Shown here in pieces: positions 1 through 64,000 of a DNA stretch of 64,000 nucleotides. Each line of letters opens with the position of its first letter. Within the stretch, counting starts at the first letter, position 1. A model generated the notes under the pieces. It saw only the letters and a program-made list of their open reading frames with translations. It ran no database searches and was not told the DNA's origin. Source of the DNA: Psilocybe azurescens (taxonomy: Eukaryota; Basidiomycota; Agaricomycetes; Agaricales; Agrocybaceae); the NCBI GenBank assembly GCA_023853785.1, contig JAJIRX010000904.1, positions 1 to 64,000 on the forward strand. The letters are read 5' to 3'. A program made the translations under genes and the position numbers.

Positions 1-1300
1 TGCATATTAAAACTCTTCATTGACATGTTTGTTCACTCACAATTTTGAGTGAACAAGAAAATGTAGAACTTCAAAAATTATAGATAATAAAGAATATATA
101 TACATGTAGTGCTTCAGCAAATTTAGAAAGCGATATGACCATCCTTTGTTTTTAAAATAACCTTAACATGAATATCCATTGTGAATATAAAATTACATAG
201 TGCTCAATCACTTTTGTAGTGCCAAAGTAGCTGTTTGATCTGACTACAGTTTAGCAGTGTTTTTGGTGCAACATATTATTAGTCTTTTGTGTCATCTGTC
301 AATAATTTCATATAGTCCTTACATATATAACTGGCTTCTGTGTATATTGATAGTATTATTTACTGCTACTGTCTACAAAAAATAGTATTTGTAACTCTCA
401 TTTCAAGTCTATAGTTGTTATGACTTATATAATGATTGGTATTGATCCTTGAATACATGCTTTAAGATGTATCTGAACACTTAGATAAGATTGAATTTAT
501 CCTAAGTAAGATATCTAGTAGCATAATGGGTATCTCTAGACCTATCAAATAGATTGAGTAGTTAAAAATAAAGGTGGTCCTTCAGAGGGTGATTCAGCTG
601 TAAGTGTAATGTTTTGTGCAATTTGCAGTTCAGAAGCTTGAGACTTTAATGAGTTCAAGTTTTATGAATATCTTGCAAAGTTCACACAAAGAATGGGTAG
701 TAAAATGAGTTAAGATTCTTCTGGCCTCATTTGAACTCTCTTAAATACAGGAAAGTATTTCTACAACTGTAAAGCATATTCTGTAAAGTTCTACACTACT
801 AGTTTGTTATCTGGACAAGGACTGATGCTTGTTTTATTCTAAGTGGACTCTGCAATGCTCAGTTATTGGAGATGATTAAACAGGCATTGCTTTCTTCTGC
901 AATCTTGCTATTCATATTTAAAGAGGAAATCACATGTAGTTTCAAGAAAAGAAAGTGTCCACTATCTAGATGGATTAATTAACTACCTAAATGTGTATTG
1001 TACAGCTGATTTGGCCAGTTCTTTAAGAGAAGAGAATGAAACAGTCTTGAGCTGGAATTTTAGAATGAGGGCAAAGGGATCTATGGAATGCAAATATACT
1101 ATAACAATAGTGCTATATGCACATTACATTATATGTAGTTCTACATGTCAAATATGTAATGTTGATTGTAATAGTTGACATGTGTCACCTATATGGGCAC
1201 TGTTCAGCTGCTGATGAACATGTGTTCCATGCTGTGGTACATGTTCTTCTCTTCATCAAATACTCTCTTTCTTTGATGATGATGATCTTCTGCATTGTCT
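1..1300. other. AT-rich stretch, no gene seen
   Basis: I see no ORF with protein-like composition, no RNA gene and no clear repeat edge. The short open frames here look random. Confidence 0.5.
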
Positions 1301-1612
1301 TCAGTGAGTCTGCTTCATGTTTCTGATTGGATTTGTTTTGATATTATTGTATAGCAATACAATTTGTTTCAATGTGAGGCCATAGAAGTTGCCTACCTTC
1401 TCTTCTATCAATGTCAATGCCTTCAGCACAATGTTTATTGATGCAGTATTGTCCTTGTTCACATATGCTACAAAGGACATAGTGACCCATACTATGTCTC
1501 CAGTCTTAAATGCCACTGGTTTGACATGTTTCATGCTGTTATGTGGTGAGTATCTTTTTATCATCTTTGGTTTTCTTGTTACATGCCATGAATGCAGTTG
1601 CTTGACAAACAC
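1301..1612 (-). pseudogene. fragment of an unnamed basidiomycete repeat ORF (TGDIV type)
   Basis: A 103-residue minus-strand frame whose middle reads FKTGDIVWVTMSFVAYVNKD, followed by a hydrophobic VLKALTLI strand. This resembles a small beta-rich ORF (TGDIV.VQVSF.A.P.K...VVLR.L.L) that I remember as repetitive in mushroom genomes, usually beside transposons. I know no function for it. The start is uncertain and neither flank continues the frame, so I treat it as a remnant. The family match is from memory; the open frame is seen directly. Confidence 0.35.
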
Positions 1613-3640
1613 TGTATGGTAGTTGTCATCCTGTCAACGATGTCTTCAGCTAGTGGATAATGTTTTGTTAATATAATAGAATAAACTTACATTGAATTCT
1701 GACATTGCAGTTGATTCTTTCACATTGTGCTGTGCATCTGTGCACCTGCTCCAATGTGGCCTTGGCCTCTATATAGCTGGGGTCCATGGACTGTGGTTGT
1801 TGTCTTGATGTTTGTATTGTTTGTGATTCTGTCATGTATATGTTGCTATATTATATGACACCTTTGTTTTTCTTCTTTTAACCTCTTCCTTACCGTGAAC
1901 AATGAAACTTGGTGTATTCAAACTTGATATTATGTCCTCAGTATCTGACTATATTTTTATATTCTGTAGTATCTTGTACCTGTTTTGTATCCCTTTTTTT
2001 CTGTTCTTTGGACTTTGATACATTGTTCACTCCAATAATTGAATAGACATTTTGGCAGGTAGACTATTCTTTCTGTAATGTTTGGTTGTGCCTAACAAGA
2101 ATATTTGTTAGTGTTTCAGCATATTTTGAAATCTGTATAGTCCTATTGCTGTGGTCTGTAACTTTAATGTGTTATGTCTCTACTAATGATACCATTTGCC
2201 AAGGACAAATACAATCAATAACCAGTCTGTTTCTTTTCTAAGTCAATGACTGCTATAGTGATGGAGCCAAAATACAGAAAGAGACAGCCATGGTGTCAAC
2301 AGAAAATGTGGTGTGTATGAGGATGCATTGGCTGCCTGTCAGTGTGGTAGGAATATATTGAAAAACTCTACTAACCTGAAGTTCAAAATGTTTTAAGATT
2401 CTCCAGATATTGCAATAAAGAAGCAGCCAATGCTGCAAAAACTGAGCTAATGTTTAATAGAATCCTATTATTACATAATAGAACTCTTATCTTTAGTCTG
2501 AGAATTCTCTTGCTCAGTAGAACACATGAAAGTGTATAGAGCTGTTTATTGAAGCAAGTAGTATTGTAATAAAGAGTTATTGGTGGAGAAAAGAAGAAAT
2601 CACTTAAATTTACTCAAGAATTCAATTCTTTTATTCACAATGGTAGTTCATGAGCCCATCTGATAAGCTTTGCATGCACTCTGAATTGTGTTCTCTGTGT
2701 GATTCAGAGTTCAACTCTTTCACTTACATGCATCAATTACTTACATCACTTTTGCTAATTCCTCTCTAACTCATTCCCCACTTACTAATTTTTCCCTTTT
2801 GTTAAGATGTATAGTTCATAAAATATATCCCACCAAACTAATCACATTCTTTGGACACACCTATAACTGTCTGCTGTTCAACTCCTCATTTGACCATTTG
2901 ACTTATTCCCTTTATGTAAGTTTGATGTTCTGTTTGGATCTAAAGCTGACAGAGGTGGATTCAACAATTTAGTACCATTGATAATATAAAAATAACAATT
3001 ATATAATATAATTTTCTTTAGGTTCTAGTACAAATACTATAATTGCCAATGCTGAGACTCAAAGAATACAGTGTAAAAATAAAAAGGACTGTAATGCCGG
3101 GCAAAGCCTCGGCCCACAATACAAGTTCTTTTAACCAGGACCCCTGCTGTTGTCACAAAATCTATCTTCAATAACGTGATTTATTTTATAATGTGATGTG
3201 ACCTTGTAACATTAAGCATGTGTTACTCAAAAAGTGGCATTTTCAGCTGCTTACTTCTGACTGACCGATTTGATATGATAACAATAAATAATAATACTTG
3301 GCTTGATGGCCGCTGCTTTGCATGGCGTAACAAGGCCTTTTTTCCTTTTTTTGTGGGACTGATTTGAACCATCCTCGATTATTTATTATTTATTCTTAAT
3401 ATTATTACTTGTTCTTAAATAACAATTTTTTGCATCGAAAATTTATAATTACATATATTGAACAAATAACTACCACATTATCAAAAAACTAGTGAAAAAG
3501 GGGCTGTTTTATTATGTCAGGGCCAGATTTTGTAGTTTTGGTACATTTTTCACAAATATGTTGATTATCGCATTAAACATAAAAATATAAAAATACAGAA
3601 TAACATGCATGAGTTCTGAGAATGCCAAGAATTAGATCTT
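1613..3640. other. AT-rich stretch, nothing supported
   Basis: No coding frame, repeat boundary or RNA gene could be supported. It contains only short random frames and T-rich tracts. Confidence 0.45.
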
Positions 3641-3841
3641 AAAGGAGCAGCAGTTACAAACACCACACCTCAAGAGGGTTCATGTTCACAAGTCAATAAA
3701 ATCTCGGTTAACGAAAAGACAGAAAATACAACATACCTCATCATCTTCAACAGGTTCAAACAGAAGGCTTCATATTTGTCTCGTTTCTTCACTATTTCTT
3801 TCCGCCCTGCTCGTCATCTTCTTGAGCAATCGTTGGTGTGT

Positions 3842-4972
3842 TCAGATGAGTTTTGTACATATTGGTCTTTGAACATGTTGTCGAGGTACATATAGTCTGT
3901 TCAGCAAGCTGGTAAGAATATTTCTATTGAGAATGGCATGACATACCTTTCTTCCGTCACTGGAGAGATTGCAAAAGCAATGCCCGGTTAGGAACTTGGG
4001 ATTCAACCTTGCTTTCCGATAATGGACAACCAGGAACACTTGAAGTGCCTCGGACGCAACCAACAATCGATCTTGGGATCACACATTCTGTTGAAGAGCC
4101 ACATATTAGCCCATGTGGATCAGAGGTCACATTGTCTTGAGTTTTGCTGCTACTAAGATGTGAGTTAATCGTGCCATGCATAAACAAAATCATTATATAT
4201 GTGCACTGTTAGTTAGGTTTAAAGCCTATTTGTGCTTTTTATGAGGTGGGGCTGTTGAGTGATAGTTTGTTGCCCGTTACGAGTGTTGTGGATCCAGTGA
4301 TGGAGGAGGAGATTAAGGCTATGTTGGTTGACGTGATAGAAGTGGGCTGGGTTTGCGAAAGTGTCAATGAGCATCGACCCGTGATCTGTGTAAGGTAAAA
4401 GGGGCAAATTCTGGCATTAGCTTCGCGTATCATTTAATGAAATACTCACCTTGCTAATTTACTTGAGTGTCGAGGTCTTGTTTTCAGACGTCTATGAAGG
4501 GCCATTCCTTTATCGACCCGGTCAACCTCCCACCAGAACTAAGTATATGAGTATATTTTCAGCCTATAGATCTACGATCAATAGACCATCAGTATTACTC
4601 TGTTGCGTTTGTAGTACTGAATTAATATGGTGGTCGTCATCTGAGCAAGGTAAAAGCTCTTGTTAGTGAACACTTTGTTGTTCAAGGTCTTTGTACCTGC
4701 TGCGAGTACAACTCGTAACCTGATCCATGTAAGCTGTATTTTCAGAGGTGTATGTTGTCCCCTTCATGGATAGTTGTTCCAGCATCTTTTGAAGCTTTAA
4801 TGGGAAGTGAGATTCATTGTCAGAACTTCAGAAAGAAACTTACCTTGACTGAATTTTACAACCCAGATTTGGCCTAAGTTGGCATGTGATCTATTGTCCT
4901 GCTTCAACTCCCTCGAATTGAAACTTCGCCCTCGCAAGAAGTCAAGAACTCCTAGATACTTATATTCAGCCT
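3842..4972 (-). CDS. unidentified exon-like segments, possible host gene
   Basis: Several minus-strand pieces have protein-like composition and splice-like edges. The upstream piece (about 4972-4844) reads YLGVLDFLRGRSF, then RSHANLGQIWVVKFSQ, and ends at a good GTAAGT donor. A second piece near 4790-4730 reads QKMLEQLSMKGTTYTSENTA. A third (4066-3842) reads EALQVFLVVHYRKARLNPKF, then GRKVCHAILNRNILTSLLNR. I do not recognise the family and cannot prove that the pieces belong to one gene. Stops between them would have to lie in introns. The coordinates cover the apparent exons only. Confidence 0.3.
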
Positions 4973-5219
4973 CTGTATGATTTTAATGTTGTCAGATGGG
5001 CGGAACATTTGTTGTCATATCACAAATTCGTTGTTGTACAATCAGTACAGCGGTGAGATGTTTAGTGCAGGGTGACTTTGTAATTGCCCAATACACAACA
5101 CCCAATCAAATACTTATATTGATCAGTTCAATCTGGGAGGGTAAGCTCATAAGGCTTATTACAATAACTAGTTCAGCAGAGTACAGACTTAGACGATTGC
5201 TCTGGGGTGATCACTAGTA

Positions 5220-6960
5220 GCTAGAGAACACTTTTACAGGCTAGTACACACAAGGCACTTGAATAGTAAGGGTGATCTCTCTATATGAGGGCGATCACCA
5301 ATATCAGGGGGGATCGCTTTTGGGGGCAAGTGTACACAGGACACTTAACAGTTTCTCTTTATAAAACCCAAACTCAAACTTTATCAAACACTATAAGCGA
5401 TCACCCGTATTAACACGTAGTAGATCCTTGGTTCCTATAAGCAACTGGGCACACTAGTCCACAGTCCTTAGTTTACTATAGGCAATGTCCTGAAAACAGT
5501 CAGATTTCTCTGACAGTCATCCCTAGTTACTATGAGCAATCACTAGCCTTTATAGGGTTCCCACCCATACTTAATAATCCCCAGGGCAGTCTTACTATAG
5601 GCAATGTCCTGAACAGTCGGAGTTCTCTGACAGTCGTCCCTAGTTACTATGAGCAATTGCTAGTCGAGTATAGGGTTCCAATCTGTACTTAACAATCCCC
5701 AGGGCAGTCCACGGATGACTTATAAAAGCCTGCTTATCAAGTCTAATAGACCTGACGTTGAATATCACAATGGCAATCACTCACAAAACCAGGTAGCGCC
5801 TAATTGCTTAAGGTGAACTGCAGTGTTTGATCTCTTATCACACAAATCACTAGTCCTCGAAGTGTTAACACTAGAATTCTTATTCAGAGTAAATTCTGAT
5901 ATCAAATCTGGGGTGTAAATTACTTGGTTCCTATTCTAAGATACAGGGCTGTTTTTATAGACTAAATAGATACTTTGGCTTGTGATAATTGAAAGAGACT
6001 AAGAGAAAAGGAAGGAAATGGACCGCATGCTGCCTAGCCTTTGCTGCACCAATTATAATAGTGGAAAGTACTAGTTTGCCTGGGCTACGGCGCTTATTTG
6101 AAGATAACATGGTTGTCCATGTGGCAGTGCCTTCTTGGGTAGCTATCACCCAACTTATTTTATTAGATGGCTCGCGGCTAAGGCATGTCAGGACTAGATT
6201 GCTTAGGGGTATATTTCCTAGGAAACCCTCCCAAGGTTCCCCAGCACAGTTGCTATTGGTTTAGGACCCCTGGAACAGCAGGTGCCCTTATCATGAGGCA
6301 AGTTACCTCTAGTATCTTGTGGCGATCGCTGGCTGGGTGATCGCTCACTCACGTTGGCTGCATTGCAAATTACAAGTTTTTATAGTCAGATCTAGTAGAC
6401 CGCCATATGCTGAGTTGTACACAAGATTTCAATTGCCAATACATTCGGTCTGTGGGGCGATCACCCGTGTGGCGCAGTGATGCCTGATCCCCGAGCAGTT
6501 GATCGCCTAATTTAGTGGACAGCCTTTGTGAGGCCTGGACACAGTGATTGCTTTTGCTAATTAATAAGGTTTTCATCACTTGGCGATCACTTGGTAAGAC
6601 ACTGGTGGTGTTACCCTTTGTAAGAGCCAAGGTCATTTCTTAAGGGTTTCTTCTTTGCATGGGACTAATAGTATGATCAATGGAGTGGGTGATCACTTCG
6701 GACGCTCGGTTAGGGTTGCTTTGATAGCTGTGTAGGAAACTAAAGGTAGTCTTTGATTCGTAGCACTGATTAATAGGCCACACTACACCTTAGTTAGTTT
6801 GTAAGGTCTATTACTCTTGTTGGCCCACTAGGAAGTAAAGCCTCAAAGCCTAATAGTCTGGCGTATCTCCTACCCTTCACTAGTATAATGTACTAGTTTA
6901 TTACAGATAACAATCGCAAAAATAAGGGCCTCTGTATCTCACTATGAATTGTAAGCTCAG
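5220..6960. repeat. repeat-rich region with a ~120-bp tandem duplication
   Basis: Two adjacent ~120-bp units (about 5472-5591 and 5592-5712) both carry ACTATAGGCAATGTCCTGAA, then CCCTAGTTACTATGAGCAAT, and end in CCCCAGGGCAGTC. The surrounding DNA is sprinkled with GCGATCAC/GTGATCGC words. Weakly inverted ACTAGT-containing edges near 5160 and 6900 suggest one old element, but I could not define termini or a target duplication. No coding frame was supported. Confidence 0.4.
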
Positions 6961-6966
6961 AATGGT

Positions 6967-7470
6967 TTACACCCTTTCAGCGGCGACGGCATTCATCTTA
7001 CTAGCACCTGACTTTGCAAACTTCAACATCTTGCGAATCTGTCCTTGCGCCTCGCGACCGTTAACTGGTAAGCTGTTTACATCAACAGTTATATAGAGCA
7101 AAGTTTACCAACAATCGTTAACTTCTAGTAAGGTAACCGATCTTTGTTGTCAATAGGGTTCAACTTCCATCAGAACTTGATGCTGTTCTCCCTCGATCTG
7201 TTTTGCGGATTTGCTTTCTATCAAACACAAGCTGTATTGCTGTTGCATGTTCAACGTGTCAACAAATAAGTCTGTATCAGTGACAGGTGAGTCTACCTTC
7301 TGTATTTGAAACGCACATAGACAACTAACCAGAAGATATATGTGCATAGTAATGCGAACGCTTTGCAGCATCTATTTCTAAATCGACACCTTCACGAAGC
7401 ATGGACTGTATGATTTGAGCAATATGGTGCAAGGATGAGCATATGATTGGTACAGATTGTGTCGTCTGTG
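6967..7470 (-). CDS. unidentified small multi-exon gene, probably host
   Basis: Three minus-strand exon-like pieces in order. About 7470-7380 reads HIAQIIQSMLREGVDLEIDA, then AKRSHYYAHIS. About 7300-7150 reads LFVDTLNMQQQYSLCLIESK, then KQIEGEQHQVLMEVE. 7072-6967 follows a clear ...AAACAG acceptor and reads LPVNGREAQGQIRKMLKFAK, then SGASKMNAVAAERV and a stop. Composition, charge pattern and intron edges look like a real, fairly conserved protein. The donor of the middle exon is uncertain, and I could not name the family. Confidence 0.4.
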
Positions 7471-7686
7471 TCAGTTTAAGATTGTTTGAGAGGAACTCGG
7501 TCGTCAGTTCAATTCAGACAAAGCATTTGAAGGTGCATGTTCCTCTTTTTCTTCTTTTCTTTTTTTTTTTCACCCGCAACATGACATCTTCACTTTCTTG
7601 AGGCAGAGTTGTGGATAGTCTATGTATAGACTACAAGGATACTGATGTTGCAATCAATAGAGACTCTGCATAACATGATGTGGCGC

Positions 7687-9462
7687 TGTCATACACCAAT
7701 TTTGATTGGATATGAGATTTATCTATAAGCTTAGAGCATCTGTCTTGACTCCCCATTGCATGCAGAAGCCAGGGTTATTATTTCGCATTTTTATCTGAAG
7801 CACATCCCTCAATATTCAACGTCAAAGCCCATTCAAAGTCCACTTCAAGCTCCATTCCAACTTTCAATCTCCACTTCAACCATTTGATCAGTTACATTCC
7901 CTATCAATGATTCAATCATCTATCTATTTTGAACCTCAAGGCTATGCACAGATTATTCTTGGACATCATTCCTATCCATCCTAGTACACACAGCACTGCA
8001 CAGCATCATATATCACCATCATCATCAGCATTTGATCATCTACAACTATTTGGTCCTTAACTGGATTCCACATATGCAGCAAATCTTTGTCTCACTCAGC
8101 AGTCTTGGTAATGGATGACTGAGCTGTGCCATGAATAGACTGGTTCTATTCATTAGCATGGTACTTGTTCGCTATTTTGGCTCCTTTTCTATTGTCTGAC
8201 ACTTTCATATGATTGATCCTTTCTTCCTATTGTCATTCTTGCTTATTGTACTTACTCAGCTTCGCTTCTTTCTTACTCATCTCACTTCGCTTTTCATAAT
8301 CCTGCTTATACTTCTTACTCATCCTATGTTACTTACTTACTCATCCTTCTATTTTTCACTCCTAAACTCCGTCAGCTTTCAATCTATTGTATGTAGTTGA
8401 CAGATGGGACTACTGGGTGTCGTTCTACAGAATGATTGGTATAGTTTGGACGCTTGATCTCTTTTAAATATTTTTCTATGTTCTCTGGTATATAAACCAT
8501 GTATTAGTATCGCTTGGAATACAAGGAAGTTACAAGCCCCAACTTTCTTCACAGCAAAGATTTCAAGTTATCAAGTACTCAGTCCAGCACTCCAAGCACG
8601 CATTCAATCAATCTCTATCAGTATTCAGCACAAAATTCAACAATCACTCCAGTTATTCAAGACGTTCATCAGTGGCTAGACCAGCCTATCCAACCACTCA
8701 CGTTCTCTCATCACAGAGAATTTTGTCCAGTTCATTTCGATCCTACCATCCTCCAGACCCTTCATTCTTCCTCTACATCAAGATCTTCAACTCCCCATCG
8801 CTTCAGTTGCTCCGGAATATTTTATTCAGCAATTTTGGTCTTGTTGTCATCTTCATCCATCGCTCCAGACACCTTTTATCCGGCTTCTCTATGTTCTTTG
8901 ATTTTTTGGCTGAGGAATATCGCTTAGGTCGTCACCTTCGATCGCCCTAGTCATCCCTCATTCACATCACTGTTCTGTTTGAGGTTTGGATCAAGAACAT
9001 CGCACTATCCTTCATCATCTATCACTCCAGGCCGCTCAAGCCATTACTCCATCAGCAGGCTTTACTTCTAGTTTTGTAGACACTGTAGACTTGATTAAAG
9101 TGCACTAGGATCAAGACCACATTCTCACTCCTGCCCCCGTATCAATCCCTGCAAATTATCTAGTCATTTGGCCCCTCCACAGTCATCACTCTTTGTTCAC
9201 ACTGTTCTACCCCAATCAAGTCAGGTTGCTTCCTCCCAGTAAATACTCAAGGGCATTTTATATTCCCTCATCCATTCCTCCTCCTTCATACATCCCTGCC
9301 CTCCTCAGACCACATACATCTACACAACCTAGTGGCAAAGCCAGCCCTCACTTTAACTCAACAGGGAGAGAGTTGTCTTATCTAGTCTAGACCATTCCTC
9401 TCTGGTTTGTGTTTTGGTTTTCAATTTATATATCAAATCACACACTACATAGTTCAGCGTCC
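7687..9462 (+). repeat. repeat R1, copy a (LTR-like)
   Basis: A ~1.78-kb repeat starting TGTCATACACC and running to ACACTACATAGTTCAGCGTC. It recurs almost identically at 44285-46529, and its first ~160 bp recur inverted at 48603-48764. All copies start at the same TGTCATAC base, so that terminus is real. It contains a TATATAAACC promoter-like box near 8490 and many CATC/TTCA words. It starts with TG, and CACACTACA near the right end could be an LTR terminus, but I found no target duplication and the shared sequence runs 12 bp further. The 137-residue plus frame at 8514-8927 is low-complexity Ser/Thr/Pro and is probably not a protein. Confidence 0.6.
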
Positions 9463-9743
9463 TGCAAGTTTGATTGTGCGTTCAGTCTCTCTAACTCTTT
9501 CTTAGTACGCCGATGCTCATACGTCTGAATCCACTCAAACAAGGACATATCACCAAACACAGCAGGTCTGTGCTTATAGTCGTCGACATTATTTGCTCCT
9601 GTGTAATTTCCCTCGTGTTTGTTAAGCACCACTTGATCTTCCAATATATCGACGCCCGTAAGGTCTTCTACCAACATAGTCTCTTGCTCTTGTTCGTGAA
9701 TATTTACAGTCAATCTCCAGTGACCCAGTATATTGCTGACATA

Positions 9744-9953
9744 CAGTAGCTCAAAAAACTGTCCCAATGTTTGGCACTTTCTCACTAATTGTTTAATAAC
9801 TTGGGAAATAAATTATGTAAAAGTCTGAAAATATTATGTGTTATAGTTTAACATGTGACTAACATATTTCTCACCAAGGTCACATGATTTTAACAAAAAC
9901 TGATTAAGTAATGGAATTTACAAAATAATAGAGCATTGGGACAGTTTTTTGAC
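9744..9953. repeat. Tc1 left terminal unit, itself palindromic-ended
   Basis: The left TIR is bounded outside by TCAAAAAACTGTCCCAATG (9751-9769) and inside by its reverse complement (9934-9952). The right TIR (11138-11346) has the same layout. Each end thus looks like a small MITE rather than the direct-repeat pair of classic IR/DR Tc1 ends. Confidence 0.85.
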
Positions 9954-9960
9954 TCTCTAT

Positions 9961-10987
9961 CTAGTACTTAGTATGGCCTCCCTTTGCCTTGATAACAGCC
10001 TCCATTCTTCTTGGCATGCTTTCTATAAGCCTTTGGCATGTTTCTGAAGGTATTTCAGTCCATTCATTTGCCAATCTCTCCCACAATTCAAATGCTCCTT
10101 TGGGTGGTGTCTCATAGGTGTTCATTTGCCTTTTGAGGTAAACCCAAAGGTGTTCAATGGGATTGAGATCAGGGGATTGGGGTGGCCACTCCATAACTTC
10201 AACATCATTGGCCAAAAACCATTCTTGAGCTTTTTGGAGGTATGTTTGGGGTCATTATCCTGCTGAAAAATCCTTTTCCCCTCTGCCATCTCCAAGTTGT
10301 CAAAGCTTTCATCCACCCCATGCTCCAAAATTTCACAGTATTGGTCTGCATTCATCTTCCCCTCAACCTCAGTGAGTGTTCCAACACCATTCCACCCCAT
10401 ACAACCCTATACCATGAGATTGTTGCCCTCTCTGTGCTTGACAGTTGGTAATGTTGTTCTATCTGAGATTGCTTCACCCTTGGGTTTCCATGTATAGACC
10501 CTTCCATCTGAGCCAATCCTGTTGATTTTTGTTTCATCTGACCAGAGTACTCTTTTCCAATCCTCCACAGTCCAGCCAACATGATTCTGGGCAAATTTTA
10601 GGTGTTTTTGACAGTGGATAGCCTTGAGGAGGGGCTGTTTTGATTTAACAACAGAGCGGAAGTTGTTTTCTTTGAGGGCATTTCTGACTGTTTGGGCACA
10701 AACAGGAGAGGGAATAGCATCATTGATGAAGTGTGTTGCCTGGACAGCATTGTCCAGCTTTCCTGTTTTGATTTGATGAAAAAGGACCTGTTTATCCTTG
10801 GGAGTAAGCTTGGAGGGACGTCCACCTTTATTGTTTCGGGGTTTTCTTTGTTGGCATCCACTTCCCTCTTGATTCTTCCAACAGTAGACTTTCCCAAACC
10901 AGTTTTAGACTCTATTTGATGAAGAGAATAGCCCTCTTCAAGAAGATTGAGGACAGAATTGTACTGAGAAGGTGTTGCAGGCTTCAT
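9961..10987 (-). pseudogene. Tc1-family DD34E transposase, frameshifted
   Basis: Cut-and-paste transposase that would bind the TIRs and integrate at TA. Start ATG at 10987. The N-terminal helix-turn-helix reads SQYNSVLNLLEEGYSLHQIE, then a second HTH KTGLGKSTVGRIKRE. The catalytic region shows WSDET (first Asp), FQQDNDPKHTS (second Asp) and WPPQSPDLNPIEHLW (Glu about 34 residues later). It is broken by a one-base shift near 10835 (after ENPET), by a TAG where this family usually has Trp (MV*GCMGWNGVG, near 10408), and by a one-base loss near 10227 after KHTSKK. About 340 residues in total, normal for Tc1. Confidence 0.9.
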
Positions 10988-11137
10988 GATGTGGTGGTTA
11001 AAGAGAAAGATGGTTGAACTTGAATTCAACATTGTAAATGTGTACAAATAGTGTCACATGACCTTGTTTAATTTTCTCACAATTTATACAAAGCAATTTG
11101 GCTTTCTACAAGCATGTAAAGCTATTATTTTATAGGG

Positions 11138-11346
11138 TCAAAAAACTGTCCCAATGTTTTATTATTTTGTAAATTCCATTACATAATCAGTTTTTGTTAA
11201 AATTATGTGACCTTGGTGAGATATATGTTATTCACATGTTAAACTATAACATATAATATTTTCAGACTTTTACATAATTTATTTCCCAAGTTATTAAACA
11301 ATTAGTGAGAAAGTGCCAAACATTGGGACAGTTTTTTGAGCTACTG
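11138..11346. repeat. Tc1 right terminal unit
   Basis: Inverted copy of the left terminal unit, starting inside with TCAAAAAACTGTCCCAATG and ending outside with GGGACAGTTTTTTGAGCTACTG next to the TA target site. Confidence 0.85.
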
Positions 11347-13005
11347 TAGCTCTTCCACCAGAACAGCACAAATTTGTGATCCGAGTATAGTGGTCAGGGT
11401 TTCCTAATAAATACATTGATGCCATGGGTGATCCTATTTCCATCTTTGATGACAATTAATTGACTATTTTTAACATTGTTCTTCTGCTGGCGTCGTTGCT
11501 TTCCATTTTCAAGTCATCTTCGGCATTGTTATCCTCCCTCTCAAACACATCATACATTGATGCAAAAATCTGGTATGTCTTTAATGCTGGTTTGCTGATA
11601 TAGTCGGAAATGTACGAAACTATGGCTTTCACAGAAGTACCAGAAAGAAGACTGGAGACATCAGTATTGGACCTGGTAAGATATGAAAGCAGCGGAGAAG
11701 GTGTTGATCATGGGCTCCAACTTCTTCAAAAAGATATGACCAACTTCTTCATCGATCTTTGTTTTTTTGTATAGAGTTTGAGGAAAGCGAGCCTTGCAGT
11801 TCCCATTCTGATCGAGACAGCCTTTTGGTCCTTTAGTTGTCTGTTTATTAGCAGTAGCCTTCGGCTGCTTGCTTTGATCAATATCAACTGTAGTGCACTT
11901 ATGAACATTCAATCTCAGGATTATGTCATCTACTGTGTTTTTAAATAATTGCCACCAACTGTGGTTGGCACTGCACGCATAGCAATGATCTGTTGTATTA
12001 TCAGACTTGATACAGGAAGAAGGTGCTGCAACAGGTAATGTCAATGTAGGGTTGCAATAATTGCCATCTCTAGACACCTTGAGGACATCCAGGTCACCAA
12101 GTATCTCATGAACCCCGCCAACCGTATGGTCTGAAAACTGAGGAATTTTATCCTTGACAGACTGCATATCGCCCGTGATAAATTCTCCTCGATGGGCACC
12201 TTCTAAATATGCAACGATTTCATTTTGAAAAGCAGAATCACCACTCATTATGTGATCTCTAATTTCTTGTGGCGAGAAAACACCTTCAATCCATAACAAT
12301 AGGTGCAGATGTAGAGTGAGTCTTCCTTGTTGTTCAACTGTACCGTAATACACAGAAGTCTTACCATATAGCCCTGTGTTTCCAGTGCCTACACCCAGTA
12401 TGTGTTTAATAAACAGCTGAACAATCAGATGAAAAAACCACGCGGCCACCACTGGATTCTGAGCGACAAGCCTATTTCATTCAGAAGAAGATAAAATATC
12501 AGGTTTGAAAGTCATGTCTTCCTGTGCGTAGTATATACAAATAGGATGACGATTATCCGCTGGAGACAAAGTTATAAACCATAGAGGACAACCTCTGAAA
12601 GACAGTAAGGACCATATCTCGTTTTGCATATACTTTTTTGCTGTGATAGAACCTTTGACATAGCCTCCTATATGATCAAGATCATCCAATATCTTGAAGC
12701 AAGCTGATTCCTGCTCATTTGCAGGTCTAACATGATCACTGTTAGCTAGTCGAGTGGTGATGTCGTTGAGTACTGTCTTATCCAATGTGATAAGTCTTCT
12801 GGATATATCATTAAAGGAACATCGTTTGGCAACAAGAAAACTCCCAGTGATACCACCTTTTAATTGTTCATGATTGAACACGACAATGGGAAAGTACAGG
12901 TCACCTTGGAATCTTTTATCGTGATGCAGAAGAAGATGATGTTTGTGATCTATTTTGGTGATTTTCTTTTTGAGCAAGAACTGTCCAATACCGCCATAAC
13001 CCAGC

Positions 13006-13560
13006 ACTTCTCAGTCCCCACATATTCTCTAGGACTGGAGGGATTGAGAAAGGAGTGAAGGGAATAGAGGGAACAGAGGGAATAGAGGGGATTGAAGAGG
13101 GAATGAAGGAATTGGAAAGGGAATAGAGGAGAATGGAGGGGAATGAAGGGGAATAGAGTTATTTATAGCCAATACAGTAATAGAGTGGAATTCCCACAAT
13201 TTAAAGCTGAGTAAAAATAATTTCCCACGCATTTGGGCTGAATAAAAAAATAGATTTACACAGTTATCACTACTATCATACACCTACTATACACTGCTTA
13301 TGTAATTCATCTTTTATGAGTAAAAACAATTTCCCATGCCTTTGGGCTGAATAAAAAATAGATTTACACAGTTATCACTACTATCATACACCTACTATAC
13401 ACTGCTTATATAATCTATCTTATATCATACACCTACTGTACACTACTTATATAATCTGCTCTGTATCATACACCTACTATACACTGCTTATGTAATCTAC
13501 CTTGTATCATACACCTACTGTACATTGCTTATATAATCTACTATATAAATGAACTTGTTT
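13006..13560. repeat. X-type 3' end: AG-rich tract plus tandem repeats
   Basis: After the terminus comes a degenerate GGGAATAGAGG tract (13060-13160). Then follow two ~110-bp units containing TTTCCCAYGC.TTTGGGCTGA and ~40-bp units (TATCATACACCTACTRTACA) repeated about five times to 13550. The same body recurs inverted at 48190-48600. Confidence 0.75.
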
Positions 13561-13580
13561 TTTACACACTTGTATTCAAT

Positions 13581-14155
13581 TTAGTCTGAGTCAGAATCAC
13601 TGGTCTCTGCTTCACTAGAATCACTAGTCTCTTCATCTAATCCTAATTCTTCATTTTCATCATCACTATCTGAAGACTCTGCCTTTCTTTTCTGCTTTGC
13701 AATGACATATTTTGTGTAGTAAAATAGCATTGTGTGTAGAAACCAATTGAAATTGCCAGGTGTCATATGTTTAAGTATAGATTCAAAACCACCCAGCCAT
13801 GCATTTAATTGTTCACACACTTGTGTATTAAAGGCTTTCTGGGCATATGCATTGCCATTATCATCATATGCAATAATTACAAGATTTGGAGCTGAACCAT
13901 CACCTGGAGAAGGATTGCAGTACTTTCGACAAAGATAATCATTGGCTCAGTGATTAATATAATGGTAAGTGTCCACAATAAATCTTGATGTTTTTTCCAC
14001 ATAGCATCCCAACTGCTATTGGTAACAGCTGTTTGCAACACTTGACATCCTTTGTCAATACATATATAATCAGGACAAGATTCTTTTGTCTTATAAACAG
14101 ACTGCAAAAACGTTAATATATTAGTTGTGGATTCAGACCTATCAAATTTTGTCTA
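13581..14155 (-). pseudogene. C-terminus of a CxC5/CxC6-type protein (truncated)
   Basis: Minus strand: a start-less piece beginning KFDRSES, then DYICIDKGCQVLQTAV, then (other frame) CEQLNAWLGGFESILKHMTP, GNFNWFLHTMLFYYTKYV, and an acidic Ser/Asp/Glu tail ending SDSD-stop. It aligns block for block with the end of the protein at 31158-31759. At least one frameshift near 13880-13950 breaks it. The ICIDKGC and CEQLN..LGGF blocks lie in the presumed catalytic part. Upstream coding is lost at about 14155, which marks the D1 internal deletion. Confidence 0.7.
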
Positions 14156-14629
14156 TGCATCTGAAAGCCAGGCATTTCCAGGCTCACTGAGAGTCACACA
14201 GAGAATGACAAGACCACAATATATTGATAGAATAACTGACTAGCTACAGGTGTGTACAGTGCATAAGGTCTAAGATAAGTCTATATCAAGGAAATAGGGT
14301 TTGGGGATCATAGTCACATACACATAAATGTATAAGATAAGATAATATGAAAAGGGGCTGTGGTAAGACTGCGGCACCAGGCTTACAGCATCTATATTAT
14401 TTAAGGAACTAAATACATGATAATAATAGCAATAATAATAATAAATACCATGATCAGGACCTATGGTGGAAGAGCCATTGTCCCGATGTACATGGCATGC
14501 AGCGATGGTGGTGGACACAACCAAACCATCAGCAGCAGTGAGAGGGCCACTGCTCTGGTTGGAGATTCCCATAGGATAATCAACATCAGCCACAGTGGTG
14601 GAAGGTGCACTGGGCTGATGTGGTGGTAG

Positions 14630-15120
14630 ATAGGCAATGACATGGGTAAACCCGCTGGGTATCCCGCCAGCAACCCGTACCCTACCCGTGGGGCAACCCT
14701 ACCCATAACCCTACGTGTTTACCTACCAAAAAGAGCCTAAAAACATACAAATTGGCCCATAATTGAAGGAGATATGGCTAATTTCGAAGAATTTTGCGAA
14801 ATCAGTCATATCTTCCTCAGTTTTGGTCCGAAAAATACGTTTTTAGACTCGTTCAAAGCTCACGGGTAGGGCTATCGTAACCCGTACCCTACCCGCGCGG
14901 TACCTGTACCCCTAACCCATACAGGTTACCCCAACTGGTGCCATTATTGAAATAATGGGGGAACGGGGTACTTTGTGGCAAATGAATGAAGGTAAAGTTA
15001 CAAAACTACGTAGACTATGTACCAAAATAGGCCGAATAGTGAATATATTAATATGAATGTTAGGGGTATTGATGGGGCCGATTACTAGACCAGCGAGTAA
15101 AATCCAACAGCCATTGCCTT
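14630..15120. mobile_element. 491-bp MITE in D1, with empty site in D2
   Basis: Flanked by GTGGTAG (14623-14629 and 15121-15127). Ends are AYAGGCAATGACATGG and, inverted, AAGGCAATGGC. The related copy D2 lacks it at the corresponding point (about 21665), giving a natural empty site. The first ~320 bp carry GGGTA/TACCC words and a self-complementary core related to the MITEs at 39604, 40289 and 40759. Confidence 0.75.
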
Positions 15121-15155
15121 GTGGTAGGCCTGAAGGCTTGGAAAGGGACTCACTA

Positions 15156-15867
15156 TCAGCAGCAACAGTGGGAAGCACAGACACAGTAGGAGGGGAAGGG
15201 AGAACTGGGAGGGCACTCAGGAGGGGCTACCAAGGTGGCAGCCCCATCGAGCTTCTGCACAACACTAAAAAGCGAACATAAAATTAATATATCTATATTT
15301 TTGAATGAAAAAAGGGGAGGGGTATGTGTATGGTTTGAGGTGGGTGGGGGCTCTTTGCGGCCTCTGCAGCATCCTCCTGATGTTGCTGTGTCAAGTTTTA
15401 CGGCTGTGAGGGGTGGTATGGGTTGGTTAGCACCGGAAATGCTCGCGAAAAGCAAGCGCACACACATTTTGAGGGTGCCTTGCCTCTAGCACCCTTCCTC
15501 TCAACCTCATCGGCCTCTGCTCCTTCTTCCCTGCTGCAGTTTTTGTCCATTTGGTGGCTGTCTCGTTGATGTTCAACTGGTTCCGCTTACAGGAAACACA
15601 CAGCTTGGGAGGGGAAAGAGAGGGAGCAGCAGTGGCAGCAGTGTGCAATTTGAGATGCAACTCATGCTCGCTGGGTGGCAGTGGGCGTTTCATAGAGAGA
15701 GGAAGGAGTGGAGAGGGAGGGGAGAGGGAGGGGATGGACATTTGGGTGGTGGGGAAGGAGGGGAGGAGAGAGTGGATGGGGGGAAAGGGAAGCAAGAATC
15801 GAACCAACAAAGGGGTGATGTAACATGGAAACCGTGACACCAGCTGTTTCCAAGATGCTGAAATCAT
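15156..15867 (-). pseudogene. GC-rich low-complexity exon of D1
   Basis: Minus-strand reading is Pro/Ser/His-rich with many stops and shifts. The matching part of D2 (22376-22101) reads QKLQQEEGAEGNKGEDNNNT, then ADHTEDDQE. This acidic, disorder-like composition parallels the first exon of W (27090-27460). No domain is recognisable. Confidence 0.4.
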
Positions 15868-15979
15868 GCATGTTTGATGGATGGATTTTCAGACCGTTTA
15901 AGGGTCCAAAAATATGTCCAGCTGATCAGTATCCCATCAAACGGTTACCAATCAATCAAAATTGTATGTAAATTAATTA

Positions 15980-16245
15980 ATTGATTCTAATCTACATCAT
16001 AATGATCGTAACAGTGAGCACCATGCAGATGCCAGTCCATTTTCGGTTCTGTTCTCGGTTCTGTTCTGGGGTAATCTGTTTAATTCCGCTGCAGAATCCG
16101 CCATTCCGGCTGAAATTGATAATAAATAATATGGCAGGGCCTTGTGCCATATATCTGCCCTCATTCCTGGCGGAATGGCGGATTCCATGGCGGACTCCGG
16201 CGGACTCTGGCTGGAATATGTGGGGACACAAAAGCCCTCGAATTA
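15980..16245. repeat. T-type terminus with GGCGGAATCCGCC words
   Basis: The body is dominated by complementary words (AATCCGCCATTCCGGC, GGCGGAATGGCGGATTCC, GGCGGACTCCGGCGGACTC) and ends GTGGGGACACAAAAGCCCTC. The same end occurs at 22740-22952 and, inverted, at 43888-44070. Confidence 0.75.
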
Positions 16246-16255
16246 TAGAGGACTT

Positions 16256-17045
16256 AGCACTGCCCCACACATTCTGATCAGTTCTGAGCAGTAATCTAGA
16301 ACATTTTTCACCATCCAAATGGTGAGGACTTGTAACTCCCCATGTGTTCTGATCAGCGCTGATCAGAAATTGAGATTTTCCAATCAGTTCTGATCAGTGA
16401 CCTAAAACACTTTTCACCACCTAAATGGCCTGCAATTGCCCAAATTTTTAGCTGATCAGATCAGATCAGATCAGAAATTTCAGAACTGATCAGCCAACTC
16501 AGAAACTGAGTCAATTATTTTCAACAAAAACTGAGCAGTACTACTCAGCTCCAGGTCAGATCACCTATAATAAAATAAATATCATATACCAGAAATTAAA
16601 AGATCTGCACCTGATTTGGTACTGTTTACATTAGATACAAAAGAAAATCCTTGTTTGAAGTGAGCATTCAATACTGAAGTAAGGAAATAAAAAATGCATT
16701 CATTAAAAATTGAACCCTGGGCTACAGACAAGTCACATAATTTGAACTTTACAGTATCTTGCATATTGAACATGCTGTCATAATTTCCATATAATGATAT
16801 AATTACAGCAATATTGCCCTCAAATTTCTGATAATTTTGATATATAATATGTGGATATAGCTTAAGAGGAAGTGCCAGAATATATTATTGGGTGTTGTAA
16901 AGAATGGTATATAATTCATTAAATGTGGAAGATAACACAAGCATTAATAGTGTAGTTGATAAAACATGTGTAGAATTAGTATATATAAAGCTGTTGGTTC
17001 AATTGCTGTTGAGTGCATTTTATAATTTCACATTTATTACAAATA
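16256..17045 (+). mobile_element. U1: CTGATCAG-word element, right end missing
   Basis: Starts CTTAGCACTGCCCCACACAT; a second nested start lies near 16330 (TTGTAACTCCCCATGTGTTC). The body is full of CTGATCAG and GATCAGATCAGATCAG. It then shares about 450 bp with U2 (19390-20330, inverted), including a tRNA-like block near 16945-17020. No right terminus is visible; similarity fades at about 17045. Confidence 0.6.
16945..17022 (+). other. tRNA-like (Pol III A/B box) block in U1
   Basis: An A-box-like TAGTGTAGTTGATA is followed about 46 nt later by GGTTCAATTGC, which matches the B-box consensus except near its end. Clover-leaf arms are not convincing, so this is a tRNA-derived remnant, not a tRNA gene. 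Related blocks occur in U2, Y1, Y2 and S. Confidence 0.5.
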
Positions 17046-17209
17046 TCATGTGACTTTAATAGATTATATAAGAGTTTATGTAATGCTGACTAAGCAGAAA
17101 TATTATGTGATTTCAATAGTGTATTTTAAAGCTTATGTAAGAAATTATTATATAATACTGACTAAGCACAAATATCATGTGACTTTAGCACTTGCAGTTT
17201 ATTATATCT

Positions 17210-17600
17210 GTACGAGCTTTATGACCTGCCGCTACGCATCGGGATTTGCTTCGCTCACCCCTGCGCTTCACAGCAGGGTCAACAGCTGATGGGGCTGCAC
17301 CCCCAGACCCCGCTTGTTGGCGCCCTGCGCCTCCTCATTGATAAATAAATAATACCAATCACAATCATATTGTCTTTGGGGGGGAATGAGCTTGCTCATC
17401 CCCCTTCTTATTGGCACTTCATGTCTCATTAAAAATTAATAATAGCAGTCACTTATATAGTGTTTTAAGGGAATGAGCTTTGCTCATCCCCCCTTGATTC
17501 ACCTTCACTCAAAAATATACAATAATTGTCTTTTCATGTAGGGAGGTGAGCGCAGCTCACCCCTCCCTTGCTTCACAGCCAGTTCAACAGCTTGCAGGAA
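17210..17600. repeat. series of GC-rich hairpins
   Basis: Three imperfect hairpins at roughly 75-85 bp spacing: GGGGAATGAGC/GCTCATCCCC (17381-17404), GGGAATGAGC/GCTCATCCC (17469-17490) and GGGAGGTGAGC/GCTCACCCCTCCC (17541-17567). A GC-rich block at 17220-17335 precedes them (CGCTCACCCCTGCGC, GGGGCTGCACCCCC). Function unknown. Confidence 0.7.
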
Positions 17601-19330
17601 TTGTTAAACTCCACTATGGAGACACACAGCACCTACATTGTCAAATTATATATACTCACAGTCAATAACAGTCAATATTTCTGGCCTTATCTAAACAGTG
17701 AACAAACACAAATATATATACACAGAACTGTACATTCAGTGTTCATTAAATATTCCTTTGCTTTGCAAATCTGAAACTAAAATTTCAAATTATATTAGAC
17801 CCACTCCAACTAATGCACAGTATTTTTGTCACCATGCCTGTTTTAATATCCATACACCTGCCAATGTCCACTCCCAATCAATCATCATCCTACTTTATAT
17901 CTTATATGATACTGCACTACTCATTCACTACCCACAAATCACCCCATATGCACAGAACCTGCAGCATTGTGCCACTTTAAATTTCATACCTTACACTCAT
18001 CCTCTTCACAATCAAAATAGTCCTGCAAATTAATCACATCAATGTACAATCTATAGTATATTAAAATTTAAATGCCAATTCTCACACACAATACTTAACA
18101 GTCTGTTTATTTTTACATGTATAAACCACATGAGAGCTTTATCCTCAGAAAAAACAAAAATACCTCTTGTAGAACACAGTAGACTGCCTATTTTTAATTA
18201 GGAAATCATATCCCAGTGTTATCTCTCTGCCCACATCTTTTATTTAAATAGCATCTACACACTCACAAATTCCTCTATTGCTATATATCAGTCATAAAGC
18301 TTGCCAGTGCAGTGCCCTTGCACCTTGCTAAGTTAGTGCTGCACACTTCCATACTACATATAATATAAACATTTCATCCTCCACCCTTTCTAAGTCTAAG
18401 GAAAATTATGTGAAAATGTCACAACAAAGCATGGCACCTTCAGCATCATGCCTATGCCAGTATATATTCCCACAATATATCCCCAGCCCACTCTTCAACA
18501 ATTATTGTGTATATTATTGTCACAAAAGAATTTTACATTGCATCTTATACAAAACTGGAACTATCCTGCTATCCACAGTATCTGCAACACTCTACTATTC
18601 TAAATTTTATAGCTTACACTCTTCACAATTAAAATAGCTGTCTCCTCATCCCACTACATTTGTCCTGCAAATTAATCACATTAATCTACAGCCCATAGTA
18701 TATTAAAATTTACATGTTAGTTCTTATGCACAATGTTTAGCTATGTATGTCTATATTTTTACCCACTACATGAGTAAGGTACACTGGAGCTTCATTCTTA
18801 ACAAAATAATTTTATCACCTGTACAGCACTGGAGACTGCCTATTTTCAGTTGCAAAATTGTGTCCCAGTACTATTTTTCTATCTACATCTTTATTAAAAA
18901 GTTCCACCCTGTTCCACTCAAACAAAACATGGTCACCAACCTTAGCTTATTCTGTACTAACTTGTCCACTGTCCTAAATTCTAATCATATTCATTGTTTG
19001 CATTTGAATTTTTGTAAATAGTGTCAACCACAACAACTGTTCACCAAAGCCAAAAACTGCAGAAAAATGCTTTAATACCACTGGAAATGGCTAATAGACA
19101 CATTGAGGATATGTTATTTAGACATGGAGTCTTTTTTCGGGATGTGTGGCACCAATTTTTTATTGGCCATCAGCCTCTGGTTGTTTGTTTCAAAGGGCCC
19201 CGCAGCACTGGCCCCAAAACACAGCAGTCTGCTTAATAATGCTTGGTCATGCTTAGGTAAAATTAACTTCCTCTTTTAGAACGTGAGAAGCAGCTGTGTT
19301 TTATATTATAGATATGACAATTTCAGTACT
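17601..19330. repeat. AT-rich region with an old ~630-bp-spaced duplication
   Basis: About 17985-18250 and 18605-18900 are diverged direct copies. Both contain GTCCTGCAAATTAATCACAT, ATAGTATATTAAAATTTA and GACTGCCTATTTT in the same order. No coding frame is supported. Confidence 0.5.
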
Positions 19331-19333
19331 TTA

Positions 19334-20545
19334 CACTCCCCACAAGCTCTGATCAGCACTACTCAGTGCACTCAACAGAAATTGAGCCAACAGCTTTATA
19401 TATACTAATTCTACACATGCTTTACCAACTACACTATTAATGCTTGTGTTATCTTCCACATTTAATGAATTATATACCATTCTTTACAACACCCAATAAT
19501 ATATTCTGGCACTTCCTCTTAAGCTATATCCACATATTATATATCAAAATTATCAGAAATTTGAGGGCAATATTGCTGTAATTATATCATTATATGGAAA
19601 TTATGACAGCATGTTCAATATGCAAGATTGTTACAACTTCAAGCTTATATTCACGTGTGTGGATAAAGCCAACAGTCAAGTGGTCAAGAACAGCAAGTTC
19701 AAGCAGTATCGACTAAGAGGAGATTAGATTCTCAAGAACTAGCTAAAGAATACAGTGGATTCTTCCTGGTATAAATACTATGAACCGCACAGCAAGTTGA
19801 AACAAGTTTGAATGTTCATCAGCAGATGTATATAAGAATAGAGGAAACAGATCAAGCGTTCATTGAAAGATGTATCATAAAGATAAAAGTGAAAGTCCAT
19901 CAAGGATATGATGGAGTTTCATAGATATGATGGAAAGCAAAGTTCATCAGAACATACAATGATGTATCAATGATGTGATGGATGACAAAGAAAAGGGAAA
20001 AGAAAAGAAAAGAAAAAGGAAAAGAAAAAGAAAAGACTTGTTGTAACAATCACATGATGTTGTCCATCATGTGACAGGAAGGTTTTATATACGAAAAGGA
20101 AAAGAAAAAGGAAAAGCAAAAGAAAATAAAGTGTCTGTAACAAAGATACTGTAAAGTTCAAATTATGTGACTTGTCTGTAGCCCAGGGTTCAATTTTTAA
20201 TGAATGCATTTTTTTTATTTCCTTACTTCAGTATTGAATGCTCACTTCAAACAAGGATTTTCTTTTGTATCTAATGTAAACAGTACCAAATCAGGTGCAG
20301 ATCTTTTAATTTCTGGTATATGATATTTATTTTATTATAGGTGATCTGACCTGGAGCTGAGTAGTACTGCTCAGTTTTTTGTTGAAAATAATTGACTCAG
20401 TTTCTGAGTTGGCTGATCAGTTCTGAAATTTCTGATCTGATCTGATCTGATCAGCTAAAAATTTGGGCAATTGCAGGCCATTTAGGTGGTGAAAAGTGTT
20501 TTAGGTCACTGATCAGAACACATGGGGGAGTGACAAGTCCTCATG
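19334..20545 (-). mobile_element. U2: CTGATCAG-word element split by a solo LTR
   Basis: Left terminus CAGTACTTTACACTCCCCAC. The right end near 20545 reads CATGGGGGAGTGACAAG, a mutated inverse of the left. The body is an inverted copy of U1, with a tRNA-like block at 19385-19455 (minus) and CTGATCAG words at 20340-20460. A solo LTR with target duplication AAGAT lies inside. U1 keeps the uninterrupted sequence (about 16735-16765), confirming the insertion. Confidence 0.75.
19629..20142 (-). mobile_element. solo LTR of the gypsy family, 514 bp
   Basis: Begins TGTTACAACTTC and ends GTCTGTAACA, flanked by AAGAT at 19624-19628 and 20143-20147. In minus orientation it is related to the LTRs at 33250 and 42894: shared CTTTTCTTTTC tract, CATCATTGATACATCATTGT region, TATA-like box and AGCTAGTTCTTGAGAATC. 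It arose by recombination between two LTRs. Confidence 0.92.
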
Positions 20546-20549
20546 GATA

Positions 20550-20941
20550 AAGCTGACAGTCAAGTAATCAAAAACAGCAAGTTTCCAAACAGTATTGAGT
20601 AAGAGGAGATTAGATTCTCAAGAACTAGCTAAGGAATAATAGCGGTGTCTACTGGCTATTTAAGCATTTTGAGTATCTACAATTATAGTATAATATGAGT
20701 CCAAGTATGAGTCAGAGCATAGAATGAGTTGCAACGGTGCTGTCGATGTGAGTCAGAGTGTGAGTCAGAACAAGGAGTGAGTTATAATGGTATTGAAAAT
20801 GTGAGTCAGAGTAGAAGGAGTCAATATACAATCACATGATGTTGTCCATCATGTGATAAGAAGGTTTTATATATGAAAATGAAAGGAAAAGAAAAAAGAA
20901 AAAAGAAAAGAATGTGGAAAATAAAGTGTCTGTAACAGCAG
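20550..20941 (-). mobile_element. truncated LTR of the same gypsy family
   Basis: Ends GTGTCTGTAACA at 20941. Contains AGATTCTCAAGAACTAGCTA and the poly-purine AAAGAAAAG tract, as in the solo LTR at 19629. The other terminus is missing near 20550, where it abuts U2. It also carries a GTGAGTCAGAG-rich stretch at 20695-20815 that the other copies lack. Confidence 0.7.
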
Positions 20942-20944
20942 GTC

Positions 20945-21430
20945 CATAAGAAGTTTGTGTCCAATTAATGTGTTCATGCATGTTGTCGATCATCTGATTA
21001 TAGCAACCTTTGACTGTCCATTTCTCTTGATGAAGCACATAGATGCGATGATTATCTTCTGTTCAACCATATTTATTAATAATTCAGAAAAGTCAAAAAT
21101 ATAGACATACTTTGAACTGGAGAGTAGCACCTTGCAACACCAGTGAGAACAGAAGCAAGTTTCTCCTCATATGGAAGTTGAACACTCATAATAGCTGACT
21201 CATCAATGTTGAGTGAAGTGGGTCAGTCCTTTGAAACAAAGAGATTGACAGTTGCATCAAGTTCAATATGATCTGGAGACTTATTGCACAGATCCCAGTC
21301 CCCAATGTTGGACACATTGCCAACTGCATTCCCTCAAAGTATCCCTCTGAAAGTTTTAGATGCACTGCTGCAATTTTCTTGTCTTCCCCTCTCTCAATAG
21401 GTTTGGGCCATAGTGGACTATTCATTTGAA
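20945..21430 (-). other. unclassified stretch, possible coding remnant
   Basis: The minus strand from about 21425 to 21185 reads PLWPKPIERGEDKKIAAVHL, then SEGYFEGMQLAM and CAISLQIILNL. This looks protein-like but I do not recognise it. It ends at the D2 edge. Nothing else is visible. Confidence 0.3.
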
Positions 21431-22952
21431 CATCTATATTATTTAAGGAACTAAATACATGATGATAATAGCAATAATAATAATAAATACTATGATCAGG
21501 ACCTATGGTGGAAGAGCCATTGTCCCGATGTACATGGCCTGCAGTGATGGTGGTGGACACAACCAAACCATCAGCAGCAGTGAGAGGGCCACTGCTCTGG
21601 TTGGAGATTCCCATAGGATAATCAACATCAGCCACAGTGGTGGAAGGTGCACTGGGCTGATGTGATGGTAGGCCTGAAGGCTTGGAAAGGGACTCACTAT
21701 CAGCAGCAGCAGTGGGAAGCACAGACACAGTGGGAGGGAGAGGGAGAACAGGGAGGAGCACTCAGAAGGGGCTACCAAGGTGGCAGCCCTGTCAAACTTC
21801 CATGTGGTGCCAAAAAATGAACAAAAAATTAATATATCTATATTTTTTGAATGAAAAAAGGGGGAGGGGGTATGCATACAGTTTGAGGTGGGCGGGGGCC
21901 CTTTGCAGCCTCTGTGGCATCCTCCTGACATTGCTGCATCAAAGTTTTATGCCTGTGAGAGGTGGTATGGGTTGGTTAGCACTGCAAACACTTGCAAAAG
22001 CAAGCACATGCATGTTTTTGTGGGTGCCTTGCCTCTAGCACCCTTCCCTGTTCCCTTTCCTCTTGCTGCTGCCCTCTCACACCCTTCCTACCCCCTTTCA
22101 CTATTGCAATTGGCTCTTTATGGTCATGGGTGGCATTGTCAACTCCTGGTCGTCCTCTGTGTGATCTGCAGTGTTGTTGTTGTCCTCACCCTTGTTGCCC
22201 TCTGCTCCTTCTTCCTGCTGCAGTTTTTGTCCATTTGGTGGCCAACTTGTCAACATCCAACTGGTTCCCTTACAGGAAACATGCAGCTTGGGAGGGGAAA
22301 GAGCAGGAGCAGCAGTGGCAGCAGTGCACAATTTGAGGTGCAATTTGTGCTTGCTGGATGGTGGTGGGCATTTCATAGAGAGAGAGGAGAGAGTTGAGAA
22401 GAAACAAATGGATGTTTGTGTGGTGGGGAAGGAGGGGGAGAATGGATGGGGGAAAGGGAAGCAAGAAATGAACCAACAAAGGAGTGAGGTGGCATCAAAA
22501 CTGTGACACTGGCAGTTGCCAAGATACCAAAATCACACATATTTGATGTGTTTTCTCCTTGGCCTTCGGTTTGATCAATTTTCGGACTGTTTAAGGGTCC
22601 AAAAATATGTTTGGCTGATCAGCATCCCATCAAACACTTATCAATTGATCAAAATCATATAAATATTCATTGTAAATTAATTAATTGATTATAAATATAG
22701 TGATTACATCATAATAATTGTAAAAATGAGTGCCATACATATGCCAGTCTGTTTTCAGTTCTGTTCCAGGGTATTCCATTCTGTAAATGGATACCATTCA
22801 GTCCTGCTGCAGAATCTGCCATTCCACCGGAATTGATACTGAATAATATAGCAGGGCCTTGTGCTATATTTTGCACTCATTCCTGGCAGAATAGCGGATT
22901 CTGCAGCGGACTCTGGCGGAATCTGGCTGGAATATGTGGGGAACACAAAAGC
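21430..22952 (-). mobile_element. D2: 5' part of a W-like transposon
   Basis: Direct copy of D1 from ACATCTATATTATTTAAGGA to the T-type end GTGGGGAACACAAAAGCCC. It lacks the MITE present in D1 and has no CxC-type coding attached. The minus strand carries the acidic exon remnant (22376-22101). Only the end proximal to the first exon is present. Confidence 0.65.
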
Positions 22953-23361
22953 CCTCTCTATTAACTATGTCATTTGTTTGAGAGGCACTGTAATTTATGA
23001 TAATAATGGGCCACGTACATTCCCAATGAAATTATGTTGAATTGTGCCCAATTAGCTGATCAATATTGGTATTGGCCCCAAGCCTGAATAAATATTGATG
23101 GCTGGTCCTCCATATCTATAACAACTCCATAGTAGTTGATCCTGTCAAATTGGGTTTCCAAATTACAGTGCTTGCCTTTAAATAATTATGAGTGAGTTCA
23201 CAGAATATATCTAGAAATTCTCTATTACAATCAAGTGCAACTAGTCAGGACCAACAGGTTGAGTAAATGTGAGCATGCAAAACTTTATCATAATTGAGTA
23301 ATTTTACTCTTTTTTGACCATTGGAACAAATGCTGGTGCGGCTCCCTTTCCCAATAACATA

Positions 23362-24108
23362 TCAATATAAAAATGAGATATTGGCCATGACATCACAAAT
23401 GCATGTGACTTGTTTATGGGCTTGTTGTTTTCTCAATTCCAACTCCAAAGGAGCATATTCTTCTGGGACATTGAAATTGGATGGCAACAGAAGAATCTGG
23501 CGTTCAACAAACATAATAGTTGGGACCCACTGCCTGTGAACAGACTCAGGGTCATCATTTGCATTGTGCTGAATGGCTGGTCCACTTTGGACATTAGGAT
23601 CTTCTTCAGCAATGTCATCAAATTTGGTCTCATTGCCACACTGGATGTGGTGCATCCAATCTATAATATCCACTACTCCAGACATCTGCTGTTGCAATTT
23701 AAGTTCTGCAATCATTGAAGTCAGGACTTCATAAAGTTGGTTCACTACTTGTTGGTCTTGTTCACATGGTACTGAGCTGAGCTGACATACTTTATTCTGT
23801 ACATCAATTCTGAACAAATCCAATTAAATAATGGCGATATGTAAATATAAAATTGCTTACTGCTTTTCTTTGATTAACAAGGCTAACCAAAGCTAGGTCA
23901 GAACTGCATTGTTGGTGCTGTCCTCAGTGCCAACTATGTCAGCCCTATTGTCAGTCATTGTATCAGGCACATGGGCACTGTAAATGTCCATTTGTTGAAT
24001 ATCGGCCAACCACATTGCTTCAACACTTTGAATTTTGTCCTCCCATTCATTTAGTGTTGTCTGTGCAATATCTCCTGACATTTCAAGGAAGTATGCATCT
24101 GCCTGGCC
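23362..24108 (-). pseudogene. KDZ transposase, piece 4 (C-terminal region)
   Basis: Minus strand. After the Y1 insertion the KDZ frame resumes with GQADAYFLEMSGDIAQTTLN, then EWEDKIQSVEAMWLADIQQM and DIYSAHVPDTM (24129-23893). A gap with a probable intron follows, then 23823-23362 with ERQILLLPSNFNVPEEYAPL and ELELRKQQAHKQVT. The latter matches the leucine-rich C-terminal helices (LPS...ELELR..QA...L..LR) of KDZ proteins. The gene ends at or soon after 23362. The family call rests mainly on piece 3, which is unmistakable. Confidence 0.7.
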
Positions 24109-25305
24109 CAGTACTTTACAGTGCCCCACTGGTACTGGTCAGAACCACTTGGAACCACTTGGACCCAGTCAGAACCTGGTTGGAATCCACTCAGACTCAC
24201 TCAGAACTAGTTGGAATCTGGTCAGAATTTGTCGCTAATATACTTACTCAGTGCACAAAACAATGCCTAGTTAGCATTATATAATAATTGCTTATATAAG
24301 CTTATAAATGATGTATTGAAATCACATGATATTGTATGCTTAGTCAGTATTACATGATATTTCTTACATAAGCTCTTAAGTAATCCAATCAGGTCACATG
24401 ATATTTGTAATAAATGCAAAATTATAAAATACACTCAACAGGAATTAAACCAACAGCTTCATATATATTAATTCTATACATGCTTTACTAACTACACTAT
24501 TATTGCTTGTGGTATTCTCAACATTTTATGAATTATATACCATTCTTTACAACACTCAATAACATATTCTGGCACTTCCCTCAAGCTATACCCACATATT
24601 ATATATCAAAATGATAAGAAAATTGAGGGCAATGCACCTCTAATTACATCATCATCTGAATATTATGTCAGTATGTTCAATATAGAAAATACTGTAAATT
24701 TGAATATATATGGATATTGTAAACCACTTTTTGCAACAAAATAGCACTCTGTTAGCTATATTTAATAGTGTTGCAATAATAGAAATTAATAGAATACAAA
24801 GATCAATTTTATTCAAGAAATTTGGATTATATAAGCACAGATTTATATGAAAAATAGGTATTTCTTTACCAGAAAAATTTTAATTTTATATAACTATTAA
24901 ATAAACATATTCTCCTAAATTTTACAATTCTAACAATACCAAATTTGTCACAAACTGATAAAATCTATGTATACTTTTTGTGTTATTACTTGCTGAGCTG
25001 TAAATAGTATGCTGAAATAATATGGTTCCACTTGGTACCACTTGGATTCCACTCGGAATTGGGTCTAATTGGGTTTCAAATTTGATGAATTCCACTTGGA
25101 TTCAGTCAGATTCCAGTTGGATTCTGATCAGATTTTGGTTGGACTCGGTAGCGGTGGAACTGGTCGGTACTGGTGGTTCTGATCAGAAAAATTTGGACAT
25201 TTTCCTGCTAATTTGGCAGAGATACTGCCAAATAAAATTCGGTCAGAACTGGTTGGATTCCGACCAGTTCCAATTGGTACCTGTGGGGGAGTGTAAAGAT
25301 TTCGC
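24109..25305. mobile_element. Y1: non-autonomous TIR element in KDZ, 1.2 kb
   Basis: Termini CAGTACTTTACAGTGCCCCAC (left) and, inverted from the right, CTTTACACTCCCCCACAGGTACC. Flanks share CCTGGCC (24102-24108 and 25306-25312; 7 of 8 bases if extended). Removing the element and one flank copy restores the KDZ frame (VGQ/ADAYF). Near both ends the body is built from GGAACC/GGAATCC-type words; the middle is AT-rich with a tRNA-like block near 24440-24510. No coding capacity. Confidence 0.88.
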
Positions 25306-25747
25306 CCTGGCCAACTATGACAATTGTATCCATGTATTTATTGGAGAGAACCTCTGTCATTCCAAGCATTTTTTGTAATTAGAATCAGTTGTGTGATCAT
25401 TGAGCACTTCTTCTTGGTGTGCCATACTTGCTGTCTTGACTGAAGTTGAGATTGCATTGAGACTCAACCAGAGTGATTCAAGAATCTGTCTGGCCACTAT
25501 TGCCACACCAGGAATGAATGTTGATGCAAAACAAAACAAACAAATGTCTTTGTGGCCATGAACATGAAATAGATCAATAGCTTTATCAATAATGAGGCTG
25601 GCTGGAAGCAAATGGCCAATTCAGTCAAAAAATGAACAATCCATGCACAGACAATATTGTAGATGAGGAGTAGGCCTTGTTCAGGTTCAACATGTGTTGA
25701 TTTTATTGCCTGCAGTAATGCATAGTCAATATTTTTTGCTGTTTGCC
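25306..25747 (-). pseudogene. KDZ transposase, piece 3 (diagnostic core)
   Basis: Minus strand: QKNIDYALLQAIK, EQGLLLIYNIVCAWIVHFL, then IDKAIDLFHVHGHKDICLFC, FASTFIPGVAIVARQILESL and MAHQEEVLNDHTTDSNYKKC. The order NMDYAL-like, LLxxYDxxC-like, LFHVHGHxxxC, FIxGxGxVxxxxxESLW, LAHRxEVLDDHxxDSNxKK is the signature of basidiomycete KDZ transposases. HxHxxxC is part of the conserved metal or catalytic region. Bounded by the W target duplication (25739-25747) and the Y1 target copy. Confidence 0.9.
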
Positions 25748-25772
25748 GAGGTCTTTACCCTCACCCAGGTAT

Positions 25773-25823
25773 TCCATGTGGAGTCCACCAACTCCGGCAT
25801 GGAGTTGGTGGACTCCACATGGA
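25773..25823. repeat. W left hairpin (GGAGTCCACC word)
   Basis: Perfect 23-bp inverted arms (25773-25795 and 25801-25823) separated by GGCAT. Further GGAGTCCA/TGGACTCC words follow to about 26000. A likely transposase-binding array, by analogy with subterminal repeats of hAT and CACTA elements (inference). Confidence 0.9.
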
Positions 25824-26141
25824 GTTTGGTGACACTTTTTTGGCAGATATCCCAGCCATTTAGAGGTGGAGTCTCCACATGGAGTCCAGCTGGAATCCAC
25901 TCATCCTCCATGTGGACCGATGTGGAGGATGTGGAACTCCATCTGGACTCCATATGGAACTACATTTGGAGTTCATGTGGACTCCATATGGAGTTCCATG
26001 TGGATTTAACCTATGAATAATGTATATCAATATGAATACACAATTTTAGTGTCAGATTCAAATAGACTCCAGGTGGAGGAAGGTCCCCGGATTTTATTTA
26101 TATTTTATTTCAATTTATAAAAATTAAGAAAAGAATTACAA

Positions 26142-26212
26142 TAGGTCAGAATTGAACTCTCGACATCACGGTAACAATCGGATACACATTCTACCATTAG
26201 ACTAAACCAGCT
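26142..26212 (-). other. tRNA-like block in W
   Basis: On minus: GCTGGTTTAGTCTAATGG (A-box like), about 30 nt of anticodon-region sequence, then GAGTTCAATTC (B-box like). The acceptor stem does not pair, so it is a tRNA-derived sequence or pseudogene rather than a working tRNA. A comparable block lies at 47797-47872, also between a palindromic-word end and an acidic exon. Confidence 0.5.
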
Positions 26213-26272
26213 TTGTTTCCAATGGAAATAACATGATTATATACCCGTTTCAGTCACACGCGGCCGCATGCA

Positions 26273-27465
26273 GTGGCGTTCAGCATAGTCGGCACGCAAA
26301 CCACGCACAAATATTTGTTTGTGGCGCGCGGCCAACGTTTGATCGTGGCACCGACAGCCACGTTGCCACTTTTCCCCACTTCCCCCACCTCCCCACTGCC
26401 CCTCCACCGCCACTCGCCGCCGTCGACTATCGCATCCATGATCGTGGACGATCGCGCACGATATAGCCCCCCAGACCAGGTCTGGAGCCCCACATCCGCA
26501 TCCGGACCCATCTCCACCGCCACACCCTCATCCGTGGCCCCCAAACGTGGCCGCCAACGTCTCAAATCGGACGCCGCACAGGTGCCCAGCAAGCGCACAC
26601 GCCGCAGGGCTCGGGGGTACAAACAACGACGGTGACGATGCAAACGACCCTGACGACGAATACGACGACTACGAAGACCGTTTGACGGCCAAACCAAGGA
26701 GTAGGGGGTCCAAGGCGACGCGGCCGGTCAAGAAAGGGGCCCCCGCAGGTGCATATACCCTCCTCCGTTTTTATTTGCCTCACTGATGTTTTCAGCAGGA
26801 AACCTGCCCATGAAAAGGCCAGGGAGGAAGCTGGGGTCGATATACCCCACGACAAAACCCTTACCTGGTACGTCCCCACCCCTACCCTTTTTCTATTCAC
26901 ATTTAAAATTTTATTTCTTTGTTTTTACTTTTTTTTTGTAGCACGGAATGTGTGCTCGAGATGAGTGGCACTACGGTAGCACCCCACCACGTCGCTCAGG
27001 GCGTGTATCGGCTGCCGCCCCGCCCCTACCCTCGTCTCCGCCGCCAGCTCGTCCAGGCGACGTGAGGATGCTGACGCGTACGCGGAGCCCGTAGAGGACA
27101 ACCACGGCAATGACCAAGAGGACAGCGGATACCACGACAACGATGAGGACCGAGACCACGACGAAGACCACGACCACGACAAGGACCAAGACCGCGAATA
27201 CGACAAGGACCGAGACTGTGAATACGACAAGGACCGTGACCATGACGAAGACGAAGGCGAGGGCCGCGACCATGGCGAAGACGAAGACGAGGGCCGTGAC
27301 CACAACGGCCATGACCACGATGAGCATGAGCACAGCCACGACGGCCGCCATGGCAACGACCACGCCGAGGACAGCGAAGGCAACAACGTGGCCAACGACA
27401 GCCACACCGAGGACAACGGCGGCCACAACGATGACGACAACAGCGAGGCCAGGGGGAGAGGGTAG
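26273..27465 (+). CDS. GC-rich acidic first exon(s) of the W gene
   Basis: Much more GC-rich than its surroundings. Plus-strand reading includes DDPDDEYDDYEDRLTAK-like and PRSRGSKATRPVKKG segments near 26640-26740, then AHEKAREEAGVDIPHDKTLT (about 26805-26865). An intron with a GTACGT donor and TTTTTTTGTAG acceptor follows, then a Ser/Pro/Arg segment. At 27090-27460 a frame of GAY/CAY/AAY/GAR codons gives HDNDEDRDHDEDHDHDKD and similar repeats. Frames do not join cleanly; exon borders are guesses. No known domain; probably disordered. Confidence 0.45.
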
Positions 27466-27467
27466 GC

Positions 27468-29206
27468 GTGATGCCGCTGCCGCTGCCAAACCTGCCCAGG
27501 AGATTGTACGAGTGGTGCACCTTGTCCATGCCAACAGCAGTGCACGCCCGTGACCATGACAGGACCCCAACCTGCTCTGTGCATGATCCCACCACCCCTT
27601 GTGGCCGTGATTTTGACAAGGCCAGCACCCGCCTTGATAAAGGTAAAGCAAGCACTGCTCGTCATCATGCCTATGGAGGCTCTAGTACCCCTCATGCACC
27701 TGTGCATCACACCTTCTACAGCCGGGACAGAGGCAATTCCACCTCTCGTTTCCGTGCTCTTTCTTCTGAACGTCATCGCCATCAGGAAGGTGAAGTATCC
27801 ACCACCCATCCTGATGAGCATGTCTCTCGAGGCCGAACCTCATCTCGCAGTATCTGTGATGATGGTATATTTATTTATCTTTATTTATTCGTAGTTATTA
27901 ATATGTTGAATAGATGTTGTTATGGCCAGTCCACCTAAACATATCTCTGCTCATGGTTCATCTCGCTCATCAGGTGGAATAGCCAGAGGTAGAGCATTGG
28001 GTGGTCATTTCAATATTGCAGATGCTCAAAAGGTTTGGGATGATATTAATGTCCATGAAACTTCTGCTATTGGACCAAAGGAGAAGGGCAAGATCTTGGT
28101 CTATCAGTCTTCAATGGATCCAAATACTGTTGATGTATCAACAACTAAATCTTCATTTGCTGTTCGTGTTGCGGATACTGCACAGTACACAACCATTCAA
28201 GATATTGTCAGAAGGGTTGCACAAGACTATTCCCCAATTCAAAGTAAGTTCAATAACTTCAACTATTATTTAGTTTATTCAAATGAATTGATAATAGAAT
28301 CTACTGTTCAATTGTTCTTTCTTGATGATGCTGACTGGATTGCATTTGGCTGATATGAGGCAATTACTCATCGAGATCCAGTTTTTGAAGATAACATTGA
28401 CTGGTTGAAGAAAGATGGTTTAAAGGTTGTTCACATTTTGGCTGTAAGTTTTTATTGTAATTTTTTTCAATTAATTTGATTGTTTTTTTATTTGTAGTCA
28501 ACATATGATCTGAGTCCTGGTTTGATATCAGGATTACCAGGTCGTATTGGATCCATTTCTAGTCAATCTTCTTTACCATCTGGCTCTTACTCTGGTATTC
28601 GCTCTGAGTTTTCTCTCCGTCACAACACTGTTGCAATAGCATCAGCACCTTTGACTATTCAAGAAGAGTCTGAAGAAGAGCCATGGCTTACTTCATCAGG
28701 CATTCCGACTCTTAAATACCCGAAAGCACTTAGCTGAAAGAATTAGGCATTGATTCATATTATATGAATCGTTCTGGTAAAGGCATACGATTTTACTGGA
28801 GTTGTTATAAAGAGTGCAAAGCAGCAATCAAAGAGCTAAAGAGATCAACAATAGTGGAAACTGGCCTGTCAATATTCCTAGCTATTGCAAAGAGCATATC
28901 ATTGAAGTTTTCATTGGGAAGTCTGCTTGGCATCAGAATTATGGGACACCTTTTACAAGTGTCAAGGATTACTATCCTGATTTGGTGGACTGGTTGGAAA
29001 ATCCAGAAGCACCTAAAGAAGAAAACAAGATAGTCTGGGGAGTGGACAAGGCAGAGTACACTATAGCTGATTTAAAGGAATTTTTGGAGAATCAAGGGAC
29101 TTTGCGTAAATCCAAGACCAAAAACAGTCGACAATCTCTTTCACCATCTTCACCTTTAATTGGAAGAAGCAAGTCAAAGAATAATCGGGAACAGCGTAGG
29201 AGGTAG
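27468..29206 (+). CDS. W ORF of unknown function, multi-exon
   Basis: A plus-strand His/Arg/Ser-rich segment (27560-27860) is followed by a likely intron, then 27922-28353 (MASPPKHISAHGSSRSSGG, HFNIADAQKVWDDINVHETS, VADTAQYTTIQDIVRRVAQD). A stop occurs after DDADWIAFG. The frame then continues HRDPVFEDNIDWLKKDGLKV to a GTAAGT donor (28444) and a TTTGTAG acceptor (28497). Later pieces (28522-28737 and 28814-29206) read SLRHNTVAIAS and YYPDLVDWLENPEAPKEENK. The C-terminus is basic (SKNNREQRRR). I do not recognise the family. Its position in W suggests an accessory or DNA-binding role (inference). Broken by a few stops. Confidence 0.5.
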
Positions 29207-29480
29207 GCAATATTGCAATATCTTTTTTCTTCTGTTTTTCTTGTTTGAAAACTTCTTTTTCTTTTCTTTAAAAAAAAATTTTTAAATTTAAAAAAAAAAA
29301 CTAATATATATTTTGTGTACTTGTAGTCTGGCTTTTGCTTCAGTCTCTCAGACTTCCAACTCTGTAACATCATCTGATAGACATTTTAATGACACTGTCT
29401 ATATCATATTCCATCTTGCAATTATCTTGTTTTACAATGCTGCTTGACTACCAGCATATCTGAAAGTACTTGGATCACTG

Positions 29481-31759
29481 GTGTTTCTTCCTTTGGTGTG
29501 TGCTACTCCTCAAACACAGCCATTTCCAGATATACCATTTTATGTCTTTAGTGAGTTTATCCAAAAGACATTTAACTCTGAAGTGTCTCTGGCAACAGTA
29601 TTGCTGGTATTATTTTCAATGACAGAAAATCCTGAACTACTCAGCTTACATGCCCGACAAAAAATCCTGTCTTTCAAGGAGAACATAAAGTTGTATCTTC
29701 AGGATGGATAAGATCCTTATCTCGTGGCATTATGCATAAATTACAAGACACTCAGAAAACTCTTTTTCATTATGGTGAATATTCTAAAACTCACCGAGTT
29801 GCAAAATTGGCCTCCAAACTTGATGCTCTTGCAATTTTGCTTAAGCTTACTCCATATGATAAAAATAACAGGTTTAAGGGCAAGCTGCTTCCTGTATCAT
29901 ATGACAGCATTCAAGGTGTTCTTACAATTTGTCCAAATTCTATTGTATGTGTAAATATAGCCTGCAAACCTCGAGGTTTATTGCAAGCCAGTGCACCACG
30001 TGATATTCCATTAGTCACCCTATACAAAGAAAATATCATTTATCAAGATACTCCAGTTCTGATGGGAAAATGCTTTAATTGTAACACTTTCTACTATGCT
30101 GATCATGAGCGTTTTCAAGATCAACAAGGCCAATGGAATAAGTGTTATTTAAATTCAGCAAGGTTTCTAAAAGTTGGTAATACAACATGGGTTGATAGAA
30201 AATTTTCACACTCGGTTTTAAGTGGAATGTATAACTTTCATGGATCAGCAGCTGCATATACCCAATTTTGGAATGACTGCAACTTAGTCACAGGATCAGA
30301 CTTACAAGTTGCTAGACGTCTGATTTGGCAGACATTTATCCAAGAGTCTATCAGGTCAATTGCAAGCAGTAAAAATGTTAACTTGGAGTTGCCAGACAAA
30401 CTAAACATTAAAGAAGTTGCTATTCAAGCATTTTCTAAACTAGGAGATGCAGGAAAGTTAGAACCTGCTAAGAATCATTCTTGTTCACAATGTACTCAGC
30501 CATACAGAGCTACTGCAGATTTTATGGCAAATGAAGACCCTACAGCAGTTCAAGGTGCTGATGAAAACACTGCAGTACCTGTTTTAGTTGGAGAAGATGC
30601 AGCAATATCTGCACAGAACACTATTGAACAAAGAGCTGTTGCACGAACAAGAGCAAATAACTTGCATTCTGATGCAAACTTAAACAATGATGCAATGGAT
30701 ATTGACTATGATGATTGTACAATGATAGTACTAGATGGTCTTGTTATGGGTCCTATAGTAAGTTAGACTATTATTTTTATTTTTTAAATGACTAAAGCTT
30801 GTTTAAGCACTGTGCATTTGAGAGCTGTACTCAAGATGTAAAAAATGCAAGAGGTGGAGCTTTTGTGAAGACCATGAAAGACAATATGGGAACAAATGCC
30901 GTGTTCGTATTTGTCAAGCAATAAAAGTTGAAAACACACAAGCATGTCAACGGCATCAGCCTGAATGGAGAAAATATAAACTTGATCATAACAGATCCAC
31001 TTTAGCTGGGGTTAGACGAATACTTCAAAGACCTGATGAAGCTAATCCTTGGCAACCTGGTCTTCGCAGAACTATTCAGGCTCATGATGATGATGGAGAC
31101 ATTGAAATCCCAAGAGATAATTACTTTGGGCCTGGTCGATGGTACTGTGTTGAAACAATGACTGCACCATGTGGAGTTGTGATTGCATGGACTAAATTTG
31201 ATAAGTCTGAATCACCTACTAAAATTCTGAACTGGTTGCAATCTGTTTATCCAACTGAAGGATCTCGGCCATCCTATATTTGTATTGATAAAGGTTGCCA
31301 AGTCCTTCGAACAAGTATTGTAAACAGAACTTGGGAATCTTGGAAAAAACTAGTCGATTTATTGTTGATTCATATCATTATATCAACCATCGAACAAGTG
31401 ATTATCTATGCCGTAAATGGTGTAATCCAGCTCCATTAAATGGTTCTGCTCCAAATCTTGTAGTTCTAGCAAAGACTAAAGATGGAAGAGAATATCTTCA
31501 GCGAGCATTTAATACACAAGCATGTGAACAATTAAATTCATGGTTAGGTGGCTTTGATTCAATTATAAAGTGTATGAAATCTGGGAATTTTAATTGGTTT
31601 TTGCATTCAATGCTGTTCTATCACACTCAACATGTTATTCAAAAGCAGAAACAAAGAGAAAAGCCTCAACAAATTGATGATACTGAAGATGATGAAGGAG
31701 AAGAGAAGAATGAAAACTATATTGAAAGACACTGGGATTTAGAAGATGATGAGACATAA
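29481..31759 (+). pseudogene. CxC5-CxC6 cysteine-cluster protein, candidate W transposase
   Basis: N-terminal helices (29481-29700, ...LHARQKILSFKENIKLYLQ). A one-base shift near 29705 leads to 29732-30757 with the CxC5-like cluster (ICPNSIVCVNIACKPRGLLQ, LVTLYKENIIYQD, GKCFNCNTFYYADH) and an RLIWQTFIQESIR helix. An intron (GTAAGT at 30758; acceptor TTTAAG near 30808) precedes the CxC6-like cluster: HCAFESC, a shift at GGAF, then HERQYGNKCRVRICQAIKVE, NTQACQRHQPEWRKY. The C-terminal region has SYICIDKGCQVL (Asp), VDSYHYINH with DYLCRKWCNP (Asp, CxxxC) and NTQACEQLNSWLGGF (Glu), a D-D-E-like order. Acidic tail ends at 31759. CxC5/CxC6 names are from memory of KDZ-associated domains. Shifts at about 29705, 30850 and 31350 make it inactive as read. 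Confidence 0.75.
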
Positions 31760-32201
31760 GTGTGTAGAAAAAGAAGTGTATTTTAGTGTACCACTATAAA
31801 TTATTTGATTTGATTTGAAGATCTTGAGAGCTTTATATAGACTTTTATAAAAATTCTATTTATAAGCTTGTAGGTCTACTACTCACTTAGACAATGAATT
31901 TAAAATATATATGCAAAAGCTCCATCTAGACTCTATCTAAATCCTGACTATACTAATGAAAAATAAAAAATATTAAGACCTGTATGGAGTTTATGCAGAG
32001 TCTATGTGGAGTCCATGCAGAGTCCATGTGGAGTCCACTTCCATCTAAAGTGGAATTATTTGGAGTCCAGATGGAGTCCACCTGGACTCCATCTGGCATT
32101 AAGTGGAATTGTATGGAGTCCAAGTAGACTCCATCTGGACTCCAAGTGGACTCCACTTACCAAAGATGACTTTATGAACCTTTATATATGTTCCAGATGG
32201 A

Positions 32202-32275
32202 CTCCATGTGGAGTCCACCACTTTGTATGGAGTTGGTGGACTCCATATGGAGTACCTGGGTGGAGGTAAAGTACA
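32202..32275. repeat. W right end with hairpin and terminus
   Basis: 19-bp arms (32202-32220, 32234-32252) with one mismatch, then GAGTACCTGGGTGGAGGTAAAGTACA to the end at 32275. Upstream, 31980-32160 is packed with GGAGTCCA/TGGACTCC words. Confidence 0.88.
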
Positions 32276-33249
32276 CTGTTTGCCTCAGAACAAGTCAGCC
32301 AAGGAATTCAGCACAAAGCAACCATGCCGAGCACATGCAAAAGCAACTTTCCCTGTTTGGTCACATGCTTTTGTCATAAGTAATGCATTTGTAATGGCTT
32401 TGTATGTGTTTCACAAGGTGCTTTCTGGAAATGTCTCCATCAGACATGGCCAGACATTGGCCCCAAACTGCACATGCCATTAATTGTTCAATCACAGATG
32501 CTAACAATTGTTGATAATCATTGGAGTTGGGAGCCATCCCAGCTCTGTCAATTAACCAGATATCATCATTACACTTTTGCCAAACATGGTCAGCTTTGAA
32601 ATTTCCGTCAGTCACAAAAATATGTTTGTATACAGCCTGTGTGCATGGTAGATTAACTTCAGAATTCTATAATGTGTGTAATATACTAACCTATTTGGAT
32701 TGTCCTTCCAATTGGTGGGCAATTTTATTCCGGGTTGAGGGCATATCAGGCAATATAAGGATAATGTCCCATTAGGTGGGTCTTTGGGATCTTTGGGTTT
32801 GTGGCCATACCTGGCCCATCTCAATTTCTTGAGCCACCTCCATAGTCAAGACATGTGGCAGAATTCATGGTAAAAATTGATGATTTCAGTACAGCCAATC
32901 GGTGTCATTATTTTGCAAATCAGTTGATAAAACTGGTATACAGATGCCTTCAACTCCAAGTTACAAAGACAAAAATGATCCATGAGTTGAACAGAAAATA
33001 GTGTTCATATTTTGGTCAAGCTAGCTGGGAGGAGCTGACAAGCAACCAAGTCTATCAGAACTAATTGTTCCCCTCAGCAATAGCATGTGACCATGGCCAT
33101 GTGATGAATGTCATTGGTGTGTAAAATTTGCACATATGTGTTGTTTAAACCATCCGCCACTGGTGCACTTGGTTGAGTTGATTGCATGTCATTTTCATGC
33201 TGATAGCTGACATTGACACCCTCATTTACTGACTCTTCAACAGCCATAC
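32276..33249 (-). pseudogene. KDZ transposase, piece 2 (CxC2-like cluster and start of catalytic domain)
   Basis: Minus strand: YVQILHTNDIHHMAMVTCYC, LVACQLLPASLTKI, NLELKASVYQFYQLICKIMT, then LYCLICPQPGIKLPTNWKDN and VTDGNFKADHVWQKC. Later come KACDQTGKVAFACARHGCFV and LNSLADLF, ending G-K-Q at the W target site. This is the CxC2-type cysteine cluster plus DGNFKADH (catalytic Asp) and CARHGCF typical of KDZ. Stops (CYC*GEQ, TKI*TLF, HMS*LWRW, LF*GKQ) are TGA or fall where the family has Arg, and several expected Arg are Cys or His. One frameshift or intron separates YCLIC... from DGNFKADH. Confidence 0.85.
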
Positions 33250-33671
33250 TGTTATGACAAGTCTTTTCTTTTTCTTTTCTCTTTTCTTTTCTTTTCTTTT
33301 CCTTTTCTTTGTCATCTTTCACATCATTGATACATTATTGTACGCTCTGATGAACTTTGCTTTCCATCATATCTACAAAACTCCATCATATCCTTGATGG
33401 ACTTTCACTTCTATCTTTTATGATACATCTTTTGATGAACACTTGATCTGTTTCCTCTATTCTTATATACATCTGCTGATGAACATTAAAACTCATTTCA
33501 ACTTGCTGTACAGTTCATAGTATTTATACCAGGATGGATCCACTGTATTCTTTAGCTAGTTCTTGAGAATCCAACCTGCTTAACCTGCTCAACTCAAACT
33601 TGAACTTGTTCTTGTAAACGATTGGTGATTAGATTACGCACACTGCATGATTCTAACTTGAGATCATAACA
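33250..33671 (+). repeat. gypsy 5' LTR
   Basis: TGTTATGACAAG...GATCATAACA. Contains the poly-pyrimidine CTTTTCTTTTC tract, a TATA-like TATTTATACC at 33521 and, 29 bp downstream, AGCTAGTTCTT (33554-33564), the likely transcript start. Differs from the 3' LTR mainly by transitions. Confidence 0.95.
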
Positions 33672-33672
33672 A

Positions 33673-33683
33673 AAGAACTAGCT
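33673..33683 (+). promoter_or_regulatory. self-complementary primer-binding site
   Basis: AAGAACTAGCT, two bases (33672 and the LTR edge) after the 5' LTR, is the exact reverse complement of AGCTAGTTCTT at 33554-33564, where transcription should begin relative to the TATA-like box. This is the geometry of the Tf1/sushi self-priming mechanism, in which the first 11 nt of the RNA prime minus-strand synthesis. No tRNA 3' end complement was seen at this place. Confidence 0.8.
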
Positions 33684-33970
33684 TCTCACTCTACCATACT
33701 GCTTCATCCACAAGCGGTATTGGGAGCTTGAACCAGACACCACGACATCTCGATGTGGAGCCTTTTCTGCAAACTACGACACTGATGACAGTGGTGAACG
33801 AACGCCTACATCAGACATTCAACTCACTACCCAAACTCCAGGACTATTGTCAGGAGAAGAATACTTCACCGACGCCTCTGAAAACTCTGAACTGAATGAA
33901 ACACAAATGGTTGACCAACAAATGACGATCGACACCCCTGAAGACAAGGGAACTCTCTCTTAGCAAACCT

Positions 33971-34735
33971 ATGCCCTTCAACGGCGAACGGTTTAAGAGC
34001 AAGAAATTCCTTCAAGAATGTATCCTCTATATGGGGATCAACAAGGACGTATACGACACTGAACCGAAACAGATTGCATTCATTCTCTCTTACATGCAAG
34101 AAGGGAACACAGTCGTTTGGAAACAACAATTCGTCCAGAACAAACTGAACCCTCGACACAGGGGACATTGACTTACCTACATACAAGGAATTCATTGACG
34201 AATTCCAGATGGCATTCAAGCCAGAAGAAGAAGACATTGATGCATTGGATAAATTAAATATGCTTCGACAAAAGAACCTGACCGCCGAACAACTAGTAAC
34301 CAAGTTCAAACTACTGGTTGGAGAGGCAGTGATGTCTAACAACTCCGACACTGCAAACAAACTCCTGATTGAAACATTTAAGAAAGCACTGAACCCAGTG
34401 CTAGTGCAGAAGATCATCCAGTCCGAGAAGAGGCCCACCAAAATCAAAGAATGGTATGACAAAGCCATGTCTTTCGATAGGAGCTATCGACTCGCTATGG
34501 CAATAAAAGGCCCATCTTATTTGAACACGCAATTCATTCCCAAATCCGCGCCAAGGAAAGACCCTTTGCAATGGACGTTGACATCCTGACCACCAAAGAA
34601 CGAACAAGCCTTATAAAAAAAGGGGCTTGTTTTAGATGCAAACAAACAGGACATCTCGCTGTAGATTGCCCTCAGAAGAAGAAGAATAATCCCTTCATAC
34701 CGGAAGGAACAGCCGAAGAAGAAATGGACAGCTAA
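33971..34735 (+). pseudogene. gypsy gag (capsid plus CCHC zinc knuckle)
   Basis: Capsid region: MPFNGERFKSKKFLQECILY and YMQEGNTVVWKQQF, then FQMAFKPEEEDIDALDKLNM and the RPTKIKEWYDKAMSFDRSYR linker. A knuckle CFRCKQTGHLAVDC (about 34631-34672) fits CX2CX4HX4C. The gene ends with MDS-stop at about 34735. Frameshifts near 33960, 34165 and 34560 split it. Coding-like sequence extends upstream of 33971 in another frame, so the true start lies earlier, near 33750-33800. Confidence 0.85.
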
Positions 34736-34857
34736 GGACCTTCATGCCCATATCCGGGAGTTGAACATGGAGGAAAGAGAAGAACTGGCAAGCTTGGCAA
34801 TGGGAGACCAGGGGAGGATACCAACACTGAGGATTTTTAAAATGGAGAACTGAATCG

Positions 34858-37800
34858 ATGTTGGTCTCTCCACAATTAGACATCTATTCTGTATTTATGG
34901 CTACACTCGAGAATAAATCTATGCATTTACCGATTTCTTTCTCTGCCATGAAAAACAGAAGGCCACAAATCATCAAAACCTCAGGTCTAATTGACTCTGG
35001 AGCTGGTGGAAAATTCATCGACCAGAACTATGCTAGGAAACTAGGACTCAAACAAAAACCCTTGAAGAAAAACCTCACAGTATACAACGTAGACAGAACT
35101 CTCAACAAGAAAGGAATGATCTCTACCTTTGTAGAACTCAATCTTACTATTGGGAACAGAACAAACGAGGAAATTCTATTTGTCTCTGGACTAGGATGAC
35201 AAAAGGTTATTTTAGGACTACCTTGGCTTCAGAAACAAAACCCCAACATCGATTGGGAAACTGGAAAAGTTAAATGGAGAGTTTCCAAATCCATCTGCAC
35301 TACCACTATGGAAGAAGAACTGGAAGAAACTGAACCACTCACAGACACCACGGACGCCCCCACTCGAGGGACTTCAACGCTTTGGTAATAGATTTTATCG
35401 AAGCAAAAGACTCCGAAGAAATGGACCAGGCATGGATCAATGCGAAAACCATGGCTTCACAGACCCTGGCAATGGAATACAAAAACAGGACACCTGCTAA
35501 ACCTCTGGAAGAACTTATTCCCCAGGCCTCCACGACTACCTTGGACTTTTCGACAAAAAGGCAGCAGATCAATTTCCCATCTCAAGACCCTGGGACCACA
35601 AAATCGAACTGAAGCCTGGATTCAAACCGAAACCATGCAAGGTCTATAGCCTCACCCCAGAAGAACAAATCGAACAGGACAAATTTCTTAAAGAAATGCT
35701 GGACAAAGGATATATCGTCAAATCAGAATCGGACATCACATTGCCCTTTTTCTTTGTAGCCAAGAAAGATGGAAAACTGTGACCTTGTCAGGACTATCGA
35801 TATCTAAATGAATGGACAATAAAGAATGCCTACCCTTTGCAACGGATCCCTGATCTAATGGACAAACTCAAAGGAGCAAAGTTCTTTACCAAGCTAGATG
35901 TCAGGCAAGGATACAACAATGTTCGCATTCAAAAGGAAGATCAACAGAAAGCCGCCTTCAAGACAAATCAAGGACTCTTTGAACCCACAGTTATGTTCTT
36001 TGGATTATGCAATTCCCTGGCCACTTTTCAATCCATGATGGATTCACTATTCAAAGGCAAAATCTCTGGAGGATTTGTGATCATCTACATGGACGACATC
36101 TTAATATTTGCCAAAAATCAAGAAGATTTGGCAAAATACAAACGGATTGTCTTACAAAGACTGAAGGATAATGACCTGTACCTCAACCAGAGAAATGCGT
36201 CTTCAGACAATGAAAAGTCAAATACCTGGGAATGATAATCGAAGAAGGAAAAATCTCCATGGACCAATCAAAACTTAAAGGAATCCAAGACTGGCCTGTG
36301 CCTACCACAGTCAAGCAAGTCAGAGGATTCCTGGGATTTGAAATTTCTACCGAAAATTCATCAGGAAGTTCTCTACGGTAGCACAACCCCTGAGTGACCT
36401 CCTAAAGAAGGACAAGAAATTTGAATGGATGGACACAGCTCAATGAGCATTTGATGAACTAAAACAATGATTCACAGAAGAACCGGTTCTCTCGATGACA
36501 GACCCAAACAAACAATTTCAAATTGAATGCAACGCCTCTAAATATGCATCTGGAGCCATTCTGACTCAACTCGATGGAAACAGTGAAAGACACCCATGCA
36601 CATTTATTTTGAAAACCTTCTCCGTGACGGAAAGGAACTATGAAATCTACGATCAAGAACTCCTGGAAATTGTACGAGCATGACAGGAATGGAGACACTA
36701 CATTCAAGGATCCAAACATATGACAATCATTCATTCTGACCACAAGAACCTGACCTACTTCAGAAGCCCAAGAAATCTGAACAGACAGCAAGCTCGATGG
36801 TTATTATTCCTATCTGAATTCGATCTGAAACTAATCCACATGCCTGGGACAAAAATGATTCAATCTGACGCCTTATCAAGAAGACCAGATTTTATACCAG
36901 ACAAAGACCACAACAATGAAGATGTGACTCTACTACCGGAAGAACTTTTCGTCAATCTAATCGACACCTAACTGCAACAAAAAATCATCAATTCAGAAGA
37001 ATTCGACACGGATATTGCAGAAATCTTGAAAGCTCTACTACAAGGAGGACCACTGAACTTACGAACCGACCTCAACGACTGGAGAACAGAAGAATTCAAC
37101 GGGAAAAATGTCATTTTTTATAAAGACAAAACATATATACCAAAGAACCAAAACCTACAGCAACAAATAGTAAAATCTCTTCACGATCTACCATTGGCAG
37201 AACACCCCAGAGAACTTGAAACATACAACGCAGTAAAGACACATTACTGGTGGCCAGGACTACGATCCTTTGTAAAACAATATGTCAAGGGCTGCGGAAT
37301 CTGTCAACAATTCAAAATTAACAGAAACCCCTCTCACCCGTCTTTCATGCCAATCACTGGACCAACTTCTATGCGACCATTTGCAAACTGTTCAATGGAC
37401 TTTCTAACCGATCTACCACCAGTTAAAAACAGTGTGGGACAGATTGTGGATGCAATCATGGTTGCGCTAGACCATGGGCTTACTAAGAGGGTGATTTTAA
37501 TACCTTGCCAGAAAAAAAGGGAAACCGGGAGAAGCACTTGACACAGAAGGAGCAGCTCAACTCTTACTCGACAACCTCTTCAAACGATTTGGACTCCCAG
37601 ATAGCATCATCTCTGACTGAGATCCCTTATTCACCTCAAAAGTCTTCCAAGAACTCATGAAACTTTTGGGAATCAAGTCTAAACTAACCACGGCTTATCA
37701 TCCAATAGGAGACGGAACCACCGAGTGATTCAATCAAGAAATAGAAGCCTACCTATCCATCTATTGTTCCTCACACCCAACCGACTGGAACAAGTCAATT

Positions 37801-38208
37801 GGAACATTGGAATTCACTCACAACAACAGGAAACACTCTGAAAGGGCCAAAACCCCATTCAAACTCACCCTAGGTTCATCTCCATTAGCCATTCCACTTG
37901 CATTCGAGAACACCAAAGCCCCATTGGTGGAGGAAAAAGTCAAACATCTCCTAAAAGATCGAGAAGAAGCATTAGCCACCCACGAACTTGCAAGACAAAG
38001 GATAGCTGAACAAAGAAAATCAAACTTCAAACCGTTTGAGAAAGGAACAAAAGTTTGGCTAGACTCTTGCAACATCTCCACTAGGTACCATTCAAAGATG
38101 AAACTGAAATGAGAAGGCCCATTCACGATCACAGAAGTCTTGGGACCTCTCACGTACAGACTCAAAATACCCAAGATATGGAAAATCCACAATGTTTTCC
38201 ATGCCACT
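34858..38208 (+). pseudogene. gypsy pol: protease, RT, RNase H, integrase
   Basis: Protease motif GLIDSGAGGKFID (about 34985). [30 protein letters not shown] and YMDDIL (about 36087). RNase H: CNASKYASGAILTQ, then YEIYDQELLEI and [19 protein letters not shown]. Integrase: H2C2 finger HPRELETYNAVKTHYWWPGL...CGICQQFK, then SMDFLTDLPP, VDAIMVALDH (Asp), FGLPDSIISD (Asp) and FNQEIE (Glu). Premature stops (35197, 35780, near 36445 and 36470, 36681, 36969, 37618, 37726, near 38110) are TGA except one TAA; frameshifts occur near 35380, 36205, 36345 and 37520. The frame is cut at HNVFHAT by the 38209 insert. Confidence 0.93.
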
Positions 38209-39603
38209 CATCAGGAAAAAGAAGTTTTATCCCAAAGAAATCTAGGTGTCTTTAAGCATCTTAGAGACTTTAAAGATGATAAAGACACAAAGCACCCTAA
38301 GCACCTTTCAATGCAAAGTGACATGGGAACAGTTTATCCAAAGCATTCCAAAGCAACCCAAATATTATCCACAGGCCTCCCAAAGACCTCTCATAGACAT
38401 CTAAAGCTACTTAAAGCATCTCTGACATCCACTGAGATGTCTTTTATTTCTCTTCAGGTTCACTTGAGACGCAGCATGGTAATGGCATCTTACAGAATTC
38501 AAATATAGTAAAATGTATATATAATTAAAGCAAGCTCTCTACTATAGTGATATGCTAGTTGATTATACAATCACAGACAGGGAAGAGGATATATAAAAAT
38601 AATGTATAATAGGATAGATAGAATGTGGGGTAGTCCATCATCGTAATCTAAGATACTATAGCTAATGTTGGCATTGGGCCATTGGATGGGCACAGCAGGT
38701 TGAGGAAGGGAGAGGGCAAGTGGTGCATAGATGTCAGGACCAGAGATAGTTGTCTATTACATGAGTTTTAGTGAGCAAAAAGTGGGGGAAACGATAATCA
38801 AAACATACCTGTCAGAATTTAGCACCCTCATTCATTACTCCAAAAGGCAAGATGGTGGGATGAGTGCCACCAAATGTAAGCACAGGGAAATGGGCAGTGA
38901 GTCACTGGATGGGCAAATGAATATGGCAAATGATACATCACCAATGCCAGTGCTGGGGCCAAAAACAGTCCTATGCAACCTGTTATGCATGTTGTAGTTA
39001 GTAAAGAGATGGAAAAGGGGCTGTGGTATACTCACTTTCAAGATTTAGCATTTCTATTCATAATGATGAAAGACAGAACAGTGGTGGCAATTGCGAGTGT
39101 AGGGTAGTGGGCATTAGACACACCAGATGACAAAGATGACAGGACTGTGAGCCATCCTCTGTGGTCTGTTGAAAGTATGGTTGTTAGCAAAAAGAAAAAG
39201 ACAGGAGATGAACTGAACATATCTGTACAGATGGGTGGCATGGTGTTTGATGTGAGCTAGTCGCATACTCAGTTGCCATTGCATGTGGAACAAGCATGTG
39301 GCATAGTACACTGGGGGTCTTGGTTATGGATTAGCAATAGAGGGTGGTGGAGAGCATAATGGTGGTACTTACTGAGGTACTGCCATTATTACGCTACATG
39401 GGCACTGCTGCCAGTTCTTGTTACTGTCAGGTGGTGTCAGCTTTACTATATAAAAGGGAATGCTGGTACTTAGTATTAGCATAGTGAGTGTGGGGCAGTG
39501 AAAATGGCATCAACAACATTGGGCATCATTGACAATTATGAGGGTAAGGGAACAGTGGTGGTGGTGGTGAACCAAGAACAAAGTTGAACTTCACAAATCG
39601 ATA

Positions 39604-39918
39604 GGCAACAGCATGGGTAATCCCGTATATATCGGCCCTTTTAGCCATATTAAATCTTTGCAATACCATACACATGAATTGTGCATTTTTACCCATCAAA
39701 AGAGTCTAAAAACAGCCAAATTGGTGGAGAAATGACTGAGATATGGCCTATTTTAATGCATTGTATACAATTGGCCATAATTCACTCAGTTTTGGCTTAA
39801 AAATTACGCTTTTGGACTTGTTTTGAAGGTGACAGGTAGGATAATTTTTATCCGTAATTTTATCCACACAATAACCGGCTATTAACCCATACACAATACC
39901 CAAACCCGTGCCGTTGCC
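39604..39918. mobile_element. MITE, GGCAAC family, copy 1 (TA-flanked)
   Basis: GGCAACAGCATGGGTA...ACCCGTGCCGTTGCC, flanked by TA at 39602-39603 and 39919-39920. The interior has mirror halves: AAAAGAGTCTAAAAACAGCC...GACTGAGATATGGCC and its imperfect inverse CTCAGTTTTGG...ACGCTTTTGGAC. No coding capacity. Confidence 0.8.
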
Positions 39919-39986
39919 TACAAATCACAGAAGTTCAACCTTTCACATGATGCATGGGAAAATTTCCCAAAACTGATATGAAAAGT

Positions 39987-40029
39987 GATGTGACCAAATC
40001 TACGAGCGTCTCATAGATTTGGTCACATC
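39987..40029. repeat. GTGACCAAATCTA palindrome, copy 1
   Basis: 16-bp perfect arms GATGTGACCAAATCTA and its inverse around an 11-nt centre that can extend the stem (GAG/CTC). A close relative is at 52220-52261. Confidence 0.85.
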
Positions 40030-40288
40030 CCTTAGAAATATTGTCACAACCAAAATGCATCCCATCTTGTATAAGTTGTACTAAAGGCAGGGTGAGTTAT
40101 AGCAACAGTGCTTGGTGAGAAGAGTGTGGTAGTACATATCTTTCAGTTATCCAAGCTCTAAACAAGGATGTGAGAATGTGGTGGGTGGTGGAATGTTGAA
40201 AGGAGTTCACTTCACCAGGAATGGCGTAAGTAAACAAAAGCACAAATGGAGAATGTCATGTGATTTAAATTATTTATTTGCTTTCAAG

Positions 40289-40600
40289 GGCAACAGCATG
40301 TGTATTCCTGTGCATATCGGCCCTATTATCTGTATCCAGCCTGTGTAATACTATACCCACGATCTGTGCATTTTTACCAATCAAAAGAGTTCAAAAATAG
40401 CCAAATTGGGCCAGAAATGACTGAGATATGGCCTTTTTAATACATTGCACAAAATTGGCTGTAACTTACTCAGTTTTGGTTCAAAAATTACGTTTTGGGG
40501 CTCTTTTTGAAGGGGACAAATAGACTTTTTTATCCGTAATTTTATCCGCTCGATATACAGCTATCAACCCGTACAGAATACCCGAACCTGTGCCGTTGTC
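40289..40600. mobile_element. MITE, GGCAAC family, copy 2
   Basis: GGCAACAGCATGTGTATT...CCTGTGCCGTTGTC, about 312 bp, clearly homologous to the copy at 39604 over its whole length. The TA flank is no longer clear on the left. Confidence 0.78.
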
Positions 40601-40758
40601 TAGGTTCAAATTGAATTTGCCTTTTTGCATATCTTTTCTTATCATGCAGGTATTATTTTCCTGCAATCACCAGGCCCTATCCCCCTGTCTCATTCCATTA
40701 TCTTTTAAATATCATGTTGTAGATGTAGTTTATTAAATTAGCTATGTACTTATCTAAG

Positions 40759-41057
40759 GAATGGCACGCATTTTTGACCCGTGTGGGTTATGGGTAACGG
40801 TAGACACGGGTACGGGTACGGGTAACAATTTTCGTACGTGTGAGATTTCAAACGAGCTCTAGAACATCCCAAATGGTTGAGAATTGAGTGAGATAGAAAG
40901 GAAGCAGTGAAATTCACTATTTCTGATCTATCTCCCTCATTTCTCAACTGTTCAGGTTGTTTTGGGCTCGTTTTGACAGGTAAACCCGCCCGGATTGCGG
41001 GTAGGTCTCGCCAAGGGTACGGGTACAGGTATAGCCGCAGGTCACCCATGCCATTCC
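40759..41057. mobile_element. MITE, AATGGCA family with GGGTAC words
   Basis: AGGAATGGCACGCAT at the left and CCCATGCCATTCCCT at the right form inverted ends. Inside lies GGGTACGGGTACGGGTAAC and a self-complementary core (AGAATTGAGTGAGATAGAAA against TATCTCCCTCATTTCTCAA). Related to the MITE at 14630. Confidence 0.75.
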
Positions 41058-41310
41058 CTATACTTATCTAAGATTTAATAATGCTATGCTCAGAAATTTC
41101 AAGAATGGTTTGTGGTAATTTAGAATTTTTAGAAGACTCATAGAGCTTCAGAGAAATTTGAAATCTTGCAAAGACTGCTGAAAGCTTTGAGGAATCAGAC
41201 TATTTCCAAAGACCACAAAGACATCCCAAAGCAGCCTAGAGTGATAAATGTGCTTTATAAAGGTTGTAATTACCTAAGACATTCTCAGGGCAAATCCCTT
41301 TTTCCTGATG

Positions 41311-41583
41311 CTCTACTCATGCCATACAAAGAGACGGAAACATACAGACCAAACTTCCCTAGACCACCACCCGAGATCAAAAACCAGGAAGAACACTGGG
41401 AAGTCAAAACCATTTTGAATCACAGAAAGACAGGATGAAAACCCAAGAAAGGAAAGCAGAAATATCAATACCTTGTCAAATGGACCAGATTCATTATCTC
41501 CGAAGCAACGTGGGAAAAAGACAACACATTTAATGACAACAGCAAGATTCTTCTAGAATACCACCAACTACACAAACTCTGAT
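41311..41583 (+). pseudogene. gypsy pol C-terminus with chromodomain
   Basis: Continues the integrase tail: LLMPYKETETYRPNFPRPPP, then a chromodomain-like EHWEVKTILNHR...YQYLVKWTRF, ATWEKDNTFNDNSKILLEYH. One TGA after RKTG. Chromodomains at the integrase end mark chromoviruses and guide integration to modified histones. Confidence 0.88.
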
Positions 41584-41599
41584 CATCACTACCATCCTG

Positions 41600-41926
41600 A
41601 TGCCTCACCTTCTCCGACGCATCGCCTCGTATTTCACTCGAAGCTCTGAAACGAACTAACTTGAAATTCCCATCTTTGATACCCCTTTGACTGATCAAAC
41701 CGTGGAAGAGCTCGAAACACTGCGAAGAGAAATTCTCACTGCATACAACAAAATGATCAACCAGAAAGAGACGGCAAAACAGAACTATTGCCTGGCTGCT
41801 GCTCAATTTGCCCACCATCAAGCCAGATCTCTACGCCTCAAACTAAATAAGGTCAAACAAGAGCTCTACAAATGCCTTCCACTAATTGCCAAAGTAGTTA
41901 AAAAGGCCAAGTTGTTCTATCTCTAA
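41600..41926 (+). pseudogene. gypsy extra ORF 1, coiled-coil
   Basis: ATG at 41600: MPHLLRRIASYFTRSSE, one TAA near 41657, then LTDQTVEELETLRREILTAY and LRLKLNKVKQELYKCLP to a stop at 41926. Heptad-like leucines suggest a coiled coil. It lies 14 bp after the pol stop and 30 bp before the next ORF, inside the LTR pair. Role unknown. Confidence 0.7.
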
Positions 41927-41957
41927 ACCATACCCCCAACTACCAAAACAACGTGAC

Positions 41958-42710
41958 ATGTCTTTCATTGATACTCCCGCCACTTCTTCCTCTTCTACCC
42001 CTGCCAACTCACGCCTACAAGGCAAACAACCTGCTGTGCCTTGTTACGCCCAAACACTGCCAACCTTTGAAGCCCTGGACCTCTTTGCCAACGATGAAAC
42101 GGCTCAGAAAATCTGTTTGTACTTTGAAGACCCAGACACTATTCTTGCCATCGACAATCTAGCGAAAGTCGCCCAAGCCCACCAACAAGAAGAGCGAGAA
42201 ATCTGTCTTGCCAGACTCCGGTCTCGTGCTCGACAAACTATGGCAACAGTCTTGCTGGATCAACTGCAATCGTGGGGATTAGAAAGGGAGATCCATGACG
42301 TGTTGAGAAAACATTGTTGCGAGTCGCCCACCATGCAAAAACTGTCCGTATTTTCTATCCCTAGTACCCCTTTACAAAATGCTGTTCCTTCTCGTCCCCT
42401 TCCTGCTCGCCCTCCTGCCTATCGTCGATCAGTACAATTCTCGCCAGTCATTGATGATTCACCACAGATTTCACCTCCCACCTCCACTCCCTCGAGATCT
42501 CCAGTCCCTATGCCTCTATCTCGACAATCTTCAAAAACCCCAACTCAACAGAGAAGCTCATCCAATGCTTCGTCTACTACAACAAATCGCTCAACGAGCA
42601 CAACATCGATCGTCTGCTACCAATGTGGCAAACCCGGACATATCCACCCCAAATGTCCTGAGTTCAAGTGCATCTACTGCTACCAATATGCACCTGGACA
42701 CTCCTTCTGA
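41958..42710 (+). CDS. gypsy extra ORF 2 with C-terminal zinc knuckles
   Basis: 250 residues, uninterrupted. A helical N-terminal half (YAQTLPTFEALDLFANDETA, IDNLAKVAQAHQQEEREICL), a Ser/Thr/Pro linker, then CYQCGKPGHIHPKC (CX2CX4HX4C) and CIYCYQYAPGH, the start of a second knuckle that continues after the TGA (stop TTC-TGA-GAC, about 42710) with DCSYNP. Like a second nucleocapsid placed downstream of pol. The coding frame is intact over 750 bp while gag and pol are riddled with stops. Confidence 0.85.
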   Translation: MSFIDTPATSSSSTPANSRLQGKQPAVPCYAQTLPTFEALDLFANDETAQKICLYFEDPDTILAIDNLAKVAQAHQQEEREICLARLRSRARQTMATVLLDQLQSWGLEREIHDVLRKHCCESPTMQKLSVFSIPSTPLQNAVPSRPLPARPPAYRRSVQFSPVIDDSPQISPPTSTPSRSPVPMPLSRQSSKTPTQQRSSSNASSTTTNRSTSTTSIVCYQCGKPGHIHPKCPEFKCIYCYQYAPGHSF

Positions 42711-42893
42711 GACTGCAGTTACAACCCAGAGAACAAGCAACACGTTGACCCCTATTATGGAGGAGTTGATGAAGATCTTCTTGACGACACCGGAATCGCA
42801 AACACCACAGGCGAACCATACAGAAACTAATGGACTCAAAGAGACAATGGACTTCACTCCTTCTGAGGCATAAGGAGTGTAGTATGGGGGTAA

Positions 42894-43316
42894 TGTTACA
42901 ACAAGTCTTTTTCTTTTTCTTTTCTCTTTTCTTTTCTTTTCTTTTCCTTTTCTTTGTCATCTTTCACATCATTGATACATCATGGTACGCTCTGATGAAC
43001 TTTGCTTTCCATCATATCTACAAAACTCCATCATATCCTTGATGGACTTTCACTTCTATCTTTTATGATACATCTTTTGATGAACACTTGATCTGTTTCC
43101 TCTATTCTTATATACATCTGCTGATGAACATTAAAACTCATTTCAACTTGCTGTACAGTTTATAGTATTTATACCAGGATGGATCCACTGTATTCTTTAG
43201 CTAGTTCTTGAGAATCCAACCTGCTTAACCTGCTCAACTCAAACTTGAACTTGTTCTTGTAAACGATTGGTGGTTAGATTACGCACACTGCATGATTCTA
43301 ACTTGAGATTGTAACA
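42894..43316 (+). repeat. gypsy 3' LTR
   Basis: TGTTACAACAAG...GATTGTAACA, 423 bp, preceded by a purine-rich GTAGTATGGGGGTAA (likely polypurine tract). Keeps the same TATA-like box and AGCTAGTTCTT. Confidence 0.95.
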
Positions 43317-43435
43317 CATACCATGACCATAGTCATCTAGGCCTAAATAATGACCAAAATCTTGTACATCAGCCTCTGGATTGTCTCTAAGGCCTGTCAT
43401 GGATACAACTGGTTCAGATCTGTGTCTGGCCCGCA
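43317..43435 (-). pseudogene. KDZ transposase, piece 1 (N-terminal)
   Basis: Minus strand: RSEPVVSMTGLRDNPEADVQ, then DFGHYLGLDDYGHG up to the gypsy insertion. It joins in frame through one CATAC copy to piece 2. A stop lies just upstream (about 43441), so an intron or decay hides the true start. The 5' flank to about 43880 shows no further KDZ coding. Confidence 0.6.
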
Positions 43436-43887
43436 GTTTTTACCAAATACGGTACAGTTCGGGTTGGGTTCGGCCTAATCTGGATATACCCAGGCCTAAA
43501 GTGCTTGCAGAATACACCAAAACTTGTACAAGCTATAGATCCACCAATTCTGGGTCGTTTCACTCGAGTAAATATGCGTTGGAAAGCTAAAAATAGTAGA
43601 TTCAGTATCTAAACAGAATACACTTGAAATTTTCATTTTTGGTGTTAAATTGAGTACAGAAAGACAAAACTATAAGAAAAAGCTATCTCTTGGCCTAATT
43701 GTCATTGCCAATTGCATCTTTAATTATTTGAGTCACTTCTGAGAATTTAGGAAAAATAGGGGTTTTAACCCAGGAGCCTAGAGCCATGTGAGCCTTGAAT
43801 GTTTGAGAACTCATGCCATGCTGCATGAAACTGACTTGACAACAACCAGTGGAAAATGCATGTTCAGCATCAACAGAAGTAGCTAAA

Positions 43888-44284
43888 AGGAGGGCTTTTG
43901 TGTCCCCCACATATTCTGGTCAGAGTCTGCCAGAGTCCGCTGCGGAATGAGAGCAAAAATATGGCACAAGGCCCTGCTATTTTATTTAATATCAATTCTG
44001 GCAGAATAGTGGATTCCACAGCAGAATTGAACAGAATCCGTTTACAAAATTGAATACCCTGGAACGGAACCGAAAATGGAACCATAAATGGACTTAAAAT
44101 TTGATATTATTTCTCGGCAATTCTTGGCAACAGTGAACAATGTCACATGCGTGACTTTTGGTTGCCACATTGGTCTGTTGGTTACTCCAACCACCCCACC
44201 TCTTCCTCCAACCACCGCCGCCACTAACCCTCCCCTCTTTCTCATATAGACCGATGGCATATGTGTACATACCGCATGTACTGC
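43888..44284 (+). mobile_element. T3: 5' end of a W-like transposon, truncated by R1b
   Basis: Starts GGGCTTTTGTGTCCCCCACA (T-type terminus), followed by GGCAGAATAGTGGATTCC-type words to 44070. Then comes block Q on minus (GTGACTTTTGGTTGCCACAT, TTGGTCTGTTGGTTACTCC, ACCACCCCACCTCTTCC, 44130-44210), also present at 47640-47740 and 63890-64000. Cut at R1b. Confidence 0.65.
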
Positions 44285-46529
44285 TGTCATACACCAATTT
44301 TGATTGGATATGAGATTTATCTATAAGCTTAGAGCATCTGTCTTGACTCCCCATTGCATGCAGAAGCCAGGGTTATTATTTCACATTTTTATCTGAAGCA
44401 CATCCCTCAATATTCAACGTCAAAGCCCATTCAAAGTCCACTTCAAGCTCCATTCCAACTTTCAATCTCCACTTCAACCATTTGATCAGTTACATTCCCT
44501 ATCAATGATTCAATCATCTATCTATTTTGAACCTCAAGGCTATGCACAGATTATTCTTGGACATCATTCCTATCCATCCTAGTACACACAGCACTGCACA
44601 GCATCATATATCACCATCATCATCAGCATTTGATCATCTACAACTATTTGGTCCTTAACTGGATTCCACATATGCAGCAAATCTTTGTCTCACTCAGCAG
44701 TCTTGGTAATGGATGACTGAGCTGTGCCATGAATAGACTGGTTCTATTCATTAGCATGGTACTTGTTCGCTATTTTGGCTCCTTTTCTGTTGTCTGACAC
44801 TTTCATATGATTGATCCTTTCTTCCTCTTGTCATTCTTGCTTATTGTACTTACTCAGCTTCGCTTCTTTCTTACTCATCTCACTTCGCTTTTCATAATCC
44901 TGCTTATACTTCTTACTCATCCTATGTTACTTACTTACTCATCCTTCTATTTTTCACTCCTAAACTCCGTCAGCTTTCAATCTATTGTATGTAGTTGACA
45001 GATAGGACTACTGGGTGTCGTTCTACAGAAAGATTAGTATAGTTTGGACACTTGATCTCTTTTAAATATTTTCTATGTTCTCTGGTATATAAACCATGTA
45101 TTAGTATCGCTTTGGAATGCAAGGAAGTTACAAGCCCCAACTTTCTTCACAGCAAAGATTTCAAGTTATCAAGTACTCAGTCCAGCACTCCAAGCACACA
45201 TTCAATCAATCTCTATCAATATTCAGCACGAAATTCAACAACCACTCCAGTTATTCAAGACGTTCATCAGAGGGTAGACCAGCCTATCCAACCACCCACG
45301 TTCTCTCATCACAGAGAATTTTGTCCAGTTCATTTCGATCCTACCATCCTCCAGACCCTTCATTCTTCCTCTACATCAAGATCTTCAACTCCCCATCGCT
45401 TCAGTTGCTCCGGAATATTTTATTCAGCAATTTTGGTCTTGTTGTCATCTTCATCCATTGCTCCAGACACCCTTTATCCGCTTCCCTGCGTTGTTTGATT
45501 TTTTGGCTGAGGAATATCGCTTAGGTTGTCACCTTCAATCGCCCTAGTCATCCCTCATTCACCTCACTGCTCTGTTCAAGGTTTGGATCAAAACATCGCA
45601 CAATCCTTCACCATCTATCACTCCAGGCTGCTCAAGCCATTACTCCATCAGCAGGCTTTACTTCTAGCTTTGCAGACACTGCAGACTCGATTGAAGCGCA
45701 TTAGGATCAAGACTACATTCTCACTCCTGCCCCGTATCAATCCCTACAATTTATCTAGTCATTTGGCCCCTCCAGTCATCACTCTTTGTTCACACTGTTC
45801 TACCCTAATCAAGTCAGGTTGCTTCCTCCCAGTAAATACTCAAGGGCATTTTATATTCCTTCATCCATTCCTCCTCCTGTTAGAAATAGACAATAATGCA
45901 CAAATCAGTAGCTATACTGATGAGTAACAATAGAGTCAAATCTCAAATGCGCAACAATGACAAGTATGAGTGAAAATAGTAAATTGCTTCTGTAGACTCC
46001 AAATCTTGTTCTAGTGTCTTTGTTTCCTCAGACATAGTAGGAATACTGGTCTTTTACATGGCTAAGTGTCTAAAAATGGCGAGGCATGACTATAGGTGTC
46101 CACAATATTGTGTCAAAACACTAAACCTATAATTATGTGACAAATTATATATCACCGCAACCGTCTCAACGAGGGGATTCAGGATCAGTGATCAGAATTT
46201 GAATAACTTTACTCTACAAAAAGTTATTAACAGAATAGTGTGCAAAAACACCGAAAAGAGCGAATTCTAACTAAGTGTCCATTTGTACAAGTCCAAATAT
46301 CAAGTGTAGAACATTAGAAACAAAGTGTTTAATCACAAAAACTAACACCTCCTTCATATGTCCCTGCCCTCCTCAGACCACATATATCTTCACAACCTAG
46401 TGGCAAAGCCAACCCTCACATTAACTCAACAGGGAGAGAGTTGTCTTATCTAGTCTAGACCATTCCTCTCTGGTCTGTGTTTTGGTTTTTGATTTATATA
46501 TCAAATCACACACTACATAGTTCAGCGTC
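44285..46529 (+). repeat. repeat R1, copy b
   Basis: Near-identical to 7687-9462, with a 470-bp solo LTR inserted at 45878. Ends with the same ACACTACATAGTTCAGCGTC, after which sequence differs completely. Confidence 0.8.
45878..46347 (+). mobile_element. solo LTR, second family, 470 bp
   Basis: TGTTAGAAATAGACA...AAACTAACA between CCTCC (45873-45877) and CCTCC (46348-46352). R1a shows the empty site (CCTCC followed by TTCATACATCCC near 9285). Not similar to the gypsy LTRs elsewhere in the window. Strand is arbitrary. Confidence 0.92.
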
Positions 46530-47640
46530 GCTGCCGTTGCCGCGTGTCATGGTTGTCTCCCTGTCGTCCTTGCTGTTGCTGTGGTGGTATGTCGTTGCGG
46601 CCCGTGACCTGTTGTGGTACGTGTTGGTGTCATCGTCCGCTGTGCCTCTCCTGGCACCCGTTGGTGTCATCGTCCGCTGTGCCTCTCCTGGCACCCGTTG
46701 GTCCCTTTGTCAGCGGGTCATCATGGTCTGTACCTGTTGTAGTATGTGTCAGTGTCATTGTCATGTCAGTGTCGTTGTCATGTCAGTATCATTGTCACGG
46801 TCGTCATTGCCGTGGTGGTATCCGTTGGTGCCGTCGTCATGGGTTGTCCTCGCCGTTGCCCTTGCCCTCACTGTCCTCGCCATCCACATCCACGTCCTTT
46901 CCATCCATGTCCATTTCCACATCCACGTCCGGCGCCACCATCCTTGTCCTCACCGCTGTACTCGCCCTTGCTGTCATCCTTGCCCTTGCTGCTGTCCTTG
47001 TCCTTGCTGTACTCATCCTTGCCACCGTACTCCTTGCCATCATCCTTGCCCTGGCTGTTGTCCTTGTCCTTGCTGTCATCCTTGTCCTTGCTGTCGCCCT
47101 TGGCCTTGCTGTCATCCTTGTCCTTGCCATTGTCCTTGTCCTTGCCACTGTACTTGCCCTCACTGTTGTCCTCGGCCTCATCACCGTCCTCAGCCTTGTC
47201 CTGGTCCACACCGGTGTCTTGGTCCTCACCATCGTGGTCATGGTCCTAGCCATCATCCTCATGGTCCCTCGCAGTCCTCACCCTTGCCCTCACCCTCACC
47301 CTTGCCCTCACCCTCACCCTTGCCCTCACCCTTGCCCTTGCCCTCACCCTCACCCTTGCCCTCACCCTTGCCCTTGCCCTCACCCTCACCCTTGCCCTTG
47401 CCCTCACCCTCACCTCACCCTTGCCCTTGCCCTCACCCTCACGGGTCCTCGTCGTGGTCCTCATCTGCCTCCTCGTCTAGCGCTCCTTGTTGTTGTTGTC
47501 ACAGTCATCCTTGTCCTTGTCCGCATCCTCGTTGTCCTTGTCGTAGTCGCCCTTGTCCTCATCGGTGTGGCTGTTGCAGTTGTTCTCATCCTCTGTTGCG
47601 TCAGGTTGGCTTTCACCTGGCTCCGACTGACAAGGCGGTG
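46530..47640 (-). pseudogene. GC-rich acidic exon of a W-like (V-type) transposon
   Basis: The minus strand reads DKAEDGDEAEDNSEGKYSGK, DKDNGKDKDDSKAKGDSKDK and similar, an Asp/Lys/Glu/Ser repeat phased in triplets. 47270-47450 is a (CCCTCACCCTTGCC)-type minisatellite inside it. Plus-strand frames are long only because the complement of GAC/GAT-type codons rarely makes stops. It parallels W's acidic exon, with the transposon end lying to its right. Cut on the left by R1b. Confidence 0.5.
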
Positions 47641-47740
47641 GTGGTGGTGGAAGAGAAAAGGGTGGGGGTCGGAATCAACAACGGACCAACATGGCATCAA
47701 CATGTCATGTGTGCATTGTTGTTTGGCCCATGCCAAGCAG
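47640..47740 (-). repeat. block Q, copy 2
   Basis: GGAATCAACAACGGACCAAC, then ATGGCATCAACATGTCATGT. Shared with 44130-44210 (inverted) and 63890-64000. Confidence 0.65.
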
Positions 47741-47796
47741 TGCCAAGAAATTCGGCTGTATCAGTATGTATTTAATCAATTTTTTATTTTCTATAA

Positions 47797-47872
47797 GCCT
47801 TTGTGGCTCAGTTGGTTTATCTCACTTATGTTTGGCATTCTCCGATGCCTGAGTTCAATTCTCGTTCGTGTC
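47797..47872 (+). other. tRNA-like block with Pol III signals
   Basis: GTGGCTCAGTTGG (A box), GGCAT/ATGCC anticodon-like stem, GAGTTCAATTCTC (B-box like), then a run of nine T (terminator-like). Acceptor ends do not pair. Best read as a tRNA-derived SINE head or pseudo-tRNA. Position mirrors the block in W. Confidence 0.55.
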
Positions 47873-47929
47873 TTTTTTTTTCTATACTAGTATAAATTAT
47901 AATAAAATATAATAAAAATAATGGGATAT

Positions 47930-48189
47930 CATTCCACTTGGATTCCACCTTATTATATTGGAATGGACCTATATTGGACCAAACCCAATGTAATATATAA
48001 TATTCCAGTTGGATTCCAATTGGATTCCATATAGATTCCAGGCATTCCATTGGAATGAAACTGGAATATTCCATTTGAATGGCTTATTTTCTGGAATCCA
48101 TGTTCATTTACCCATACAAAATAGCAGGTGTATGATATAAGATTTCAGACTGGAATCTAATGGAATAGGTGGGGGACAGTAAAGATCTC
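47930..48189. repeat. V-type terminus with GGAATTCC-like words
   Basis: Body of TTGGATTCC/GGAATCCAA/ATTGGAATG words, ending AGGTGGGGGACAGTAAAGATC near 48189, an inverse of CTTTACTGTCCCCCAC. The single terminus fits a 5' end of a W-like element on minus. Confidence 0.65.
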
Positions 48190-48600
48190 AGTAGGTGTAT
48201 GATAGTAGTGATAACTGTGTAAATCTATTTTTTTATTCAGCCCAAAGGCATGGGAAATTGATTTTACTCATAAAAGGCGAACTATATAAGCAATGTATAG
48301 TAGGTGTATGATAGTAGTGATAACTGTGTAAATCTAGTTTTTATTCAGCCCAAAAGCATGGGAAATTATTTTTACTCAGCTTTAAATTGTGGGAATTCCA
48401 CTCTATTACTGTATTGGCTATAAATAACTCTATTCCCTTCATTCTCCTCTATTCCCCTCTATTCCCTTTCCAATTCCTTCATTCCCTCTTCAATCCCCTC
48501 TATTCCCTTTCTATTCCCTCTATTCCTCTATTCCCTCTATTCCCTCACTCCCTTTCTCAATCCCTCCAGTCCTAGGAATATGTGGGGACTGAGAAGTACT
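48190..48600 (-). repeat. X-type 3' end, copy 2
   Basis: Inverted copy of 13006-13560: two ~110-bp units with CCCATGC.TTTGGGCTGA, CTATTCCC tracts, ending CCTAGGAATATGTGGGGACTGAGAAG. Inserted in R1c. Confidence 0.75.
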
Positions 48601-48602
48601 GA

Positions 48603-48764
48603 TTGAAGTGGACTGTAAATGGTCTTTGACATTGAATATTGAGAAATGTGCTTCAGATAAAAATGCTAAATAATAACTCTGGCTTCTGCATGCAATGGGG
48701 AGTCAAGACAGACACTCTAAGCTTATAGATAAATCTCATATCCAATCAAAATTGGTGTATGACA
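48603..48764 (-). repeat. repeat R1, copy c (first 160 bp, inverted)
   Basis: From TGTCATACACC (ending at 48764 on plus) to GTCCACTTCAA, where the X-type end begins. Same terminus as the two long copies. Confidence 0.85.
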
Positions 48765-48926
48765 ACGCACATTGCTGTCAGCATCAGGCAACAACAGCTT
48801 TGGGTCTGCCCTTCTCCACTTGAACAAGTGTACAGGGACATCCTCATCCTCATCCTCAACCATATTGTTGTCACCATCACCATCAGCATCGAACTTAGCC
48901 GCTGCACCACTTAGCCGCTGCACCAC
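48765..48926 (-). pseudogene. acidic coding fragment, unidentified
   Basis: Minus strand: VQRLSGAAAKFDADGDGDNN, MVEDEDEDVPVHLFKWRRAD, PKLLLPDADSNVR, then the frame runs into R1c. Protein-like, unknown family. May connect to the pieces at 48960-49240 (FKKAYKLEVLCSIDVTGI) as one decayed gene. Confidence 0.35.
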
Positions 48927-49469
48927 TGAGAAGTCAGTGGGTCCTTGGAGGTTGCTGTAGCATCAATGCTGTGATTGATAAGAATGAGATGGACATGATC
49001 ATCAGTAAATGGGAAAGGGAAGGGCAGCAGCAGAACACATACCGCAGCAGCCTCTGCACAATATTGAGAATGTCACAAGAGCTGTACTTGTGCAGCTTGA
49101 TTTTGTGGCCTGGTCTATCCTCTGTGATAGAAATAAAAATAGAATGTAAGTGCAACAAAGAACATTGCTGTGATGTTGTGGGAGAGGAGATGCACTAAAG
49201 ATGATGCCTGTGACATCGATGGAGCACAGCACTTCTAGCTTGTACGCCTTCTTGAACGGCCCATGCTTATGCTACAAGAGCCAGAGGAGAGGGTGGCAAG
49301 GTGGGTGGGAGTGTGAGACAGAGCCGTATGGTGAATATTATAATAAGAATAGGAAATTGCCAAGACATCAGCACAGAAGTAGTTCCAAAATTTGACAAAC
49401 AATGCAAATGTAGAGAGACATACCTTGAGGAATGTTACAGAGCAATTTTGCTCAAGCATGCATCCAACA

Positions 49470-49690
49470 CCTCCCCAGCCAGTTGTGCCTGCCCCTGCCC
49501 TTCTTCCCCTGCTCTATTGTAATCCCTTCCCATTCATCAACATGGAACAGGTCTTCATGGAGTAGAGGGTGCGCTCCAATGAGTACTTGGCATGGATAGT
49601 GGAGAGCACATCTTTGAAGTTGGCAGATCTGCTCGCTTAAAGTTGAGATTTGTTGATGGAGGTGTTTGGTGGCAATCAACATGAATCTAC
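49470..49690 (-). pseudogene. fragment resembling a fungal Zn2Cys6 transcription factor linker
   Basis: Minus strand: HLHQQISTLSEQICQLQ, shift, DVLSTIHAKYSLE, shift, AHPLLHEDLFHVDEW. In basidiomycete C6 transcription factors a coiled coil L..QI..LS.RIRQLEDALA..., followed by ...PHPLLREDLL, comes just after the zinc cluster. The cluster itself is not visible. An AG acceptor-like edge precedes it. Two one-base shifts indicate a pseudogene or captured fragment. Confidence 0.4.
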
Positions 49691-50018
49691 ATCCAGCTGG
49701 TGAGTACTGCTAACAATATATACTGCCCTAATGTTTGCATATCTTGTTTCCTGTCTAGTTGCGAGACTCTATATAATTTTCAGCATCCTGACATGGAGAA
49801 ATGGCAGGAAATCAATGTCACTCACCATTCAGATACAAAGCTGCACATCTTTTCTGCTAGAATCATCATAAATGTGAAGATAGACCCCAATGTCCTCCAC
49901 AGCTAACCCAGTTTTTCAACAGATTCTATTAGATGCCACAAAGGTGTTGAAAGAAGGGGATGAGGATTCAGCACAAGGCTCAAAGAGCCTGACAAGCCGT
50001 TAATGTCTGCCAAAACCC

Positions 50019-51208
50019 AGTACTTTACAGTGCCCGTAGTACGGTCAGAACCGCTTGGAACCAGTTGGAATCTGATCGGAATCCACTCAGAACTGGTCAG
50101 AATTTCTCATAATGTACTTAATCAGTGTATAATACAATGCTTAGTCAGCATTACATAATAATAATAATAATTGCTTACATAAGCTTATAAATAATATATT
50201 GAAATCACATAATATTGTATGCTTAGTCAGTATTATATAATATTTCTTACATAAGCTCTTAAGTAATCCATTCAGATCATATGATATTGGTAATAAATGC
50301 AAATTATAAAATGCACTGAACAGGAATTGAACCAACAGCTTTATATATATTAATTCTATACACACATTACCAACTACACTATTATTGCTTGTAGTATTCT
50401 CAACATTTTATGAATTATATACCATTCTTTACAACATCCAATAATATATTCTGGCAGTTGCTCTGAAGCTATACCCATATATTATATATCAAAATGATCA
50501 GAAAATTGAGGGCAATGCACCTGTAATTACACTATCATCTGGATATTATGTCAGCATGTTCAATATACAAAATACTGTAAATTTGAATATATATGGATAT
50601 TGTAAACTACTTTTTGCAACAAAATAGCACTCTGTTAGCTATATATTAATAGTTTTGCAATAATAGAAATTAATAGAATACAAAGATCAATTTTATTCAA
50701 GAAATTTAGATTATATAAGCACAGATTTATATGAAAATAGGTATTTCTTTACCAGAAAAATTTTAATTTTATATAACTATTAAATAAACATATTCTCCTC
50801 AATTTTACAATTCTAACAATACCAAATTTGTCACAAACTGTTGAGATCTATGTATACTTTTTGTGTTATTACTTGCTGAGCTGTAAATAGTATGCTGACA
50901 TAATATGGTTCCACTTGGTATCACTTGGATTCCACTCGGAATTGGGTCTAATTGGGTTTCAAATTTGATGAATTCCACTTGGATTCCAGTCGGATTCCGG
51001 TTGGATTCTGATCGGATTTTGGTCGGACTTGTTAACAGTGGAACTGGTCGGTACTGGTGGTTCCGATCGGAATCTGGTTGGAATCTGGTTGGAAAAATTT
51101 GGACATTTTACTGCTAATTTGGCAGGGACACTGCCAAATAAAATTCTGGTCAGAACTGGTCGGATTCCGACCGGTTCTGATCGGTACCTGTGGGGAGTGT
51201 AAAGACCT
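50019..51208. mobile_element. Y2: second copy of Y, 1.19 kb
   Basis: CAGTACTTTACAGTGCCCGT...GGTACCTGTGGGGAGTGTAA. Flanks CCAAAACC(C) and CCAAAAACC(C) look like an 8-9-bp target duplication with one extra A. High similarity to Y1 over the whole length. Confidence 0.85.
50318..50385 (-). other. tRNA-like block in Y2
   Basis: On minus: AATAGTGTAGTTGGTAATG (A box) and GGTTCAATTCCTG (perfect B box). Same position as in Y1 (24440-24510, B box mutated), U1, U2 and S. Confidence 0.55.
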
Positions 51209-51306
51209 CCAAAAACCCTAGGGTGGTGAAAAGCAACATTGAGAGAGGAGGTATGATATAGCTGTAACACCATACATATGAGGGTTTAATTTTGATAAGA
51301 GCATGA

Positions 51307-51790
51307 TTAGAGCTCACAGTTCCAGATATCAATGACCTCAATCAGAGTTGTCACATAGAATCGGCTGAGTTGGGTGTTCAGCTTGAGCCCTGCTAGCCAT
51401 GCATCCAGCCAGAATAGCGCAGCTCAGAGTAGTTGAAATAGAAGAGTCTGGAAAGGTGGGTTTAGAAACATATAAGAGTGGTGATGGGTTTGTGCATTGT
51501 CACCTTCACCATCTAATTAGCTCTGTCAGCAAGGAAAACACTGTTTTCTGAGAGGATTGTCCCAAATGCAAAGCCAATTGCCATGTCATTCATTATGAGC
51601 CATGCAGTATTAAAGAAACTGGAGATTTTTGTGAATATAGAGCAGCATTTGGTGAAGAAAAGAGATATCACATACTTGGTGTATCTATGACAGTAGTTCG
51701 TGCTGTGTTGTGTATTTTGTTGTTGCAGGGTTGCAACTTGTGTGATGAAAAATGGCTTGCTCGACTTGCACATCAGATTATTGCACCGGA
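51307..51790 (-). pseudogene. GPI1/PIG-Q-like fragment (GPI-GlcNAc transferase subunit)
   Basis: The minus strand from about 51690 reads SSFFNTAWLIMNDMAIGFAF, then GTILSENSVFLADR. After an apparent intron it reads ALFWLDAWLAGLKLNTQLSR, FYVTTLIEVIDIWN and a stop at 51307. The NxxWLIxND...G..L..N and WL..WPAGLKLNTELSRFY blocks are characteristic of GPI1 (PIG-Q), the membrane subunit of the first enzyme of GPI-anchor synthesis. A TGA sits just before AALFW where Arg or another residue is expected, and a TAG after DRAN. Upstream exons (to about 52000, RLKDIC...) are unclear. Probably a broken or diverged host gene, the only clear host-type function here. Confidence 0.6.
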
Positions 51791-52219
51791 AATCTGTGTC
51801 AGAATTATATGGCTAGGGAACACATAAAGGAGAAGAAGGAAGCAAACCTGTTGCATATGTCCTTTAACCTGATGTATTTTGATCCATTCCTGGATGTGAT
51901 GTAGGCAGTACATGGAGGTTGGCTACATTTGCAGCAAGAGCAGGTATACTCAGAGTGATACCATTGGAAAGCAATGTGAGGTATGATGTAAGGTGAGCAA
52001 AAATGTTGCAATTGTGGGAAGTGATTTCAGGGATGCTGATGGAGATTATAGAATCCTTTGAACCAATATTATACACCAGCAAGCAGCTGCACATCACATG
52101 CTTACACGTGTGCACCAATAACGCAACATGGTTTCTTTATTCACACACACCCTGCATTGTGCTTAACTCAACTCTTGCTCTCCCTTATTTTGTTCAAGGC
52201 CCTTCAAGTCTGTTTGTGC

Positions 52220-52261
52220 TGTGACCAAATCTACAAGACATGTCTTGTAGATTTGGTCACA
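52220..52261. repeat. perfect 42-bp palindrome (GTGACCAAATCTA), copy 2
   Basis: TGTGACCAAATCTACAAGAC plus A, followed directly by its exact reverse complement; no spacer. Related to 39987-40029. Confidence 0.92.
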
Positions 52262-52559
52262 TGTCTCCAAAGGTTGCTTATATACCCACCCCATGCACTT
52301 ACCATAGTCATTGGATTTGGCTTTAGATGACTCAAACTATTCCATTCACATGTCATTCACCAGTATTGTGATGTTATGCAGCAAAGGTGAGCCATGATAT
52401 GCTCCTCACAAAATAATAATGATGTTCTATGCAGATTTCTCACCTCTGTTTCTGTCTTCAAAGGATACACAGTTCAGAATAGTTGCCAGTGGGTTGAGAA
52501 GGTCGACTATACTTGTTGGAAATCGGTTCCACTGCCCCACCACCTGCATCTACTCATCA

Positions 52560-53460
52560 CATACTGTGTGTCCGCATTTGCACTTGCTCTGCCTTCTGCT
52601 TTGCACTTGCTCTGCTTTCTCCTTCCGCACTTGCTATGTCTTCCACTTTGCACTTGCTCTGCTTTCCCCTTCTGCACTTGCTCTGCTTTCCCTTTGCACT
52701 CACTCTGCCTTCTGCTTCACACTCGTTATGCTTTGCCCTTCTGCACTTGCTATACCTTCCCTTTTGCTCTCGCTCTGCTTTCCCCTTCCACACTCACTCT
52801 GCCTTTCCCCTTTGCACTTGCACTGCCTTCCACTTTGCACTTGCTATCCCTTCTGCTTTGCACTTGCTCTGCTTTCCCCTTCTGCACTTGCTATGTCTTC
52901 CACTTTGCACTTGCTCTGCTCTCCCCTTCCACACTTGCTCTGCCTTTCCCCTTCCGCACTTGCTCTGCCTTTCCCCTTCCACACTTGCTCTACCTTTCCT
53001 TTTGCACTCACTCTACCTTTCCCTTCTTGCTATCCCTTCTCCCCTTCACACTTGCTCTACCTTCTGCTTCGCACTCACTATCCCTTCTGCTTTGCACTCA
53101 CTCTGCTTTTCCCTTTGCACTTGCTCTGCCTTTCCCTTCACACTTGCTCTGCTTTCCCCTTCTGCATTTGCTATACCTTCCCCTTTGCACTCGCTCTGCT
53201 TTCCCCTTCTGCACTCACTTTGCCTTATGCTTTGCACTCACTCTACCTTCCCCTTCTTGCTATTCCTTCTCCTCTTTGCACTTGCTCTGCCTTCTGCTTC
53301 ACACTTGCTATGCTTTCCCCTTCTGTGCTCGCTATACCTTTCCCTTTGTACTCACTCTGCCTTTCCCTCCCTTCACACTCACTCTGCCCTCCCCTTCGCG
53401 ACTCAGCTCTACCTTCCCCTTTGTTGCTTTAGCTCCTGCCCCTCCTCCTGCATCTGGTTG
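52560..53460. repeat. pyrimidine-rich minisatellite, ~23-27-bp units
   Basis: About 35 degenerate units of the type CTTTGCACTTGCTCTGCTTTCC. All three plus frames are open for about 320-355 codons because the strand lacks stop-prone words. The minus strand reads SKCRRGKQSKCKAEGIASAK and similar. Unequal unit lengths change frame repeatedly, so coding is unlikely. Confidence 0.8.
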
Positions 53461-53737
53461 AGATCAATATCATAGTTGACAGCTGTGCTGATAGCATGCT
53501 CGTGTTTCCTCTATTAGTTCAAATAACCCAGCATGTATTATAGTAGCTAGATCATAATTGTGGCAATATAAAGCACTTATCTCTATTTGAGCTCTGAAAC
53601 AATTTAAGAGCACTTTCTGATGTTCCAAAGCATACCTATCACATTATGAGGGGAATACATCATATAGTTTCAGATTCATTGTATGGTACATTTGATTTAA
53701 TAACTGTCCATGATTGTTTGAAATCCTCCCTTTCAGT

Positions 53738-55617
53738 AGTCTTCATCCTCAATTGCATCCTCTTCAATTTCATCAGCTTTGAGCATCTCCAAGGCTGTCT
53801 TTAAGCCCCTGCTTGTGTCTTGATTGCACCCAATCAAGATTGAGTCTGAATTAGGGAACACAATTTGATCCCACTCCCTGAAGACATTGAAAACACTCTT
53901 CCTCTTCTCCTGAAGTCCTATCACCAGGATTTCAAGGTATTCTGCGAAGTCTTTTCATAGTTGATACTGGTATTAGTGCCCACACTTTGAAGAAAGTCAT
54001 CAGAAGAAAGGGCCCAGTGAGACTGATAAAGCTTGTAAGTGGAATTGTCAAGTTAAAATAATTAATGTATAGCACATACCAATACTACAGAGCCAGCTAT
54101 AGCTCCTGGTGTTGTGTGTTGGATGCTGTGTTTTGAGCCATGGTATCTGTCTTTGGATTTGACAGAATTCCATTCATTGCCTCCTTGGCTGTGGTTGGAC
54201 CCCAGATGATAGCAAGAAAGACCTTAATTTATTAATTGTCAGTAATTTACAATGTTGATCAAATAGCCATATAACTCACCCAAATAAGAATGGGGTTCAG
54301 AAAGGCTGTTTTGATATTATATGTAAGACTTTGAGTTATCTTTGTGAAGGATTTCCACATTGACACTTGAGTACAATCCAGATCCATGGCCATCATCCAC
54401 CCATCCAATGTGCTCTCGGAATTTCTCCTTTTGTATATTGGCATGAAGCATATCAGTGTCAGATACACCAAAAAGTGTAGCACAGTGATGTTGGAGCTGA
54501 GTGGCTGTATTTGAGTGCTGAGACTTCATGCTTTTTGTAAACTGATGATTGTAGACAGGCTCAGTAGAGATACTATGCCTTAATCAAAGTATTGACTCAC
54601 TGCTTTTGCAATCCAAGCTTCAGATGATATTTCGCTGAATAAATGGGGTCCTAAAACCTGCTTGATCTCCTGAAGTTGTCCTTGAACCCTACTGTCTTCA
54701 TTCTCAAAGTGCTTTGCTTCATTTGAATTTGGGTCATATTCCACCTTGAAGGTCCCAGCTCCAAGCCAAAGCCATAGAGAATACAGGATGACAAACTGGT
54801 GGCCAGCATTGATGACCTGGGTTTTCTCAGTTTCCCTTTGTAGTTGCCAGACTCCTTGTTATTTGTTTGACTTTGTTTTAGTGGTGGGGATTCAGTATCA
54901 GAGCCGTCTTCATCCCAATTTGTAATATCTGTGAGCTTTTGTTGTAGTTCTTGTGCTTCAGCCTGAGCATTATTCTTTTTGAGCTCAAAGTGGTGAGCAA
55001 CCTATTGTAATTCATGGTCACATGTTAAGCTAACACATTATTTAACGGTCAATCATACCTTGACCAATTTTGATGGACTAGTTGTGATGCTCAGGGTGTC
55101 AGGGTTTCCCCTATCTACTCTTATTTTCATCACTTGATTATCTTTTATCTTTTATCTTATCATTCATCATTCATCTTATCTTTTATCTTTCTTAATATTT
55201 TGATCATTCCAGAAGTTTCCACCATCACTCCTTTTATTATTCATCATGATCCTGTTTATTACTCATCATTACACATCATTTTCTTCTTTATTATTCATCA
55301 TGGTTTTTCTTATTACTCATCATGGAATCTTGCTTAGTCAGTCATCTCTAGAGTAGTATAAATACTGCATGTTTTGTAGGCAGATCCCCAGCTTCAATCT
55401 CTTAGGATTTCCACTATCATTGGTGTGAACCTTCAGATCATTGATTCCTCATAAGTCTATCCTCTGCTCTCTCTTCATCCTCTGCTCTTACTCTCTTGCT
55501 TGTCTTTGTTGGTGGCCTTGTCACACTGATTTTAGTGTTGCCCTGACACAGGGCAATCTCAGGAGATGGGGATTGATCCTCTGGTTGTGGATGAGCTTGC
55601 TGGGAAGGGGGAGACAT
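53738..55617 (-). pseudogene. Plavaka-element companion ORF, multi-exon
   Basis: Minus strand. ATG at 55617 (MSPPSQQAHPQPEDQ, then EIAL), split by a solo LTR. It resumes SITTSPSKLVK to a GTATG donor near 55060. Next come HFELKKNNAQAEAQELQQKL, TDITNWDEDGSDTESP, then about 54780-54600 GAGTFKVEYDPNS and QGQLQEIKQVLGP. About 54530-54300 reads LQHHCATLFGVSDTDMLHAN, FREHIGWVDDGHG. Then come AIIWGPTTAKEAMN, HTTPGAIAGSVVL, WALSSDDFLQSVGTNTSINY and VFNVFREWDQIVFPNSDS, with an acidic end at 53738. I remember this protein from many agaric genomes beside transposases; no known activity. Several stops. Confidence 0.6.
55097..55548. mobile_element. solo LTR, third family, 452 bp
   Basis: TGTCAGGGTTTCC...TTGCCCTGACA with 8-bp inverted ends TGTCAGGG/CCCTGACA, between CAGGG (55092-55096) and CAGGG (55549-55553). 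A TATAAATAC box at about 55357 suggests plus orientation. Inserted in exon 1 of the companion ORF; deleting it plus one CAGGG restores the frame (EIAL/SITTS). Confidence 0.93.
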
Positions 55618-55845
55618 TCTTGTAATGAAAAAATTGAAATAGCAAGTTGGATGTTAAATGAAATATATTAGTGAAAATAAGCTTTGTCAACTTGAAGGCT
55701 TTTGAAGTTTTCCTCAAACACGCTCCACATGATGATGTTCAATCAAAGTCCTTTACAAACACATGCCCCACATGATGACATTTTGAGATCCCGACTTCAA
55801 ATGTCCTGATTCCTTGAACATTGTTGGCTACTAAGAATAATTAAC

Positions 55846-58800
55846 ATGGCTCAGAACTCTCATAGAAAACTTAGTACTATTAAGCAGGTTGGAAAAACAC
55901 ATCGTTATTGTTGCTATTGCAAAGCCAACCATGATGGATGTGGATTTGACAAGCATAAAGCTGCTTACAAGATAATATGGCAGCTACAGTGTTGACAGAA
56001 TGATCCTGTAATGCCTCAATCTTTGGCAAATTTCAATGAGCCAACAAAAGCAGAGAGGATTATCGACTCCTCAGTTCCCATGGAGGTAAATTTTCTAAAT
56101 TCTTTTGCTATATACCATTATGAGCTTATAAATTTTTTCAAAAAATCTGTAGGATGGACTTGATGAAGTTGAAAGTGATTTTGTAATTCCTGAATGTTTA
56201 GATGGAGGAGAGTCATCAGGACAGCTGTTCCAACAGCTGAAGGATGTAAATATCAAATATAATTTTTGTCATGTGTACTTTCTAATCTTTAATTAGCCTC
56301 TAGCTCAGCCAATGATGTTTATGGACTGCATCTCCCAGAAGCCTACATTAAGATTGTCCCTCATCCCCACAGTTCCAAACCCAATGTGACTATTGTCCCT
56401 CTTACATCAAACAATACATCCTCTTCTTCATCTCAGGTATCCAGAACTTTTATTCCTCCCATTGAGAGTCGACCTTGGGCACCATTTAGAACACTTGCCA
56501 ATTTTGAATATATGGAAACAGCTGTAAAAGGCTTACTTTCAGAAGATCTTGTGAATAAGCAATCGGCCGGATTCAATGCAAATTGGTCCATTGGAGGAAG
56601 TCATCTGACCATTCATACCTACAAAGACATGCAAGAATCTCTCACAAAAGCGAGGCAGTATGGTGTACAGGTGAGTTGTAAAATTTGGTGGTTTTCATTG
56701 TAAACTCAATTCCATGTCAGTTTAAACAAGATAAAGTGTCTGGCATTTATTGTGGAGAGCAGTTGGAATTTGAATTCCAATATTGTGATCCTTGGGAGTA
56801 TATTCTCAATCTTATCCATGATAAATCCCTGGCATCTGTCAGCTGCTGGAACTCTGTTTGCAAAATATACTGTTGTGGGCCAGAAAATTGTGAGGAACAT
56901 ATTATTGATGAACCAAATACAGTGGATACCTGGTGGGAAGTTGATGTAAGTGTTGGTAATAATCAATCTGAGGAAGAGTTCATGTGTTAACTAATAGTGA
57001 CATTGTACCAGTCCTCACTTCTGGAAAATGGCCCATATCCACACTGCTATCTTCCACTCTATTTTTGGCTTGATAAGAGGCTAGTGACACATCGGGTTAA
57101 GACATATCCAATGATTCCTCATGCAGCTTGGCTCCCAAGAAATATCTGGAATGCATCTGGGAATGGCAGTGGAATTCTGTTAGGCTACATGCCAATTGTA
57201 AGTTATTCAGAACTTGAGGTCTTAAGGCAAGATTGAATACTTACAATGGATAATAAGATTGAGGATCCAGCACATCCAACTGCTCGTAGTGCTAATGAAT
57301 CATTGTAATTTGCCCAGTTTAAACATGGAATCTATCAAAAATTCTTTCCTGTGTTTTTGCATCTCTGGGTCAACACTCGCAACTTGGTGAAACCCATTTT
57401 TGTAATGATGATGTAACCCAGATTCTTTACCCTGGGATCCTCATTGAATCACAGGATAGAGAAGAGACTTCATATTTTTGTGCATGTTGAGCTGCAAGTG
57501 CATATTATCCATGTCCAAAATGCTTAGTACACCGATCAGAGCTTCACTACATCACCAGGTCCTTTGAACTGAGGACATTTGACTCTATGTGTTCTGTTGT
57601 GGAGCATGCTTCACATGCAACTTCAAAGACCACCAAGGAGCAGATCCTTCAGGACCATGGGTTGCATGATGTAAAAGTATGTTAAATTCCAAAAATCATT
57701 TTTTTTATTGCAACTAAACGTTTTAGCACTTTCTGTGGGACTTTCAGTTCTCTGATCCCTACACAGCATGCTCATATGACACATTATATTCGGATGATGT
57801 CAGAAAATGGGGAAGCATATCTGGGATCTTGTTCTCAAGATTTTTAAGAAAAACAAGAGTCTAGGGCAATTAACTTGAAGTAAGTTTTGATATGTATAAT
57901 GCCTGATGGAACTTTTGTCTGATATCTTTTGTGGATACAGCATGAGCAAATTTCCATACTGGAACAATTTGAAGCACTTCAACCATGTTGCTACTGTTTC
58001 TTTTACCAATGGACAAAGTTTTTATGATATTTTAAAGGTAAATCTCACTTTTTTATATTGAGGTACGCATAATAATGTGATACCCTTGTTGCATTCAGTG
58101 CATACTTCCATGCATCGTGCAACTTCTTCCTCAAAACTCACCACTTGTCCACACTATTTGAGCCTATCAATGTTATCGAATAATGATTGGGCTGTGATAC
58201 ATGACTGACCAATGGTTCAAGCACCTAGCAGAATTGATTGGAAAGTATGAAATTTTTCTCAGTAAGCGACAGAGCTCTCAATTGGGGCTCATCTATATAT
58301 TAATACTTCTTTTACCCCATCAGAAAGTGACAAAGGAATATGGGAAGAATTTTCAATTTCCCAAGCAGCATTGGATATCCCATGTTGCCTTGGATATACA
58401 GCAGAAAGGGACCACCAATAATATGTCCACACATCCAGGGAGGGATTCCAACAAGAAGCAGCTGAGGCATATAAGCAGACAAATAAGAAGAAAGCTGAGA
58501 AACAGGTATGCCTATTACTTGTATCAATAAATTAGACTCTCATTTGTGCAACCTAGATGTCCAGAATTGATGAAAACCAAGAGGCGATTGTGCTCATCCG
58601 CATGGCTATTGACAATGACAACAGGGCACAAAGCTTGCAATCTTATGCTGAAGATAGCATGACCAAGCCCCCAGAAGAACCTGAATCATACATTCCTGAG
58701 GAGCACTGGATTTTTGGCTCACATAATGGGACTCAATTGGATTCCTGAGAATTAGAGAAAACTTTTGCACCAATCAATCATGATTTTATTTCTTTTGATC

Positions 58801-59345
58801 AACATCTTTGATCTTTCATCACAAACAATTTTCCTGGGGAAGCTCCTTGTTATGAGGATCTGATTTATGTGTGTCCTCATTTTATGATTCCTACCCTCCT
58901 CTAAATCTGATTTAATGGACAGGTTCAACCATTTAAATGTCTTTACATCAGTTATCAATCTGTGGAAGACTGGACAGAGGCTTGTGATATCTTGTGCTGA
59001 AATCCAGATTTTCATGAGCGCAAAAGATATGACTGTGTTATTGACGATGACAATGGCCCTGGAACCACAGTTGCCTGCCTTTGTTTGTTATTGTGGTGTC
59101 GGTTACCCTCTGGCAAAGTGGTTGATATGGCACTAGTGCATGCTTTCAATTGAAACAAGTGGAGACCATTTACAATGTGGGACAATTGTCAAATATATGC
59201 TGAGACACAGGACTCCTCATTTTGTTAATGGATTATGTTGTCCGAGGAGCACTTCTTTGTCCTTTTTTGATTTTGATACAAAATTTCACTATCTTATAGA
59301 CACTGTCAATGGAGATATGCTCCTATGTGTAAATAATTGGTTGTA
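55846..59345 (+). pseudogene. Plavaka-type (EnSpm/CACTA-like) transposase, decayed, multi-exon
   Basis: Start region MAQNSHRKLSTIKQVGKTHR with HRYCCYCKANHDGCGFDKHK (zinc-finger like). Then RPWAPFRTLANFEYMETAVK (56460-), FKQDKVSGIYCGEQLEFEFQ, CDPWEYILNLIHD, HCYLPLYFWLDKRLVTHRVK, NASGNGSGILLGYMPIV (57010-57200), AASAYYPCPKCLVHRSELHY, HFLWDFQFSDPYTACSYDTL and FPYWNNLKHF. Later FPKQHWISHVALDIQQKGTT and MSRIDENQEAIVLIRMAIDN (58557-), ending HYLIDTVNGDMLLCVNN at 59345. Block order matches basidiomycete Plavaka transposases. Introns with GTA...AG ends are visible (near 56090, 56250, 57680, 58030, 58510), plus many stops and shifts. It diverges from the companion ORF, with starts about 230 bp apart. 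Confidence 0.8.
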
Positions 59346-60560
59346 ATAGGACAGCATTTGTTTTTGGCCTGATATTCCTGTTGCTAGTTTACATGCAGTG
59401 ATCTAAGCTAATCTTTTATGATATTCCTCCCTCCCAACACAGTCAACAGAGATATGCTCTTATATGTGAATAATTGGTTATAACGGGCTAGCATATGTTT
59501 TATGCCTGCATCAGGAAAAAGAAAAATGCCCAGTAGAATGTCACTTAAGCTATGTAGCACTGGTAGAAATTGGCCTTTGCAGTAGCTCCAGTAGCTCCAG
59601 TAGCACTCAGTAGTTCTGGTGCATATATACATAGAGCCCAGTAGCTCACACTCTGAGCTCCAGTAGCTCCAGTAGCACTCAGTAGTCCTGATGCACATCT
59701 ACATAGAGCCCAGTAGCTCTGGCACAGGTCTACTGAGTGCTCAGTAGCTCACACTCAGAGCTACATAGATCCTGTAGCTCTATATAGACTCTAGTCAATG
59801 CTACCAACACTATATAACTCATAGTCTATGCTACCAATACACAGTATTTCCACATAAGTGTTGTATAGGCTACATAGATTATGCAATAAACAATTTCAGC
59901 TTAGTAGGGTTACATAGTGATAGTTTCTTACTTTCAATTAAATCTTACTTAATCTTATTTTAAATTATTCATACCACCTCAAAGAACAGTTCAACCAAAA
60001 TTTCACACATGACACACACAATTTAATGAGAAACAAGAGCAAGAAATATATGGCTTTGAAAAGTTATAGATTCAATGTAAAAAAAAATTAGAGTCATGAT
60101 GGAAATGTATATACTGTGACATAATAGGGTGAGACAAAAACAAGTATAATGATATTGAATCATTGTCAAGTGAAAGTCCTCATGTGTCATACACAGGTCC
60201 AGTCAACAAGAATGGAAGGCAGCATCCTGTGTACAAAATTGACAGATAATGAACTCCTCTGCCTTGTTGAACACATTTTTCTTCAACTTCTGTAGAAGAG
60301 GTTAACTGCAAAGCTTTGATTTCCACCCCTCTGCTGTCAGAGGTTGGAAAGACCTCCTACAAATATGCTCAATATGCTTTATAAACCATTCTTCACTGTT
60401 CTCAGTCCATTCAATTCATGAGCAGCCATTGCCTATAAAAGCCTACACAGCAGGCAGAGAGAACCATAATTTAAGGCACATCTGAGAAGGTTGGTCTGGA
60501 AAAAAAGTTAGTTAAAAACTATAAGATATAACCATGATAAATTATTGGCCAGTTTGAAGA
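59346..60560. repeat. AT-rich region with AGTAGCTCC repeats
   Basis: 59578-59870 holds ~88-bp tandem units of CAGTAGCTCCAGTAGCACTC, CATAGAGCCCAGTAGCTC and similar AGCT-centred words. 59870-60560 shows nothing I can support. Confidence 0.6.
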
Positions 60561-60562
60561 AG

Positions 60563-60990
60563 GTTTTTACACTGCCCCACATGTACCAAGCAGAAAATAT
60601 ACTGACCTAATATTCACATGATGATTTAATTGCAGACACATTGCCCTCAATTTTCTGATTATTTTGATATATAATATGTGGGTATAGCTTGAGAGGAAGT
60701 GCTAGGATATATTATTGGTATTGAAAACAAGGGTATATAATTCATTAAATGTGGTGGATAGCACAAGCAGTGATGGTGCATTTGGTAGAGCATGTGTAGA
60801 ATTATTATGTGTAAAGCTGTTGGTTCAATTCCTGTTGAGTGTATTTTATCATGTGACTTTAATGTATTAGCATTCTCTTGTGAACTGAGTATATATTCTG
60901 AGCAATTCTGACTAGATTTCAATTGGGACCAACTTGGAAATTTTCTGATAAAACTAGGAAGTAACAACCAGTACCTGTGGGACAGTGTAA
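60563..60990 (+). mobile_element. S: 0.43-kb TIR element with the best tRNA-like core
   Basis: Left TTTTTACACTGCCCCACATG and right, inverted, TATTTACACTGTCCCACAGG. The middle (60640-60860) matches the U and Y interiors. It holds an A-box TGGTGCATTTGGTAGAGCAT at 60774 and a perfect B-box GGTTCAATTCC at 60822 (48 bp between starts). No coding. Confidence 0.75.
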
Positions 60991-60999
60991 ATACTGCAG

Positions 61000-62400
61000 A
61001 TATATATAGACACAAGTGGCAGATATGTAGCCACCCACAGTATTTTGGTAGTTATGTGTGATGGCTACCAAAGCTGTATAGTGACATATGACAGTTACTG
61101 GGGCTATGTAGTCACACAGAGAATCTACTGGTGCTACTGGGACTACAGTAGCTGTCACATGTGACTACCAGGTGCTACAGCAAGGGGGATGTGCAATCCA
61201 GCTACCAGTTCTACTGGGGCTACATAGCACTACTGCAGATATTTTTTTTTCCTGATGTGACATTCCTGCCAGACATTTACATGAGGTGATCTAAGCTAAT
61301 ATGTCTCCCTCTCAAAGCTGGACAAGACTTATAACAGTTATCAGTAGGTGATCTGACGTGATAAGGGTCTGATATGCTTTGCAGAGGGCACCTTTTGAGT
61401 ATTGATCAGGCACTCATCTTCTATATAAGCGCCTATGATCCCCTGATCACCATGCTGATATGGCAGACTGTAAAAACTGATCAGGTCATATAATTTCATC
61501 AGCTGCCTAAGCTGCTGATATGCTGATTTGGATTTTTCTGACATGTATATTGAGCAATATAGCTGATGTGAGAGCCTATTATTAAGGTATGTGTGCTTTA
61601 GCCTTCATTATGTCTTGATGGGTCTCTTATCAGATGTAAGGTTGTGTTAGTGTATATACGGAAGTTCACCAACAACATGTCACTGGTCTATTAATGGCAC
61701 AGACAGTAACCAACTCTGCAAGGAACCAGTGCAGGAGAAAACACAGATTGTGAATAGATGAACAATAGGTCGAAGGTGTGAACTGAGAAGAAGCTAGAGA
61801 AAGGCTGGAAACTCATCATGAACTGCTTCTCCTCAGCATAGAAATCTTTGTCTATTGAACTTCAACGCCAATATGGGCAAGCTGCAGTTTATCTCTGAAT
61901 CTCACTCTGCATCATGACATGCACTAGGGATCCTTGCACTGTGACATTAGGAGATTCGACGAGGTTGATTCAAAGGCATACGCCCTTCTTTCTGTCCAAT
62001 AATCCTTTTCTAAAGTTCCAAAAGAAACACTTTAGATGAGGCTACTTTCCATTGGCACCCAAAGGCAGGCATGCACTGCTCAGGGGAGGCACTGTATTGA
62101 ATTAGTTGTACCCCAACCTCTTATGGGAAGCATGGGGAGGTAAAATGATCATCCGATTTCCAACTTGCATTATCCGTGCAACATTTCCATTCATTCTTAC
62201 TAAGTTTCTTGCTCTGTCTATTGTAAGCCTGGCCTTCCCCTGTCTCACCCCTTGCCCATCGTCCGCATACGCAACTGAGATCATGCTTATGTTCTTGATC
62301 ATCACCTAACACTGACATACAATTTTACATGCTTCCATACCTTCGTTCCTTGTCTCTTACCACATTGAACAAAGGTATGTATTTAGATTATTGTATTCGT
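61000..62400. other. AT-rich stretch with palindromic-word clusters, no gene
   Basis: 61010-61240 is rich in CTACTGG/GTAGTCACA/CAGTAGC words; 61330-61560 in CTGATCAGG/GATATGC/GATCACC words. These look like remnants of further word-type elements without clear ends. 61560-62400: nothing supported. Confidence 0.4.
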
Positions 62401-62404
62401 AGTT

Positions 62405-62632
62405 GTGTACTTTACCTCCACCCATATACTCCATCTGGAACATATCCAAGTGTTCAGAAAGTTATCTTTGATAGGTGGAGTTCAGGTGGACTCCAGATGG
62501 ACTCCAGATGGACTTCAAGCAATTCCACTTGAATCCAACTGGAGGCCAGGTGGAGGCCAGGTGGAATCCAGGTGGAGTCCAGGTGGAGTTCAATTAGAAT
62601 CCACCTGGACTCCATACCTGGGTAACAATATT
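62405..62632 (+). mobile_element. W3: short W-family MITE
   Basis: Left GTACTTTACCTCCACCCATA, body of GGTGGAATCCAGGTGGAGTC-type words, right CTCCATACCTGGGTAACAA, a damaged inverse of the left end. About 228 bp; mobilisable only by a W-type transposase (inference). Confidence 0.65.
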
Positions 62633-63039
62633 CCAGCTTAGGCCATCAGAGAGCAGACTTATTGAATTTCACAAAGTCCTGCTATAGCCAGATTTTAATT
62701 GGAATGTATTTTTTTAGAGTAAATTCATGTAAGAATGTATATATAATATATTAAAAACTATATACTACATTATTATCTACAATATTATCTACTAGCGAAG
62801 TTCATCACCACTGAAACATAAAAAAGAAATATATAAAAATATATAAAACAAAAGAAATAAAAGAAAAACATACAAAACAGACAGAAAAAGGAGGCGAGAG
62901 GGTACATAGTTGGTTCAAATAAATATAGAAGCACATGAACATGAAAAAAAAAAGAGAAAAACAAGATTAAAAAAAGAAAAAAAAGAAGAAAAAAAGGGGG
63001 CGAGAGGATGGCTGTGTCGCTCGTAGCCCCGCCCTGCAC

Positions 63040-63555
63040 GCATTGTCGTCGTTGTGGTGGCCTTCATACACATCGTGGTGGCCGTTGTATGCATCCGGCA
63101 TGTCCGTACATTGTGCTGTCGTGTCCGCTGCATCTGTTATACACGTTGTTGTTGTTGTTGTGGCTGTCGTACATGTCGTTGTCGTTGTCATACATGTCGC
63201 TGTCATTGTCGTGGCTGTCTCGTCGTTGTCGTACATGTTGCTGTCGTTGTCGTGGCTGTCGTCATGGCTGTCATACACGTTGTTGTTGTTGTACACGTCG
63301 TTGTCATCGTACACATCATTGTTGTTGTCGTGGCCATCATACGTGTTGTTGTCATTGTCGTTGTGGCCGTCGTATGCATTGTTGTCGTTGTTATTGTGGC
63401 CGTTGTACACATCGTGGTTGTGGTCGTCATGGCCGTTGTCATCGTTGTCGTGGCCGTTGTACGCATTGTTGTCATGGTCTGCGTACATGTTGGTGTTGTT
63501 GTCCGTATGTGTCCTGCGTGCCGTTGTACCCATCGTTGTACATACCGTACATACC

Positions 63556-63589
<34 letters not shown>

Positions 63590-63640
63590 GGCCTACACGA
63601 AAAAGAGGGGGGGGAGCAGTTAATGGCAGCAGCATATGGA
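63040..63640 (-). pseudogene. acidic/Asn-rich triplet-repeat exon, W-like
   Basis: Minus strand from a GTTGTTGTT-complement poly-Gln run (63555-63590 on plus) through DNNAYNGHDNDDNGHDDHNH and similar Asp/Asn/His/Tyr repeats to about 63210. Same triplet-phased style as 27090-27460 and 46530-47640. A poly-T/A tract lies at 62945-62995. Plus-strand frames here are shadows. Confidence 0.45.
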
Positions 63641-64000
63641 ATTCTGCGACTTACCTGGGGTTGCAACCTCATTCCTTGTTCCTTGTTCGCATTGCATCAC
63701 CTTGTTCCCCCTCATTCCGCGATTCGCCTCGCCTTGTTCCTCATTCTCCACCTGCCTCGTTCCGTCTTGTTCCGTACTCACCTCCCTTCGTTCGTGGGTG
63801 TCTGTTTGTTCTTCATCAGTCTCGGTTCGTTGCAATGCAATGCATGTCAGGTCGGGTTGCCATGGGCCTGGCTCTGACCGACGATGGTGAGGTGGGGGCA
63901 TGCACAACAGTGGCAGCAGGGTGGTGGTGGTCGGAGGAAGAGGTGGGGTGGTGGAAATAATAAACAGACCAACGTGGCATCAATAAGTCACATATGTGAT
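63641..64000 (-). repeat. GC-rich segment ending in block Q; runs off the window
   Basis: 63890-63990 carries GTGGTGGTCGGAGGAAGAGG, ACAGACCAACGTGGCATCAA (block Q), as at 47640 and 44130. By analogy a palindromic-word end and terminus should follow just beyond 64000. Confidence 0.5.

Follow-up and report, generated by a model that had tools for sequence, protein, structure and literature searches.

Structure of the element

The window, which is the whole analysed stretch of 64,000 nucleotides from a 70.4-Mb assembly of Psilocybe azurescens in 937 contigs, contains a complete transposon of 6,529 bp (W, positions 25748-32276), which is inserted in a KDZ gene and carries two genes on the forward strand, ORF1 and ORF2 (Table 1). 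An earlier note on this DNA had already described a complete transposon with hairpins near both ends that interrupts the KDZ gene, and these points hold: the two hairpins are seen, and KDZ paralogs span the uninterrupted site. Several of its measures changed, and the right end lies at 32276, not 32275. The inverted repeats, put at about 48 bp, are present with arms of 43 nt (25753-25795 and 32229-32271, 91% complementary), which begin 5 bp inside both ends (GAGGT-CTTTAC... and ...GTAAAG-TACAC). The target duplication had been read as 9 bp and is actually 8 bp, since the sister copies reveal that the supposed ninth base, C, is the final base of the right terminus GTAAAGTACAC.

Table 1. Features of transposon W in the window
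Feature	Position	Strand	Basis
Transposon W, complete	25748..32276	+	Termini common to L009 and L010; empty sites
Target duplication, left copy, 8 bp, TGTTTGCC	25740..25747	.	Sequence; 8 bp in sister copies too
Target duplication, right copy, 8 bp, TGTTTGCC	32277..32284	.	Sequence
Left outer terminus GAGGT, outside inverted repeat	25748..25752	+	Common to families W, B, D, E
Terminal inverted repeat, left arm (CTTTACC...)	25753..25795	+	Repeat listing
Terminal inverted repeat, right arm	32229..32271	-	Repeat listing
Right outer terminus TACAC	32272..32276	+	Sister-copy comparison
Left subterminal hairpin, perfect arms of 23 nt and a loop of 5 nt	25773..25823	.	Repeat listing
Left subterminal zone, 6 GGANTCC sites, putative transposase-binding repeats	25748..26197	.	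Motif count
Right subterminal zone, 11 GGANTCC sites, with hairpin at 32201-32253	31827..32276	.	Motif count, repeat listing
ORF1, several exons, conserved and probably accessory protein	~27922..29206, boundaries approximate	+	Homology across families
ORF2, CxC5-CxC6 DDE transposase gene (predicted)	29460..31759	+	Pfam, translation, homologs
Signal-peptide-like hydrophobic segment at ORF2 start, LKVLGSLVFLPLVCA	29460..29504	+	Translation; homolog conservation
CxC5 cysteine cluster, PF18718, E 1.2e-25	29918..30280	+	Pfam match
VLDGLVMG, RNase H strand 1, proposed first catalytic Asp (codon 30734-30736)	30728..30751	+	Alignment, model
Intron GTAAGT...AAG, directly after strand 1	30758..30807	+	Sequence; HCAF reading from 30808
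CxC6 cysteine cluster, PF18721, between strands 1 and 2 of catalytic fold	30808..30990, end approximate	+	Pfam, model
ICIDKGC, proposed second catalytic Asp (codon 31287-31289)	31278..31298	+	Alignment, model
FIVDSYHYINH, DxxH motif	31358..31390	+	Alignment
ACEQLNSWLGGF, proposed catalytic Glu (codon 31526-31528)	31520..31555	+	Alignment

The two genes of the element

Cysteine clusters of the kind found in ORF2 have their founding paper in Iyer and others (2014). Both clusters reported in the earlier note are there, and the CxC6 match of the window copy, which is broken, is weak (21.7 bits against the Pfam cut-off of 27.5). All of the 40 homologs scanned against Pfam (E 0.1) match both CxC5 and CxC6, and no Pfam transposase family was detected in them at this threshold. 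In the alignment of homologs, the first Asp (VLDG) is D in 75 of 75 sequences, the second (ICID) is D in all 74 that have the site, and in the DxxH motif the D and the two H are invariant in all 75 (D619, H622). The Glu of CEQLN is E in 42 of 75; the 33 sequences without it stop no more than 25 residues from FNTQ, at a point ahead of the last intron or within it. The catalytic triad would consist of the Asp of VLDG, the Asp of ICID and the Glu of CEQLN (D424, D592 and E672 in the numbering of P0001), with DxxH between the last two and CxC6 after strand 1. The acidic blocks listed earlier (ICIDKGC, DSYHYINH and CEQLNSWLGGF) all exist and CEQLN keeps its role as Glu; the first Asp is assigned to VLDG instead, ICID becomes the second, and DSYHYINH is the DxxH motif.

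The predicted model of ORF2 has an RNase H-like core, which had been suggested as a check on the protein, and the structural search returned ISCth4 and Tn5 as the best matches. Because these two tie in Z, the fold does not pick a transposase family. Since the first Asp precedes CxC6, the zinc module appears to split the catalytic fold, and the model thereby suggests a new DDE architecture, in which a zinc module is inserted after strand 1. The region between DxxH and Glu was modelled, at low pLDDT, as short helices and two strands. The fold match to DDE transposases and the conserved D, D and E support the view that ORF2 encodes an RNase H-like DDE transposase, in agreement with the earlier idea that the CxC5-CxC6 protein is the likely transposase.

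The ORF2 of the window copy has three frame breaks (about 29660, 30864 and 31346). They fall at homopolymer runs, whose lengths differ among near-identical copies, so this gene may be decayed or misassembled. Frame changes or stops, in part introns, are found in most ORF2 copies compared in the genome, and L026, among the longest single-frame matches, contains 4 stops; full-length ORF2 homologs are present in other records.

The element had been credited with a single large gene, and it turned out that there are two: all 11 copies searched, drawn from five families, have ORF1 upstream of ORF2 on the same strand, with a weak match (E 2.4e-4) in family C. At least 5 ORF1 homologs occur among the matches listed, and in four Amanita gene models ORF1, entire or partial, is fused to ORF2. 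The Pfam scan gave no significant family for ORF1, its predicted model is poor and the structural search was uninformative. This second conserved protein is probably a helper.

Families and copies in the genome

A search of the genome with the CxC5 exon gave 121 matches, which were reduced to 89 loci, and five families (W, B, C, D and E) were sampled and grouped by identity. Families W, B, D and E have common termini and subterminal GGANTCC repeats; this statement covers four of the five families, as the ends of C are only partly mapped. Counting one copy per family, we found the palindromic GGANTCC almost confined to the outer 450 bp, with left/middle/right numbers of 6/0/11 in W, 10/0/8 in B, 3/1/4 in D and 12/1/13 in E. 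The named matches of CxC5/CxC6 homologs are thus far in mushroom-forming fungi only.

Matches to the left terminus of W, taken as 20 bases, are found at 194 places of the genome (at most 2 mismatches; 0 for the reversed control) and the right terminus at 187 places (control 2), while two patterns for the termini of other families occur at 168 and 72 places (controls 0). For 59 of the 100 left ends listed, one of the 100 listed right ends lies within 10 kb, one right end being used twice, and among these listed matches 52 of the 59 pairs are spaced by 1.87-2.21 kb or 0.93-1.28 kb. We compared the flanks of 30 of the 59 pairs, taken in list order and excluding the autonomous copy on C8 (the same as L010) and the end-sharing pairs on C172. 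Exact 8-bp duplications flank 18 of these 30 short copies; of the remainder, 2 match at 7 of 8 positions, 1 at 6 and 9 at 4 or fewer, and none of 870 unrelated end pairs reaches 7 of 8. Ten full-length copies for which both termini were available were judged by eye: an exact duplication flanks 7 (the window copy, L009, L010, L012, L019, L021 and L022), the flanks of L023 agree over 7 bp, and no target duplication is seen in L025 and L027. Three short elements were followed through: a 1.2-kb one is W with an internal deletion, and two of 2 kb have W ends around other sequence.

For the empty sites, both flanks were joined without the element and searched for uninterrupted paralogs, which were found for all three insertions tested (W, L009 and L012). 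The site of W is represented by KDZ copies, with 91-93% identity for the best three, that of L009 by a repeat at 97-99%, and that of L012 by a repeat whose best two matches are at 88-89%. Seven of these matches were aligned across the junction, and the sites are continuous. Inverted-repeat ends, duplications of fixed length and precise insertion in sites known uninterrupted, which are general properties of DDE transposons, are all present, and W and its relatives are shown to have multiplied as mobile elements in this genome.

Origin of the element and alternative explanations

The best explanation is that W belongs to a group of DNA transposons unrecognised in the literature searched and is very probably moved by its own CxC5-CxC6 DDE transposase. 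ORF2 would bind the inverted repeats together with the GGANTCC palindromes close to the two ends, its zinc-binding clusters presumably helping in DNA binding, and the RNase H-like core would cut and join the DNA. W inserts with an 8-bp stagger. ORF1 may act as a helper, and the many short elements with W ends could be mobilised in trans.

The Pfam descriptions of PF18718 and PF18721, together with the position of the window copy inside a KDZ gene, would favour CxC5/CxC6 as accessory partners of KDZ transposons, with W merely lying within a KDZ element. This is highly improbable and largely refuted, as the KDZ paralogs reveal W as an insertion. Besides, CxC5 loci do not gather around KDZ loci: 3 of 89 (W included) lie within 5 kb of one, where 1.5 are expected, and the count rises to 4 at 10 kb against an expected 3.0 and to 8 at 20 kb against an expected 6.0, under uniform placement and at least 118 KDZ loci, counted from the listed part of 170 matches after same-locus rows were removed by eye. 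The two kinds of proteins are separate as well. The KDZ domain PF18758 is found in none of 120 CxC5 proteins listed and in none of the 40 CxC5/CxC6 homologs at E 0.1; the 120 KDZ-search matches listed carry PF18803, PF18802 or neither, and none of them contains CxC5/CxC6. The hhalign comparison of 75 CxC5/CxC6 with 29 KDZ proteins stayed at chance level (probability 0.2, E 0.33), likewise with the domains alone; the query profile is shallow (Neff 3.0), which limits the power of the comparison. In the available text of PMC7641404, intact KDZ genes of Pleurotus always come with CxC2 and never with CxC5/CxC6. These results support the proposal of the earlier note that W is a mobile element in its own right, lying nested within KDZ, and CxC5/CxC6 genes as conserved partners within inverted repeats owned by KDZ were not found in this genome. 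An assembly of 937 contigs, in which one E-family flank is seemingly split between two contigs and L022 and L024 have a common left flank (so that haplotypes may be present), might also produce ends and duplications by coincidence or chimeras; the 0 of 870 control pairs, the continuous empty sites in three of three insertions and the 194 left and 187 right termini leave this a negligible chance. It is very unlikely, too, that the CxC5/CxC6 gene is a passenger in DNA moved by another enzyme such as a Copia integrase, which was the suggestion made for Pleurotus, where an intact Copia element lies within 15 kb of every full insert copy (PMC7641404, as far as its text is available). Against it are the inverted-repeat ends and 8-bp duplications of W and its relatives, the ORF1-ORF2 pair, which is retained by every one of the 11 copies searched in five families, and the predicted resemblance of ORF2 itself to a DDE enzyme.

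W could instead be a highly diverged branch of a known superfamily, with the MULE/IS256 lineage as the likeliest candidate; this is possible and in our view rather unlikely. MULE and IS256 transposases have Pfam families of their own, and hAT transposons have subterminal repeats; the 40 homologs scanned at E 0.1 match no Pfam transposase family, and the hAT dimerisation/transposase domain gave no match in them. ISCth4, of the IS256 family, is a top structural match, and its published features (D175, D241 and E348 with a C/DxxH motif, duplications of 8 bp and a TGTAAA close to the ends; available part of PMC7780238) bring it near to W. ISCth4/IS256 and the eukaryotic MULEs share with W the RNase H-like DDE core suggested by the model, the duplications, whose 8 bp in W fall within the 8-9 bp of this lineage, and the C/DxxH motif that separates the second Asp from the Glu; the D-D-DxxH-E spacing is similar once CxC6 is removed, and the subterminal GTAAAG of W is comparable to the TGTAAA of IS256 ends (PMC7780238). 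However, W differs by CxC6 after strand 1, the CxC5 domain and a separate ORF1, and no prokaryotic relative was confirmed in genome contigs with two peptide patterns. The resemblance is a likeness and not membership: no sequence match was found, and ISCth4 has no lead over Tn5 in Z. The all-alpha insertion domain, which runs from strand 5 to the Glu helix in MULE/IS256, may differ in W, whose DxxH-Glu region shows, in a model of low confidence there, no clear counterpart of the four-helix domain of ISCth4.

Other transposons were compared through the available part of PMC12730594. The 8-bp duplications of W are shared with hAT and with Zisupton, and KDZ elements (Kyakuja, Dileera, Zisupton) resemble W in being found in mushrooms, in their cysteine clusters and in their DDE type. 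In contrast, Kyakuja, as described in two Laccaria families, has 7-bp duplications and CA..TG ends without inverted repeats, whereas W has 8 bp, GAGGT..TAC ends and inverted repeats. Among the matches listed, KDZ proteins carry CxC1/CxC2 or no cluster, whereas W carries CxC5/CxC6.

The outcome of the Pfam, hhalign and literature searches agrees with the earlier suggestion that this may be a poorly described superfamily. The fungal CxC5/CxC6 literature among the matches listed (PMC7641404 and PMC12568894) does not describe, in the text available, a transposon with its own transposase; the accessible parts of PMC9674265, PMC12062965 and PMC3985635 have nothing on CxC5/CxC6, and, going by its available text, PMC8290104 characterises the inverted repeats of Marasmius KDZ and Plavaka elements in its supplement. 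The comparison covered Pfam and the literature, so the W group may already have an entry in Repbase.

Relation to the Pleurotus insertion and annotation

In the sporeless strain of Pleurotus ostreatus, poMSH4 contains an insert of 6,792 bp with a 739-aa CxC5/CxC6 ORF, and 44 CxC5/CxC6 regions, complete or truncated, were reported for the wild type and nearly 60 for the sporeless strain (PMC7641404). According to the available text, the insert is Copia-associated and has short internal repeats, with no KDZ within the expected distance; a term search of this text for "target site duplication" and for "terminal inverted" gave no match, and neither catalytic residues nor a second gene are described in it. 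The insert is similar to W in size (6,792 bp vs 6,529 bp) and both have a CxC5/CxC6 ORF. It probably belongs to the W group, which would offer a direct and testable explanation for an insertion that renders commercial oyster mushrooms sporeless. Of 19 cut-and-paste superfamilies, Tc1-mariner alone is given as present in P. ostreatus in the available text of PMC4905642, in contrast with the 44 to nearly 60 CxC5/CxC6 regions (PMC7641404). If our explanation is right, PF18718 and PF18721, whose present names make them accessories of KDZ, would turn out to be transposase parts, and fungal annotation pipelines may therefore miss a whole group of DNA transposons.

Hydrophobic start of ORF2

The secretion-like start of ORF2, which ends in forms such as LPSVSA-AP, raises the question of the route of the enzyme. 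A doubtful, speculative proposal is that the group is a superfamily, with named matches in mushroom-forming fungi only, whose zinc-split transposase has a secretion-type N-terminus and enters the ER, or takes up an anchored position in the nuclear membrane, before it acts; we know of no DDE transposase that takes such a route. Hydrophobicity alone is unspecific, because 63 of 120 ORF2 homologs have comparable hydrophobic 12-mers past residue 150. We scored the Met-starting homologs for a stretch of 12 residues with mean hydropathy of at least 2.0 in the first 60 residues. Such a start is found in 85 of 106 ORF2 homologs, 80 of which also have a following A-x-A-like site, and in 2 of 84 Met-starting KDZ-search matches. 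Families W, B, D and E of this genome all keep the hydrophobic start.

Elements with W-like ends and the clusters that accompany KDZ genes

Besides the transposon W, the window holds further elements with ends of the same kind, whose positions are collected in the table. The 1,195-bp element lies in the same KDZ gene that hosts W. A short way downstream of W, open frames resembling the polyprotein of a Gypsy-type LTR retrotransposon were recognised by eye on the plus strand (34209-38500).

Positions of W-type elements, a neighbouring pair and the ORF2 start
Feature	Position	Strand	Remarks
Second element, 1,195 bp, ends related to W	window 24109-25303	minus	ends GAAATCTTTACACTCCCCC ... CTGTAAAGTACTG; flanks GGCCAGGGC / GGCCAGGC
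Further element, about 1.2 kb, W-type ends	window 50018-51209	minus	flanks GGTTTTTG / GGTTTTGG
Short W-type element crossing the window end	window 62405 to contig beyond 64000	minus	right end 62405-62415, left end C779:64540
W copy and D-family element	L011 4026-4238 (contig C338)		opposite orientations
ORF2 start, signal-peptide-like	window 29460-29504		conserved across families and species

Among the matches listed, the hits of the KDZ search were paired with CxC2, with CxC1 or with no cluster, and CxC5/CxC6 was never found in them. In the Pleurotus report (PMC7641404), intact KDZ genes always go with CxC2 and never with CxC5/CxC6, and the cluster pairing of our listed hits is in accord with these data.

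Arrangement and integrity of the copies

On contig C338, roughly 200 bp lie between the end of the W copy and the left end of the D-family element, i.e. the two are nested or adjacent members of one group. The two copies L022 and L024, one on C220 and the other on C437, have the same left flank and nearly identical elements, and may represent either two haplotypes or a segmental duplication. For the E family, CCCGGGCTG is common to the right flank of one copy and the left flank of the other (L026 on C699, L027 on C892); this suggests a contig break or mis-join within near-identical copies.

The frame of ORF2, the CxC5-CxC6 gene of W, is broken in the window copy near 29660, 30864 and 31346, at A or T runs. 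Such breaks were seen across several copies (the window copy, L012-L015 and L018-L024), and the lengths of these runs differ among near-identical copies; the breaks are possibly homopolymer errors of the assembly.
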